A model generated the notes under the pieces. That model saw nothing but the letters and a program-made list of their open reading frames with translations, was not told the origin of the DNA and searched no databases. A stretch of 52,733 nt of DNA, from the NCBI RefSeq assembly GCF_947503125.1, contig NZ_CANNCR010000028.1:1-52733 (forward strand), read 5' to 3'. This document shows, piece after piece, positions 1 to 52,733 of this stretch. Made by a program: the position numbers and the translations under genes. Positions within the stretch are counted from its first letter, which is position 1, and every line of letters begins with the position of its first letter. The stretch comes from an uncultured Metabacillus sp. GTDB lineage: Bacteria; Bacillota; Bacilli; Bacillales; Bacillaceae.

Positions 1-499
1 GCATTAAATAGTAACAAGAAAGCTGATTAGATAGGCGATATTAGCCTATATTAGAAAATCTGTGAATAATTCAGGTTAAATGTAGAGAATGAGTATAGAA
101 AAGGTTCATATTTGGATATAATCATGATAATTATTATTTAACCGCACTAAAATAATATGACACAATTCTACAAAATTCACTCTTGTCTTCGCGATTTTTA
201 ATAGGGTTTTCACTCGAACTATACACAAGAGAGGCTGCAATCGTTATAATGACAGGCTTGACAAGAAAATTTCACACATTTACAATTAGTATGTATATTT
301 TACAATTTTGTAGAATGATGATTGAAGCATTTTGAAAGCAAAAATGTTGGTACTTGAATTAGTCTTCCTAAAAATGATTAAGACGCAAAGTTCAACATGA
401 TAATTAAGCTTTGTGCTGTATGTTGACAACTTAAAATTGAACAATGTACATGCCGACACTTTAATCTAGAAAAACAAGTTCATAGCAAGAGGAGGTGTA
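1..499. other. Non-coding leader region upstream of rny
   Basis: No convincing gene is seen in these 499 bases. They contain a small hairpin (ATAGGC at 31-36 with GCCTAT at 44-49), a strong sigma-A-type promoter (258-286) and a perfect 13-bp inverted repeat (165-177 with 304-316) that brackets the promoter. In B. subtilis recA and pbpX lie upstream of rny; neither is visible here. Confidence 0.7.
258..286 (+). promoter_or_regulatory. Sigma-A promoter for rny
   Basis: TTGACA at 258-263 and TACAAT at 281-286 are separated by exactly 17 bases, a near-consensus housekeeping promoter. Transcription would start near 293 and give rny a leader of about 200 nt. A weaker TTGACA at 423-428 lies closer to the gene but lacks a good -10. 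Confidence 0.75.
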
Positions 500-2065
500 A
501 TGATGGACATCGTTTCAATAATCATCTCCATTTTGCTTGGCCTAATCGTCGGTGCAGTTGTTGGCTATTTTGTTCGTAAATCCATTGCCGAAGCGAAAAT
601 TGCTGGTGCTAATCATGCAGCAGAGCAGATTCTTGAGGACGCAAAGCGTGATGCAGAAGCAACGAAAAAGGAAGCACTTCTAGAAGCAAAGGATGAAATC
701 CACAAGTTGCGAACAGAAGCAGAGCAGGAAGTTCGTGAGAGACGAAATGAGCTTCAGAAACAAGAAAATCGCTTATTACAAAAGGAAGAGAATCTTGACC
801 GTAAGGATGAGTCTTTAGATAAACGAGAAGTTATGCTAGAGAAGAAAGAAGATTCTCTGAATGAAAGACAACAGCATATTGAAGAGATGGAAAGCAAAGT
901 GGAGGAGATGGTGCGTAAGCAGCAATCGGAGCTTGAGCGCATATCTAGCCTTACACGAGATGAAGCAAAGTCGATCATTCTTGAAAAGGTTGAAAATGAA
1001 CTTACTCATGATATCGCTATGATGATTAAAGATAGCGAAAATCGTGCGAAGGAAGAGGCTGACAAGAAGGCTAAAGAAATCCTGTCGCTTGCTATTCAAC
1101 GATGTGCAGCAGATCATGTAGCAGAAACTACTGTATCTGTTGTCAATCTTCCAAATGATGAAATGAAGGGCCGTATTATTGGACGTGAAGGACGAAATAT
1201 TCGTACATTAGAAACATTAACGGGTATAGATCTGATCATTGATGATACACCTGAAGCCGTTATTTTATCAGGGTTTGATCCAATTCGCCGGGAAACTGCA
1301 AGAATTGCGCTAGACAAGCTGGTTCAAGATGGACGTATTCACCCTGCGCGTATTGAAGAGATGGTTGAGAAGTCTCGTCGTGAAGTTGATGAATACATCC
1401 GGGAAATTGGAGAACAAACAACATTTGAGGTAGGTGTACATGGCCTGCATCCTGATTTGATTAAAATCTTAGGTCGTTTGAAATTTAGAACAAGCTATGG
1501 TCAAAACGTATTGAAACACTCGATGGAGGTTTCATTCTTAGCAGGATTGATGGCTGCCGAACTTGGAGAAGATGTGTTATTAGCGAAACGAGCAGGTCTC
1601 CTGCATGATATCGGTAAGGCGATTGACCATGAAGTAGAAGGAAGCCATGTTGAGATCGGTGTTGAGCTCGCTACGAAGTATAAAGAACATCCTGTCGTTA
1701 TCAACAGTATTGCTTCCCATCATGGTGATAAGGAACCGACATCAATCATTGCGGTGCTTGTTGCAGCAGCAGATGCGTTATCAGCTGCAAGGCCGGGTGC
1801 ACGTAGTGAAACGCTGGAAAATTACATTCGTCGCCTAGAGAAGCTTGAGGAAATCTCTGAATCGTATGAGGGTGTTGAAAAGTCATTTGCTATCCAGGCT
1901 GGTAGAGAAGTTCGTATTATGGTTAAGCCTGATAGTATTGACGATCTTCAAGCACATCGTTTAGCAAGAGATATTCGAAAGCGAATAGAAGATGAACTCG
2001 ACTATCCAGGACATATTAAAGTAACTGTAATTCGTGAAACAAGAGCAGTTGAATATGCAAAATAG
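500..2065 (+). CDS. rny: Ribonuclease Y
   Basis: RNase Y is the membrane-anchored endoribonuclease that initiates mRNA decay in Firmicutes. The 521 residues match the family length (about 520). Order seen: an N-terminal hydrophobic anchor (about residues 4-25), a long Glu/Lys/Arg-rich coiled coil (about 30-200), a KH RNA-binding domain with GRIIGREG at 224-231, and an HD domain with the catalytic His-Asp pair in LLHDIGK (H369, D370). The start follows GGAGGTG; two ATG codons are adjacent (500 and 503) and the first is used here. It has its own promoter (258-286) and a terminator directly after the stop. ymdB follows, as in B. subtilis. Confidence 0.98.
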
Positions 2066-2096
2066 AGTGGTGCAGAAATGCACCACTTTATTTTTT
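2066..2096 (+). terminator. rny terminator
   Basis: A perfect 9-bp stem (AGTGGTGCA at 2066-2074, TGCACCACT at 2079-2087) with a GAAA loop is followed by TTATTTTTT. It begins at the base after the rny stop codon. Confidence 0.92.
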
Positions 2097-2183
2097 ATAT
2101 TGTTTATGCAAAAATAAGTTTAAATACATAGAGAGTATTTTTTAATAAAAGAAATTCAATGATAACTAGAGAGGGCTTTGAAG

Positions 2184-2978
2184 ATGAGAATTTTGTTTGT
2201 AGGAGATGTATTTGGTTCTCCAGGACGCGACATGGTGAAGGAGTATTTACCAAAGTTAAAAACGAAATACAATCCCCATGTTGTCATTATTAACGGCGAA
2301 AATGCCGCCCATGGGAAAGGAATAACCGAAAAGATTTATCAGCAATTTCTCGAATTAGGTGCACATGTTATAACAATGGGAAATCACACGTGGGATAATC
2401 GGGAAATTTTTGAATTTATTGATCGTGCACAGAAGATGATCCGCCCTGCTAATTTTCCCGAAGAAAATCCTGGCAAAGGGATGGTTTTTGTTACTGTTGC
2501 TGGAAAAGAGGTTGCTGTGATTAATCTGCAGGGCCGTGCATTTTTGCCTCCATCTGATTGTCCTTTTAAAAAGGCTGACGAGCTTGTTGCAGAAGCGAGA
2601 AAGCGTACTCCAATTATTTTTGTTGATTTTCATGGCGAAGCAACAAGTGAAAAACAGGCGATAGGATGGTATTTAGACGGAAGAGTTTCAGCAGTTGTCG
2701 GTACCCATACACATGTACAAACAGCAGATAATCGTATTTTGGATAAAGGCACAGCTTATATCTCGGATGTTGGTATGACAGGACCTTATGATGGGATACT
2801 TGGAGTAGATCGGCATATGATTTTAAAAAGATTCCTTACGAATTTACCTGTACGCCATGATGTAGCAAAAGGGCGTACGCAATTAAGCGCTGTGGTAATT
2901 GATATAGACAAAAATACAGGTCAAGCCAAAAAAATAGATCGTATTTTAATAAATGACGATCATCTATTTTTTGAGTAA
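2184..2978 (+). CDS. ymdB: YmdB-family metallophosphoesterase
   Basis: YmdB is a binuclear-metal phosphodiesterase that hydrolyses 2',3'-cyclic nucleotides (and cAMP in vitro) and affects biofilm and motility decisions in B. subtilis, where it interacts with RNase Y. Metal-ligand motifs are visible in order: GDVFGSPGRD at the N-terminus, NGENAAHGKG, MGNHTWDN, DFHGEATSEK and GTHTHVQTAD. I use ATG 2184, giving 264 residues, the B. subtilis length; an upstream in-frame TTG at 2178 sits only 2 nt from the GAGAGGG ribosome binding site and is unlikely. The rny-ymdB pairing is conserved, though a terminator stands between them here. Confidence 0.95.
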   Translation: MRILFVGDVFGSPGRDMVKEYLPKLKTKYNPHVVIINGENAAHGKGITEKIYQQFLELGAHVITMGNHTWDNREIFEFIDRAQKMIRPANFPEENPGKGMVFVTVAGKEVAVINLQGRAFLPPSDCPFKKADELVAEARKRTPIIFVDFHGEATSEKQAIGWYLDGRVSAVVGTHTHVQTADNRILDKGTAYISDVGMTGPYDGILGVDRHMILKRFLTNLPVRHDVAKGRTQLSAVVIDIDKNTGQAKKIDRILINDDHLFFE

Positions 2979-3034
2979 TGAATGTTTGTCGCTTTTAAAT
3001 TCTACAATTAATTTTCGAAATTATGTGCGAACAA

Positions 3035-3064
3035 GCAGGAATACTTTCCTTTTCTAGTGAATAT
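3035..3064 (+). promoter_or_regulatory. Sigma-H promoter for spoVS
   Basis: GCAGGAATA at 3035-3043 matches the sigma-H -35 consensus RnAGGAwWW, and AGTGAATAT at 3056-3064 matches the -10 consensus RnnGAATww. The 12-base spacer is right. spoVS is known to be sigma-H controlled in B. subtilis, so site and target agree. Confidence 0.85.
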
Positions 3065-3090
3065 AGTATCAATGGATGATGAACTAACAC

Positions 3091-3128
3091 TGTTTAAAAG
3101 GGTAAATGAGGGGAGCCCTTTTTAAACA
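3091..3128 (+). other. Stem-loop in the spoVS leader
   Basis: TGTTTAAAAGGG (3091-3102) pairs with CCCTTTTTAAACA (3116-3128) with a single bulged T. No T-run follows, so it is a poor intrinsic terminator. It lies between the sigma-H promoter and spoVS and would be part of the spoVS 5' untranslated region. Function unknown. Confidence 0.6.
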
Positions 3129-3191
3129 AATTATACCAATGATGTTCTAATGAACACTCAAGGATTCATTGAAAATAAGGGGGAGCTAGAA

Positions 3192-3452
3192 ATGGAAATA
3201 TTAAAGGTATCAGCAAAATCTAATCCTAATTCTGTCGCTGGTGCATTAGCCGGCGTTTTGAGAGAGCGGGGAGCCGCTGAAATTCAAGCAATTGGTGCCG
3301 GTGCACTTAATCAGGCAGTTAAAGCAGTAGCCATCGCAAGGGGTTTTGTAGCTCCAAGCGGTGTTGATTTAATTTGTATTCCAGCATTCACCGATATTCA
3401 AATAGATGGCGAAGAGCGGACGGCAATTAAACTAATTGTCGAGCCGAGATAA
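3192..3452 (+). CDS. spoVS: Stage V sporulation protein S
   Basis: SpoVS is a small Alba-like protein needed for normal septation, coat assembly and later sporulation stages. The 86 residues starting MEILKVSAKS look essentially invariant compared with the family as I remember it. The start at 3192 follows AAGGGGGAG; an upstream in-frame ATG (3150) would add 14 residues not found in the family. Transcription is probably from the sigma-H promoter at 3035-3064, and a strong hairpin follows the gene. Confidence 0.97.
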   Translation: MEILKVSAKSNPNSVAGALAGVLRERGAAEIQAIGAGALNQAVKAVAIARGFVAPSGVDLICIPAFTDIQIDGEERTAIKLIVEPR

Positions 3453-3485
3453 GAATCGTAAGAGAACAAAGACATATGTCATTTA

Positions 3486-3522
3486 AAGGGTTTGACTCTT
3501 GATATAGAGTCAAACCCTTGCT
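3486..3522 (+). terminator. spoVS terminator
   Basis: A perfect 14-bp stem (3486-3499 with 3506-3519, loop TGATAT). The stem carries the AAGGGTTTGAC...GTCAAACCCTT theme seen in other terminators of this window. The T-tract after it is weak (GCTTTG). Confidence 0.75.
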
Positions 3523-3560
3523 TTGTATACGGAACAAAGGTTGAAGGGGGAAATTGGCGA

Positions 3561-4484
3561 ATGAGAGTCTTTGATGCCCATTGTGATATGCTATTTAAGC
3601 TATGGCGAGACAAAAACATTAATGTTTATGATGATGAAAGCTTGCACGTCTCGATTTCAAAATTGAAAATAATGGATAAACCCATTCAATGCTTTGCCAT
3701 CTATGTTCCAGAGGATGTGCCATTTGTAAACCGTCTAGCAGTTGCCCATTCACAAATTAACATCTTTTATCAAAAAGTGTTAAAAAAATATCCGGAAATA
3801 AAATTAATTAAAACAAAATCAGATATCGACCACCTTACTGAAAATGAAATTGGAGCCATTTTAACATTAGAAGGCTGTGATGCCATCGGGGATCAGCTTG
3901 ATCAGTTGGAAATTCTATATCAATTAGGGGTTCGCTCTGTTGGTTTAACCTGGAATTATGCCAATCTAGTTGCGGACGGTGCCCTTGAAAAACGGAATGG
4001 CGGCCTGACAAACTTCGGAAGAAGGGTCATTTCCTATTTGAATAGTCAGAACCTTTGGACGGATTTATCCCATACTTGTGAACGAAGCTTTTGGGAGGCT
4101 CTTGAATTAGCGAAGTACCCAATTGCTTCACATTCTAATGTATATAAGCTTTGCCCGCATGTTCGTAATTTAAAGAACGAACAAATCATCGCATTGTTTA
4201 AAAAGAACGGCATGATTGGTGTGACTTTTGTCCCGTACTTTATAGCGAATACTCCACAGCCCATCATGTCAGATGTTCTTCATCATATCGATTATCTTTG
4301 TTCCCTAGGTGGAGAGAACAATATAGGATTTGGCTCAGACTTCGATGGAATCGAAGTTATGATAAAGGGACTAGAAAATTATGCATGTTACTACGGTTTC
4401 ATCAATCATTTGTTGAACTATTATCCGCAAAGATTGGTCAATAAACTTGTTTATCATAACTTTATCGATCACATTTCTTATTAA
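3561..4484 (+). CDS. Membrane dipeptidase family protein (peptidase M19)
   Basis: This is a renal-dipeptidase-like zinc metallopeptidase, expected to cleave dipeptides; the physiological substrate in bacilli is unknown. Visible motifs: FDAHCDM near residue 4 (HxD ligands), LTLEGCDAIG (bridging Glu), SHSN and GFGSDFDGIE toward the C-terminus. ATG 3561 follows GAAGGGGG and gives 307 residues, the usual family size; the longer upstream reading (from 3492) runs through the spoVS terminator and is rejected. The C-terminal segment normally reading like GENFLRVF is degenerate here (YHNFIDHI). From memory, a dipeptidase also follows spoVS in the B. cereus group. Confidence 0.88.
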   Translation: MRVFDAHCDMLFKLWRDKNINVYDDESLHVSISKLKIMDKPIQCFAIYVPEDVPFVNRLAVAHSQINIFYQKVLKKYPEIKLIKTKSDIDHLTENEIGAILTLEGCDAIGDQLDQLEILYQLGVRSVGLTWNYANLVADGALEKRNGGLTNFGRRVISYLNSQNLWTDLSHTCERSFWEALELAKYPIASHSNVYKLCPHVRNLKNEQIIALFKKNGMIGVTFVPYFIANTPQPIMSDVLHHIDYLCSLGGENNIGFGSDFDGIEVMIKGLENYACYYGFINHLLNYYPQRLVNKLVYHNFIDHISY

Positions 4485-4819
4485 AATAAATATGTTTGAG
4501 CGAAAATCTCAGAGGAAGCAATAAACTAGGGTGGACTTCAAAGTATACAACATAAACTCTATAAGGGCTCCTGCACATCCCGCTAAATAGCTAGTACATA
4601 AAGAAGGCATTAACTGGCAAGTTTAACAGATTATTTTAAGCTAACCTCTTGTATTTTTTAAGTTAAGGGTCTAAAATTGTTAACGTTTAGTAAATTCCAA
4701 TTAAAAAACTCAGTTTTCTCAATGGATTAAGAATTATAAAAAAATTGGACGGAATTATGATAAACTATAAGTTATATGTATAACTTTATTTTGCATTTTT
4801 TAGAGGGGTGTAAATACAC
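4485..4819. other. 335-base intergenic region upstream of korA
   Basis: No open reading frame of interest and no clear terminator is visible. Near the right end TTGGAC (4745-4750) and TATAAG (4766-4771) are a weak promoter candidate with a short 15-base spacer. Otherwise I see only AT-rich sequence. Confidence 0.5.
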
Positions 4820-6556
4820 ATGATTAGTCAACTTTCCTGGAAAGTTGGAGGACAGCAAGGAGAAGGTATTGAAAGTACTGGTGAAGTCTTCTCAATTGCA
4901 TTAAACCGACTAGGCTATTATTTATACGGATACCGCCACTTTTCATCACGAATTAAAGGCGGCCATACAAACAATAAAATTCGTGTTAGTACGACACAAG
5001 TTCGTTCAATCTCAGACGATCTTGATATATTGGTAGCTTTTGATCAAGAAACAATTGATGTCAACTTCCATGAGCTGCGTACTGGAGGGATTGTACTTGC
5101 TGATGCAAAATTTAATCCAACGATACCTGAAGGAGCGGATGTTACACTCTATTCAGTGCCGTTTACAGAAATCGCAACGGAATTAGGTACTTCCCTTATG
5201 AAAAACATGGTTGCAATCGGAGCAACAAGTGCGATTCTTAATTTAGATCCGCGCGGATATCATGAAGTTGTTCATGACACATATGGCCGTAAAGGTGAAA
5301 AGATCGTTGAGAAAAATATGCAGGCTATTGAAAAAGGTGCCGATTATTTAAAAAATGAGCTTGGATATATCCGACAGGACATGTTTCTTGAAAAAGCTGA
5401 TGGAAAAAAACGGATGTTCATGATCGGAAATGACGCCATTGCTTTAGGTGCGATTGCAGGCGGCTCACGTTTTATGGCTGCATATCCAATTACTCCAGCA
5501 TCAGAAATAATGGAGTACTTAATTAAAAAGCTTCCTAAATTTGGCGGAGCAGTTATACAAACAGAGGATGAAATTGCTGCTTGTACGATGGCAATTGGGG
5601 CTAACTATGCAGGTGCCCGTACGTTTACTGCTTCAGCTGGGCCAGGCTTATCATTAATGATGGAAGCAATCGGTTTATCAGGTATGACAGAACAGCCATT
5701 AGTGATCGTTGACACGCAACGTGGCGGTCCAAGTACTGGATTACCGACAAAACAAGAGCAATCAGACTTAATGGCGATGATTTACGGTACTCATGGTGAA
5801 ATTCCTAAAGTGGTTATGGCACCAAGCACTGTACAAGAAGCTTTCTATGATACAATTGAGGCATTTAATATTGCTGAAGAATACCAGGTTCCTGTCATTT
5901 TGTTAACAGATTTACAGCTTTCATTAGGTAAACAAACAGTTGAACCGCTAGATTATAGCCAAATTGAAATTCGTCGTGGCAAGCTTCAAACGGAAGAGCT
6001 GCCTGAAATTGAAAATAAAGGTTATTTCAAACGCTATGAGGTAACAGAAGACGGAATTTCACCTCGGGTAATTCCAGGTATGAAAAATGGTATTCACCAT
6101 GTCACAGGTGTAGAGCATGATGAAACAGGCAAGCCGTCAGAGTCTGCGGGTAATCGTAAGGAACAGATGGACAAGCGATTAAGAAAACTTGCCAACATTC
6201 AATTTAAAAACCCTGTTCATAAACATATTCAACACGAAAACCCAGATATTTTACTTGTAGGGTATATTTCGACGAGAGGAACAATTGAAGAAGCGATGAC
6301 ACGTCTAGAAGCTGATGGTATTAAAGTAAACCATGCACAAATTCGCCTTATTCATCCGTTCCCAACTGAAGAAATGCTTCCATTAATTGAAGCTGCTAAA
6401 AAGGTTATTGTTGTTGAAAACAATGCAACAGGCCAGCTGGCAAGCCTGTTAAAAATGAATGTAGGGTATGCGAATAAGATTTCTTCATTATTAAAATATG
6501 ATGGCAACCCATTCTTACCTCATGAAATTCATACGAGAAGCAAGGAGCTGATCTAA
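4820..6556 (+). CDS. korA: 2-oxoacid:ferredoxin oxidoreductase, fused gamma-alpha subunit
   Basis: This is the large subunit of a two-subunit 2-oxoacid (probably 2-oxoglutarate) ferredoxin oxidoreductase, which decarboxylates a 2-oxoacid to its acyl-CoA with reduction of ferredoxin. Residues about 1-190 form the gamma domain (start WKVGGQQGEGIESTGE, then SSRIKGGH); the alpha domain follows (GNDAIALGAIAGG, AYPITPASEIME, QTEDEIAACTMAIGA, TQRGGPSTGLPTKQEQSD). The 578-residue fused architecture is typical. RBS GAGGGGTG precedes ATG 4820. The beta subunit begins one base after the stop, with AAGGAG inside the end of this gene, so the two are co-translated. Substrate choice is inferred from family. 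Confidence 0.92.
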   Translation: MISQLSWKVGGQQGEGIESTGEVFSIALNRLGYYLYGYRHFSSRIKGGHTNNKIRVSTTQVRSISDDLDILVAFDQETIDVNFHELRTGGIVLADAKFNPTIPEGADVTLYSVPFTEIATELGTSLMKNMVAIGATSAILNLDPRGYHEVVHDTYGRKGEKIVEKNMQAIEKGADYLKNELGYIRQDMFLEKADGKKRMFMIGNDAIALGAIAGGSRFMAAYPITPASEIMEYLIKKLPKFGGAVIQTEDEIAACTMAIGANYAGARTFTASAGPGLSLMMEAIGLSGMTEQPLVIVDTQRGGPSTGLPTKQEQSDLMAMIYGTHGEIPKVVMAPSTVQEAFYDTIEAFNIAEEYQVPVILLTDLQLSLGKQTVEPLDYSQIEIRRGKLQTEELPEIENKGYFKRYEVTEDGISPRVIPGMKNGIHHVTGVEHDETGKPSESAGNRKEQMDKRLRKLANIQFKNPVHKHIQHENPDILLVGYISTRGTIEEAMTRLEADGIKVNHAQIRLIHPFPTEEMLPLIEAAKKVIVVENNATGQLASLLKMNVGYANKISSLLKYDGNPFLPHEIHTRSKELI

Positions 6557-6557
6557 C

Positions 6558-7427
6558 ATGGCAACAACGTTTAAAGATTTCCGTAATAACGTAAAACCGA
6601 ACTGGTGCCCTGGGTGTGGTGATTTCTCTGTACAGGCTGCTATTCAGCGTGCTGCAGCGAATGTAGGATTAACACCAGATCAGCTTGCTGTTGTTTCTGG
6701 TATCGGGTGTTCAGGGAGGATTTCCGGATACATTAATTCGTATGGTTTTCATGGCATACATGGACGTTCTTTACCGATTGCACAAGGTGTTAAAATGGCG
6801 AATAAAGATTTAACAGTTATTGCTTCAGGTGGAGATGGTGACGGATTTGCAATCGGGATGGGTCATACTATTCATGCGATTCGACGAAACATTGACATGA
6901 CGTATATTGTCATGGATAACCAAATTTACGGTTTAACAAAAGGTCAAACATCACCTCGAAGTGATGCAGGTTTTGTGACAAAGAGTACACCTCAAGGCTC
7001 AATTGAGTCATCCCTATCGGTAATGGAAATGGCGTTAACAGCAGGGGCTACATTTGTTGCACAAAGCTTTTCAACTGATCTAAAGGATTTAACAGCCCTT
7101 ATTGAAGCTGGTATTAATCATAAAGGCTTCTCGCTTATTAACGTGTTTAGTCCTTGTGTTACTTACAATAAGGTGAACACATATGATTGGTTTAAAGAAA
7201 ACTTAACTAAGCTTGCGAATGTTGAAGGCTATGATCCTCACAATAAAGAAATGGCCATGCAAACACTAATGAGACATAATGGATTAGTTACAGGTTTGAT
7301 TTATCAAAATACGGAACAAAAATCATATCAAGAACTCCTGAATGGATATAGTGAAACACCATTATCAAAAGCTGAATTAGCGATTGATGAAGAGGAATTT
7401 AATAAATTAGTTGCAGAATTTATGTAA
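6558..7427 (+). CDS. korB: 2-oxoacid:ferredoxin oxidoreductase, beta subunit
   Basis: The thiamine-diphosphate-binding subunit partnering the preceding gene. The N-terminus has WCPGCGDFSVQAA, with cysteines expected to help bind an iron-sulfur cluster, and the TPP motif GDGDGFAIGMGH followed by MDNQIYGLTKGQTSP. Length 289 residues is normal. There is a 1-base gap to the upstream gene, and a very large terminator follows, so korA-korB is a two-gene operon. Confidence 0.93.
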   Translation: MATTFKDFRNNVKPNWCPGCGDFSVQAAIQRAAANVGLTPDQLAVVSGIGCSGRISGYINSYGFHGIHGRSLPIAQGVKMANKDLTVIASGGDGDGFAIGMGHTIHAIRRNIDMTYIVMDNQIYGLTKGQTSPRSDAGFVTKSTPQGSIESSLSVMEMALTAGATFVAQSFSTDLKDLTALIEAGINHKGFSLINVFSPCVTYNKVNTYDWFKENLTKLANVEGYDPHNKEMAMQTLMRHNGLVTGLIYQNTEQKSYQELLNGYSETPLSKAELAIDEEEFNKLVAEFM

Positions 7428-7428
7428 G

Positions 7429-7517
7429 ACTGTCTTAAAAGGGTTTGTCCCCAAACAAACATCAATGAAATGTGTTTGTGGGACTGACCCTTTTGTTTTT
7501 AGACAGCTTTTTTTGCA
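7429..7517 (+). terminator. korAB terminator (long compound hairpin)
   Basis: An outer GACTGTCT/AGACAGC pairing encloses AAAAGGGTTTGTCCCCAAAC paired with GTTTGTGGGACTGACCCTTTT, ending in TTTTTTT. The paired arms span more than 25 bp, far more than termination needs. Confidence 0.88.
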
Positions 7518-7586
7518 TGTTTCTATCTAAAATAAAAAAATTTATATTGACAGCAATCATGTGTTTATGTGAGATGGACAATCTTA

Positions 7587-7614
7587 TTTACATTTTTGTA
7601 CGAGGTGATAAAAT
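7587..7614 (+). promoter_or_regulatory. Probable sigma-A promoter for tdh-kbl
   Basis: TTTACA at 7587-7592 and TAAAAT at 7609-7614 are separated by 16 bases. They lie 40 bases before the tdh start. Confidence 0.5.
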
Positions 7615-7653
7615 ATTAATATGTAAGGGTTTACAATAAGAGGGGTGTACATC

Positions 7654-8694
7654 ATGGGCGGAAAAATGAAAGCGGTTGTTAAGCATCACCAGGGGTATGG
7701 AGCTCAGCTTCAAATGGTGGAGATACCACAAATAAACGAGGATGAAGTCCTTATCAAAGTAAAAGCGACATCAATTTGCGGTACAGATGTTCATATTTAT
7801 AAATGGGATGAGTGGTCACAGAGTCGCGTTAAACCACCTTATATTTTCGGACATGAATTTTCTGGAGAAGTTGTTCAAAAAGGGAATAAGGTTACAAATA
7901 TTGAAATAGGAGATTCTGTATCAGCAGAAACTCATATTGTTTGTGGAAAATGTCAGCAATGTTTAACAGGCAGAGCGCATATTTGTAAACATACAAAAAT
8001 AATTGGCGTCGATACACAGGGCTGTTTTGCAGAATATGTTGCACTACCTTCAGCTAATCTTTGGAAAAATCCAAAGGAAATGCCATTTGATATTGCCTCC
8101 ATTCAAGAACCGATGGGAAATGCTGTCCATACTGTTTTATCAGGAGAAGTCATCGGAAAAACAGTAGCCATTATCGGCTGCGGTCCAATTGGCATGATGG
8201 CAGTTGGTGTTGCTAAAGCTGCTGGTGCTGCACAAGTGATCGCGCTTGATTTAAACGATTACCGTTTAAATTTAGCAAAAGAGATGGGGGCAACTAGAAT
8301 TATTAACTCAAACAAGGAAAATCCTCTTGAGGTTGTCGAATTTTTAACAGGGGGAAATGGAGTTGATGTTGTATGTGAAATGTCAGGACATCCGGTTGCG
8401 ATGAATCATGGGTTTAAAATGGTAACAAACGGCGGAAGGGTATCCATTTTAAGTTTACCGTTACGTCCGGTTGAAGTTGATGTGACCAATGATATTGTAT
8501 TCAAGGGGATAACCGTGCAAGGTATAACCGGCAGAAAAATGTTTGAGACCTGGCAGCAGGTTTCCGCTCTTATACATTCAGGGCAGATTAATACACGCCC
8601 GATCATAACCCACCACTTTTCACTTGAAGAATTTGAAAAGGGCTTTGATTTAATGATAGAGGGGAACTGTGGCAAGGTTGTCTTACAACCGTAA
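7654..8694 (+). CDS. tdh: L-threonine 3-dehydrogenase
   Basis: Zinc- and NAD-dependent oxidation of L-threonine to 2-amino-3-oxobutyrate, the substrate of the next gene product. Seen: catalytic zinc site TSICGTDVHIY and GHEFSGE, the four-cysteine structural zinc loop (CGKCQQC...C), and the Rossmann motif IGCGPIGMMA. I choose ATG 7654, 9 nt after AAGAGGGG, giving 346 residues (B. subtilis Tdh 347); the GTG at 7645 overlaps the ribosome binding site. It forms an operon with kbl, 46 bases downstream. Confidence 0.96.
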   Translation: MGGKMKAVVKHHQGYGAQLQMVEIPQINEDEVLIKVKATSICGTDVHIYKWDEWSQSRVKPPYIFGHEFSGEVVQKGNKVTNIEIGDSVSAETHIVCGKCQQCLTGRAHICKHTKIIGVDTQGCFAEYVALPSANLWKNPKEMPFDIASIQEPMGNAVHTVLSGEVIGKTVAIIGCGPIGMMAVGVAKAAGAAQVIALDLNDYRLNLAKEMGATRIINSNKENPLEVVEFLTGGNGVDVVCEMSGHPVAMNHGFKMVTNGGRVSILSLPLRPVEVDVTNDIVFKGITVQGITGRKMFETWQQVSALIHSGQINTRPIITHHFSLEEFEKGFDLMIEGNCGKVVLQP

Positions 8695-8740
8695 CGGCAA
8701 TTTTAGTTTTTGCTAAATAAATGAAGAGGAGGAATGGAAA

Positions 8741-9916
8741 GTGAAAGGCTTTGAATATTTACAATCTGAGCTAGATGAAATGAAAAAACAAGGTACTTTT
8801 CGGACATTAATTCCGTTGGAAAGTGATCAAGGTGCAAAGGTAATTATTAATGGAAAAGAGGTGATCCAGCTTTCTTCCAATAATTATTTAGGCTTAACCT
8901 CACATCCAAGACTGCGAAAGGCAGCCCTGGAAGCTGTTGAGAATTTTGGTGCAGGTACTGGGTCAGTTCGAACCATTGCAGGTACGTTCACCATGCATAA
9001 AGAGCTTGAAGAAAAGCTTGCGGAATTTAAACATACCGAAGCGGCATTAGTATTCCAGTCGGGTTTTACAACAAACCAAGGGGTTCTTTCTTCGATCTTA
9101 ACAAAAGAAGACGTTGTTATTTCTGATGCACTCAACCATGCATCAATTATTGATGGAATTCGCTTAACAAAAGCAGCAAGAAAAGTATATAACCATGTTG
9201 ATATGGCAGATCTTGAAAGAGCATTGCAAGAATCAAAGGATTTTAGAGTTCGAATCATCGTAACAGATGGTGTGTTTTCAATGGATGGAAACATTGCACC
9301 ACTTCCTGAAATTGTTGATCTAGCGGAGAAGTATGATGCATTAGTGATGGTCGATGATGCACACGCTTCAGGTGTTTTAGGTGAAAATGGCCGCGGAACC
9401 GTGAATCATTTTGGTTTAGATGGCAGAGTGCACATTCAAGTGGGAACACTAAGCAAGGCCATAGGTGTATTAGGAGGATATGTAGCAAGCTCAAGAACGC
9501 TAATAGACTATTTAATACATCGTGGGCGCCCGTTTTTGTTCAGCACATCTCATCCCCCTGCTGTTACAGCTGCATGCAGCGAAGCAATCCGTGTACTTTT
9601 AGAAGAGCCTCATCTAATTGAGCGTTTATGGGAAAATACAACATTCTTTAAGGATGGCCTTAACCATTTAGGTTTTAATATCGGGAAAAGCAATACACCG
9701 ATTACACCAGTGATTCTTGGTGATGAAGCACTTTCACATCAATTTTCCGATAAGCTATTAGAATATGGAGTTTTTGCCCAAGGTATCGCATTCCCAACAG
9801 TAGCAAAAGGGCTTGCACGGGTGAGGACAATTGTTACAGCAGAACATACGGAGGATCAGCTTCAGGAAGCACTGGATATTTTTGAGAAGGCTGGCAGAGA
9901 ACTACAGATTATTTAA
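8741..9916 (+). CDS. kbl: 2-amino-3-ketobutyrate CoA ligase (glycine C-acetyltransferase)
   Basis: PLP enzyme splitting 2-amino-3-oxobutyrate with CoA into glycine and acetyl-CoA, completing threonine degradation begun by Tdh. The 391 residues match the family (B. subtilis 392). Seen: [12 protein letters not shown] near the N-terminus, the PLP Asp in MVDDAHASG, and the Schiff-base lysine K239 in GTLSKAIG. The GTG start at 8741 follows AGGAGG by 8 bases. In B. subtilis the next gene is miaB; here about 17 kb of other DNA intervenes. Confidence 0.96.
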
Positions 9917-10019
9917 GCTTTCATTCGTTATCAAATTATATAAGTTTATACAATTACAACACTAAGACGATCTCTCTCTTCATATACATGGCAATAATAC
10001 ATTTATGGGAGTGATTCCG

Positions 10020-10451
10020 TTGGCAGTAGTAAAAGCAACTGAAGCTGATGTGAAATTGTTAGCTCGTTTAATGAGGGCAAAGGCAGAAGGTGATGGGAAG
10101 CTGGGTATGTTAATGGTCGGAAATGTTGGAGTGAACAGAACACGGTGGTCTAAAAAAACATAATGAAAAACTTGCAGGATGGAAGCGCTCTCCATTAATG
10201 ACTCTACGGGCAAGTGGAATATCCATATCTCTTGCAGCTAGGTAAAAATATCCCTTTATCGTAGCCTCAAACCCGCCTGGATGTTGGAAAACCATTTCTC
10301 TAATGGTCGATATATCCTTAAAATCCAGGCAACCAGATCGGGAACTTGTCCAGCACAATGGTACAATCAATGGAATGCAGGAAGATTTAAATCGCATTGC
10401 TTTTACAAGCCAACGAACACAGCTTGTCCGGATGTTTATAGTACATTTTAA
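10020..10451 (+). pseudogene. cwlJ: cwlJ spore cortex-lytic enzyme gene, broken by an internal inversion
   Basis: CwlJ degrades spore cortex peptidoglycan during germination. From TTG 10020 (8 bases after GGGAG) the plus strand reads a CwlJ N-terminus (AVVKATEADV, ARLMRA, LVGNVGVNR), then the frame closes at 10161-10163. The central third of CwlJ, with CLDFKD, FEATIKGYFYLAARD and VINGERFHPA, is read uninterrupted on the minus strand. From 10340 the plus strand resumes the C-terminus (GTCPAQWYNQ, GRFKSHCFYKP), ending TAA at 10449-10451. Flipping 10144-10339 restores one 143-residue frame (B. subtilis CwlJ 142), joining NRTR to SGCLDFKD and RPP to GTCPAQW. Residue 21, where CwlJ normally has a catalytic-type Glu (RAEAEG), is Lys. 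A CATATACAT at 9981-9989 may be a mother-cell -10. The usual partner gerQ is not adjacent. Confidence 0.9.
10144..10339 (-). other. Inverted 196-bp segment inside cwlJ
   Basis: The minus strand carries the missing central CwlJ codons with no stop. Breakpoints lie at 10143/10144 and 10339/10340, ambiguous by the dinucleotide CG present at both ends. No extended inverted repeat is visible at the ends (about 10 of 19 bases match when the two junctions are aligned), so this looks like a microhomology inversion, not a recognisable invertase site. Confidence 0.85.
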
Positions 10452-10562
10452 AGAGAGTACTTAATTATAACTTTTTAGTGCTCGTTTATAAGCTAAAGGT
10501 TTCTTTTCTGTCAAGGAATCTTATCGATCTTTCTAATTAACAATGTGGAAAAAAGCTAAGAT

Positions 10563-10606
10563 AAGGCTGTCTAATAGTCATAATTATGACTAGATAGACA
10601 GCCTTT
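10563..10606 (+). terminator. Long hairpin between cwlJ and the next gene
   Basis: AAGGCTGTCTA (10563-10573) pairs with TAGACAGCCTT (10596-10606), and the interior AGTCATAATTATGACT is itself a palindrome. The T-tract after it is poor. It probably ended the cwlJ transcript and belongs to the GGCTGTC/GACAGCC terminator style seen elsewhere in the window. Confidence 0.6.
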
Positions 10607-10715
10607 ACCTATTTCCGATACGTATTTTTTATAACCTTATTAGCCACTCTAAAATATGGGTCATACTCTTTTAATAAGGCAAATAAAGATGAAATCACGG
10701 AAAGGAGCATGGACG

Positions 10716-11015
10716 ATGATATTTTTTCAGCCAGAGTTTCGCAATGAACAAGGTGAAATCATAAATGTAGTAGATACAAAAGGCAAAGCGATTGGATACA
10801 TAGCCTATTTGTATAAAGATGACAAAGACCTTTATATAATGGGGCAATTGGATAACCCTGGTGAAAAGCAAAACTTTATCGATATTACTGCTAAGTACAT
10901 CGATGGCCTAAAAAAATCGATTCTTGGAGAAGGAGAAAAGGAACCAAATATGTTTATTCATTTTGGTGGAGAATTGATTGATATCGATAAAGATACTCAA
11001 GAACAGAGTGAATAA
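10716..11015 (+). CDS. Hypothetical protein, 99 residues
   Basis: I do not recognise this family. The product is small, acidic and soluble-looking, with no signal peptide or membrane segment; it starts MIFFQPEFRNEQ and includes KGKAIGYIAYLYKD and MFIHFGGELIDID. ATG 10716 follows AAAGGAG by 8 bases; a longer reading from 10656 has no ribosome binding site. It lies between the cwlJ pseudogene and comA, same strand as both, but is separated by a hairpin upstream. Confidence 0.75.
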   Translation: MIFFQPEFRNEQGEIINVVDTKGKAIGYIAYLYKDDKDLYIMGQLDNPGEKQNFIDITAKYIDGLKKSILGEGEKEPNMFIHFGGELIDIDKDTQEQSE

Positions 11016-11093
11016 GATGTCAGGAAGAACTTCTTTAAAGTGTCATGCATAGGATGCTTCATAGACATTTTACCCACTAGGAGGGACCGTTCT

Positions 11094-11918
11094 GTGAAAT
11101 ATCCGCAAAATTTCTGTCAGCCGAAACTTATTGATCCGTCAGGAGAAAGGGTAAGTGAGTCAGAAGAACTTGGTTTAACAATGCTAATTGATAAAGGAAT
11201 AGGATTAGCTTTATTTGAAGAAATGTTACAACTTGCAGGTCAATATGTTGATTATATAAAACTCGGTTTTGGAACAACAATGTTGTATCCTCCAGAGCTT
11301 TTGAAAAAAAAATTGCTTTTAGCTAAGAAAGAAAATATTGCAGTCTATCCAGGTGGAACATTGTTTGAAATAGCAGCCCATAAAGGTGTTTTAGGGGAGT
11401 ATTTTGAGTATATAGAGAGAATAGGATTTGATCATCTAGAAATTTCAGATGGAACAATCGAATTAACTTATCGAAAGCGGAGAAAAGTTATTCAGGAAGC
11501 CGTAGGAAAAGGATTCACAGTCATCACAGAATGTGGAAAAAAAGCTGAGGGCAGCTATTTGGAAGTAAAAGAATTGGAACGAACCCTTTATTCTGATCTG
11601 GAATGCGGTGCTTCTTATGTGATTGTTGAAGGACGGGAGTCGGGGAAAAACGTAGGCATTTATAATGAGCAAGGTCTGATTGATAAGGAATTTCTTATTA
11701 ATATCGATAAAACGATTACGAACGATGTAAGAAAATACCTTATCTGGGAAGCTCCGCAAAAAAAACAGCAGATTGAATTAATACAATTTTGGGGAAGAAA
11801 TGTTAATTTAGGAAATATCCAATGCGAGGATGCTTTTAATCTTGAATGCTTAAGAAGGGGTTTAAGATTTGATACTTTTCCGCTGAATCGCTCTCATACG
11901 ATTTTACAGATTGAATAA
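11094..11918 (+). CDS. comA: Phosphosulfolactate synthase (ComA/YitD family)
   Basis: ComA joins sulfite to phosphoenolpyruvate to give (R)-2-phospho-3-sulfolactate, the first step toward coenzyme M in methanogens and toward sulfolactate, an abundant spore-core compound, in Bacillus (YitD). Seen: TIM-barrel segments YIKLGFGTTMLYP, YPGGTLFEIA, GFDHLEISDGTIEL, TVITECGKK and VIVEGRESGKNVGIY. GTG 11094 follows AGGAGGG by 8 bases and gives 274 residues, slightly longer than I recall for YitD. The phosphatase partner gene comB (yitC) is not in the window. The next gene is an MFS transporter, as near yitD in B. subtilis (yitG). Confidence 0.88.
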   Translation: MKYPQNFCQPKLIDPSGERVSESEELGLTMLIDKGIGLALFEEMLQLAGQYVDYIKLGFGTTMLYPPELLKKKLLLAKKENIAVYPGGTLFEIAAHKGVLGEYFEYIERIGFDHLEISDGTIELTYRKRRKVIQEAVGKGFTVITECGKKAEGSYLEVKELERTLYSDLECGASYVIVEGRESGKNVGIYNEQGLIDKEFLINIDKTITNDVRKYLIWEAPQKKQQIELIQFWGRNVNLGNIQCEDAFNLECLRRGLRFDTFPLNRSHTILQIE

Positions 11919-11924
11919 CGTAAA

Positions 11925-11985
11925 GTGAAAGGGACTGTTCTTTCTAACATTTGTTTAGAGAGTGACTGTCCCTTTTGTTTTACCT
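11925..11985 (+). terminator. comA terminator
   Basis: AAAGGGACTGTTCTTTCTAA pairs imperfectly with TTAGAGAGTGACTGTCCCTTT and is followed by TGTTTT. It belongs to the same AAAGGG-CTG-C style as the terminators at 7429 and 17055. Confidence 0.8.
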
Positions 11986-12131
11986 CTTACTTAAATACAA
12001 ATATTGTTTAATATAAAATGTAGCATTTGAAAAAAGTGAAAATGAGGTGCATCCATGCATTGGATTGTATCAAAAATATAGTTAAGGGAAATGTAAACAA
12101 AGAAGAGATATTTTATTTGGAGGAAAGGGAA

Positions 12132-13394
12132 ATGGAAGCAAAACAAGGAAAAGCAAACATAGTTGCGATCGCTCTCATTCCATTAGTCATGGTTTTGGGA
12201 AATTCTATGTTAGTCCCTGTACTACCGACAATGAAATCAAAATTGGGTTTATCAGAATTTCAAGTTAGTCTAACTATCACAGTGTTTTCTCTTGCTGCGG
12301 GATTAATCATTCCGTTTGTCGGTTATTTATCAGATCGATTCGGACGAAAGTGGATTATTGTTTTATCTTTAGTGATCTATGGTATCGGAGGAATTGTTTC
12401 AGGTCTTGCCGCATGGTTACTCGATAATTCCTATACATGGATATTAGTAGGAAGAATTATTCAAGGAATTGGTGCTGCTGGTACTTCACCGATTGCGATG
12501 GCCTTAATCGGAGATGTTTATTCAGGTGCACAAGAAAGTAAAGCACTTGGCATTATTGAATCAACAAACGGGTTAGGGAAGATATTTTCTCCCATTATCG
12601 GATCTTTGATTGCATTGATTGTTTGGTTTGCAGTGTTTTTTACATTCCCACTTTTATGCTTTGCAACTGCACTCTTTGTTTGGATTGGTGTAAAGGAAAA
12701 GAAAAAAATGGAGGGCAAACCGCTGCCAAAGTATCTTGGTGATTTAAAACAAATTTTTAAACAAAAGGGGAAATGGCTGATTCCTTCATTTTTTGTCGGT
12801 TCAGTCGGTTTGTTCATCCTTTTTGGTGTTTTATTTTATTTATCAGATATTCTTGAAGAAACATTTAAAGTTGATGGAATCATAAAAGGATGTATTTTGG
12901 CAATTCCCCTATTTGGAATGGTGCTCACAGCCTATATAACAGGGGCAAAAATAAAGCAAAATAAACCTCTCATACGAAGAGTTATGGTTATAGGATTGAT
13001 TTTGTTAACTAGCTCAATGGTCGCTGTATCTTTTCTTGAACAGATTGTACCTATGGTAGGTCTATTAACATTAGGCAGTATCGGAACAGGTCTTCTGCTG
13101 CCTTGTTTGAATACGTTAATTACTGGGGCTGTTAATAAAGCTGAACGAGGTATGATTACCTCATTATATGGCAGTGTACGTTTCCTCGGAGTAGCGTTCG
13201 GTCCGCCATTATTTAGCTGGTTAATGAAAATTTCACATCAAACGGTTTTTTTCAGTATGGCTGGTTTAAGTTTGTTGACCTTGATATTAGCCTTTTTCTT
13301 AATAAAGCCAAGTAATAGTAATGAAGGTGAACAAGACAAGACAAAGCAATTGGCTACCCTGTTTAAACAACGGGAGAAGATACCTACTTCATAA
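12132..13394 (+). CDS. MFS transporter (YitG/Bmr-like drug efflux family)
   Basis: A 12-helix major facilitator protein of 420 residues. The N-terminal half holds GNSMLVPVLPTMKSKLGLS and the loop 2-3 signature GYLSDRFGRKW; motif C-like GRIIQGIGAAGTSPIAMALIGD follows in helices 4-5. Probably a proton-driven exporter; the substrate cannot be read from sequence. ATG 12132 follows GGAGGAAAGG; an upstream reading from 12027 lacks a ribosome binding site. The comA-yitG-like neighbourhood resembles B. subtilis yitD...yitG. It converges with the next, minus-strand gene with only 2 bases between stops and no hairpin visible. Confidence 0.85.
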   Translation: MEAKQGKANIVAIALIPLVMVLGNSMLVPVLPTMKSKLGLSEFQVSLTITVFSLAAGLIIPFVGYLSDRFGRKWIIVLSLVIYGIGGIVSGLAAWLLDNSYTWILVGRIIQGIGAAGTSPIAMALIGDVYSGAQESKALGIIESTNGLGKIFSPIIGSLIALIVWFAVFFTFPLLCFATALFVWIGVKEKKKMEGKPLPKYLGDLKQIFKQKGKWLIPSFFVGSVGLFILFGVLFYLSDILEETFKVDGIIKGCILAIPLFGMVLTAYITGAKIKQNKPLIRRVMVIGLILLTSSMVAVSFLEQIVPMVGLLTLGSIGTGLLLPCLNTLITGAVNKAERGMITSLYGSVRFLGVAFGPPLFSWLMKISHQTVFFSMAGLSLLTLILAFFLIKPSNSNEGEQDKTKQLATLFKQREKIPTS

Positions 13395-13396
13395 AC

Positions 13397-13867
13397 TTAG
13401 AAAATTTTAGCCAGTAAGTAGATAATTTTCATTAATAACGCAGTGATCGCGGCAGCCATAAGGGGACCAACTGGAATCCCACGCAAAAAAACGATTCCGA
13501 CAATCGAACCCACTACAAGACCGACAATCATGTGGGGTTCAACACGAAGCATTTCCAATCCTTTTCCATTCATATATGTAGCAAGTGCTCCTCCTGCAAG
13601 GGCCACAGCCCCAGAAAGTGTTGTTAGGAGGAGTAAAATATCCTTTCCTGTTATTTTTCCGCTAGCAAAAGGAACCAAAACCGAAATCGTTAAAAACATA
13701 AGTCCTAATTCCAAACCGCGCCGTTCTAGCATTGGAAAAAACCGCTCAAGGGATGATAATTTTAAAACCAACAAGATGCTTGCAGCTGTTGCAATAATCG
13801 GAGAGCGGCCAATTAATCCTACTATAATAAGAATGACTAGTGATAATTCCCCTGCTGATATATTCAT
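13397..13867 (-). CDS. DUF441 membrane protein (YtwI family)
   Basis: A 156-residue, very hydrophobic protein with about four membrane segments, starting [13 protein letters not shown] and containing [17 protein letters not shown] and the C-terminal [18 protein letters not shown]. It matches the DUF441/YtwI family; function unknown. I take the ATG at 13867, which follows an AGGGG ribosome binding site. The reading frame stays open another 75 codons upstream, but that part is not hydrophobic in the family pattern and has no clear RBS. Confidence 0.88.
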
Positions 13868-14111
13868 TGTAACCAACCCCTGTCCCATTTGCTTTCCTGA
13901 CATATTTGTATGTATAGGATGAAGAAAGTATGCTCTTTCCTTACTGAATTGCACAAAACATCTACAAAATAATTTCATTTCTCTCATTTTCCTAACGAAT
14001 GAAAATAAAGTAAAATAAAGTGTAACTTCCAACAGTGGAGAGGTTTTACTACATATAAAAAAGAGTTTTAAAAAATGGTAGTTTCTTAACAAAATGTAAG
14101 GTGATAAATAA

Positions 14112-16265
14112 ATGAAGGTTATAATTGCAGAAAAGCCGGATCAGGCTTCAACTCTATGTTCACAATTTGAGAGAGTTAAAAAAGATGGATATTATGAAAT
14201 AAAACCAAATGAATTTTTTCCAAATGGTGCTTATTGTACATGGGCAATAGGCCACTTAACGCAGCTTGTGGCTCCTGAAGATTACCATCCAGAATGGAAA
14301 AAATGGACATTATCAACGTTACCGATTATTCCTGAAAAATTTAAATATGAAGTAATGAAGTCTAAAGCAAAACAATATTATATTGTTAGTCAGCTGTTAA
14401 AAAATCCTGTGGTAAAGGAAATTATTCACGCAGGTGATGCTGGGCGTGAAGGAGAACTGATCATAAGAAATATCATTCAGCTTTCCGGAGTTAAAAAACC
14501 GCTCAAAAGATTATGGATTTCATCACTTACTCCGGCATCGATACTTCAGGGATTTCGCCAATTACTTGATGAGGAAAATACGAGGAACCTTTATTATGAA
14601 GCATATTCTCGTGCATGTGCAGATTGGCTTGTCGGAATGAATGCATCAAGGGTATATTCACTTTTACTAAAAGAAAAGGGAATGAACGATGTTTTTTCCG
14701 CAGGCAGAGTTCAGACGCCAACACTTGCATTAATCGTGAAAAGGGAAAAGGAGATTGAGAAATTTAAGCCTGAGCCATTTTGGGAAGTTGTCGCGACATT
14801 TGCAATTGGTGGTAAAAAATATAAAGGGAAATGGCAAAAAGACCAACAAAGCAGAGTAATGAATAAAGATTTGGCGGAGAAGATTGCTGCATTTTGCAAG
14901 GGAAAACCTGCTGAAATCAAAGAACTGAAAACCGAGCGTAAGGAATACCAACCACCTTTTCTTTTCAATTTATCATCATTGCAAGCAGAGGCTAATAAAA
15001 TCTATAAATTTTCGCCGAAAAAAACGCTGGATATTGTACAGACATTGTATCAAAAAGGGATTGTATCTTATCCCCGCAGTGACTCTACCTTTGTAACAAA
15101 AGGGGAGGCAGAGCTTTTTCCGGAAATTCTTGCTAAATTAAGTGCCTTTGATGATTATAAAAAGTTTTTTCCATTACCAATGTCATCAATTGTAAACAAT
15201 CCTCGTTATGTTAATGAAAAAAAGGTAACCGATCATTATGCCATTATTCCAACAGAGCAAGTAAAAGATCCAAAAAAATTGTCAACAGATGAACAGAAAA
15301 TGTATGACATGATTATTAAAAGACTTATAGCCGTCCACTACGATAAAGCGATATTTGATTACTCTACATTAACCACAGTAGTAGACGGTCGCGCTGAATT
15401 TATCACAAAGGGCAAACAGCAAATTCAAGAAGGCTGGCGAAAGGTTATCTACCAGGATAAAAAAGAAAAGGATCAAATCCTCCCAAATGTTAAGCAGGGA
15501 GATTCAGGACATGTTGAAAAAGTTGAAACAAAGGAAAGTCAAACACAGCCACCAAAACGCTTTACAGAAGGTCAATTAATCACATTAATGAAAACAGCAG
15601 GAAAATATTTAGACAATGATGAATTAGAAAAGGTATTAAGTAAGGTCGAAGGATTAGGAACAGAAGCGACAAGAGCCGGAATTATCACGATGTTAAAGGA
15701 ACGAAAATACATCGAAATAAAAAAGAATCACGTGTTCGCAACTGATAAAGGGAAGGTTCTTATTGAAGCCATTGGAGATCAAATATTGGCTTCTCCAGAA
15801 ATGACGGCTAAATGGGAACAGCGGCTCTCAGAAATTGGTGAGGGACAAGCATCACCATCTGTTTTCATGGAACAAACGAAAAAGCTGTCAACAAAAATTG
15901 TAAATGATGCAATAGCCATTGCCCCAAACTGGAATTTTGAGGGATTTCAAATTGATACGATTCAACGTTCCTCGTCTCGTTACACATTGGGGAAGAAGGT
16001 CGGAAAATGTAAACTGTGTGATGGCAATGTTGTTGATAAAGGTCAATTTTATGGTTGTTCAAATTACAAGACTGTTAATTGTCATTTCACGATTTCAAAG
16101 CTGATCCTTGGAAAGAAAATAACTAAGACGAATGTTCAAAAGTTGCTAAAAGAAGGCAGTACAAATCTTATTAAAGGGTTTAAAAAAGGTGAGAAAACGT
16201 TTGATGCAAAGTTGGAATGGAAGAACGGGAAGATAGGATTCTTGATAGAAAAAAATGATTTGTAG
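14112..16265 (+). CDS. topB: DNA topoisomerase III
   Basis: Type IA topoisomerase that relaxes and decatenates DNA through single-strand passage. Length 717 (B. subtilis TopB 727). Seen: Toprim start [12 protein letters not shown], Toprim acidic motif [10 protein letters not shown] near residue 109, active-site tyrosine in SYPRSDST (Y320), [13 protein letters not shown] and [11 protein letters not shown] typical of domain I/III, and a C-terminal CKLCDG...GCSNY zinc-finger remnant. The start follows AAGGTGATAAATA. It stands alone between DUF441 and the spore-surface block. Confidence 0.95.
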
Positions 16266-16284
16266 GCAAACACCCTAATATTGA

Positions 16285-16312
16285 ACCCCCTTCATGGAAT
16301 TTTCATATGCTA
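16285..16312 (+). promoter_or_regulatory. Sigma-K-type promoter for the CPHC-repeat protein
   Basis: CATATGCTA (16304-16312) matches the sigma-K -10 consensus CATANNNTA exactly, with the -35 AC at 16285-16286 seventeen bases upstream. It lies 26 bases before the next start codon. Confidence 0.7.
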
Positions 16313-16337
16313 CATTAGTCCAGTTAGGAGGGGTGTT

Positions 16338-17036
16338 ATGTATATAAAAAAGGAAATAATCAATCCTTTAAATAACCGGCAGATCGGTCCTGAAGCTATT
16401 AGATTTAAGCAAATAAAAGAAATTGATGAAGATGAATCTCTCATCCTAGAAGTTGAAGGTACAATTTGTCATGTAGGACTAAACTTTGTTGATTTAGTTC
16501 ATAAAGATGGCAGGATTATTACGGTTTTAACAGACCGAATTTCAAAAGTTGAATGGCTGGATAAAAACTGTCAACCAAAATTCGAAGAACACCTTAAAGC
16601 TACAAATTGCAGATGTATTGAATTTCAGCGTTTTACACAGATCATGAGACATCTAGAATGTCCGCATTGTAAAGACAAGCGCCAAGGCTGTATTGAACTA
16701 TGTCCGCACTGCCAAAACAGAAAAGATCAAAGAGAACACTGTCCAAAATGCCAAAACAAGAAACAGCGAGAAGAGCAATGCCCACATTGCCAAGACAAGA
16801 AACAGCAGAGAGAACACTGTCCGCACTGCCAAAATGAAAATCGAAACAGGTTCATTGCATTTAATCTTGAGCAAAATCAAAATGAATTATGTCAGCCAAA
16901 ATTTACATGTTTTTTCGATCATCCCATTCCATTTTGTGATGATCGATTTGAATTGCGCTTAGCAGGTTTAACAGATGATCTAAATTTTCAATTATTGAAG
17001 CATAAGGGCTGCAAAGTCAGATTTGATTTATCTTAA
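16338..17036 (+). CDS. CotB/LSm-like spore-surface protein with five CPxC repeats
   Basis: A 232-residue protein in two parts. Residues about 25-75 form an LSm-like strand pattern (GTICHVGLNFVDLV, then ITVLTDRISKVEW), also found in the minus-strand neighbour and the mnx genes. The middle holds five CPHC/CPKC units, four with a 13-residue period (for example CPHCQNRKDQREH), encoded by a 39-bp tandem repeat at 16701-16841. The C-terminal part has the CQPKF...FFDHPI...RFELRLAG pattern. ATG 16338 follows AGGAGGGG. A sigma-K-type promoter precedes it, suggesting late mother-cell expression and a coat or exosporium location. The CxxC pairs could bind metal (zinc, copper or manganese) or crosslink; that is inference. 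Name and exact family unknown. Confidence 0.75.
   Translation: MYIKKEIINPLNNRQIGPEAIRFKQIKEIDEDESLILEVEGTICHVGLNFVDLVHKDGRIITVLTDRISKVEWLDKNCQPKFEEHLKATNCRCIEFQRFTQIMRHLECPHCKDKRQGCIELCPHCQNRKDQREHCPKCQNKKQREEQCPHCQDKKQQREHCPHCQNENRNRFIAFNLEQNQNELCQPKFTCFFDHPIPFCDDRFELRLAGLTDDLNFQLLKHKGCKVRFDLS
16659..16841 (+). repeat. 39-bp coding tandem repeat (CPHC units)
   Basis: Units start at 16659 (42 bp, diverged), 16701, 16740, 16779 and 16818 (partial). Each encodes CPxCQ followed by a Lys/Arg/Gln/Glu-rich linker. The in-frame multiple of three preserves the CxxC spacing. Confidence 0.85.
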
Positions 17037-17054
17037 ATATATTAATAAGAGTGA

Positions 17055-17118
17055 AATAAAAGGGTCTGACTCAACCAACAAACTTTTATGTTGTGTTGGT
17101 AAGTCAGACCCTTTTGTA
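17055..17118. terminator. Bidirectional terminator between convergent spore genes
   Basis: AAAAGGGTCTGACTCAACCAACA pairs with TGTTGGTAAGTCAGACCCTTTT, one of the longest hairpins in the window. A-run before and T-run after make it usable from both sides, fitting the convergent genes at 16338 (+) and 17152 (-). Confidence 0.85.
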
Positions 17119-17151
17119 TGAATGCACCTTCCTTATTACCTAACGAAACGT

Positions 17152-17973
17152 TTACGTAATAATCGGAGTCTCGTTAAAAAGGAAAAGGCTCTTTGCCAAT
17201 TTTTCTTGTTCGATTTCTAAAAAGCATAACTCATCAAAGTCGATACCCTGCTGCTCTCTGTCTACTTTCACTTCAATCCTTCTATCATTTACGTTCACTA
17301 AACGACCATCTTTCTCCATCTTTTCGTTCTCGGCTTTTGCATAAACAAAACAGCCGACAAAGCTTTCGAGAAATAGCGATAATTTTAAACCAAAAAAAAG
17401 ATTGAGTAAAAACGGGCTTTTAGACACAACCGCACCAAAGTGGAACGTGAGATTCCTTCTGAGGCAGGAATTAATATCAATAAGTTCTTCAGCTCTCCCT
17501 GTCATTGATCCTGTTGGATTTGGATGTTCGAGTAAAATAATACGTTCTGTAGGAATAATTAATATGTTTCCCACATTGGTTTCTAATATGATGAAATCCA
17601 AACCTGCATCTACAAAAAGTCCTGAAAGCTTTAGCTGCTCCTCACCACAATTTATTTTTACAATAACTAGTTGATTTCTTAGCAGCCTTAAACTTTGCTG
17701 TAACGATCGTAAATTATTTGGATCTCTTTCTACACCTAATGTTAGTAAGATTTCATTTGCCTGTTCAATACATTCGGTAATCTCCGCCAATTCCTCAGGG
17801 GAAAAGGAGCTGTTTGCAGAAGGGAATTTAGGCTGCGGTATTTGTTCGGGACAATGATTAGGTGAACAAAAAAAATCATCATTTTGTTCTGGATCCACAC
17901 ATTCAGGACAACGAAATTCATTTTCATGTGTTAGAAAATGTCTTTGATCTTTTAAATGTTTAATCGAAGGCAC
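17152..17973 (-). CDS. CotB/LSm-like spore coat protein
   Basis: A protein of about 273 residues, not firmly named. The N-terminal region has a small cysteine cluster (CPEC, then C-P-N-H-C), then an LSm-like strand pattern (LSGLFVDAGLDFIIL, IIPTERIILLEH) and a C-terminal part (NLTFHFGAVVSKSPFLLNLFF, then VNDRRIEVKVD) resembling the end of the gene at 19124. The start is uncertain: GTG 17973 is only 1-2 nt from AAAGGAG, whereas an ATT at 17964 has a 10-nt spacing. A good sigma-K promoter (17996-18022, minus strand) makes late mother-cell expression likely. It diverges from the mnx-like operon. Confidence 0.7.
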   Translation of the reverse strand: MPSIKHLKDQRHFLTHENEFRCPECVDPEQNDDFFCSPNHCPEQIPQPKFPSANSSFSPEELAEITECIEQANEILLTLGVERDPNNLRSLQQSLRLLRNQLVIVKINCGEEQLKLSGLFVDAGLDFIILETNVGNILIIPTERIILLEHPNPTGSMTGRAEELIDINSCLRRNLTFHFGAVVSKSPFLLNLFFGLKLSLFLESFVGCFVYAKAENEKMEKDGRLVNVNDRRIEVKVDREQQGIDFDELCFLEIEQEKLAKSLFLFNETPIIT

Positions 17974-17995
17974 ACTCCTTTCATGGATATATACC

Positions 17996-18022
17996 CAGTA
18001 TATGCTCTGACGGTCGTTAGGT
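17996..18022 (-). promoter_or_regulatory. Sigma-K-type promoter, minus strand
   Basis: On the minus strand, CATATACTG (17996-18004) lies 16 bases downstream of the -35 AC (18021-18022). It fits the sigma-K consensus and points into the CotB-like gene at 17973. Confidence 0.7.
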
Positions 18023-18117
18023 GTTTTAAGATATTAGCATAAGAGTTTGTTTGTCCCAGGGTATCCTTTACAGTCTCGATACAAAATTATCCAAACATCT
18101 AAAACAAGAAAAGAATA

Positions 18118-18143
18118 ACGACAAGCCTATCCCTCATAAAAAT
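18118..18143 (+). promoter_or_regulatory. Possible sigma-K promoter for the mnx-like operon
   Basis: CATAAAAAT (18135-18143) with an AC at 18118-18119, spacer 15. It is a weaker match than the two neighbouring sigma-K sites, but placed 37 bases before the first gene of the operon; the SG-1 mnx operon is reported to be mother-cell transcribed. Confidence 0.4.
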
Positions 18144-18179
18144 GAAGCATAGGACGATCAGATTATGAGGTGGTTTTAT

Positions 18180-18599
18180 ATGGTAAGCGGGTTTTTAGGT
18201 TATTTGCTATATGGAAACGTATTGTTGCTTGCTTTAACCTACATGTACCTTTTAAAAATCCGTAAGCTGATTGGATTTCAATTGGGAATGAACATTTCCA
18301 ATATGGCTGGAGGTTTTCTCGCAATCATTACTGGTGTGATCTTAATTTATCAATTCCCGCTTCAATTTGTTTATGTAACAATCTGTTCTACCTTTATAGG
18401 TATGTTGGCAGGTGCGCTATTTGGAGGGTTATTTGATTATCAAACCTTATTAACGGGTTATGCGAATGGTTTGATGATGGGACTTATGGCGCCAATGATC
18501 GGGGCAGCAGCCAAGGCAAATTTCATCTTCTTAAGCTTCCTTGAAGGAATTTTTCTTGCTTCGCTTCTCTTATTCGTCCTTTCTGCCAGGCATACATAG
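18180..18599 (+). CDS. Membrane protein, first gene of the mnx-like operon (MnxA position)
   Basis: A 139-residue protein with four predicted membrane helices. No known enzymatic motif. It is clearly paralogous to the next gene: both contain FGM near residue 35-40, GxxxGxLFGxL, then Q-x-LL-x-G-x-x-NG and LMxxMxxA. ATG 18180 follows GAGGTGG; ATG 18165 upstream has none. It lies 21 bases before the next gene and likely shares one transcript through the copper chaperone at 25051. Its position suggests correspondence to mnxA or mnxB of Bacillus sp. SG-1; I cannot verify the sequence match. Confidence 0.75.
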   Translation: MVSGFLGYLLYGNVLLLALTYMYLLKIRKLIGFQLGMNISNMAGGFLAIITGVILIYQFPLQFVYVTICSTFIGMLAGALFGGLFDYQTLLTGYANGLMMGLMAPMIGAAAKANFIFLSFLEGIFLASLLLFVLSARHT

Positions 18600-18620
18600 T
18601 CTTGAGGGGATGATGTATGG

Positions 18621-19085
18621 ATGACCCTTTATTTAGCATGTTTGCTGATCGTGAATAGTGTCATTGCTATTATCATGTACCGTATTCTGTTTAAAAAAAG
18701 AAGGCTGTTTAATGACCGTTTTGGAATGATTATGTCTATGAGCATTTCTGGAATTTTAAGTTTAACGATTGCGATGATTTTGCAATTTTTGTATGCCGAC
18801 CAAATGTATATGATGATGGCGCTAACAGTCCTAATTGGAGGGGGAATAGGTATATTATTTGGATCACTAGTAAAATTCCAATCTCTCTTAGCTGGTTTTC
18901 TGAATGGAATTATTGGGAGCCTTATGGGGAACATGCTTGCAGCAGTAGTTAAGGATCCCGCTTTATGCAGCTTACCTGCTTCTTATTTAATCAGCTTGGA
19001 AGAAAATATGGTTGCATTTAGCCTGTTTGGTACCCTGCTTGTTTTTATGACGATCAGCTTAGTCAACTACTCGTTAAGAGTGTAA
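18621..19085 (+). CDS. Membrane protein, second gene of the mnx-like operon (MnxB position)
   Basis: 154 residues, four predicted helices, paralogous to the preceding gene (matching segments: GILFGSLVKFQSLLAGFLNG here and GALFGGLFDYQTLLTGYANG there). The ATG at 18621 is the only in-frame choice near GAGGGG (11-base spacing). The following reading frame touches its stop codon, but that gene's real start is 39 bases further on. Role unknown; possibly assembly or metal supply for the oxidase in the mother-cell or forespore membrane (inference). Confidence 0.75.
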   Translation: MTLYLACLLIVNSVIAIIMYRILFKKRRLFNDRFGMIMSMSISGILSLTIAMILQFLYADQMYMMMALTVLIGGGIGILFGSLVKFQSLLAGFLNGIIGSLMGNMLAAVVKDPALCSLPASYLISLEENMVAFSLFGTLLVFMTISLVNYSLRV

Positions 19086-19123
19086 TGCCTTGCATGGGTC
19101 AGTTGAAAAGGGGGGGAGGGTAT

Positions 19124-19915
19124 ATGGAACATATCAATAAAAAAAAGAAAAATAAAAAGCTTTATTTAAATGAATATCGAAAAGACTTGTTAGAAAGACG
19201 TAAGCTGGAACCAAGAAAAGAAGATATCATAAATCATTTTAATAACCAAAACGGTTACGGTCTCACTTCACCAACTAGCAGTAAGTCAACTGAAGAGACT
19301 AGGTTATTAATGGAATATATCGACAGGGCTAATATGTTCAATATCTCTGAGAAGGATGAGAAGCGAGGAAAGAACTTAAAGCTGAGGAAGTTTTTTAAGT
19401 CAAAACGAAATCAGCAAGTAGAGATCTATTTAAAATGCGGGTCAAAATCTCTTTATAAAGAAGGAAAGGTTAGTACAATCGGCAGAGATTTTGTCATGAT
19501 AACAAATTTAAAGGATAGAACGTGGATTCCTTATTCTGTAATTGAATCTGCAAATATTCCATATGGCATTCCTAACTATTCCAATACACATCAGCATTTT
19601 ATCTTTGATAATAATTTACGTAATAAGCTTGTCCTTCAATTTGGTGAAACTGTCTCAAAGCGGGATATTTTAAAACAGCAATTTTTTGAAGAAACCCTTC
19701 AAACAAATTTACAAACCTGGAAGGAGACATGGGTGGCTGTTTATTTAGATGAAGAGACAAAGAGAATCGGAAAAATCTCATATTCAACTAATCATCAACT
19801 TACACTGCATGCTTTCAAAAAAGATGAACATGTAAATCTAAATGAGATTAAATACGTTGAGACCATACGGTTTTTAAGCCTGTTCACTCATGTTTTGAAA
19901 AATTTCCATAGATAA
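19124..19915 (+). CDS. CotB/LSm-like protein in the mnx-like operon (MnxD position)
   Basis: 263 residues. The N-terminal third is very basic (KKKKNKKLYLNEYRKD and LRKFFKSKRN). Then comes an LSm-like segment (EGKVSTIGRDFVMI, RTWIPYSVIESANIPYG) and a second block (NKLVLQFGETVSKRDILKQQ, then RIGKISYSTNHQLTLHA) matching the C-terminal layout of the minus-strand gene at 17152. ATG 19124 follows GGGGGGAGGG. No catalytic motif; most likely a spore-surface structural or assembly protein. Assignment as MnxD is positional only. Confidence 0.72.
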   Translation: MEHINKKKKNKKLYLNEYRKDLLERRKLEPRKEDIINHFNNQNGYGLTSPTSSKSTEETRLLMEYIDRANMFNISEKDEKRGKNLKLRKFFKSKRNQQVEIYLKCGSKSLYKEGKVSTIGRDFVMITNLKDRTWIPYSVIESANIPYGIPNYSNTHQHFIFDNNLRNKLVLQFGETVSKRDILKQQFFEETLQTNLQTWKETWVAVYLDEETKRIGKISYSTNHQLTLHAFKKDEHVNLNEIKYVETIRFLSLFTHVLKNFHR

Positions 19916-19962
19916 ATCTTTTGAAACTTGCACAATGTTTTTAAATGTGAGGAGGTAGGGAT

Positions 19963-20412
19963 ATGGCAAGTAACAAAAAAGATCATGATGCAGAAAAGAA
20001 AAAACAAGTTGAAGAAAAGGAAAAGCATCAAAAAATAAAAGAAGATTTAGAAGATTGTGAGGTTAAAGTGAAGAAACGTAAAGAGTGCGAAATTGTATTT
20101 GATAAACCGATTCGTATCAACATTGAAGATGTAGTGGATGAATTGTTTGACCAGTTATTAGGATTGATCGACACAAGTATTTTAATCGTAACAGAATCAG
20201 ATCAGCTGAATTTATTTGGCCAAACCTTTCGGCCGATCTTTTGCGGTACGATCATTAACGTTACACAAAGTGCTATTACATTATTCCCAGTCAATATAAA
20301 AATGATTAATGCTCCATTTTTCCAATTTCCAACCCCTTTAACAATTCCATTAGAAAAAATTGCTCATTTTACGCCTAACTTTGATTGTAACCAACGCATA
20401 CCACTAACGTAA
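19963..20412 (+). CDS. mnxE: MnxE-like small subunit candidate
   Basis: 149 residues: a Lys/Glu-rich N-terminal 45 residues likely flexible or coiled coil, then a compact beta-rich part with FCGTIINVTQSAITLFPV and TIPLEKIAHFTP. In the Bacillus sp. PL-12 enzyme MnxE and MnxF form a hexamer (E3F3) that binds MnxG. Placement immediately before the mnxF-like gene and mnxG supports this call; the extra basic N-terminus makes it longer than I remember for MnxE, so it is tentative. RBS GAGGAGGTAGGG. Gap to the next gene 40 bases. Confidence 0.6.
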   Translation: MASNKKDHDAEKKKQVEEKEKHQKIKEDLEDCEVKVKKRKECEIVFDKPIRINIEDVVDELFDQLLGLIDTSILIVTESDQLNLFGQTFRPIFCGTIINVTQSAITLFPVNIKMINAPFFQFPTPLTIPLEKIAHFTPNFDCNQRIPLT

Positions 20413-20452
20413 TCCATCTTTGAACAGAGAAAAAAGGAGGCACACTTAAATC

Positions 20453-20761
20453 ATGAGACAAAATGATTTGTTTACTGAAATTACAATACCTTCGATAAAT
20501 GATATCCATGATGAAGCCTTAATTAATGAGTTTGAAGCAGGAATCGGAAGAAATGTATTCATTTTGACCCCTTCTTATCCATTTGTTTTTATTGGAAGAA
20601 TTGTTGATGTTATAGGGGATAATGTGGCTGTTGATGTCCAAGTAACAACCATTGGAGAATTAGAAAACAGAGTATGGTCGATCCATGTTCATAATATCGA
20701 AGTCTTTTATATTGAACAAAGAGGGATGCCGCGAATCCCTGAATTAAGGGATGATTTATAG
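20453..20761 (+). CDS. mnxF: MnxF-like small subunit
   Basis: 102 residues, acidic, beta-rich, with the LSm-like pattern FIGRIVDVIGDNVAVDV followed by VWSIHVHNIEVFYIEQ. It ends 18 bases before mnxG, fitting an obligate partner. The His pair in HVHN could bind metal (inference). ATG 20453 follows AAAGGAGG. In characterised strains MnxE3F3G is the active Mn(II) oxidase complex, and MnxEF also binds copper. Identification rests on size, position and the neighbouring MnxG. Confidence 0.65.
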   Translation: MRQNDLFTEITIPSINDIHDEALINEFEAGIGRNVFILTPSYPFVFIGRIVDVIGDNVAVDVQVTTIGELENRVWSIHVHNIEVFYIEQRGMPRIPELRDDL

Positions 20762-20779
20762 GAAAAGGGTGAGGGCGAG

Positions 20780-23700
20780 ATGAAACGATTTTTTCACGTT
20801 GTTGCGATCCCAATTCGAATAGTTCTGAATAATTTTGGTGATCATGGTGATTCAAGCATGATGTATGTATTAAAAGAAAATGAGGAAAAGGTAAAGGAAC
20901 TGGTTAAAAAAAATCCGTTTACGCCGGTTGATTTAGTTCAGCCGCTTTGCATTCGTGCGAATAATGGGGATATAGTTGAAATCTTATTTGAAAATAAAAT
21001 CCATTTTGCCACAGGAATGCATTTTCAGGAAGCAGATTATGATGTACTAGATTCTGATGGTGCAAATGTCGGCTTTAATCCAAATACATTAGCAGATCCA
21101 GGAGAAAAGATTCTTTACCGGATTAGTGTAAACCATGAAGGTACTTACTACTTTACAGACTTAGGTAATCCAGACAGCAGTGATGAAGGAACGAGTATAA
21201 ATGGATTATTTGGCTGCCTTTTTGTCCAAAGACGCGGATCCTGGTGGACAGATCCTGTTACAGGCGGTCCAATAAAAAGCGGGGTGTTTGCAGATATCCA
21301 TCATCCATTTGCCCCATCCTTTCGCGAGTATGCCTTTATTTTTCATGATGAAATGTCTACAGATGATATAACAGGCAACCGCCCGCTTGATCCTGTTACA
21401 AATCAGGATCGTGAATCAACACATGCGATTAATTACCGCTATGAACCTGTTGAAAATCGGGTGAGGCTGATTGAAGAGGGGGTTGTCTGCCCAGATTGTG
21501 AAGGGGAAGAAGTCCATCATGATTCATGGGTATTTGGCGATCCGGCAACGCCGATTTTTCGAGGTTATCGGGGGGATCCAGCCAGATTTAGACTCGTTCA
21601 TGCCGGAGTAAAGGAAACGCACGTATTTCATTATCATGCCCATACCTTTTTTAGAGATCCGCTTAATACAGAATCGGACGCATTTGATGCGATCGCAATC
21701 AGCCCGCAAACGTGGCATACGATTGACACGTTATATGGATTGGGTTCTTTAGTTGGAACATATGGTGATGTAATTATGCATTGTCATTTATACCCTCATT
21801 TTGGAGTGGGTATGTGGGCGATTAACAGGATATTTGATACGCTTCAGGATGGCAGCCAGTGCTATCCGAATGGCGTGCCTATTCAACCATTACAGCCGTT
21901 GCCGGATCGTCCGATTCCGCCTAAGCCTACGAAGGAACGACCTGGCTTTCCTAATTTTATACCTGGCAAGCTCGGCTGTAAGGCGCCTCGTCCTCCGCTT
22001 GGCATTGTCGGCGGCAGGGATATGACGGAGCTTGAACGAAACGCTGCAGTTCCTACAGCAAGACCAGGTGCTGTTTTTACCGACCCATGCATCATCTTAG
22101 AAAATCCTGAGGTCCAGGTATTTAACGTATCACTCATTGAGATGCCTATCGTCTATAACCGCCAGGGCTGGTATGATCCTAAAGGAAGATTATATGTACT
22201 GGATGAAGATTTGGAAGATGTATTAGCAGGGAGAAAACAACCAGAGCCGCTTATTTTGCATGTTAACGCCGGAGCGTGCATTTCGGTTAATTTTACCAAC
22301 CGGCTGCAGGAAGTTGCGAGCGGTGATGCGTTTCAGCTTGTCACAAGAACATTCGAAACAGCTTTTCACGTTCATTTCGTTAAATTCGATGTTATGGTCA
22401 GTGATGGGGCAAATGTTGGGTGGAATTATGATTCAAGCGTCCTGCCCGGCGAGACGATTCGCTATGAATATTTTGCCGATGTTGAGCTTAAGGCATGGTT
22501 TTTCCATGACCATTTATTTGCCAGTTATCACCAGCAGCACGGTGTGTTTGGTTCAACCGTTGTTCATGCACGTTTTTCAGATGTTCTTGACTCAAGAACA
22601 GGTGAAGAGGTGAGGGAAGGTCAGCAAGTTACCGTCACCCATCCTTTAATACCGGATTACCGGGATTTTGTCTTAATGGTTCAAGACTTTGCCTTGCTGT
22701 TTGATGAAAATGGCTGTCCATTAAACCCTCCTGAGTTTCCAGGATCCCAGGATGACCCTGGTTTATTCGCTGTGAATTATAAAAATGAACCGCTGCAGTT
22801 CAGACTAGGGAAAGATTTTGATCCCGCCTATTCATTCAGTTCGTTTGTCAATGGGGATCCAATTACTCCCATTTTACATTGTTATGAAGGGGATCCAATT
22901 CGTGTCCGATTATTGCAGGGTGCACAGGAAGAGTCTCACAGCTTCAACATGCACGGGCTAAGATGGAAGAAGGAACGTCCAGATATAGAAACTGAGTTTC
23001 AAGCACAGGAGCATATCGGCATTTCCGAATCATTTACATTTGATATGGAGGTTCCGAGATCAGGTGATTACCTCTGGACATTTGAGACAGAAGAAGATCT
23101 GTGGAATGGATGCTGGGGATTAATCCGTGCCTATGACGAAGAGGTAGATTTTCTTATTCCGCTTCCAGATCGGCCAAATCCGCCTGAACGAACAAAACCG
23201 TTGCCGGTCTGTACGGGAGAGCCGCCTCCTCCGGCAGAATGTGTAGAGGTGGATGCTCCGCCAAACGCACGTGTAGTATTCTTTGATATTGTCGCTTTCC
23301 AGGTACCGATCGTCTATAGCAAATGGGGGGAGACCGATCCATTTGGCATCGTATTTGCGTTAAGAGAAGATATGGATGACATCTTATGCGGACGAAAGAA
23401 TCCTGAACCTCTCGTTCTCAGAGCAAATCAAGGAGATGTTGTCGAGGTTCATTTAACAAGCCTTTTACAGTTTGATCGTTTTCCTTTCCCAGACGGAATT
23501 TGGCCATATCCGCCTGTTAAGCAGCAAGCATTTTATCCACCATCGGTGCGAATATCACTTCATCCGCAGCTGATTCAATATGATGTAAAATCATCCGCAG
23601 GTGAAACGGTTGGCTTTAATCCAGACCAAACGGCAGGTCCAGGTGAAACGGTTGTCTATCGCTGGTATGTAGATGTTGCTGTTGGTGCCTGCGGGATGTG

Positions 23701-24457
23701 GGATATGGCAGACATCCGAAATCATCGATCACTTGGTACGTTTGGAACGTTTATCGCTGAGGGAAGAGGAACGAAAATCCTCAATCCTGTTGACAGAACG
23801 CCAGCTTTACTAACAAGCAGCAATGTGATTTTGAGTCATCCATTTGCACCTGATATAAGAGAATTTGTTCTAACAATGTATGACGGAGCAAGATTAGTTG
23901 ATAGCGAGGGCTGTGTCATCATTGATCCGGTTGATGGTATTTTAACAGGTGTTGATCCGGATGAACTTGGAGATTTGGTTGATACGTACGACAACGGTTC
24001 AAGAGGCTTTAATTATTGTACAGAGCGGTTGATCAATCGCCTTAGACAATTTCCGGTGTTTAAAGATTTGTTTAGTTCCAAAGTTCATGGAGATCCTTCA
24101 ACACCTGTTTTTGAAGCTTATGCTGGTGATCCGGTTACAATCAGACTGGTGAATCCATCAGAGCGCAGGCGGGCACATGGCTTCCATTTGCATGGCCATT
24201 ATTGGAATACGGATGACAGGGACCTATTCTCTCAGGTTAAATCAATTGATCCGCACATTGTGTTGGGGTTTGCAAGGGATCTTAAGCTGCATTATGGAGC
24301 GGGAAGCTTCTTTAATTTTCCGGGAGACTATATGTATCGCTCTGGAAATATACGCTGGGATATTGAGCAAGGAATGTGGGGCATTCTCCGCGTTCACAAA
24401 AATAAGCAAGTCTGTCTGGCACCGTTAAAAGATATGAAAGAACCTGATGTGGAGTAA
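20780..24457 (+). CDS. mnxG: Manganese(II)-oxidising multicopper oxidase, large subunit
   Basis: A 1225-residue multicopper oxidase, the size of MnxG (about 1217) from Mn-oxidising marine Bacillus spores, which turns Mn(II) into Mn(IV) oxide on the exosporium. The classical HxxHxH set is at H281-H286 (HVFHYHAH), and the type 1 copper signature HCHxxxHxxxM at 334-345 supplies C335, H340 and M345. Further His pairs sit at H530/H532, H576/H578 (FFHDH), H720/H725 and HGFHLHGH at 1133-1140. Three cupredoxin-pair repeats are suggested by recurring segments (DYDVLDSDGANVGFNP, FDVMVSDGANVGWNYD, YDVKSSAGETVGFNP; and HPFAP, HPLIPDY, HPFAPDI). No signal peptide, as expected for a mother-cell-made spore-surface protein. 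It lies 3 bases before a SCO1 gene. Confidence 0.9.
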   Translation: MKRFFHVVAIPIRIVLNNFGDHGDSSMMYVLKENEEKVKELVKKNPFTPVDLVQPLCIRANNGDIVEILFENKIHFATGMHFQEADYDVLDSDGANVGFNPNTLADPGEKILYRISVNHEGTYYFTDLGNPDSSDEGTSINGLFGCLFVQRRGSWWTDPVTGGPIKSGVFADIHHPFAPSFREYAFIFHDEMSTDDITGNRPLDPVTNQDRESTHAINYRYEPVENRVRLIEEGVVCPDCEGEEVHHDSWVFGDPATPIFRGYRGDPARFRLVHAGVKETHVFHYHAHTFFRDPLNTESDAFDAIAISPQTWHTIDTLYGLGSLVGTYGDVIMHCHLYPHFGVGMWAINRIFDTLQDGSQCYPNGVPIQPLQPLPDRPIPPKPTKERPGFPNFIPGKLGCKAPRPPLGIVGGRDMTELERNAAVPTARPGAVFTDPCIILENPEVQVFNVSLIEMPIVYNRQGWYDPKGRLYVLDEDLEDVLAGRKQPEPLILHVNAGACISVNFTNRLQEVASGDAFQLVTRTFETAFHVHFVKFDVMVSDGANVGWNYDSSVLPGETIRYEYFADVELKAWFFHDHLFASYHQQHGVFGSTVVHARFSDVLDSRTGEEVREGQQVTVTHPLIPDYRDFVLMVQDFALLFDENGCPLNPPEFPGSQDDPGLFAVNYKNEPLQFRLGKDFDPAYSFSSFVNGDPITPILHCYEGDPIRVRLLQGAQEESHSFNMHGLRWKKERPDIETEFQAQEHIGISESFTFDMEVPRSGDYLWTFETEEDLWNGCWGLIRAYDEEVDFLIPLPDRPNPPERTKPLPVCTGEPPPPAECVEVDAPPNARVVFFDIVAFQVPIVYSKWGETDPFGIVFALREDMDDILCGRKNPEPLVLRANQGDVVEVHLTSLLQFDRFPFPDGIWPYPPVKQQAFYPPSVRISLHPQLIQYDVKSSAGETVGFNPDQTAGPGETVVYRWYVDVAVGACGMWDMADIRNHRSLGTFGTFIAEGRGTKILNPVDRTPALLTSSNVILSHPFAPDIREFVLTMYDGARLVDSEGCVIIDPVDGILTGVDPDELGDLVDTYDNGSRGFNYCTERLINRLRQFPVFKDLFSSKVHGDPSTPVFEAYAGDPVTIRLVNPSERRRAHGFHLHGHYWNTDDRDLFSQVKSIDPHIVLGFARDLKLHYGAGSFFNFPGDYMYRSGNIRWDIEQGMWGILRVHKNKQVCLAPLKDMKEPDVE

Positions 24458-24460
24458 ACG

Positions 24461-25051
24461 ATGAAGAAGCAAAGATGGTTAATCATTCTTCTTGTTAGTT
24501 TGGCTGGCTTTGCCATCATTTATTGGTTTTGGCCCCATGGTGAAAAATTGCCTGTTTTAGATAAGGTTGAAGCCTTTCAATTGGATGATGTTTATGGGCA
24601 AGGATATGAATTGTCTACTGAAAAGATCAAACTTGTCGCCTTTTTTTATACCAATTGCCCGGATATTTGTCCATTAACTATGGCAGATTTTAAAGTGCTG
24701 CAGGAACAGTTAAAAAGTCAGGGTTTATTCGGAAAAAAAGTTGAGCTTATCGCTATTACAATAGATCCTGAACATGATACAGCGCAAATCATTAAAAATT
24801 ATGCTGATTCATTTGGTGCGGATCCTGCTGGATGGAAATGGCTAAGGGGAAACCCAAAGAAAACGAAGGAAATTGCTGCTAATTTGCAAATGCAGTACCA
24901 AAAATTAGAAGGGGATTTTTTTGCCCATTCAACAACGATGTTCTTAATTGACAAGCAGAACCAAATAAGGGCTCTTTATGATATGGCTAATCAAAATAAA
25001 TCAATTGAAAAAGAAAGGATCATTAAAGATATTCAGCTGTTAACTAAATAG
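24461..25051 (+). CDS. SCO1/SenC copper chaperone (MnxC-like)
   Basis: SCO proteins deliver copper or reduce thiols during copper-site assembly. An N-terminal membrane anchor (about residues 6-23) is followed by a thioredoxin-like fold with the copper-binding CPDICP motif (CxxxC) and the conserved His in FFAHSTTMFLID. Length 196 is typical. The start is 3 bases after mnxG, so the pair is translationally linked. In Bacillus SG-1 the SCO-like mnxC lies inside the operon before mnxD, from memory; here it is last. A natural client is MnxG, but a respiratory oxidase cannot be excluded. Confidence 0.9.
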   Translation: MKKQRWLIILLVSLAGFAIIYWFWPHGEKLPVLDKVEAFQLDDVYGQGYELSTEKIKLVAFFYTNCPDICPLTMADFKVLQEQLKSQGLFGKKVELIAITIDPEHDTAQIIKNYADSFGADPAGWKWLRGNPKKTKEIAANLQMQYQKLEGDFFAHSTTMFLIDKQNQIRALYDMANQNKSIEKERIIKDIQLLTK

Positions 25052-25076
25052 TTGCTTGTTTTTTAATGCTTAATTA

Positions 25077-25112
25077 AAACATTACTGTCCAATGACGGTA
25101 ATGTTTTTTTTA
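25077..25112 (+). terminator. Terminator of the mnx-like operon
   Basis: ACATTACTGTC pairs with GACGGTAATGT (11 bp, one T-G pair) around loop CAAT and is followed by eight T. It closes the operon 18180-25051. Confidence 0.9.
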
Positions 25113-25150
25113 TATGCTACATTCACCCATTTATGACAGGATAAATATCA

Positions 25151-25175
25151 CAACCTATCCCAACTTCATAGAATA
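25151..25175 (+). promoter_or_regulatory. Possible mother-cell promoter for yheC/D-like gene
   Basis: CATAGAATA (25167-25175) fits the sigma-K -10 CATANNNTA, with AC at 25150-25151 at a short 15-base spacing. A sigma-E reading is also possible. Confidence 0.4.
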
Positions 25176-25212
25176 AATGAGCATCTATTTCTAAATATTG
25201 GAGTGCAACTAA

Positions 25213-26553
25213 ATGATAAAGATCATCTATCTAACGGATAAAAAAAATAATACGCGTTTGGGATCTATTGAGCTTCAAAGCAGGCTGCCAAAAATACTAT
25301 TATCAAGGTCATTTCTTAAGCATTACCTAATTAGATCAAGAGAAGTCATTATTAAGTTTGGTCATTGGTCACAAGCATTTTCTGTAAAAAAATCAAATGA
25401 TTTATCAGAAAATGAAATTGGGCTTACAAGAGGTACAATACCTTTTACTATACCTGACGAGCTTGTTTATGATATTAAGGTTGATGGAAATGTTATTCAT
25501 ATTGGTCCGTTTATTGCCTATATAGCAAAAAACAAATTTAAACAATTAACGCCGAATTTGCTGGAAAAATGCAAAAACCGTTTTAAATTGGATAATGCAA
25601 AAGTTCCCTTTTTAATTATTTGTTCCAGTGAGAGCATTAATCCTACAAAAAAAACAATAACGGGGTATTATTATCAGCCAAAAACGGGGAAATGGAGGAA
25701 AGAAGACTTTCCATTTCCAGACTCGATTTTTAAAAAATTAAGAATTCCTGAGGAAATTGAATTATCATTGGAGAATGTAATTGGCGGTAAACTTTTTAAT
25801 ACAAATCCTTTTAATAAGTTTCAGTTATGGGAGGCTTGCTCAGCAGATGAAAAGGTTAAAATGTTCCTTCCAGAAACAAAACTTTATAAAACATCTAATG
25901 ACCTAGAAGAAATGCTAAAAAAATTTGATACAGTATATATGAAGCCTGTTAAGGGGCAGCAGGGAAAAGGGATCTTTGTTGTGAAAAAGGAAGGAAACGG
26001 GTTCTTAATTATTAATAGAAGTAAAGAAAAAAGATTTTATAGAACAGTAAATGAGGCCGATAAGTATTTACACCGCATAATAAAAGTAGATTATATCATT
26101 CAACAAGGTGTTTCAACGATTTATAATAATAAAAAATTTGATTTTCGTTTGTACCTGCAGAAAAACAGACAAAAGGAATGGATTTGTCAAGGAGTCATTG
26201 GCAGGGTTGCACAAGAGAATAGCATTATAACAAACTTAAAACATGTTGCCCACCTTACAGACGGTCAAAAAATGCTTAAAATTATTTTTAAACTCGGGGA
26301 CGAGGAAGCAAAGGAAATCATGAACCGTACAATTGAGGTTAGCAGGCAAATTTGTGAGGTTTTAGACCAAAAGCTGGGGCATTTTGGGGATGTTGCATTA
26401 GACGTTATTATCGATCATAATTTCAAGCCGTGGATTCTTGAAGTGAATCATCTTTATGGGAAAAAGAGCCTGAAGATTCTGGAAGATAATGAAGTGATTA
26501 ATAAATTAGATGCAACACCACTTGAGTATGCAATATCACTTGCAGGCTTTTAA
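25213..26553 (+). CDS. YheC/YheD-family ATP-grasp spore coat-associated protein
   Basis: 446 residues. The C-terminal half shows an ATP-grasp fold: YMKPVKGQQGKGIFVVKKE (phosphate-binding loop), FDFRLYLQK, and the metal/ATP site DVALDVIIDHNFKPWILEVN. The N-terminal part contains TRGTIPFTIPDEL and IHIGPFIAYI. It matches the YheC/YheD family, linked to the spore coat in B. subtilis and recently to teichuronic or coat modification only loosely; substrate unknown. ATG 25213 follows TTGGAGTG. It stands alone after the mnx terminator and belongs thematically to the spore-surface block. Confidence 0.85.
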   Translation: MIKIIYLTDKKNNTRLGSIELQSRLPKILLSRSFLKHYLIRSREVIIKFGHWSQAFSVKKSNDLSENEIGLTRGTIPFTIPDELVYDIKVDGNVIHIGPFIAYIAKNKFKQLTPNLLEKCKNRFKLDNAKVPFLIICSSESINPTKKTITGYYYQPKTGKWRKEDFPFPDSIFKKLRIPEEIELSLENVIGGKLFNTNPFNKFQLWEACSADEKVKMFLPETKLYKTSNDLEEMLKKFDTVYMKPVKGQQGKGIFVVKKEGNGFLIINRSKEKRFYRTVNEADKYLHRIIKVDYIIQQGVSTIYNNKKFDFRLYLQKNRQKEWICQGVIGRVAQENSIITNLKHVAHLTDGQKMLKIIFKLGDEEAKEIMNRTIEVSRQICEVLDQKLGHFGDVALDVIIDHNFKPWILEVNHLYGKKSLKILEDNEVINKLDATPLEYAISLAGF

Positions 26554-26622
26554 TTTTGTTGTGTAGAGATTACGGGTATACACCTTTCACTTTATCTTAC
26601 AACATATAAATACGTTTTAGGA

Positions 26623-26651
26623 TTGTTTTCTATCAAAAATATCGATATACT
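26623..26651 (+). promoter_or_regulatory. Probable sigma-A promoter upstream of miaB
   Basis: TTGTTT at 26623-26628 and TATACT at 26646-26651 with a 17-base spacer. Transcripts from it would run through the repeat at 26706-26837 before reaching miaB. Confidence 0.6.
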
Positions 26652-26705
26652 ATTATGTTGTATGTTTTTATTATAAAATGGAAGTTCATACAACATTTTT
26701 TCTTG

Positions 26706-26837
26706 CACGTTAAGAAAGTATAAATTTGCAGCGCAGGAGAGAATTCGACGTAGTGGCAAATTATAAGAATGAAGTTTAAGTGCAACTAGGCAGTCGCACT
26801 GCGCCTAAAGGCTTGGCGCCAGCCAAGTTTTCTTTAT
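26706..26837 (+). repeat. Dispersed structured repeat, copy 1
   Basis: 132 bp sharing blocks with copy 2 at 37805: TTAAGAAAGTATAAATT at the left, GAATTCGACGTAGTGGC in the middle (26741-26757), GCAACTA, and TTTTCTTTAT at the right. Predicted helices: AATTTGC with GCAAATT, AGTGC with GCACT, and a terminal CTTGGC/GCCAAG hairpin (26812-26827) plus T-tract. The stems differ from copy 2 by compensatory changes, so the element is probably an RNA or mobile structured repeat. Confidence 0.8.
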
Positions 26838-26910
26838 AACAATGACCGATTTATCGTAAAAGTAATAACGTGCAACTATTAAAAGGGTAGGTTGAAAGGA
26901 GAATCACATA

Positions 26911-28437
26911 ATGAATGAACAGCAACGTAAGGAAAGTACTCAAGTAAATCCTTCGGACAAAAAATCCGATAAGGATTACAGTAAGTATTTCCAAGCAGTG
27001 TATATGCCTCCTTCACTAAAGGATGCTAAAAAGCGAGGAAAAGAAGAAGTAAAATATGAAGGCTTTGCCATTCCTGAAGAATTTAAAGGCATGGGACAAG
27101 GCCGGAAGTTTTACATTCGCACGTATGGCTGCCAAATGAATGAGCATGACACAGAAGTTATGGCAGGTATTTTTATGGCGTTAGGCTATGAGCCGACTGA
27201 TGGTGTTGAAGATGCCAATGTCATTTTGCTAAATACATGTGCGATTCGGGAAAATGCAGAAAATAAGGTATTTGGTGAGCTTGGTCACCTAAAGGCATTA
27301 AAGAAAGAAAGACCGGACTTATTATTAGGTGTCTGTGGTTGTATGTCACAGGAAGAATCAGTTGTAAACAGGATTTTAAAGGTTCATCCTTTTGTTGATA
27401 TGATCTTTGGTACCCATAATATACACCGCCTGCCTTATATTTTAAATGAAGCTTATCTTTCTAAGGAAATGGTGATCGAAGTATGGTCTAAAGAAGGCGA
27501 TGTCATCGAAAATCTTCCTAAGGTTCGTAAAGGAAATATTAAGGCTTGGGTTAATATTATGTATGGCTGTGATAAATTTTGTACGTATTGTATTGTTCCT
27601 TATACTCGCGGTAAAGAACGCAGCCGTCGTCCAGAGGAAATTATCCAAGAGGTTCGTCACTTAGCAGCTCAAGGCTATAAAGAGATTACTCTCCTAGGGC
27701 AAAACGTAAATGCCTATGGGAAGGATTTTGAAGACATAGACTATGGCTTAGGTGATTTAATGGATGAGATTCACAAAATTGATATCCCAAGAATCCGCTT
27801 TACAACAAGCCATCCTCGTGATTTCGACGATCATTTAATTGAAGTGTTAGCAAAAGGCGGCAACCTTTTAGATCATATCCATCTACCTGTTCAATCAGGA
27901 AGTACGGAAATTCTAAAAATTATGGCACGTAAATATACTCGCGAACAATATTTAGATTTGGTCCGCAAAATTAAGGAAGCAATGCCGAATGTATCATTAA
28001 CAACAGATATCATCGTTGGTTTTCCAAATGAAACAGAAGAACAATTCGAAGAAACTCTTTCACTGTATCGTGAAGTAGAGTTTGATAGCGCATATACGTT
28101 TATTTATTCACCTCGTGAAGGTACACCTGCAGCGAAAATGAAAGACAATGTCCCAATGGAAGTGAAAAAAGAACGTCTCCAACGATTAAACGCTGTCGTA
28201 AATGAAATTTCTGCAAAGAAATTAAAAGAATACGAAGGCAAGGTTGTAAATGTTCTTGTTGAAGGGGAAAGCAAAAACAATCCAGAAGTTCTTGCAGGAT
28301 ATACAGAGAAAAGCAAACTTGTAAACTTTAAAGCACCAAAAACAGCGATTGGAAAAATCGTGAAGGTGAAAATTACAAAAGCAAAAACATGGACGCTAGA
28401 TGGAGAAATGGTTGAAGAAGCGATTGAGGTGAAATAA
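26911..28437 (+). CDS. miaB: tRNA-2-methylthio-N6-dimethylallyladenosine synthase
   Basis: Radical-SAM methylthiotransferase that converts i6A37 to ms2i6A37 in tRNA, acting after MiaA (34916). 508 residues (B. subtilis 509). N-terminal UPF0004 domain with [10 protein letters not shown] and further cluster cysteines, the radical-SAM triad C220/C224/C227 in GCDKFCTYC, and a C-terminal TRAM domain. ATG 26911 follows AAAGGAG. ricA starts 2 bases after the stop. Confidence 0.97.
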
Positions 28438-28438
28438 G

Positions 28439-28870
28439 ATGACGATTTATACGAAAGACGAAATTGTAGCAAAAGCGCGTGAACTTGCTCAAATGATTGC
28501 CGAATCTAAGGAAGTTGATTTCTTTAAGCGGGCAGAAGCTCAACTAAATGAAAATCAAAAAGTGCGTGAAAAGATTGCTAGTATTAAAAGTCTTCAAAAG
28601 CAGGCCGTCAACTTTCAACATTATGGAAAGCATGAAGCGTTAAAACAGGTTGAGGCTAAAATTGAAAAAATTCAAAATGAATTGGATGAAATTCCAATTA
28701 TTCAAGAATTTCAAGAGTCCCAAGTTGAAGTCAATGATTTGCTGCAACTCGTGTCACACACAATTTCTAACAAGGTTACAAATGAAATTATTACCTCAAC
28801 AGGAGGAGATCTCTTAGCAGGGGAAACAGGTTCAAAGGTTCGACATTCAACTGGCGGAAGCTGTTCATAA
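28439..28870 (+). CDS. ricA: RicA (YmcA), RNase Y-associated regulator
   Basis: Member of the YlbF/YmcA family and the Y-complex (RicA-RicF-RicT), which steers RNase Y cleavage and affects sporulation, competence and biofilm formation. 143 residues, all-helical, with the C-terminal GGSCS cysteine expected to take part in iron-sulfur cluster binding by the complex. RBS GAGGTGA lies within the end of miaB, giving coupled translation. rny itself is at the window's left end. Confidence 0.95.
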   Translation: MTIYTKDEIVAKARELAQMIAESKEVDFFKRAEAQLNENQKVREKIASIKSLQKQAVNFQHYGKHEALKQVEAKIEKIQNELDEIPIIQEFQESQVEVNDLLQLVSHTISNKVTNEIITSTGGDLLAGETGSKVRHSTGGSCS

Positions 28871-28881
28871 TGATTCGAAAC

Positions 28882-28919
28882 AGAGGTTTGCTGTAAAAGG
28901 CAGACCTCTTTTTATTTTG
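28882..28919 (+). terminator. miaB-ricA terminator
   Basis: AGAGGTTTGC pairs with GCAGACCTCT (one G-T pair), followed by TTTTTATTTTG. Confidence 0.9.
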
Positions 28920-28977
28920 TGAATAAAAAAATTATCAAATAATTTTAGAGAACCAGGCACCTTTTTTCTTTTTTAGG

Positions 28978-29005
28978 CACATATTTATAACCATTAGCAT
29001 AGAAT
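28978..29005 (+). promoter_or_regulatory. Sigma-E-like promoter P1 for cotE
   Basis: CATAGAAT (28998-29005) resembles the sigma-E -10 CATACANT, with ACATATT at 28979-28985 as -35. The spacer is a little short. B. subtilis cotE also has two successive mother-cell promoters. Confidence 0.45.
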
Positions 29006-29063
29006 GAACTATAGGTTTCATGAATTGGGGTAACATGTCATCATTTCAGTAAATTATTTAGGC

Positions 29064-29090
29064 ACAATCGTTACTAGCCTAGCATAGGAT
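29064..29090 (+). promoter_or_regulatory. Second mother-cell promoter P2 for cotE
   Basis: AC at 29064-29065, 17-base spacer, CATAGGAT at 29083-29090. This fits a sigma-K-type site 34 bases before the start codon. Confidence 0.45.
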
Positions 29091-29123
29091 TAAAAGAAGA
29101 TTCATTGAGGAGGGTATGCTCGA

Positions 29124-29666
29124 ATGTCTGAATACAGAGAAATAATTACTAAAGCAGTTGTTGCGAAAGGACGTAAGTTTTCCCAATGCACACATACGAT
29201 ATCACCATCGCAAAAACCTGCGAGCATTTTAGGTGGATGGATCATTAACCATAATTATGATGCTCAAAAGAAAGGGAAAACAGTTGAGGTCGAAGGTACT
29301 TATGATATCAACGTTTGGTATTCTTATAATGAAAACACAAAAACAGAGGTTGTAACAGAGAGAATAGAATATTGTGATATTATCAAATTAAGATATAAAG
29401 ACGACAATATCATTGATGATGAGCATGAGGTTATCTGTAAAGTATTACAACAACCTAATTGTTTAGAAGTGACAATCTCACCAAACGGAAACAAAATAAT
29501 TGTTCAAGCAGAACGCGAGCTTTTAGCAGAGGTTATTGGTGAAACAAAAGTATGTGTAAAAGTTAATCCGCAAGGCTGTGAAAATGACGATGAGTGGGAA
29601 GATGAATTAGACGAGGAATTTGAGGATTTAAATCCAGAATTTTTAATAGGAGATGTAGAAGAGTAA
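29124..29666 (+). CDS. cotE: Outer spore coat morphogenetic protein CotE
   Basis: CotE directs outer-coat assembly around the forespore. 180 residues (B. subtilis 181), opening [18 protein letters not shown] and closing with an acidic tail ([15 protein letters not shown]), both family features. ATG 29124 follows GAGGAGG. Two tandem mother-cell-type -10 elements upstream match early and late expression. It may help anchor the spore-surface proteins encoded upstream, by analogy with exosporium and coat assembly. Confidence 0.96.
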
Positions 29667-29763
29667 CTAGGAGGACGTGTCTTCCTAGTTTTCTTTTTTT
29701 AAAATTATATTATTAGATTCCTTTCTTTACCTAACCCAATTATCACATGATTTTGTCGAATTA

Positions 29764-29772
29764 TGATATAAT
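29764..29772 (+). promoter_or_regulatory. Extended -10 promoter for mutSL
   Basis: TGATATAAT is an extended -10 (TGnTATAAT), 46 bases before the mutS start. No good -35 is seen, as is usual for this class. Confidence 0.6.
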
Positions 29773-29817
29773 GAAATGTGATTTTTAAGAACGTTAAGGT
29801 GGTATTGGAGGAAAAAT

Positions 29818-32400
29818 ATGGCTACATACACGCCGATGATACAGCAATATTTAAAAATTAAGGCAGATTATCAAGATGCCTTTTTATTTTTTCGATTAGG
29901 TGATTTTTATGAAATGTTTTTTCAAGATGCAATACAAGCGTCACAAGAGCTTGAAATCACTTTAACCAGTCGTGATGGCGGCAGTGAGGAACGAATCCCA
30001 ATGTGCGGGGTTCCTTATCATTCTGCTCCAACCTATATCGAACAACTTATTTCAAAAGGGTATAAGGTGGCAATTTGCGAGCAAACTGAGGATCCGAAGC
30101 AAGCAAAGGGTGTTGTAAGGCGTGAGGTTGTTCAACTTATTACACCAGGAACAGTTATGGATGGGAAAGGCATTCACGATAAAGAAAATAATTATATCGC
30201 TTCAATGACCATTTTTGATTCACAAATCGGACTTGCATTAAGTGATTTAACGACAGGAGAAAACCTCGTAGCAATCTGTTCAAGCTTTGATGAGGTAGTA
30301 AATGAACTTTATTCAGTTGGGGCAAAAGAAGCGGTCATCGCAAATGATTTTCCAAATGAATGGAAAAAACAACTTATTGACCGTTGTCAGGCTACATTGT
30401 CATATGAAGAAGAACACTCAATTTCTGATGAGTTGCAAGTTATTATTGAACAATTACATGACGAACGTCTTACAAAAGCCTTTGGAAGATTAGTAAACTA
30501 TCTCCAACGGACGCAAAAACGCAGTCTTGATCATCTGCAACCAGTAAAAGTGTATTGCTTGCAAGACGCGATGAAAATTGATCTTTATTCAAAGCGGAAT
30601 TTGGAGCTAACAGAAACAATTCGTTCGAAAGGCAGAAAAGGCTCTCTGCTATGGTTATTAGATGAAACGAAGACGGCAATGGGAGGAAGGTTGTTAAAGC
30701 AGTGGGTAGATAAACCGCTCGTTGATCGCCAAAAAATCGAAGCTCGTCTGGCTATGGTTGAGACATTTATCGTCAATTACTTTGAACGAGAGGATTTACG
30801 CAATCTTTTAAAAGAAGTTTACGACTTAGAAAGACTCGCGGGCAGAGTGGCATTCGGAAATGTAAATGCGAGGGATTTAATTCAATTAAAAAAATCACTG
30901 CAGCAAGTCCCGGCTATCGATGAGCTATGTCAATCGTTAAATAATGAGAATTACTTATCTGAGCGTCTTGATCCATGTGAAGATTTAACGAAGCTTTTAG
31001 AGAGAGCAATTGTTGAAAATCCGCCGCTCTCTGTAAAGGAAGGAAATATTATCAACGATGGATATCATGATGTTCTTGATCAATATCGTGATGCAAGTCG
31101 TAACGGGAAAACTTGGATTGCGCAGCTTGAGCAGCAGGAACGGCAAAGAACGGGGATAAAGTCGTTAAAAATTGGCTATAATCGTGTGTTCGGCTATTAT
31201 ATTGAAGTGACAAGAGCGAACCTTCATTTATTACAGGAAGGGATGTATGAGCGGAAGCAAACATTAACAAATGCGGAAAGATTTATTACGCCTGAATTAA
31301 AGGAAAAAGAAACGCTCATCCTAGAAGCAGAAGAAAAGAGTGTTGAGCTTGAATATCAGCTGTTTGTCGATATAAGAGAACAAGTTAAACAATATATTCC
31401 TAGATTACAGAAGTTGGCGAAGCGACTTAGCGAGCTGGATGTCCTGCAATGCTTTGCAACAGTTAGCGAACACCGTCATTATTGTAAACCGCAGTTTTCT
31501 TTAACTGGTGAGCTTTTTATTAAAGATGGACGTCATCCTGTCGTTGAAAAAGTTATGGACTCACAAGAATATGTACCAAATGATTGTTATTTTAGTGATG
31601 AACGCAAAATGCTTCTAATTACAGGGCCAAATATGTCTGGTAAGAGTACCTATATGCGCCAAGTTGCCTTAACAACGATATTAGCGCAAATTGGCTGCTA
31701 TGTCCCTGCAACAGAAGCGGTATTGCCAATTTTTGATCAAATTTTCACAAGAATTGGTGCAGCAGATGATTTGATTTCCGGTCAAAGTACCTTTATGGTG
31801 GAGATGCTTGAGGCAAAAAACGCAATTGCTCATGCAACATCACAAAGCTTAATCCTGTTTGATGAAATAGGAAGAGGAACTTCAACCTATGATGGTATGG
31901 CTTTAGCACAAGCAATCATTGAGCATATCCATGAGCAAATTGGCGCAAAAACATTATTTTCAACACATTATCATGAGTTAACCGTACTAGAGGAGCAATT
32001 AAACTCATTAAAAAATATCCATGTAAAGGCTATTGAAGAAAAAGGAAAAGTGGTATTTTTACACAAAATAGAAGAAGGTGCAGCAGATAAAAGTTACGGT
32101 ATTCACGTTGCTGAGTTAGCAGACCTTCCAAAGTCATTAATAATGCGGGCAAAAGAAATCCTTTCTGAACTGGAATCAGGAAAAGCCAATAAGGAAACAA
32201 ATTCAGTCGTAAAGGAAGAAGTTTTTATTGATTCACAGCTATCTTTATTTGCTGATGAACAACCTGCTCCTAAAAAAGGACAAGCGGTACCTAAAAAGGA
32301 ACAAGCTGTAATTGATGGTTTAAAATCTATGAATCTACTAGAAATGACACCGCTTGATGCAATGAACGAACTATACAAACTCCAGAAGAAATTAAAATAA
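29818..32400 (+). CDS. mutS: DNA mismatch repair protein MutS
   Basis: Recognises mismatches and small loops and recruits MutL. 860 residues. The mismatch-binding motif F30-Y31-E32 lies in GDFYEMF; the ATPase has Walker [10 protein letters not shown] at 603-611, Walker [13 protein letters not shown] and the STHYHEL signature. The C-terminal tail before the end (SQLSLF) resembles the beta-clamp-binding region. ATG 29818 follows TTGGAGG. mutL begins 60 bases downstream. Confidence 0.97.
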
Positions 32401-32459
32401 CTTTATTTAAAAAAATGTGTTTACTATCCTTTATTATCTTGTAAAAGGCGGTGAGAGAC

Positions 32460-34361
32460 TTGGGAAAGATAATTCGCCTAGATGATCAGCTATCAAATAA
32501 AATTGCTGCAGGTGAGGTTGTGGAACGCCCTGCATCTGTTGTAAAAGAGCTTCTAGAAAATGCGATTGATGCAAATAGCACGGTCGTTGAAATTGACATA
32601 GAGGAGGCCGGCTTAGGCAAAATACGTGTACTTGATAATGGTGACGGAATTGAGCAAGATGACTGCTTAAATGCGTTTCATCGTCATGCAACAAGTAAAA
32701 TCAAGGATGAAAATGATCTGTTCCGCATCAGAACATTAGGATTTAGAGGTGAGGCACTGCCTAGTATCGCCTCTGTTTCAATGCTTGATATGAAAACCAG
32801 CACAGGAAAAGACGCAGGGACAAACCTTGTTTTAACCGGGGGGAAAATAGAAAAGCACGAATCAACATCAAGTCGAAAAGGCACAGATATTACTGTAACG
32901 AATCTCTTTTTTAATACTCCTGCCCGCTTGAAATATATGAAAAGCGTTCATACTGAGCTAGGGAATATTACTGATATTGTCAATCGCATAGCCCTTGCAC
33001 ACCCAAATGTGTCGATCCGACTCGTTCATAATGGTAAAAAGCTATTACATACGAATGGGAATGGGGATGTTCGCCAAGTGCTTGCATCAATCTATGGGAT
33101 AGGGATTGCTAAAAAAATGAAGAAACTCTCGCTGGAATCGTTAGACTTTGAAGTAAGCGGGTATGTCGCACTTCCAGAAATTACGAGGGCATCGCGAAAT
33201 TATATCTCAACTATTATCAATGGACGTTTTATTAAAAATTACCCATTAGTAAAAGCAATTCAACATGGTTATCATACCTTGCTGCCGATCGGCCGCTTCC
33301 CGATCGTGTTTTTGGAAATAAAAATGGATCCCATTTTAGTTGATGTCAATGTTCATCCATCAAAGCTCGAGGTTAGAATAAGTAAGGAAACAGAATTAAA
33401 TGAGCTTATAACAAATGGGATTCGGGATGTTTTTAGACAACAGCAGCTCATTCCATCAGTAGAAATTCCTAAAACACAAAGAGTGAAATCAATCGATGAA
33501 CAGCAGCAATTTGCTTTTGATCATTCTTTTGATTCGAAGCCAAACGTACAACCAGTTGAAAATGCTAATTACCAACCGGCTATTAAACCGGAAGAACCTA
33601 TAAAATCACCTTCCATACCGGAGCCTTCAACAAAGGAATGGAAAGTAGCTGAAGCGATGAATCCATTTGAAGAGCTTGACCAAGTAGAAACATGTGGAGT
33701 ACCAATTGATTCAGAGGAACAGGTTAATAACGAGGTAGAGGATGATGATCTACAGGAAGAGCCGGTTTCTGTTACTGAACGTGTACCACCGTTATATCCT
33801 ATAGGACAAATGCACGGAACGTATATTTTAGCGCAAAACGATCGTGGGCTTTATATTATTGATCAGCATGCGGCTCAAGAACGTATTAAATATGAATTTT
33901 ACCGTGAAAAAGTAGGGGAGATTCAATCAGAGGTTCAAGAGCTGTTAGTACCTTTGACATTTGAGTATTCAAATGATGAGGCGATGATTATTGAGGAACA
34001 CCTTGATATTCTTGCTAAAGTTGGTATTTTTCTTGAGCCTTTTGGCCGTAACAGCTATATCGTCAGATCGCATCCACAATGGTTTCCAAGGGGAGAAGAA
34101 TCATCAACGATAGAAGAAATGATTCAACAAGTCCTCGATGAGAAAAAAGTCGATATAAAAAAGCTACGTGAAGAAGCTGCGATTATGATGAGTTGTAAAG
34201 CATCGATCAAGGCAAACCATCATTTGCGTAACGATGAAATCTTTGCCCTTCTTGAAAGCTTAAGGAAGACAACAGATCCTTTTACCTGTCCGCACGGTCG
34301 GCCGATCATCGTTCATTATTCAACATATGAAATGGAAAAAATGTTTAAACGGGTTATGTAA
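32460..34361 (+). CDS. mutL: DNA mismatch repair protein MutL
   Basis: GHKL ATPase and mismatch-activated endonuclease. N-terminal motifs: [34 protein letters not shown] and [15 protein letters not shown]. The C-terminal endonuclease has [12 protein letters not shown] and CPHGRP. An acidic linker (about residues 330-445) separates them. TTG 32460 aligns with the B. subtilis start and gives 633 residues; GTG 32451 would add three. RBS AAGGCGGTGA. A terminator follows. Confidence 0.96.
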
Positions 34362-34380
34362 ACTATTCAATTAATGATAA

Positions 34381-34431
34381 GAGACTGTTTTATCAATAGG
34401 CTTATTCCTATTGATTAAACAGTCTCTTTCT
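34381..34431 (+). terminator. mutSL terminator
   Basis: GAGACTGTTT plus ATCAATAGG pairs with CCTATTGAT plus AAACAGTCTC, ending TTTCTT. Another very long hairpin of this window. Confidence 0.9.
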
Positions 34432-34512
34432 TATGATTGCTGACTAAAATCATTCATTTGAACCAATTTTGAAATGTTGAATACAATGGAAAAAAACGAA
34501 AGGGAGATCAAT

Positions 34513-34683
34513 ATGCTTATACTTCTGATTTATATGATCATTGGTGTTTTTTATTCTGTTTATAAAATCAATGAGTTAAAGCGTTATGAGATCGTCCTGA
34601 CAAGTTTGTTCTGGCCACTGGATGTACTATTAAATTATATTAGGCTTGTTGATAAGGTAAAAAGAAATAATACCAGAATCTAA
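34513..34683 (+). CDS. Small membrane protein, 56 residues
   Basis: Short hydrophobic protein beginning MLILLIYMIIGVFYSVYK, with one clear membrane helix and a second weakly hydrophobic stretch (TSLFWPLDVLLNYI), and a basic tail. ATG 34513 follows AAAGGGAG. It has its own small hairpin afterwards (34682-34702). I do not recognise a family. B. subtilis has small genes at the equivalent place after mutL. Confidence 0.6.
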   Translation: MLILLIYMIIGVFYSVYKINELKRYEIVLTSLFWPLDVLLNYIRLVDKVKRNNTRI

Positions 34684-34702
34684 GCCCTCAAGAAGAGGGC
34701 TT
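34682..34702 (+). terminator. Small hairpin after the 56-residue gene
   Basis: AAGCCCTC (34682-34689) pairs with GAGGGCTT around loop AAGAA. The T-tract after it is weak. Confidence 0.6.
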
Positions 34703-34915
34703 ATTAATGTTAATATGCAATACATAAAATTAACAATAAATATGTTATGTAAACTTAAGGAGAACTTCGTTTTTTTCAAGATAGAGAAAGTCTCCTACAG
34801 ATACATACATGCTAAATGTTTACATTTAGATTAAAAAGGGAACAATATTCTGGTGTTCGTGATGTTCGCATGTTAAGATGATGAACGTAGAATGTAGTCA
34901 GGTGTGAAAGAGTGA

Positions 34916-35860
34916 TTGTTATTGGAAAAAAGGAAGCTCGTCGTCATCATTGGTCCAACAGCAGTTGGTAAAACAAAATTAAGCATTGATTTAGCTCATC
35001 GGCTAAATGCGGAAATTATCAGTGGAGATTCAATGCAAATCTACAAGGGGATGGATATCGGTACAGCAAAAATAAAGGAAGAGGAAATGAATGGCATACG
35101 TCACCATTTACTTGATATTAAATATCCTGATGAAGATTATTCAGCAGCAGAATTTCAGGCAACTGTTCGACCTTTAATTGATGAAATAGCAAATCAGGGT
35201 AAAACACCAATGATTGTTGGTGGAACAGGCTTATACATACAATCTGTTTTATATGATTATCAGTTTACAGAAACACCATCAGATCCAGCTTTTAGGATGA
35301 AACTTGAATCAGAGCTCCAAGAAAAGGGAGAACTTGCTATTCATCAGATGCTTGAAAGGGTTGATCCTGAAGCAGCTCGTAAAATTCATCCAAACAATAG
35401 CAGAAGAGTGATTCGGGCTCTTGAAATTTACCACTGTACAAATAAAAAAATGTCTGACTATATCGGGAACCAAAAACAGGAGCTTCTCTATCATACAGCA
35501 TTAATTGGGTTGACAATGGATCGAGAAGTATTGTATAACCGTATCAATAAAAGAGTTGATCTTATGGTTAAACAGGGGCTAGTAGAAGAGGTTAAGGGTC
35601 TTTATGATAAAGGAATCCGTGATACCCAAGCGATTCAAGCAATTGGTTATAAAGAGCTTTATGACTACTTTGATGGTAAAATATCATTTGATCAAGCAAT
35701 TGATTCCTTAAAGCAAAACTCAAGACGATATGCGAAACGTCAGTTGACATGGTTTCGAAACAAGATGGATGTCGAGTGGTTTGATATGACTCCGCCAATT
35801 AAGTATGATGAAATGGAAAATGAAATTTTTACATATATAGCAGGAAAGCTTCAATTTTAA
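34916..35860 (+). CDS. miaA: tRNA dimethylallyltransferase
   Basis: Adds a dimethylallyl group to A37 of tRNAs reading U-starting codons; MiaB acts next. P-loop GPTAVGKTKLS, then SGDSMQIYKGMDIGTAK and the C-terminal QLTWFRNKMDVEWFD. A TTG start at 34916 gives 314 residues, the B. subtilis length; TTG 34922 is equally possible given AAAGAGTGA just upstream. hfq follows 40 bases later, as widely conserved. Confidence 0.95.
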   Translation: MLLEKRKLVVIIGPTAVGKTKLSIDLAHRLNAEIISGDSMQIYKGMDIGTAKIKEEEMNGIRHHLLDIKYPDEDYSAAEFQATVRPLIDEIANQGKTPMIVGGTGLYIQSVLYDYQFTETPSDPAFRMKLESELQEKGELAIHQMLERVDPEAARKIHPNNSRRVIRALEIYHCTNKKMSDYIGNQKQELLYHTALIGLTMDREVLYNRINKRVDLMVKQGLVEEVKGLYDKGIRDTQAIQAIGYKELYDYFDGKISFDQAIDSLKQNSRRYAKRQLTWFRNKMDVEWFDMTPPIKYDEMENEIFTYIAGKLQF

Positions 35861-35900
35861 TCGAATTAATTAAGGTATAGAGAAAAGAGGAGGACGAAAC

Positions 35901-36125
35901 ATGAAACAAACAATAAACATTCAAGATCAATGTCTAAACCAATTACGCAAGGACGGTGTATTTGTAACTGTATTTTTGCTTAATGGATTTCAATTAAGAG
36001 GTCTTGTCAAAGGCTTTGACAATTTTACAGTTCTTTTAGAAACAGAGGGGAAACAACAGCTTATTTATAAGCATGCTATTTCAACTTTTTCGCCGCAAAA
36101 AAATATCCAATTAGAACTTGAATAA
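35901..36125 (+). CDS. hfq: RNA chaperone Hfq
   Basis: Hexameric Sm-like RNA-binding protein. 74 residues with Sm1 ([20 protein letters not shown]) and Sm2 (YKHAISTF) motifs. ATG 35901 follows GAGGAGG. Followed at once by a perfect hairpin that overlaps the stop codon. Confidence 0.97.
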
Positions 36126-36172
36126 ACCAAAAACAGAGCTGATCAATAAAGATCAGCTCTGTTTTTGGTTTG
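36125..36172. terminator. hfq terminator
   Basis: A perfect 20-bp stem, 36125-36144 with 36151-36170, loop AATAAA. A-rich left arm and T-rich right arm lie inside the stem. Confidence 0.9.
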
Positions 36173-36338
36173 AAAATATCTCCAATATAAAATATGTTCT
36201 CAAAAAACTTTTTTCAATTGTGGTAAATCACAAATAATTGAAATATAAATAAAGGAATGAATATTTCTTGGGAAAGCGCAGGAATCAACATTTTCTTTTG
36301 TTTTTCGTCAAATGTTATCGATTGTGAGGTGAACATCT

Positions 36339-37313
36339 TTGGAACAAGATAGAGCAGTCACTTATAAAACGAATGGACAGATTAATATCATCCTAAATAA
36401 TCAAACAAAAGAAAAAGCGATTGACAAAGCCAGCTCATCTTCCTATGATTTGAAAATTCCAAAAGTTGAAAGCAAACATACGATTCTTAAAGAAATCGAG
36501 GACGAAATGGGTTCTCTTGTTGGTATGAATGAAATGAAACGAATGATAAAGGAAATATATGCGTGGATTTTTATCAATAAAAAGCGCGAAGAACAGGGAT
36601 TAAAAGCAGGAAAACAAGCTCTCCACATGATGTTTAAAGGTAATCCAGGCACAGGAAAAACAACAGTAGCTCGTTTAATTGGAAAATTATTTTTTCAAAT
36701 GAACGTTTTGTCAAAGGGGCACCTGATCGAGGCTGAAAGAGCAGATTTAGTAGGGGAATACATTGGTCATACTGCTCAAAAGACGCGTGATCTCATTAAA
36801 AAATCGCTTGGCGGAATTTTGTTTATCGATGAAGCATACTCACTCGCCAGAGGCGGTGAGAAGGATTTTGGAAAAGAAGCCATTGATACACTTGTTAAAC
36901 ATATGGAGGATAAACAGCATGATTTTGTCTTAATTCTTGCCGGATATCCTAGGGAAATGGAAAACTTTTTATCTCTTAACCCAGGCTTACTGTCAAGATT
37001 TCCAATTGTAGTTGATTTTCCGGATTATTCTGTGGATGATTTAATGGAGATATCCTCAAGAATGCTAGCAGAGAGAGAATATCAATTTAATGAGGATGCA
37101 ACTGTCAAACTAAGAGAACATCTCATGAGTGTGAAAGCAATCACACATCCAGCAAAATTTAGTAATGGCCGGTATGTTCGAAATATTATAGAAAAATCTA
37201 TCCGCTCGCAAGCGATGCGATTATTACTTACAGACAAATATAAACGTGACGATCTCTTAACAATCAAAGGTCAAGATTTAGTTTTAACAGATGAAAAGGC
37301 AAATTCACAATAA
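36339..37313 (+). CDS. spoVK: Stage V sporulation protein K (AAA ATPase)
   Basis: CbxX/CfqX-type AAA protein required for spore maturation in the mother cell; mechanism unknown. 324 residues (B. subtilis 322). Walker A GNPGTGKTTVARLIG, Walker B GILFIDEAYSL, sensor region ILAGYPREME. TTG 36339 follows GAGGTGA by 8 bases. The terminator at 37321 ends the unit. Confidence 0.95.
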   Translation: MEQDRAVTYKTNGQINIILNNQTKEKAIDKASSSSYDLKIPKVESKHTILKEIEDEMGSLVGMNEMKRMIKEIYAWIFINKKREEQGLKAGKQALHMMFKGNPGTGKTTVARLIGKLFFQMNVLSKGHLIEAERADLVGEYIGHTAQKTRDLIKKSLGGILFIDEAYSLARGGEKDFGKEAIDTLVKHMEDKQHDFVLILAGYPREMENFLSLNPGLLSRFPIVVDFPDYSVDDLMEISSRMLAEREYQFNEDATVKLREHLMSVKAITHPAKFSNGRYVRNIIEKSIRSQAMRLLLTDKYKRDDLLTIKGQDLVLTDEKANSQ

Positions 37314-37320
37314 TATAAAA

Positions 37321-37376
37321 TTGAGGCTGTCTTAATAATTTGGGATTGGGCCCAAATTTTAAAGACAGCCTCATTT
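37321..37376 (+). terminator. spoVK terminator
   Basis: GAGGCTGTCTT pairs with AAGACAGCCTC, with an inner ATTTGGG/CCCAAAT pair, followed by ATTTAATT. Same style as the hairpin at 10563. Confidence 0.85.
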
Positions 37377-37424
37377 AATTGAATCAAGTATGTGAAAAAA
37401 GATACAATCTAATTAGAGTCTTAG

Positions 37425-37763
37425 CTATTTTTCATTTGGTGGATATCTGCGATATGGTTGTGTATCCACAAATGATTGATCTGAAGCTTGATCTGTTATT
37501 TGACCTGGTTGTTGTTGTACATGACCGCCATTTTCTTTTTCTTCAGGAGGATCTTCAAGCTTTGAAGAAGGGGGGGTTTTTGCATTAAAGAAACCTTTTC
37601 CATTTTCTGGGTTAGAAATAATCCCCAATGCTGCTAATATTCCTAAAATCCCGGTAACATATGTTTCCCAGCGAGTTAAATCAATTTGATAGCCAAGATC
37701 CTCTAAAACCATATATAAAACAGATGAAATAGACACCCATAATCCGTAATTTTTCCATTTCAT
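37425..37763 (-). CDS. Holin-like small membrane protein
   Basis: 112 residues, minus strand. The N-terminal half has two membrane segments (GLWVSISSVLYMVLEDLGY and YVTGILGILAALGIIS) and ends with SNPENGKGFF, a layout found in phage-type holins of bacilli. The C-terminal 50 residues are Pro/Gln/Glu-rich. ATG 37763 follows GAAAGGTG. No lysin or phage gene is adjacent, so this is probably a domesticated stand-alone holin-like gene; function unproven. Confidence 0.6.
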   Translation of the reverse strand: MKWKNYGLWVSISSVLYMVLEDLGYQIDLTRWETYVTGILGILAALGIISNPENGKGFFNAKTPPSSKLEDPPEEKENGGHVQQQPGQITDQASDQSFVDTQPYRRYPPNEK

Positions 37764-37784
37764 TGATTCTTTCACACCTTTCAA

Positions 37785-38130
37785 AAAGGATCAATCTTTT
37801 TTTACACTTTAAGAAAGTATAAATTGCCGGCGAAGAAGGGAATTCGACGTAGTGGCCAATTTTAAGTATAAAGTATAAAGTATAAGCGCAACTACCCATT
37901 ACGCTTCGCCTTTCATGCTCGCCAGTCGGCGAGTTTTCTTTATCATATTCTGTATAACTAAAAACAGTGAACCGATTATTGATCAAATTGCATAAAGATG
38001 TAGAGTTATATATAAATAGCATGAAAACTGTTAACTTCATTCGAAAAAAGCTATAGAAAATCAAACTGAAAACGCTTTCAATGCGGCCGTAACGATGTTA
38101 AAATACAAGGTATAAGAAGGAGTGATCAGG
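37785..38130. other. Intergenic region with structured repeat
   Basis: About 345 bases without a gene. It contains repeat copy 2 (37805-37943) and, after it, only AT-rich sequence up to the AAGGAG of the next gene. A direct triplet-like run AGTATAA occurs three times (37865-37884) inside the repeat. Confidence 0.6.
37805..37943 (+). repeat. Dispersed structured repeat, copy 2
   Basis: 139 bp, related to copy 1. Shared blocks: TTAAGAAAGTATAAATT, GAATTCGACGTAGTGGC (37840-37856), GCAACTA and TTTTCTTTAT. Helices: AAATT-GCC with GGC-C-AATTT, AAGCG with CGCTT, and CTCGCC/GGCGAG (37918-37933). Stem bases change jointly relative to copy 1 (CTTGGC/GCCAAG becomes CTCGCC/GGCGAG). The terminal hairpin with TTTTCTTTAT would act as an intrinsic terminator. 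Confidence 0.8.
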
Positions 38131-38469
38131 ATGAGTGATAACAAATTATTTTTAGAAGAGCTTAAATATCTTGTTGAAAATGAATTGTCACTTAATGAAT
38201 ATGTAATTGATCAATTAGAAGAAAGATTTGAAAAAAATCCGTTTTTAATCACACAGCTTTATCAAATTTTAGCAAAAAACAAAAAAATCTTACCATTTTT
38301 TAATGATATAGAAGCAACAATTTATGATTATATTGTCAGTGAGGAAATGGCAAATGAAAAAACGTACTATGGAGCTACCAAGTACGTCGCAGAACTGTTT
38401 GATACAACGCAAACGTATATTAAATGCAAAGTAAATCAATCGCGATATTCATTGCGAAAAATTAGTTAA
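38131..38469 (+). CDS. Hypothetical protein, 112 residues
   Basis: Soluble, acidic, mostly helical protein (MSDNKLFLEELKYLVENEL at the start). No motif I recognise. The last part (ATKYVAELFDTTQTYIKCKVNQ) could be a helix-turn-helix-like segment; that is speculative. ATG 38131 follows GAAGGAG by 8 bases. Terminated by a hairpin shared with the convergent channel gene. Confidence 0.75.
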   Translation: MSDNKLFLEELKYLVENELSLNEYVIDQLEERFEKNPFLITQLYQILAKNKKILPFFNDIEATIYDYIVSEEMANEKTYYGATKYVAELFDTTQTYIKCKVNQSRYSLRKIS

Positions 38470-38470
38470 T

Positions 38471-38516
38471 CTTAAAGAAAGAAACACGATAGAGGATGCG
38501 TGTTTCTTTCTTTAAG
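38471..38516. terminator. Bidirectional terminator
   Basis: CTTAAAGAAAGAAACACG pairs perfectly with CGTGTTTCTTTCTTTAAG (18 bp) around ATAGAGGATG. It serves the gene at 38131 and, from the other side, the channel gene ending at 38512. Confidence 0.88.
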
Positions 38517-39141
38517 CTTTAAATGTTTTGTCTTTTGCTGGAGTCTTCAAGCTACGATTAGGCAAATGCCAATTAAACGTATAGGATAAAACTCTAAGTA
38601 TAACAATAGCAATGAATAAAACATATAATTCAGCAGGTTGTTCAACAACATCAAAGCCTATAAGAATACCAGCAATGATTGCCCAAAACGCATAAATTTC
38701 TGAGCGAAGCACTAGCGGCTTTCTCCCAGCAAGCAAGTCCCTGACAATACCGCCGCCACTTCCCGTTAACACAGCAGCCACAACGACTGCACTAGTAGGA
38801 TGTCCCATGTTATCTGCATAGAGTGCACCTTGTATCGCAAATGCAGATAGCCCGATCGCATCCGTTAGGTTCCCCCATATATGCCAATGCTTTAATAAGC
38901 GTTGTGGAAAAAGAAAGACGATCGTCATCGCAAAAAGTGCAATATGAAAAAGCGTGCTTTGTTCCCATAATTCTGTGACAGAAACCCCTATTAATAAGTT
39001 CCGAATGGCACCGCCGCCAAAAGCTGTAACGATCCCTAATATATAAATTCCTAAAATATCATATTCTTCTTCCATCGCAATAATGGCTCCACTTATTGCA
39101 AACGCAATTGTTCCAATAATACTTAAAACTTCCCAAGTCAT
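38512..39141 (-). CDS. TRIC/UPF0126-family cation channel protein
   Basis: 209 residues, about seven membrane helices arranged as two related halves, each with a glycine-rich kink: AFGGGAIRNLLIG and GSGGGIVRDLLAG. This is the signature of prokaryotic trimeric intracellular cation channels (formerly UPF0126). Transport ion not known here. Its stop lies inside the shared terminator region. Confidence 0.9.
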   Translation of the reverse strand: MTWEVLSIIGTIAFAISGAIIAMEEEYDILGIYILGIVTAFGGGAIRNLLIGVSVTELWEQSTLFHIALFAMTIVFLFPQRLLKHWHIWGNLTDAIGLSAFAIQGALYADNMGHPTSAVVVAAVLTGSGGGIVRDLLAGRKPLVLRSEIYAFWAIIAGILIGFDVVEQPAELYVLFIAIVILRVLSYTFNWHLPNRSLKTPAKDKTFKA

Positions 39142-39353
39142 TACTTAATATCCCCCAAGTTTAGTTCAAGCTTAATGTCGAACTTGATTTTAAAGCTCAA
39201 AATTGGAAAGGTCAATGGTTTTTCTCTTTAAATTCTTGAAGTTTTACGAAATGGCTTAAAGATAAATGATAATAATATAGAAAGGATTAGAGAAATATCC
39301 AAATGTTTGATATGATTAGATTGCTAAAATGCAAAAAAAGGACTGGTTTATTA

Positions 39354-40637
39354 TTGAATAGTACAGTTGATCATTTAAAAGAAAAAGTAATTTTAGTTGG
39401 TTGTCAGCTTCAAGAAATGCTTGATGATCATTTTCAATATTCCATGGAAGAGCTTGCTTCACTTACGAAGACTGCAAACGGTGAGGTGCTTACAAGTATC
39501 CTACAAAAAAGAGAACGCCCACACCCGGCCACTTACATAGGAAAAGGAAAGGTTGATGAGCTTTTAAATCTTGTTAAGGAGCTTGAACCAGACCTTGTTA
39601 TTTTTAATGATGAGCTTTCCCCAAGTCAACTTAGAAATTTATCATCAACTTTGGATGTTAGAATCATTGATAGAACACAGTTAATTTTAGATATATTTGC
39701 ACAACGCGCAAAATCAAAAGAAGGTAAGCTTCAAGTTGAGTTGGCGCAGCTTCAATATTTATTGCCTAGACTTATGGGGCAAGGGATCGCCTTATCACGC
39801 CAGGGCGGAGGGATCGGAACAAGAGGACCTGGTGAAACACAGCTTGAAACAGATCGTCGGCATATTCGAAATCGGATTCATGAAATCAAACAACAGCTTG
39901 CTACAGTTGTTCGGCATCGAAACAGATATCGTGAGCGCCGCAAAAAAAATCAAGCATTCCAAATTGCGCTTGTAGGCTATACGAATGCAGGGAAATCAAC
40001 AATTTTTAATCGCTTAACAACAGCTGAGAGTTTTGAAGAAAATTTATTGTTCGCAACATTGGATCCCATGACACGAAAAGTATTATTACCATCTCATTAT
40101 CAAGCATTGCTAACAGATACGGTTGGTTTTATTCAGGACCTTCCTACAACATTGGTTGCTGCTTTTCGTTCAACGCTTGAAGAAGTAAAAGAAGCAAATT
40201 TAATCCTGCATGTAGTTGATAGTTCAAATAAAGATTATGCCAATCACGAGCAAACGGTTTATAAGCTCCTTGAGCAGTTAGATATAACAGATATTCCTGT
40301 TTTAACGGTTTATAATAAGAAAGATATCTCATTGAATTCGTTTGTCCCATCACCGAAAGAGGATTATATTCAAATTACAGCATTTTTAAAGGAAGATTTA
40401 CATAAATTGATGACACATGTTGAGAAATTTGTTAAGGATGGAATGAATTTTTATAATGTTAGAATTCCTGCGAGTGAAGGCAGATTCATTTCACAATTAA
40501 AAACAGAGTCATTAGTTAACAAGCTTATTTTTAATGAGCATGATGAATTATACGAAATTGAAGGTTATGTTTTTCCAACACATTCCATTAATGGACAGCT
40601 AGAGAAGTACAATGGAGAGGGTAAGAATAATGTTTAA
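39354..40637 (+). CDS. hflX: GTPase HflX
   Basis: Ribosome-associated GTPase implicated in rescuing or splitting stalled ribosomes. Conserved N-terminal domain ([46 protein letters not shown]) and G domain ([23 protein letters not shown]). I prefer TTG 39354, 11 bases after AAAAGGA, giving 428 residues; ATG 39303 upstream has a poorly placed Shine-Dalgarno (16 bases) and adds residues atypical for the family. The 3' end overlaps ynbB by 8 bases. Confidence 0.92.
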
Positions 40638-41904
40638 TTATTTAAAACATGGAGCAGTGCTTGCACCGCTTGTAGAAGTTGTAGAAAATAAGATTAAGCA
40701 CGTGCATGAAGATATTGAAAGAAGGAGTGAAGCAAATCAATTCAGAATCCTTCAAAGCTTTCAAAAGTACCGTGTAAGTGATTCGCATTTTATTCCAACT
40801 ACAGGTTATGGCTATGACGATAGCGGCAGGGATACTTTAGAAGAAATTTATGCAGATGTTTTTGGCGGGGAAGCAGCGCTTGTTAGACCACAGATTATTT
40901 CCGGTACTCATGCGATATCAATAGCCTTATTTGGGGTTCTAAGGCCAGGGGATGAACTCATTTATATAACTGGAAAGCCTTATGATACCCTTGAGGAAAT
41001 CGTTGGGATAAGGGGAAAAGGAGTCGGTTCATTAAAAGAATTCGGAATTGGTTACCAAACCGTTGATTTGAGCGAGGATGGTAGTGTCGATTTTGAGGCA
41101 GTGAAACATGCAATAACAAATAAAACGAAAATGATTGGTATTCAGCGATCAAAAGGTTATGCCACTCGTCCATCTTTTACCGTTGCTGAAATAAAAGAAA
41201 TGATTGATTTTGTTAAATCTTTAAAAGAAGATATTGTCATTTTTGTTGATAATTGCTATGGTGAGTTTGTAGAAGAATTAGAGCCATGTCATGTTGGTGC
41301 CGATTTAATAGCTGGATCCTTAATAAAAAATCCAGGTGGAGGAATTGCAAAAACAGGTGGTTATATTGTCGGGAAAAAAGCATTAGTTGAAGCATGCTCA
41401 TACAGGATGACATCTCCGGGAATTGGAGCAGAAGCAGGTGCTTCCCTATATAGTTTACAAGAAATGTACCAAGGTTTCTTTTTAGCACCTCATGTAGTGG
41501 GACAAGCCTTGAAAGGGGCAATTTTCACAGCTGCCTTTTTAGAAGAACTTGGGATGAAGACGAATCCATCCTGGAATACTTCGCGAACAGATTTAATTCA
41601 GTCTGTACAATTCGGTGACCCAAAGCTGATGGTTGCTTTCTGCCAAGCTATACAATATGCATCACCTATCAATTCGCATGTCACCCCATATCCAAGCTAT
41701 ATGCCTGGTTATGAAGATGATGTGATTATGGCTGCCGGGACATTCATTCAAGGTGCAAGTATTGAATTGTCAGCAGATGGACCACTAAGGGCACCATATG
41801 TTGCATATGTTCAAGGCGGACTTACATATTCCCATGTGAAAATAGCGATCTGCTCGGCCGTTGATTCGTTAATCGAACAAGACTTAATCACGATAAATGA
41901 ATAA
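40630..41904 (+). CDS. ynbB: YnbB, methionine gamma-lyase-like PLP protein
   Basis: PLP-dependent fold-type I protein of the family once called aluminium-resistance proteins; enzymatic role unsettled. 424 residues. PLP lysine region [16 protein letters not shown], preceded by [11 protein letters not shown] (Asp contacting PLP) and [14 protein letters not shown] near the N-terminus. ATG 40630 follows GGAGAGGGTAAG and overlaps the hflX end, so translation is coupled, as in B. subtilis ynbA-ynbB. Confidence 0.92.
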
Positions 41905-41926
41905 TAATGATCAAAATGGTATCTAA

Positions 41927-41943
41927 TGTTAGAATTTCTTACA
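41927..41943 (+). promoter_or_regulatory. GlnR/TnrA operator 1
   Basis: TGTTA-N7-TTACA, a perfect match to the consensus TGTNA-N7-TNACA, just upstream of the -35 of glnRA. A second, poorer copy TGACA-N7-TGACA overlaps the -35 (41950-41966). B. subtilis glnRA has the same two-operator layout. Confidence 0.9.
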
Positions 41944-41948
41944 ATATA

Positions 41949-41977
41949 TTGACATATAATATGACATGGTTTATAAT
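41949..41977 (+). promoter_or_regulatory. Sigma-A promoter of glnRA
   Basis: TTGACA (41949-41954), 17-base spacer, TATAAT (41972-41977): a consensus promoter overlapped by GlnR operator 2. Confidence 0.92.
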
Positions 41978-42006
41978 TAGATTAGTAAACAAAAGGAGCG
42001 AATAAC

Positions 42007-42411
42007 ATGAGTGATAATATACGACGCTCAATGCCCCTATTTCCTATTGGAATTGTTATGCAGCTGACAGACCTATCTGCAAGACAAATCCGATACTATG
42101 AAGAGAATGAATTGATTTTTCCGGCGAGAACGGAAAGCAATCGACGACTCTTTTCGTTTAATGATGTAGATAAGTTATTAGAGATTCGTAACTTAATTGA
42201 ACAAGGTGTAAATTTAGCTGGTATCAAACAAATATTTTCCCGCAAAGAAAATACGAATAATGAAGTCCAGCAAGAGCAACCTAAAACGGTTGAGAAGCCT
42301 GACCTCAGTGACGCGGAATTGCGCAAACTGTTAAAGTCAGAACTAATGCAAGCAGGCCGCTTCAATCGACCTACGTTAAGACATGGTGATATGTCAAGAT
42401 TTTTCCATTAA
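42007..42411 (+). CDS. glnR: Glutamine synthetase repressor GlnR
   Basis: MerR-family repressor of nitrogen genes, activated by feedback-inhibited glutamine synthetase. 134 residues; helix-turn-helix region [20 protein letters not shown], and a C-terminal tail that senses GlnA. ATG follows AAAGGAGCG. Autoregulated through the operators at 41927-41966. Confidence 0.96.
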
Positions 42412-42465
42412 TTATAAGTAATTTTTATTTATAATAAATATTGTCTGTATGAGAGGAGATTTTCA

Positions 42466-43800
42466 ATGTCTAAATATTCAAGAGAAGATATTCTGAGTTT
42501 AGTTAAAGAAAACAATGTTAAGTATATCCGTTTACAATTCACTGATATTCTTGGAACAATTAAAAACGTTGAAATCCCAGTAAGTCAGCTTGATAAAGCA
42601 TTAGACAACAAAATGATGTTTGACGGTTCTTCAATTGAAGGGTTTGTACGTATTGAAGAATCTGATATGTATTTATATCCAGATCTCGATACATTTGTTA
42701 TTTTTCCTTGGACAGCGGAAAAAGGAAAGGTTGCCCGTTTTATTTGTGATATTTACAATCCTGATGGCACTCCATTTGCTGGTGACCCGCGTAATAACTT
42801 ACGACGCATTCTTTCTGAAATGGAAGAACTTGGGTTTACTGATTTCAACTTAGGGCCTGAACCAGAATTCTTCTTATTTAAATTAGATGAAAAAGGCGAG
42901 CCAACTTTAGAATTAAACGATAATGGCGGTTACTTCGATTTAGCACCAACTGATCTAGGTGAAAACTGTCGTCGTGATATCGTGCTCGAGCTTGAAGAAA
43001 TGGGCTTTGAAATTGAAGCATCTCACCATGAGGTTGCACCAGGACAACATGAAATTGACTTTAAATATGCTGGCGCAATCAAAGCATGTGATGATATTCA
43101 AACATTTAAACTTGTTGTTAAAACGATTGCTCGCAAACATGGTTTACATGCTACATTCATGCCAAAACCATTATTTGGTGTTAACGGATCTGGTATGCAC
43201 TGTAACTTGTCATTATTCCGTAATGGTGAAAATGCGTTTTTAGATACTAGTGCAGATCTTCAATTAAGTGAAACAGCTAAACAGTTTATTGCAGGTATTA
43301 TCAAACATGCACCAGCATTTACTGCAGTAACAAATCCAACTGTAAACTCATACAAACGTCTAGTACCAGGCTATGAAGCACCATGTTATGTAGCATGGTC
43401 TGCCCAAAACAGAAGTCCATTAATTCGTATTCCAGCATCTCGCGGCTTAAGCACTCGTGTTGAAGTACGCAGTGTTGACCCTGCAGCAAATCCTTACTTA
43501 GCAATGAGCGTCCTTTTAGCTGCTGGTCTTGACGGTATTAAAAATAAACTTGAAGCACCAAAACCAATCGATCGCAACATTTATGTGATGTCTAAAGAAG
43601 AGCGTATTGAAAATGGAATCGTTGATTTACCAGCAACTCTTGCTCAAGCATTAGATTTATTAAAAGCAGACAGCACGATGAAGCATGCTTTAGGTGAGCA
43701 CTTATTTGAGCATTTCATCGAAGCAAAAGAAATCGAGTGGGATATGTTCAGAACACAAGTTCACCCATGGGAAAGAGAACAATACATGTCAATGTATTAA
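42466..43800 (+). CDS. glnA: Glutamine synthetase type I
   Basis: ATP-dependent glutamate + ammonia to glutamine. 444 residues. Signatures: [34 protein letters not shown] and [13 protein letters not shown]. It is the non-adenylylated GS-I-alpha type of Firmicutes, feedback inhibited, and signals to GlnR. In operon with glnR (54-base gap) and closed by a strong terminator. Confidence 0.97.
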
Positions 43801-43805
43801 TATGA

Positions 43806-43843
43806 TAAAAACCCTTGTCACTTTTTGTGGCAAGGGTTTTTTG
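43806..43843 (+). terminator. glnRA terminator
   Basis: AAAACCCTTG with CAC pairs with GTG and CAAGGGTTTT, then TT. Confidence 0.92.
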
Positions 43844-44008
43844 CTGGGGTGAAGCAGAAGTTTAAATCTAGTAAAGTTCCCAAGGATATTTTTTGATCAA
43901 TCGATTTGATGTTCTCCTTAAAAGACAAAAAAAACGTATGAATTTTCCACACGTCATTTTTTGGATCTTTTTAATGTTTAAGAAATAAAATTTTGTACTT
44001 AGTTTTAG

Positions 44009-44048
44009 TGTCTAGCTCGAGCCGAATGCTTAGCGCCTTGCGCTTTTT
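44009..44048 (+). repeat. Short GC-rich dispersed-type repeat, copy B1
   Basis: GTGTCTAGCTCGAGCC at the left and AGCGCCTTGCGCTTTTT at the right. It shares both ends with the longer copy at 44094-44222. Sequences of the GTCTAGCTC...GCGCCTTGCGCTTTT type are, from memory, very common between genes of Bacillaceae. Confidence 0.6.
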
Positions 44049-44093
44049 AATTATATCAGAATTTATATATTTTCTTAACATAGCTTGCGTTTC

Positions 44094-44222
44094 TGAATCT
44101 AGCTCCAGGCGCCATCGGCTCTAGGGTCTAGGGTCTAGTCAAACAGGAATTGAAGGTAAAGAACACCTTCTATTCCTGTTCGCTTATGCTTGTCGCCGAT
44201 AGGCAGGCGCCTTGCGCTTTTT
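44094..44222 (+). repeat. GC-rich structured repeat, copy B2
   Basis: Starts ATCTAGCTCCAGGCGCC and ends GGCGCCTTGCGCTTTTTT. GGCGCC-ATCGGC pairs with GCCGAT-(AGGCA)-GGCGCC over a long range, and an inner hairpin joins AACAGGAAT-GAAGGT to ACCTTC-ATTCCTGTT (44141-44180). A GGGTCTA direct duplication lies at 44123-44136. The region 43844-44249 holds no gene. Confidence 0.65.
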
Positions 44223-44249
44223 TCATTATTCAGCATTTCAGAAAGCTTA

Positions 44250-44873
44250 TTAATGAATTGTACGGTATACACCTATTACCTTACCTAATATGCTGACATT
44301 TCGTAATATAATAGGCTCCATAGTGGAATTTTCGGGTTGTAAGCGGATGTAATCCTTCTCTTTAAAGAATCGTTTACAGGTTGCTTCATCTTCCTCGGTC
44401 ATGGCGACAACGATATCGCCATTGTTAGCGGTTTGCTGCTGTCTAACGATTACCATATCCCCATCAAGTATACCGGCCTCTATCATACTCTCTCCCATTA
44501 TTTCAAGCATGAATACAGAATCATCGTCATTTATATACCGGTCAGGGAGTGGAAAGTATTCTTCAACATTTTCAATAGCTGTTATAGGTAAACCTGCTGT
44601 TACCTTACCGATGACCGGAACATTTACAACCTTACTTTTAGGAATATGAATTGTTTCTTCCTCTTCCAATATTTCAATAGCCCTAGGTTTTGTCGGGTCA
44701 CGGCGAATCAGGCCCTTTGATTCCAATCTAGCTAAGTGACCATGAACAGTTGAGCTTGAAGCAAGACCGACTGCTTCACCTATTTCCCGAACTGAAGGAG
44801 GATAGCCCTTCTTTTGAACCTCATCTTTTATAAAGCTTAATATATCCTGTTGTCTTTTTGATAGTTTCGTCAT
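44250..44873 (-). CDS. lexA: SOS repressor LexA
   Basis: Represses SOS genes; RecA triggers self-cleavage. 207 residues (B. subtilis 205). N-terminal winged helix ([35 protein letters not shown]), Ala-Gly cleavage site in VTAGLPITA, catalytic Ser in MGESMIEAG and Lys in EATCKRFF. Start ATG 44873 follows GAGGTG. Autoregulated by the LexA boxes in the divergent region. Confidence 0.97.
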
Positions 44874-44909
44874 CCTCTGTTACACCTCGGATTCCTGTAA
44901 TATATGTTT

Positions 44910-44938
44910 ATTATAGCATCATTTACCTTTTTATACAA
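44910..44938 (-). promoter_or_regulatory. lexA promoter
   Basis: On the minus strand TTGTAT (44933-44938), 17-base spacer, TATAAT (44910-44915). A LexA box overlaps its -35. Confidence 0.8.
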
Positions 44939-44949
44939 ACGTAAGTTCG
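44936..44949. promoter_or_regulatory. LexA box 1
   Basis: CAAACGTAAGTTCG against consensus CGAAC-N4-GTTCG, one mismatch. It overlaps the lexA -35. Confidence 0.75.
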
Positions 44950-44959
44950 AAAAAAATAG

Positions 44960-44988
44960 TTGACCGGAACAATTGTTCGTACTATACT
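44960..44988 (+). promoter_or_regulatory. yneA promoter
   Basis: TTGACC (44960-44965), 17-base spacer, TATACT (44983-44988). LexA box 2 fills the spacer, so bound LexA would block RNA polymerase. Confidence 0.85.
44966..44979. promoter_or_regulatory. LexA box 2
   Basis: GGAACAATTGTTCG: the core GAAC-N4-GTTC is perfect. It sits inside the yneA promoter. Confidence 0.9.
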
Positions 44989-45001
44989 AAAGTTAATAAT
45001 A

Positions 45002-45015
45002 CGAACAAATATTCT
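45002..45015. promoter_or_regulatory. LexA box 3
   Basis: CGAACAAATATTCT, two mismatches to consensus, between the yneA promoter and start codon. Three boxes between lexA and yneA also occur in B. subtilis. Confidence 0.6.
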
Positions 45016-45030
45016 TATGAGGTGGAAAAA

Positions 45031-45342
45031 ATGAAAAAAGAAACAATCTTTTATATTCTAGCTTTCTTCGTTGTTTTCATAGCTGTTACTGGAGCTCTAT
45101 CATTTTCGGGTAGTAATAATCGACTGGATAACTTTCATCAAGTTAAAATAGAAGAGGGAGATAGCTTGTGGAGTTTAGCTGAACAATTCCATGAGAATGC
45201 TAATATTTCAAAACAAGAATTTGTTGAATGGGTACAGGAGAAAAATGATATTTATTCTAGCACTATTAAGCCAGGGGATTTAGTCGTTGTACCAGTAGAA
45301 AAAGAAGAATATTATCAAATTGAACAGATTGCTAGCGAATAA
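45031..45342 (+). CDS. yneA: SOS-induced cell division inhibitor YneA
   Basis: Blocks septation during DNA damage from outside the membrane. 103 residues: an N-terminal membrane helix (TIFYILAFFVVFIAVTGAL) and an extracytoplasmic LysM domain (KIEEGDSLWSLAEQF ... IKPGDLVVVPV). ATG 45031 follows GAGGTGG; the GTG at 45022 overlaps it. First gene of the LexA-controlled yneA-yneB-ynzC group. Confidence 0.94.
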   Translation: MKKETIFYILAFFVVFIAVTGALSFSGSNNRLDNFHQVKIEEGDSLWSLAEQFHENANISKQEFVEWVQEKNDIYSSTIKPGDLVVVPVEKEEYYQIEQIASE

Positions 45343-45397
45343 TATTTGATTACATGATTTGTTAAAGTGAAAAAGAATGGAAACAGTAGGGTGATAG

Positions 45398-46057
<660 letters not shown>

Positions 46058-46256
46058 TAATTCAGTTATGTTTTAAACAATTTGAAAGGTCAAACGGTTG
46101 TCATTTTGGTCTCCTTTTAGTATGATGACATGTATATTAACTAATGATCTTTTTTATATGAAGGAATAGCCAACTAAGCAAGAGCCATTTTTCCAGTTAT
46201 ATTATTTATATAAGTTGGTTATTGAAGATTAACAGACTAAAGGAGAATAGATTGAT

Positions 46257-46490
46257 ATGCTACCAAAAGTAAAAATTGATCGTATAAATGAATTATCTAA
46301 GAAGTCTAAAGTAGAGGGTTTAACGGAAAAAGAAAAAATGGAACAACAATCATTACGTCAAGAATACTTATCAGCTTTTCGTTCTTCAATGAAAAATACG
46401 TTAATAGGTGTTACAGTAGTGGATCCAAATGGGAATGATGTAACTCCGCAAAGATTAAAAGATGAAAAGAAGAAATTTAATCTTCATTAA
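46257..46490 (+). CDS. ynzC: YnzC, DUF896 protein
   Basis: 77 residues, the B. subtilis length, with a three-helix N-terminus (IDRINELSKKSKVEGLTEKE) and VVDPNGNDVTPQ near the end. DUF896; SOS regulated, function unknown. RBS AAAGGAG. In B. subtilis tkt follows; it is absent here. Confidence 0.92.
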   Translation: MLPKVKIDRINELSKKSKVEGLTEKEKMEQQSLRQEYLSAFRSSMKNTLIGVTVVDPNGNDVTPQRLKDEKKKFNLH

Positions 46491-46524
46491 AAGGAATAGA
46501 TCTGATGATGTATTCCTTTTTATA
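46491..46524 (+). terminator. ynzC terminator
   Basis: AAAAGGAATA (46491-46500) pairs with TATTCCTTTT (46513-46522). Confidence 0.88.
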
Positions 46525-46625
46525 TGTAAAAAGGAGTATTTTTTTAAAAATGTACTAAGGAGTCTAGCAAGAATTTATCACAACATGTTAAAAATTTGGT
46601 AGGACTTACCTTGATTTTATGATTC

Positions 46626-46632
46626 TTCGACA
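46626..46632. promoter_or_regulatory. Spo0A box upstream of sirA
   Basis: TTCGACA is the exact reverse complement of the 0A-box TGTCGAA, 94 bases before the sirA start. sirA is Spo0A-activated in B. subtilis. A 7-base match alone is modest evidence. Confidence 0.5.
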
Positions 46633-46726
46633 AAAATAGTGCCTTCTTTCTCCGTCTTAAGACAATTCTTGCTTATTTGTTCTTTTATAATAAGAGAAAT
46701 GGGGATGCAAGAGGAGGAGTGAATAG

Positions 46727-47173
46727 GTGAGACACTATTATATTTATTTAATAGAAGAGGAATTTGCAAGTCATTACTTCGGTCGCGAGTCCAAAATTTA
46801 TCACCTGTTTCAGGACTTTCACTGGACAACGGTCCGTTCAAATCATGTAGTAACACTGGAAAAACAAATAAATTATATTACAAAGCCTATACCAACCTTA
46901 TTTATACATCAGCTACTTCGTACACATCTGGGGAATCGTACGGATTATCAAAATGTTCGTCATATACATAAGATTGAACTTAAGACTAATCTAGGTAACG
47001 CCACTTTAATCGTAAAAGACCGTTACCTTGAGCTTTCTTCTGATGGAAGTTTTGAGGCAGAAACGATTTTTTTCGAGGTGTTAAGAAAATTTGACCCGTG
47101 TTTTTTAGCGATGGATTTACAAGGTGAACGATATGGCTGGTTAAATCCGATAAAAGAAAGAAATTTTGGCTAA
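46727..47173 (+). CDS. sirA: Sporulation inhibitor of replication SirA
   Basis: Binds DnaA domain I and stops new rounds of replication at sporulation onset. 148 residues (RHYYIYLIEEEFASHYFGRE at the start, RYGWLNPIKERNFG at the end). GTG 46727 follows GAGGAGGAG. Position before yneF is conserved. Confidence 0.92.
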   Translation: MRHYYIYLIEEEFASHYFGRESKIYHLFQDFHWTTVRSNHVVTLEKQINYITKPIPTLFIHQLLRTHLGNRTDYQNVRHIHKIELKTNLGNATLIVKDRYLELSSDGSFEAETIFFEVLRKFDPCFLAMDLQGERYGWLNPIKERNFG

Positions 47174-47258
47174 AAATGAAGAAATTATATTTCAAATGTT
47201 GTATAATATCGTAGGGTTTAGTACACTGTAAGATAGACAACATGAAGGAGGAAATATA

Positions 47259-47477
47259 ATGGACTTATGGGTTGTTATTCTAGTAGGCATTCTAGCACTA
47301 CTTGCTGGAGTTGCACTAGGATTTTTCATTGCGCGTAAATACATGATGACTTACCTAAAGAAAAATCCACCAATTAATGAACAAATGTTAAAAATGATGA
47401 TGATGCAAATGGGTATGAAACCATCTCAAAAGAAAATCAATCAAATGATGAAAGCAATGCAAGGTCAAATGAAATAA
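47259..47477 (+). CDS. yneF: YneF, UPF0154 membrane protein
   Basis: 72 residues: one N-terminal membrane helix ([21 protein letters not shown]), then [23 protein letters not shown]. Family function unknown. ATG follows AAGGAGG. Terminator at 47511. Confidence 0.93.
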
Positions 47478-47510
47478 TAAAAATGTTGATATATAAGTTT
47501 TAGGCAGTTT

Positions 47511-47566
47511 ATACAATGAAAACTCCTTCTCATAATGAGGTTGGTGATTCTTTCATTGTATTTTTA
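47511..47566 (+). terminator. yneF terminator
   Basis: ATACAATGAAA pairs with TTTCATTGTAT and is followed by TTTTT. Confidence 0.85.
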
Positions 47567-47602
47567 AATGCAAATTGCGTAAACCTTCATATACCAACTA
47601 TT

Positions 47603-47648
47603 TAACCACTTTTTCTGTCGAAAATCTCAGCAGCAAAAGTGGTTTTTT
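47603..47648 (+). terminator. Second hairpin after yneF
   Basis: AACCACTTTT (47603-47612) pairs with AAAAGTGGTT (47634-47643), then TTTT. It could back up the first terminator. Confidence 0.7.
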
Positions 47649-47829
47649 GTTCAAAGCAATCAGACGAATGAATTTGTTACGAATCGGGTAAGAAAAACGG
47701 GGATAACAGATGGGAATAGTTCATTCATTATTTAATTAATCCAAAGTGCTACAACAAGAGGGCTATCAAAAACTAAAATGTAAGAATGGAAATGACATAG
47801 AAGATAATATCAAATTTAATATAAACGAT

Positions 47830-47856
47830 AGCACGCGGCAAAAGCGTGCTTTTTAT
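47830..47856 (+). terminator. Orphan plus-strand terminator
   Basis: AGCACGC pairs with GCGTGCT around GGCAAAA and is followed by TTTTTATC. No plus-strand gene lies between it and 47648, so it may end a short untranslated RNA. On the minus strand the tail is not T-rich. Confidence 0.75.
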
Positions 47857-47899
47857 CATAGTTCAAAGGTATATAGAAATAATTGAATGAAGTTGCTGC

Positions 47900-48079
47900 T
47901 TAGGAATAATAAATTCTATTTTTTTGTGCATGGTCGTCTTTTATATATTGAGTCAACAATATATCAAGCTCTTGACTATATTGAATAGAAATCGTTGAAT
48001 TAATCCCGTTTTTTAGGACAATATCAATTAGTTCGGCTCGTTTCTTTTCAATTAACTTAAGCATTTCTTGTTTAGACAC
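47900..48079 (-). CDS. Spo0E-like aspartyl-phosphate phosphatase (YnzD family)
   Basis: A 59-residue minus-strand gene found by reading the reverse complement: starts MSKQEMLKLIEKKRAELID and contains YSQELDILL, the SQELD signature of Spo0E-type phosphatases that dephosphorylate Spo0A~P and so delay sporulation. GTG start at 48079, eight bases after AAAGGA. It sits between yneF and ccdA exactly where B. subtilis ynzD lies. Confidence 0.9.
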   Translation of the reverse strand: MSKQEMLKLIEKKRAELIDIVLKNGINSTISIQYSQELDILLTQYIKDDHAQKNRIYYS

Positions 48080-48316
48080 GAGAACTGTCCTTTCTAATCA
48101 TGTTTGTTATTAGCAAATTTTACCCTGTTTTTGAAATAACTTCAAAGGAAGATACTAGAAACAGCATTGAATCTATTATAAAGGTATCCTGTGTAGAATG
48201 AAAAGAAGAAAATGTAATTTGTTAATGAAATGACATAAAACTGTCACATGATTATAGATATAAAGAAAGGGCATCTTTGCTAGAATAAAGAAGACATTCT
48301 CTTTAGGAGGAGTACG

Positions 48317-49024
48317 ATGACGGATGTAAACATTTTTTTAGCATTTGGGGCTGGTTTCTTATCGTTTATCTCTCCATGCTGTTTACCACTTTATCCAGCC
48401 TTTTTATCTTATATAACAGGGGTTTCTGTTGGTGAATTAAAAACGGAAAATGCATTATTGCAAAAACGAAGTTTGTTACATACGATTTGCTTTTTAATCG
48501 GATTTTCATCCATTTTTATTGCTTTAGGATTTGGTACTTCTTTTATCGGCGAGATTTTTCAAAATTACCAGGATCTTATTCGGCAAATTGGAGCTATCCT
48601 AATAGTGTGCTTCGGACTGATGATTGTAGGGGTTTTTACACCAGAGTTTTTGATGAAAGAACATCGATTTGAATTTAAGAATCGTCCTGCTGGTTATTTT
48701 GGATCTGTACTTATTGGGTTAGCATTTGCAGCAGGGTGGACACCTTGTACAGGACCGATCCTGTCAGCTGTTATTTGGATGGCTGCTACAAATCCTGGCT
48801 CAGCTATGCTCTATATGATTTCCTATATTTTGGGATTTGCTGTTCCATTTATTGTATTATCATTCTTTATAGGAAAACTTGGCTGGATTAAGAAGCATAA
48901 TATCAAAATTATGAAAATAGGCGGCTTTCTTATGATAGGAATGGGGATTTTACTTTTCTTTGATTTAATGACATCTATTATTATTTTCTTAACAGGGATA
49001 TTTGGTGGCTTTACAGGATTTTAA
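48317..49024 (+). CDS. ccdA: Cytochrome c biogenesis protein CcdA
   Basis: Six-helix membrane protein that carries reducing power from cytoplasmic thioredoxin to extracytoplasmic thiol proteins; in Bacillus it serves cytochrome c maturation and spore cortex synthesis (with StoA). 235 residues. Redox cysteines lie in [13 protein letters not shown] and [14 protein letters not shown] 48317 follows TTAGGAGGAG. In B. subtilis yneI follows; here the stop codon directly abuts a PTS gene remnant. Confidence 0.95.
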
Positions 49025-49027
49025 ATC

Positions 49028-49267
49028 TTTTTTAGTTTTGAAGTTGAACTGAAAGGTAAGTATTTTGAATCATACGTTGAGCAAGGTCAAAGAGTTACCA
49101 AAGGACAGACCTTATTAACGTTTGAATTAGAGAAAATTAAACAGGAAGGTTACGTAACACAAACCCCTATTATTGTTACGAATACTCATAATTATTCTGA
49201 TGTGTTAGTAAAAAACAGTAACAATATTATTGATTTCAATTATGAGTTGTTAGTTCTAAAATCATAA
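49028..49267 (+). pseudogene. Remnant of a PTS EIIA (glucose/beta-glucoside) domain
   Basis: In frame after the ccdA stop, without a start codon, this reads the C-terminal part of an EIIA-Glc-type domain: KGKYFESYVEQGQRVTKGQ, TLLTFELEKIKQEGY and TPIIVTNTHNYSDV. The upstream part with the phosphorylated histidine and any EIIBC domains is missing. It precedes a phospho-beta-glucosidase, so it is the tail of a BglP-like permease whose front was deleted up to ccdA. Confidence 0.85.
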
Positions 49268-49302
49268 TAATAAAAAATAATAGATTTCAGGAGTGTATGT
49301 AA

Positions 49303-50732
<1,430 letters not shown>

Positions 50733-50735
50733 TTG

Positions 50736-50802
50736 AAGGTGGCACTACACGTAGCTATAAAAAAGTTACCGGTGTAATGCCTCCTTTAATTTTTTTATAG
50801 TT
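50736..50802 (+). terminator. Terminator of the glucosidase locus
   Basis: AGGTGGCACTACAC pairs with GTGTAATGCCTCCT (two mismatches) and is followed by TTAATTTTTTTAT. Confidence 0.8.
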
Positions 50803-50917
50803 CAGTTCGTTGTGAGTTTGATATGAAATGTTGATTCTTAAATTAATATTGTTACCTAATCTATTTTTTATAAGTAATGAATCAATTTCATAATGTGAAT
50901 TTTTAAAAATTGTTAGA

Positions 50918-52416
50918 CCAACAGAATTTTAGCCTTACTATTTTTTTGATATTTATCCTGCTTGATATTGTAATTTTTCCTGAACTGATAGTCGATCACA
51001 CGCTAACTTTGATGCATTATAAACAAGATGAACTAAATCAAAGTGTACTTTTGCTCGTTTCCCTGTTCGATAACGTACTTGGTTCAATTGGAAATACTCC
51101 TTTAAATAGGCTATGACTCGTTCAACTGCAGTCCTTTGTTTATAGATGTGTTTCCATTTCTGCGAACCACGGGCTGGTGCAGTATAACGTCGTAAGTCAG
51201 TAGTGATTTTTACTTTATACACCTTTTGACAAAGGGAATCCTTTGCCAATGGGCAATAACTACATTCTTTCGGACGTGTGTACTTTAATGTTTCGTACTT
51301 TGCGTCAAAACTATCGTATCGATAAGAATGTTCCCGTACACAAGTCGGAGCGAAATGCTTATCATATCCAATAGGATCTGACTCATTCTTTTTGTTATAA
51401 GCAATCGCAGATTGTGCATTCATCCGATAGATTTGTTCATAAATCGGAACATAATCATAGCCAGCGTCTAATGTTCCAAACCGAATAGCGAGTGATGGCA
51501 ATCGTTCTTGGATACCCTTTAAAAGAGGTATCGCAACTTTCCCGTCGTTTAAATTGCCTGAAGAAAACAAGGATTGTAGAATATACTGACTTTTTGTTCC
51601 TACAGCTAAATGCCCTTTATAACCGAACCAATACACATTTTTTCCTTCACTATTCTTCTTAATTCCCCACTTTGGATCAATGGGGATTAGGGTACGAAGA
51701 TCATCAAGAGAAACATCTAATTGTGCTTCGATAGACTTTTCGTAAAGAGGAAGGTTTGCTTCTTTCTCAGCTTTTTCTTGAAGCCATTTTTCACGTTCTT
51801 CTTTTGATTTACGGCCACGCTTTTTCGGTTCAGGCTCAGGCTTTTCTTTCTTTGCTGGAGCTTGATCACGAGCTTCAATATGTGTGGCATCAATCGCAAC
51901 GGTATCATCTGATACAAAACCTTCAGATATTGCTTGAAGAAGAAGATTTTCTTGAACACATTCTAGTACATTGGATTCGCTGATTTGAGTAATCATTCTT
52001 GAATAAGAAGCTTCAGACGGAACATCATCAGATACTAAAAAGCCACATTCGAGTCGAAAGATAAAGTCAAATTTTAGTCGATCAACCAAATCGTTAATAT
52101 ATGGAATCCGCTCTGTAATTCTCGCAATCAACGAGTAGATCATTGCTGCATAATTCAATTTTACAGGTGGGCCAAAACGTGATTTTTTTGAAACCACAGT
52201 CAAAATGGGCTCGATGTTAATTGCTGAAAAAATAGCTTCAAAACGTTGGGTAGGTTCTAAATCAAACAAATCTTGCAGGTCAAACAGACTTTCTTGTCGT
52301 ATAATAGACATAGGGAGTCATCCTCCAATCTCTGGTTTTTGTTGTGGTAACTAAAACATTCGAGATTTTGGGGAGGTACTCCTTTTTTTAGTTCTTGAAA
52401 GCCTTGTGACTATTGG
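50918..52416 (-). mobile_element. IS1182-family insertion sequence (ends approximate)
   Basis: The transposase gene is flanked by imperfect inverted ends: CCAACAG...AGCCTTAC at 50918 and, reverse complemented, CCAATAG...AGGCTTTC ending at 52416. The match is only partial and no target-site duplication could be identified, so the exact ends are uncertain. Confidence 0.5.
50953..52311 (-). CDS. IS1182-family DDE transposase
   Basis: 452 residues, intact. N-terminal DUF772-like domain (KLNYAAMIYSLIARITERIP), then DDE catalytic region: Asp in VAIDATHIEARD, Asp in GTLDAGYDY, and Glu in QRTAVERVIAYLKEYF; CSYCPLAKDSLC is a family cysteine motif. A Lys/Glu-rich stretch (PAKKEKPEPEPKKRGRKSKE) interrupts the catalytic core. 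Full length suggests a potentially active element. Confidence 0.93.
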   Translation of the reverse strand: MSIIRQESLFDLQDLFDLEPTQRFEAIFSAINIEPILTVVSKKSRFGPPVKLNYAAMIYSLIARITERIPYINDLVDRLKFDFIFRLECGFLVSDDVPSEASYSRMITQISESNVLECVQENLLLQAISEGFVSDDTVAIDATHIEARDQAPAKKEKPEPEPKKRGRKSKEEREKWLQEKAEKEANLPLYEKSIEAQLDVSLDDLRTLIPIDPKWGIKKNSEGKNVYWFGYKGHLAVGTKSQYILQSLFSSGNLNDGKVAIPLLKGIQERLPSLAIRFGTLDAGYDYVPIYEQIYRMNAQSAIAYNKKNESDPIGYDKHFAPTCVREHSYRYDSFDAKYETLKYTRPKECSYCPLAKDSLCQKVYKVKITTDLRRYTAPARGSQKWKHIYKQRTAVERVIAYLKEYFQLNQVRYRTGKRAKVHFDLVHLVYNASKLACDRLSVQEKLQYQAG

Positions 52417-52475
52417 GCTGAGATTTATGAAATTGATTCAATTATAGTGAATTTAAATTTTTAAGGGGAGATTAG

Positions 52476-52676
52476 GTGAAAAATTTAGCTTATATAATTA
52501 TTACTTTAATAATTTGGATTTTATCAGCAATTTTTTTATTTAGTAATGGGATAGTGAATGTTAGTCCTTGGGTGGTACACGATTTTGTCAATATCACTAT
52601 TCAAATATTAGCTATTTTTTTACCGATTATCGGATTAGTTTTATCAATTCTTATTAACTCAACTTTCGCAGAGTGA
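52476..52676 (+). CDS. Small two-helix membrane protein, 66 residues
   Basis: GTG start at 52476 after AAGGGGAG. Two membrane helices (LAYIIITLIIWILSAIFLF and ITIQILAIFLPIIGLVLSIL) around a short loop with PWVVHD. No family recognised. Confidence 0.6.
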   Translation: MKNLAYIIITLIIWILSAIFLFSNGIVNVSPWVVHDFVNITIQILAIFLPIIGLVLSILINSTFAE

Positions 52677-52733
52677 GATCGGCAAATAAGCCTTGATATA
52701 ACTAGGAAGGCCAGCGATCCACCTCTCGAGTTG

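Follow-up and report, generated by a model that had tools for sequence, protein, structure and literature searches.

The middle of a cwlJ-like gene is inverted relative to its two ends in the assembly of an uncultured Metabacillus sp., and this gene is, in our judgement, very likely a dead accessory paralogue of the spore-cortex lytic enzyme CwlJ, without the glutamate that is probably catalytic and without a conserved tryptophan, its middle having been flipped by a one-off inversion without repeats. The window, by which we mean the whole stretch of DNA analysed (52,733 nt), corresponds to contig C28 in a draft genome of 5.44 Mb and 244 contigs, with a contamination estimate of 2.78. The coordinates of the gene, its pieces and its neighbours are given in Table 1.

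Structure of the gene and its orientation in relatives

Read on the plus strand from the TTG at 10020, the gene reaches a stop after 47 codons (TAA at 10161–10163), and a continuous reading frame across the Hydrolase_2 domain is absent. The middle can be read on the minus strand for 64 codons without a stop, and matched Hydrolase_2 at E = 8.6e-05, with 23.5 bits against a curated cut-off of 27. We aligned the three pieces to relatives separately, without ever rejoining them, and this bore out what a sequence-only reading had proposed, namely that the ends of the gene lie on the plus strand and the middle, free of stops, on the minus strand. In the genome G009, window positions 9946–10144 matched on the plus strand, 10340–10146 on the minus strand, and 10331–10452 on the plus strand, at 82, 80, and 79% identity, and their targets adjoin in one continuous 143-codon gene, in agreement with the same reading's claim that flipping 10144–10339 would rebuild a cwlJ of that length. 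The order and strands of the pieces were as in G009 in two further genomes, G013 and G002, with the G002 matches ending some 10–20 bp before the piece ends. The two-base CG ambiguity that had been pointed out at both breakpoints is real, and it leaves the length of the inverted piece at 194, 196, or 198 bp, depending on the reading.

Table 1. Coordinates of the cwlJ-like gene, its pieces, and its neighbours in the window.
Feature	Position	Strand	Remarks
cwlJ-like gene in three pieces	10020–10451		Between kbl-like gene and small frame preceding ComA-like gene
N-terminal piece	10020–10142	+	Codons 1–41; ancestral orientation; carries E21K (codon 10080–10082)
Left breakpoint	10143–10144		CG
Inverted middle	10144–10339	−	Codons 43–106, readable on minus strand; carries W102C
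Right breakpoint	10339–10340		CG; no inverted repeat beyond CG
C-terminal piece	10340–10451	+	Codons 108–143 and stop; ancestral orientation; separated from gene start
Truncated frame remaining after inversion	10020–10163	+	47 codons and TAA
Upstream neighbour	8741–9916	+	Aminotransferase class I/II family; open frame; locus anchor in relatives
Downstream neighbour	11040–11918	+	ComA-like phosphosulfolactate synthase; open frame

Among the 60 relatives searched, seven other genomes (G002, G009, G013, G018, G024, G042, and G049) matched the middle together with one or both flanks at a single place. The strand relation between middle and flank was opposite to that of the window in all seven, and we therefore took that orientation as ancestral; residue-level alignments were made for three of them (G009, G013, and G002). 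The inverted arrangement was found in no other genome among the 60 relatives, 21 genus genomes, and 80 family genomes, which are overlapping sets. Comparison of the locus in close relatives, as the sequence-only reading had advised, thus showed the continuous form there and the inversion in none. At E ≤ 1e-8, 9 of the 80 family genomes gave matches, with two or more pieces matched in the genome itself, G009, G013, G002, and G018, and a single short piece, taken as a paralogue, in each of G024, G067, G070, and G073; a second piece of G024, on the opposite strand, appears in the search of 60 relatives.

By descent the gene is a cwlJ, all three of its pieces being homologous to an intact cwlJ that some relatives carry at this locus. 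A kbl-like gene lies next to the homologue in each of G009, G013, and G002; the frame at the locus is open in G009 and G002. The aminotransferase gene upstream in the window is one that we take to be kbl, encoding glycine C-acetyltransferase. All three pieces resemble in sequence the CwlJ cortex-lytic enzymes (PF07486, Hydrolase_2), as represented by CwlJ1 and CwlJ2 in a passage on B. cereus (PMC12331253), and the likeness extends to the 143 codons of the G009 gene and to the several paralogues per genome. Unlike CwlJ, the window copy has an inverted middle and a replacement of its probable catalytic Glu, and only a 47-codon stub is readable.

Damage beyond the inversion and the other CwlJ-type genes

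The flipped gene had been described as showing no further decay, which proved to be wrong, since it carries E21K beyond the flipped part and W102C within that part. We aligned 32 distinct homologues, leaving out the window copy and the frameshifted fragments of G013. At position 21, where the window has Lys, Glu is present in 31 of the 31 homologues that cover the site (the remaining row is truncated at that point), while at position 102, where the window has Cys, Trp is present in all 15 CwlJ-size homologues and Phe or Tyr in the other 17. Apart from Glu21, no acidic residue is invariant in the homologue set, and in the solved SleB catalytic domain (4f55) the residue aligned with it is also a Glu. 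A catalytic glutamate, essential in SleB, is placed at the same position in SleB and CwlJ in a passage that numbers no residue (PMC12331253), and Glu21 is thus probably this glutamate by alignment. The window cwlJ, with its Lys, lacks it.

Numerical tests of selection were too weak to carry the argument, and the case rests on the identity of the changed residues. With G002 as outgroup, we counted 11 unique amino-acid changes in the window copy vs. 3 in G009 (two-sided p = 0.057). The ratio of changes at codon positions 1 and 2 to those at position 3 was 14:18 for the window copy and 7:20 for G009 (Fisher p = 0.18, not significant), so that the signal of relaxed selection is weak. The overall dN/dS of the window pieces against G009 was 0.07, a low value indicating that the branch was mostly under constraint, and we rejected an argument from dN/dS on its own as too weak. 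Private residues were likewise unexceptional in the window copy, with 10 there, 10 in G009, and 18 in G018. At positions invariant in the other CwlJ-size rows, with gaps counted as a state, the window copy has one change (W102C), 14 of the 15 rows have 0–1, and the divergent L179 has 13; E21K is omitted from this count owing to a gap at that position in one truncated row. The flipped part contains neither stop nor frameshift, which suggests that the death of the gene was fairly recent. Taken together, these patterns point to a cwlJ that was probably constrained over most of its history and lost that constraint fairly recently.

Hydrolase_2 matched the genome itself at nine places. The weakest of these matches is the window copy, which alone falls under the curated cut-off. 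The other eight are above the cut-off and free of stops, and three of these (L006, L007, and L008) are of CwlJ size and retain both Glu21 and Trp102. We also found two GerQ genes, one of them beside a CwlJ-like gene on contig C118. The search for a second cwlJ and for gerQ, another check put forward with the sequence-only reading, thus yielded three other open CwlJ-size genes and two GerQ genes, and the weight that had been given to the window gene is not sustained, as it is only one of four CwlJ-type genes here and is, in near relatives, broken or absent from this locus. The CwlJ-like gene on C118 (G000:C118:172-1021) is divergent, with 38% identity to the G009 protein, and, adjoining the second GerQ, may form an alternative CwlJ-GerQ pair.

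Of the 60 relatives searched, G011 is the closest, and its longer matches to the window are 87–93% identical (about 78–88% for those of G009). We found no convincing cwlJ match in the 567 bp between the neighbours in G011, and none elsewhere in that genome at E ≤ 1e-8. Compared with this 567-bp gap, the inverted piece in its plus-strand form gave a score of 34, with 30 the highest of 100 shuffles; the scores were 29 for the right flank (shuffle maximum, 27) and 23 for the left flank (shuffle maximum, 27). The reverse-complemented piece and, on both strands, the region from G009 stayed inside the shuffled range. We read the small excesses as probable base-composition noise, and did not find the case for a cwlJ remnant in G011 convincing. 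In G013, a frameshift in the cwlJ (L142, G013:C1:292000-296200) brings in a stop near codon 54, and the residues downstream of the frameshift are nearly identical to those of G009; either the gene broke here a second time, independently and recently, or the sequence contains an error.

The loss in G011, the frameshift in G013, and the open paralogues in the genome itself indicate that the window cwlJ is an expendable extra, and such open paralogues together with loss or damage in relatives are what identify a pseudogene of an accessory paralogue. The broken frame and the substitutions at conserved sites are further features shared with bacterial pseudogenes. What sets the window gene apart from the usual bacterial pseudogene is its lesion, a small inversion, which is a rarer cause of pseudogenes than a frameshift or deletion. 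A literature search, judged by title, returned no related report of a cwlJ inversion or pseudogene, and a search on bacterial micro-inversion pseudogenes from illegitimate recombination, judged by its listing, returned nothing useful. The loss of a redundant germination gene in one lineage has little weight by itself, and the locus is of interest as a neat case of a pseudogene made by a short inversion without repeats in a spore former. The cost of losing one such gene in B. cereus can be gauged from a passage in which spores without cwlJ1 or cwlJ2 singly had 100 and 97% viability, and viability went down to 41% in spores without both CwlJ1 and CwlJ2 (PMC12331253).

Origin of the inversion and alternative explanations

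The mechanism that we infer is as follows. Two nearby double-strand breaks, ~196 bp apart, may have been rejoined the wrong way, with the piece reversed, a likely route for this being the Ku/LigD end-joining system of spore formers. Ku is present in all 21 genus genomes, including this one. The 2-bp CG would then be chance microhomology, an overlap of at least 2 bp being found by chance at 18% of positions. In B. subtilis, end joining helps to keep the genome stable in stationary phase and during the germination of spores, and pairing at microhomologies belongs to the bacterial end-joining model (PMC3656841). End joining during germination could be a source of such inversions, and other illegitimate recombination would leave an identical structure. 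Germination would be carried by the CwlJ-type and SleB-type genes that are still open, judging from their presence.

The ends of the inverted piece were compared for repeats of the kind that a reversible event would use. A repeat finder reported nine inverted pairs in the region, none of which linked the two breakpoints. When inverted repeats were scored in half-widths of 10–50 around the two ends, the best local scores were 4–6, equalled or bettered by 76–99.6% of random pairs 196 bp apart, and a search for a shared recombinase site gave in-register matches around the ends that were reached by 14–36% of random pairs. Reversible inversion by a site-specific recombinase requires recognisable inverted sites, and the suggestion of the sequence-only reading that the flip is an ON/OFF switch on a spore-germination enzyme is unsupported because no inverted repeats exist at the breakpoints beyond the 2-bp CG. 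Intragenic invertons, reportedly the subject of Chanin et al. in Nature in 2024, share with the window gene a DNA inversion within coding sequence, and differ from it in that the window is without flanking inverted repeats and has been seen in one orientation only, that of the assembly.

We consider it highly improbable that the gene is such a reversible intragenic switch turning the germination enzyme on and off, even though its ends are clean and its middle is free of stops when read on the other strand. By our own estimate, less than one stop would be expected from some seven additional amino-acid changes, so the stop-free state of the flipped piece is no evidence of a switch. Against this explanation, the flanking inverted repeats of 10–40 nt described for invertons (PMC11892184) are missing here, the other orientation is found in all seven genomes having both pieces, and even the ON form would have Lys at the invariant Glu21. 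Also highly improbable is a variant in which some recombinase needing only the CG core and no repeats reversibly silences a spore coat protein that is past its enzymatic role and keeps another one, e.g., structural.

That the true DNA has a normal middle, which the draft assembly or a chimeric library flipped, is unlikely, although the 244 contigs of the draft and its contamination estimate lend this some weight, as does the flipped part being stop-free. Moreover, the comparison set comprised one genome per species, with no second strain of this species among them. The ends have no repeat able to mislead an assembler, and no other inversion was seen where the window could be aligned to the G009 and G011 stretches: of the matches at E ≤ 1e-8, 1 of 17 to the G009 stretch, the inverted piece itself, and 0 of 11 to the G011 stretch lie on the minus strand, a scan that covers the window up to 47482 and 34360, respectively, with gaps in both. 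An artefact also leaves aside the independent damage at positions 21 and 102, given which a broken gene at this locus is unsurprising. Little speaks for a new protein under selection, encoded either by a 95-aa minus-strand frame (10110–10397) or by the 47-codon stub, and we regard it as very improbable: the 95-aa frame does exist, but its Hydrolase_2-like residues 30–86 are the old middle, its flanks are the antisense of the old ends, and a collinear match was found in 0 of the 79 other family genomes. A dead accessory cwlJ, broken by a single inversion, remains our preferred explanation.

Other features of the window

Downstream (3′) of the broken cwlJ, positions 10563–10605 match their own reverse complement at 91%, and may be a transcription terminator; an Rfam scan of the window gave no matches at gathering scores. 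A 1225-aa multicopper-oxidase-like protein is encoded at 20780–24457, and its match to the manganese oxidase MnxG, in three stretches, is far under the cut-off (262.8 bits vs. 3100). It is followed by a 196-aa protein, which presumably resembles SCO1/SenC, and G+C content rises to 0.45 at 22001–24000. The ~10.6 kb that include the MnxG-like gene (16222–26879) are common to G011 and have no match at E ≤ 1e-8 in the G009 stretch, where their flanks lie close together. Within the frame at 16281–17036, a 39-bp tandem repeat (16701–16834; 3.4 copies) encodes 13-residue units of the CPHCQ type, and in G011 the matches to it fall in several registers spaced by 39 bp, so its copy number probably differs between species.
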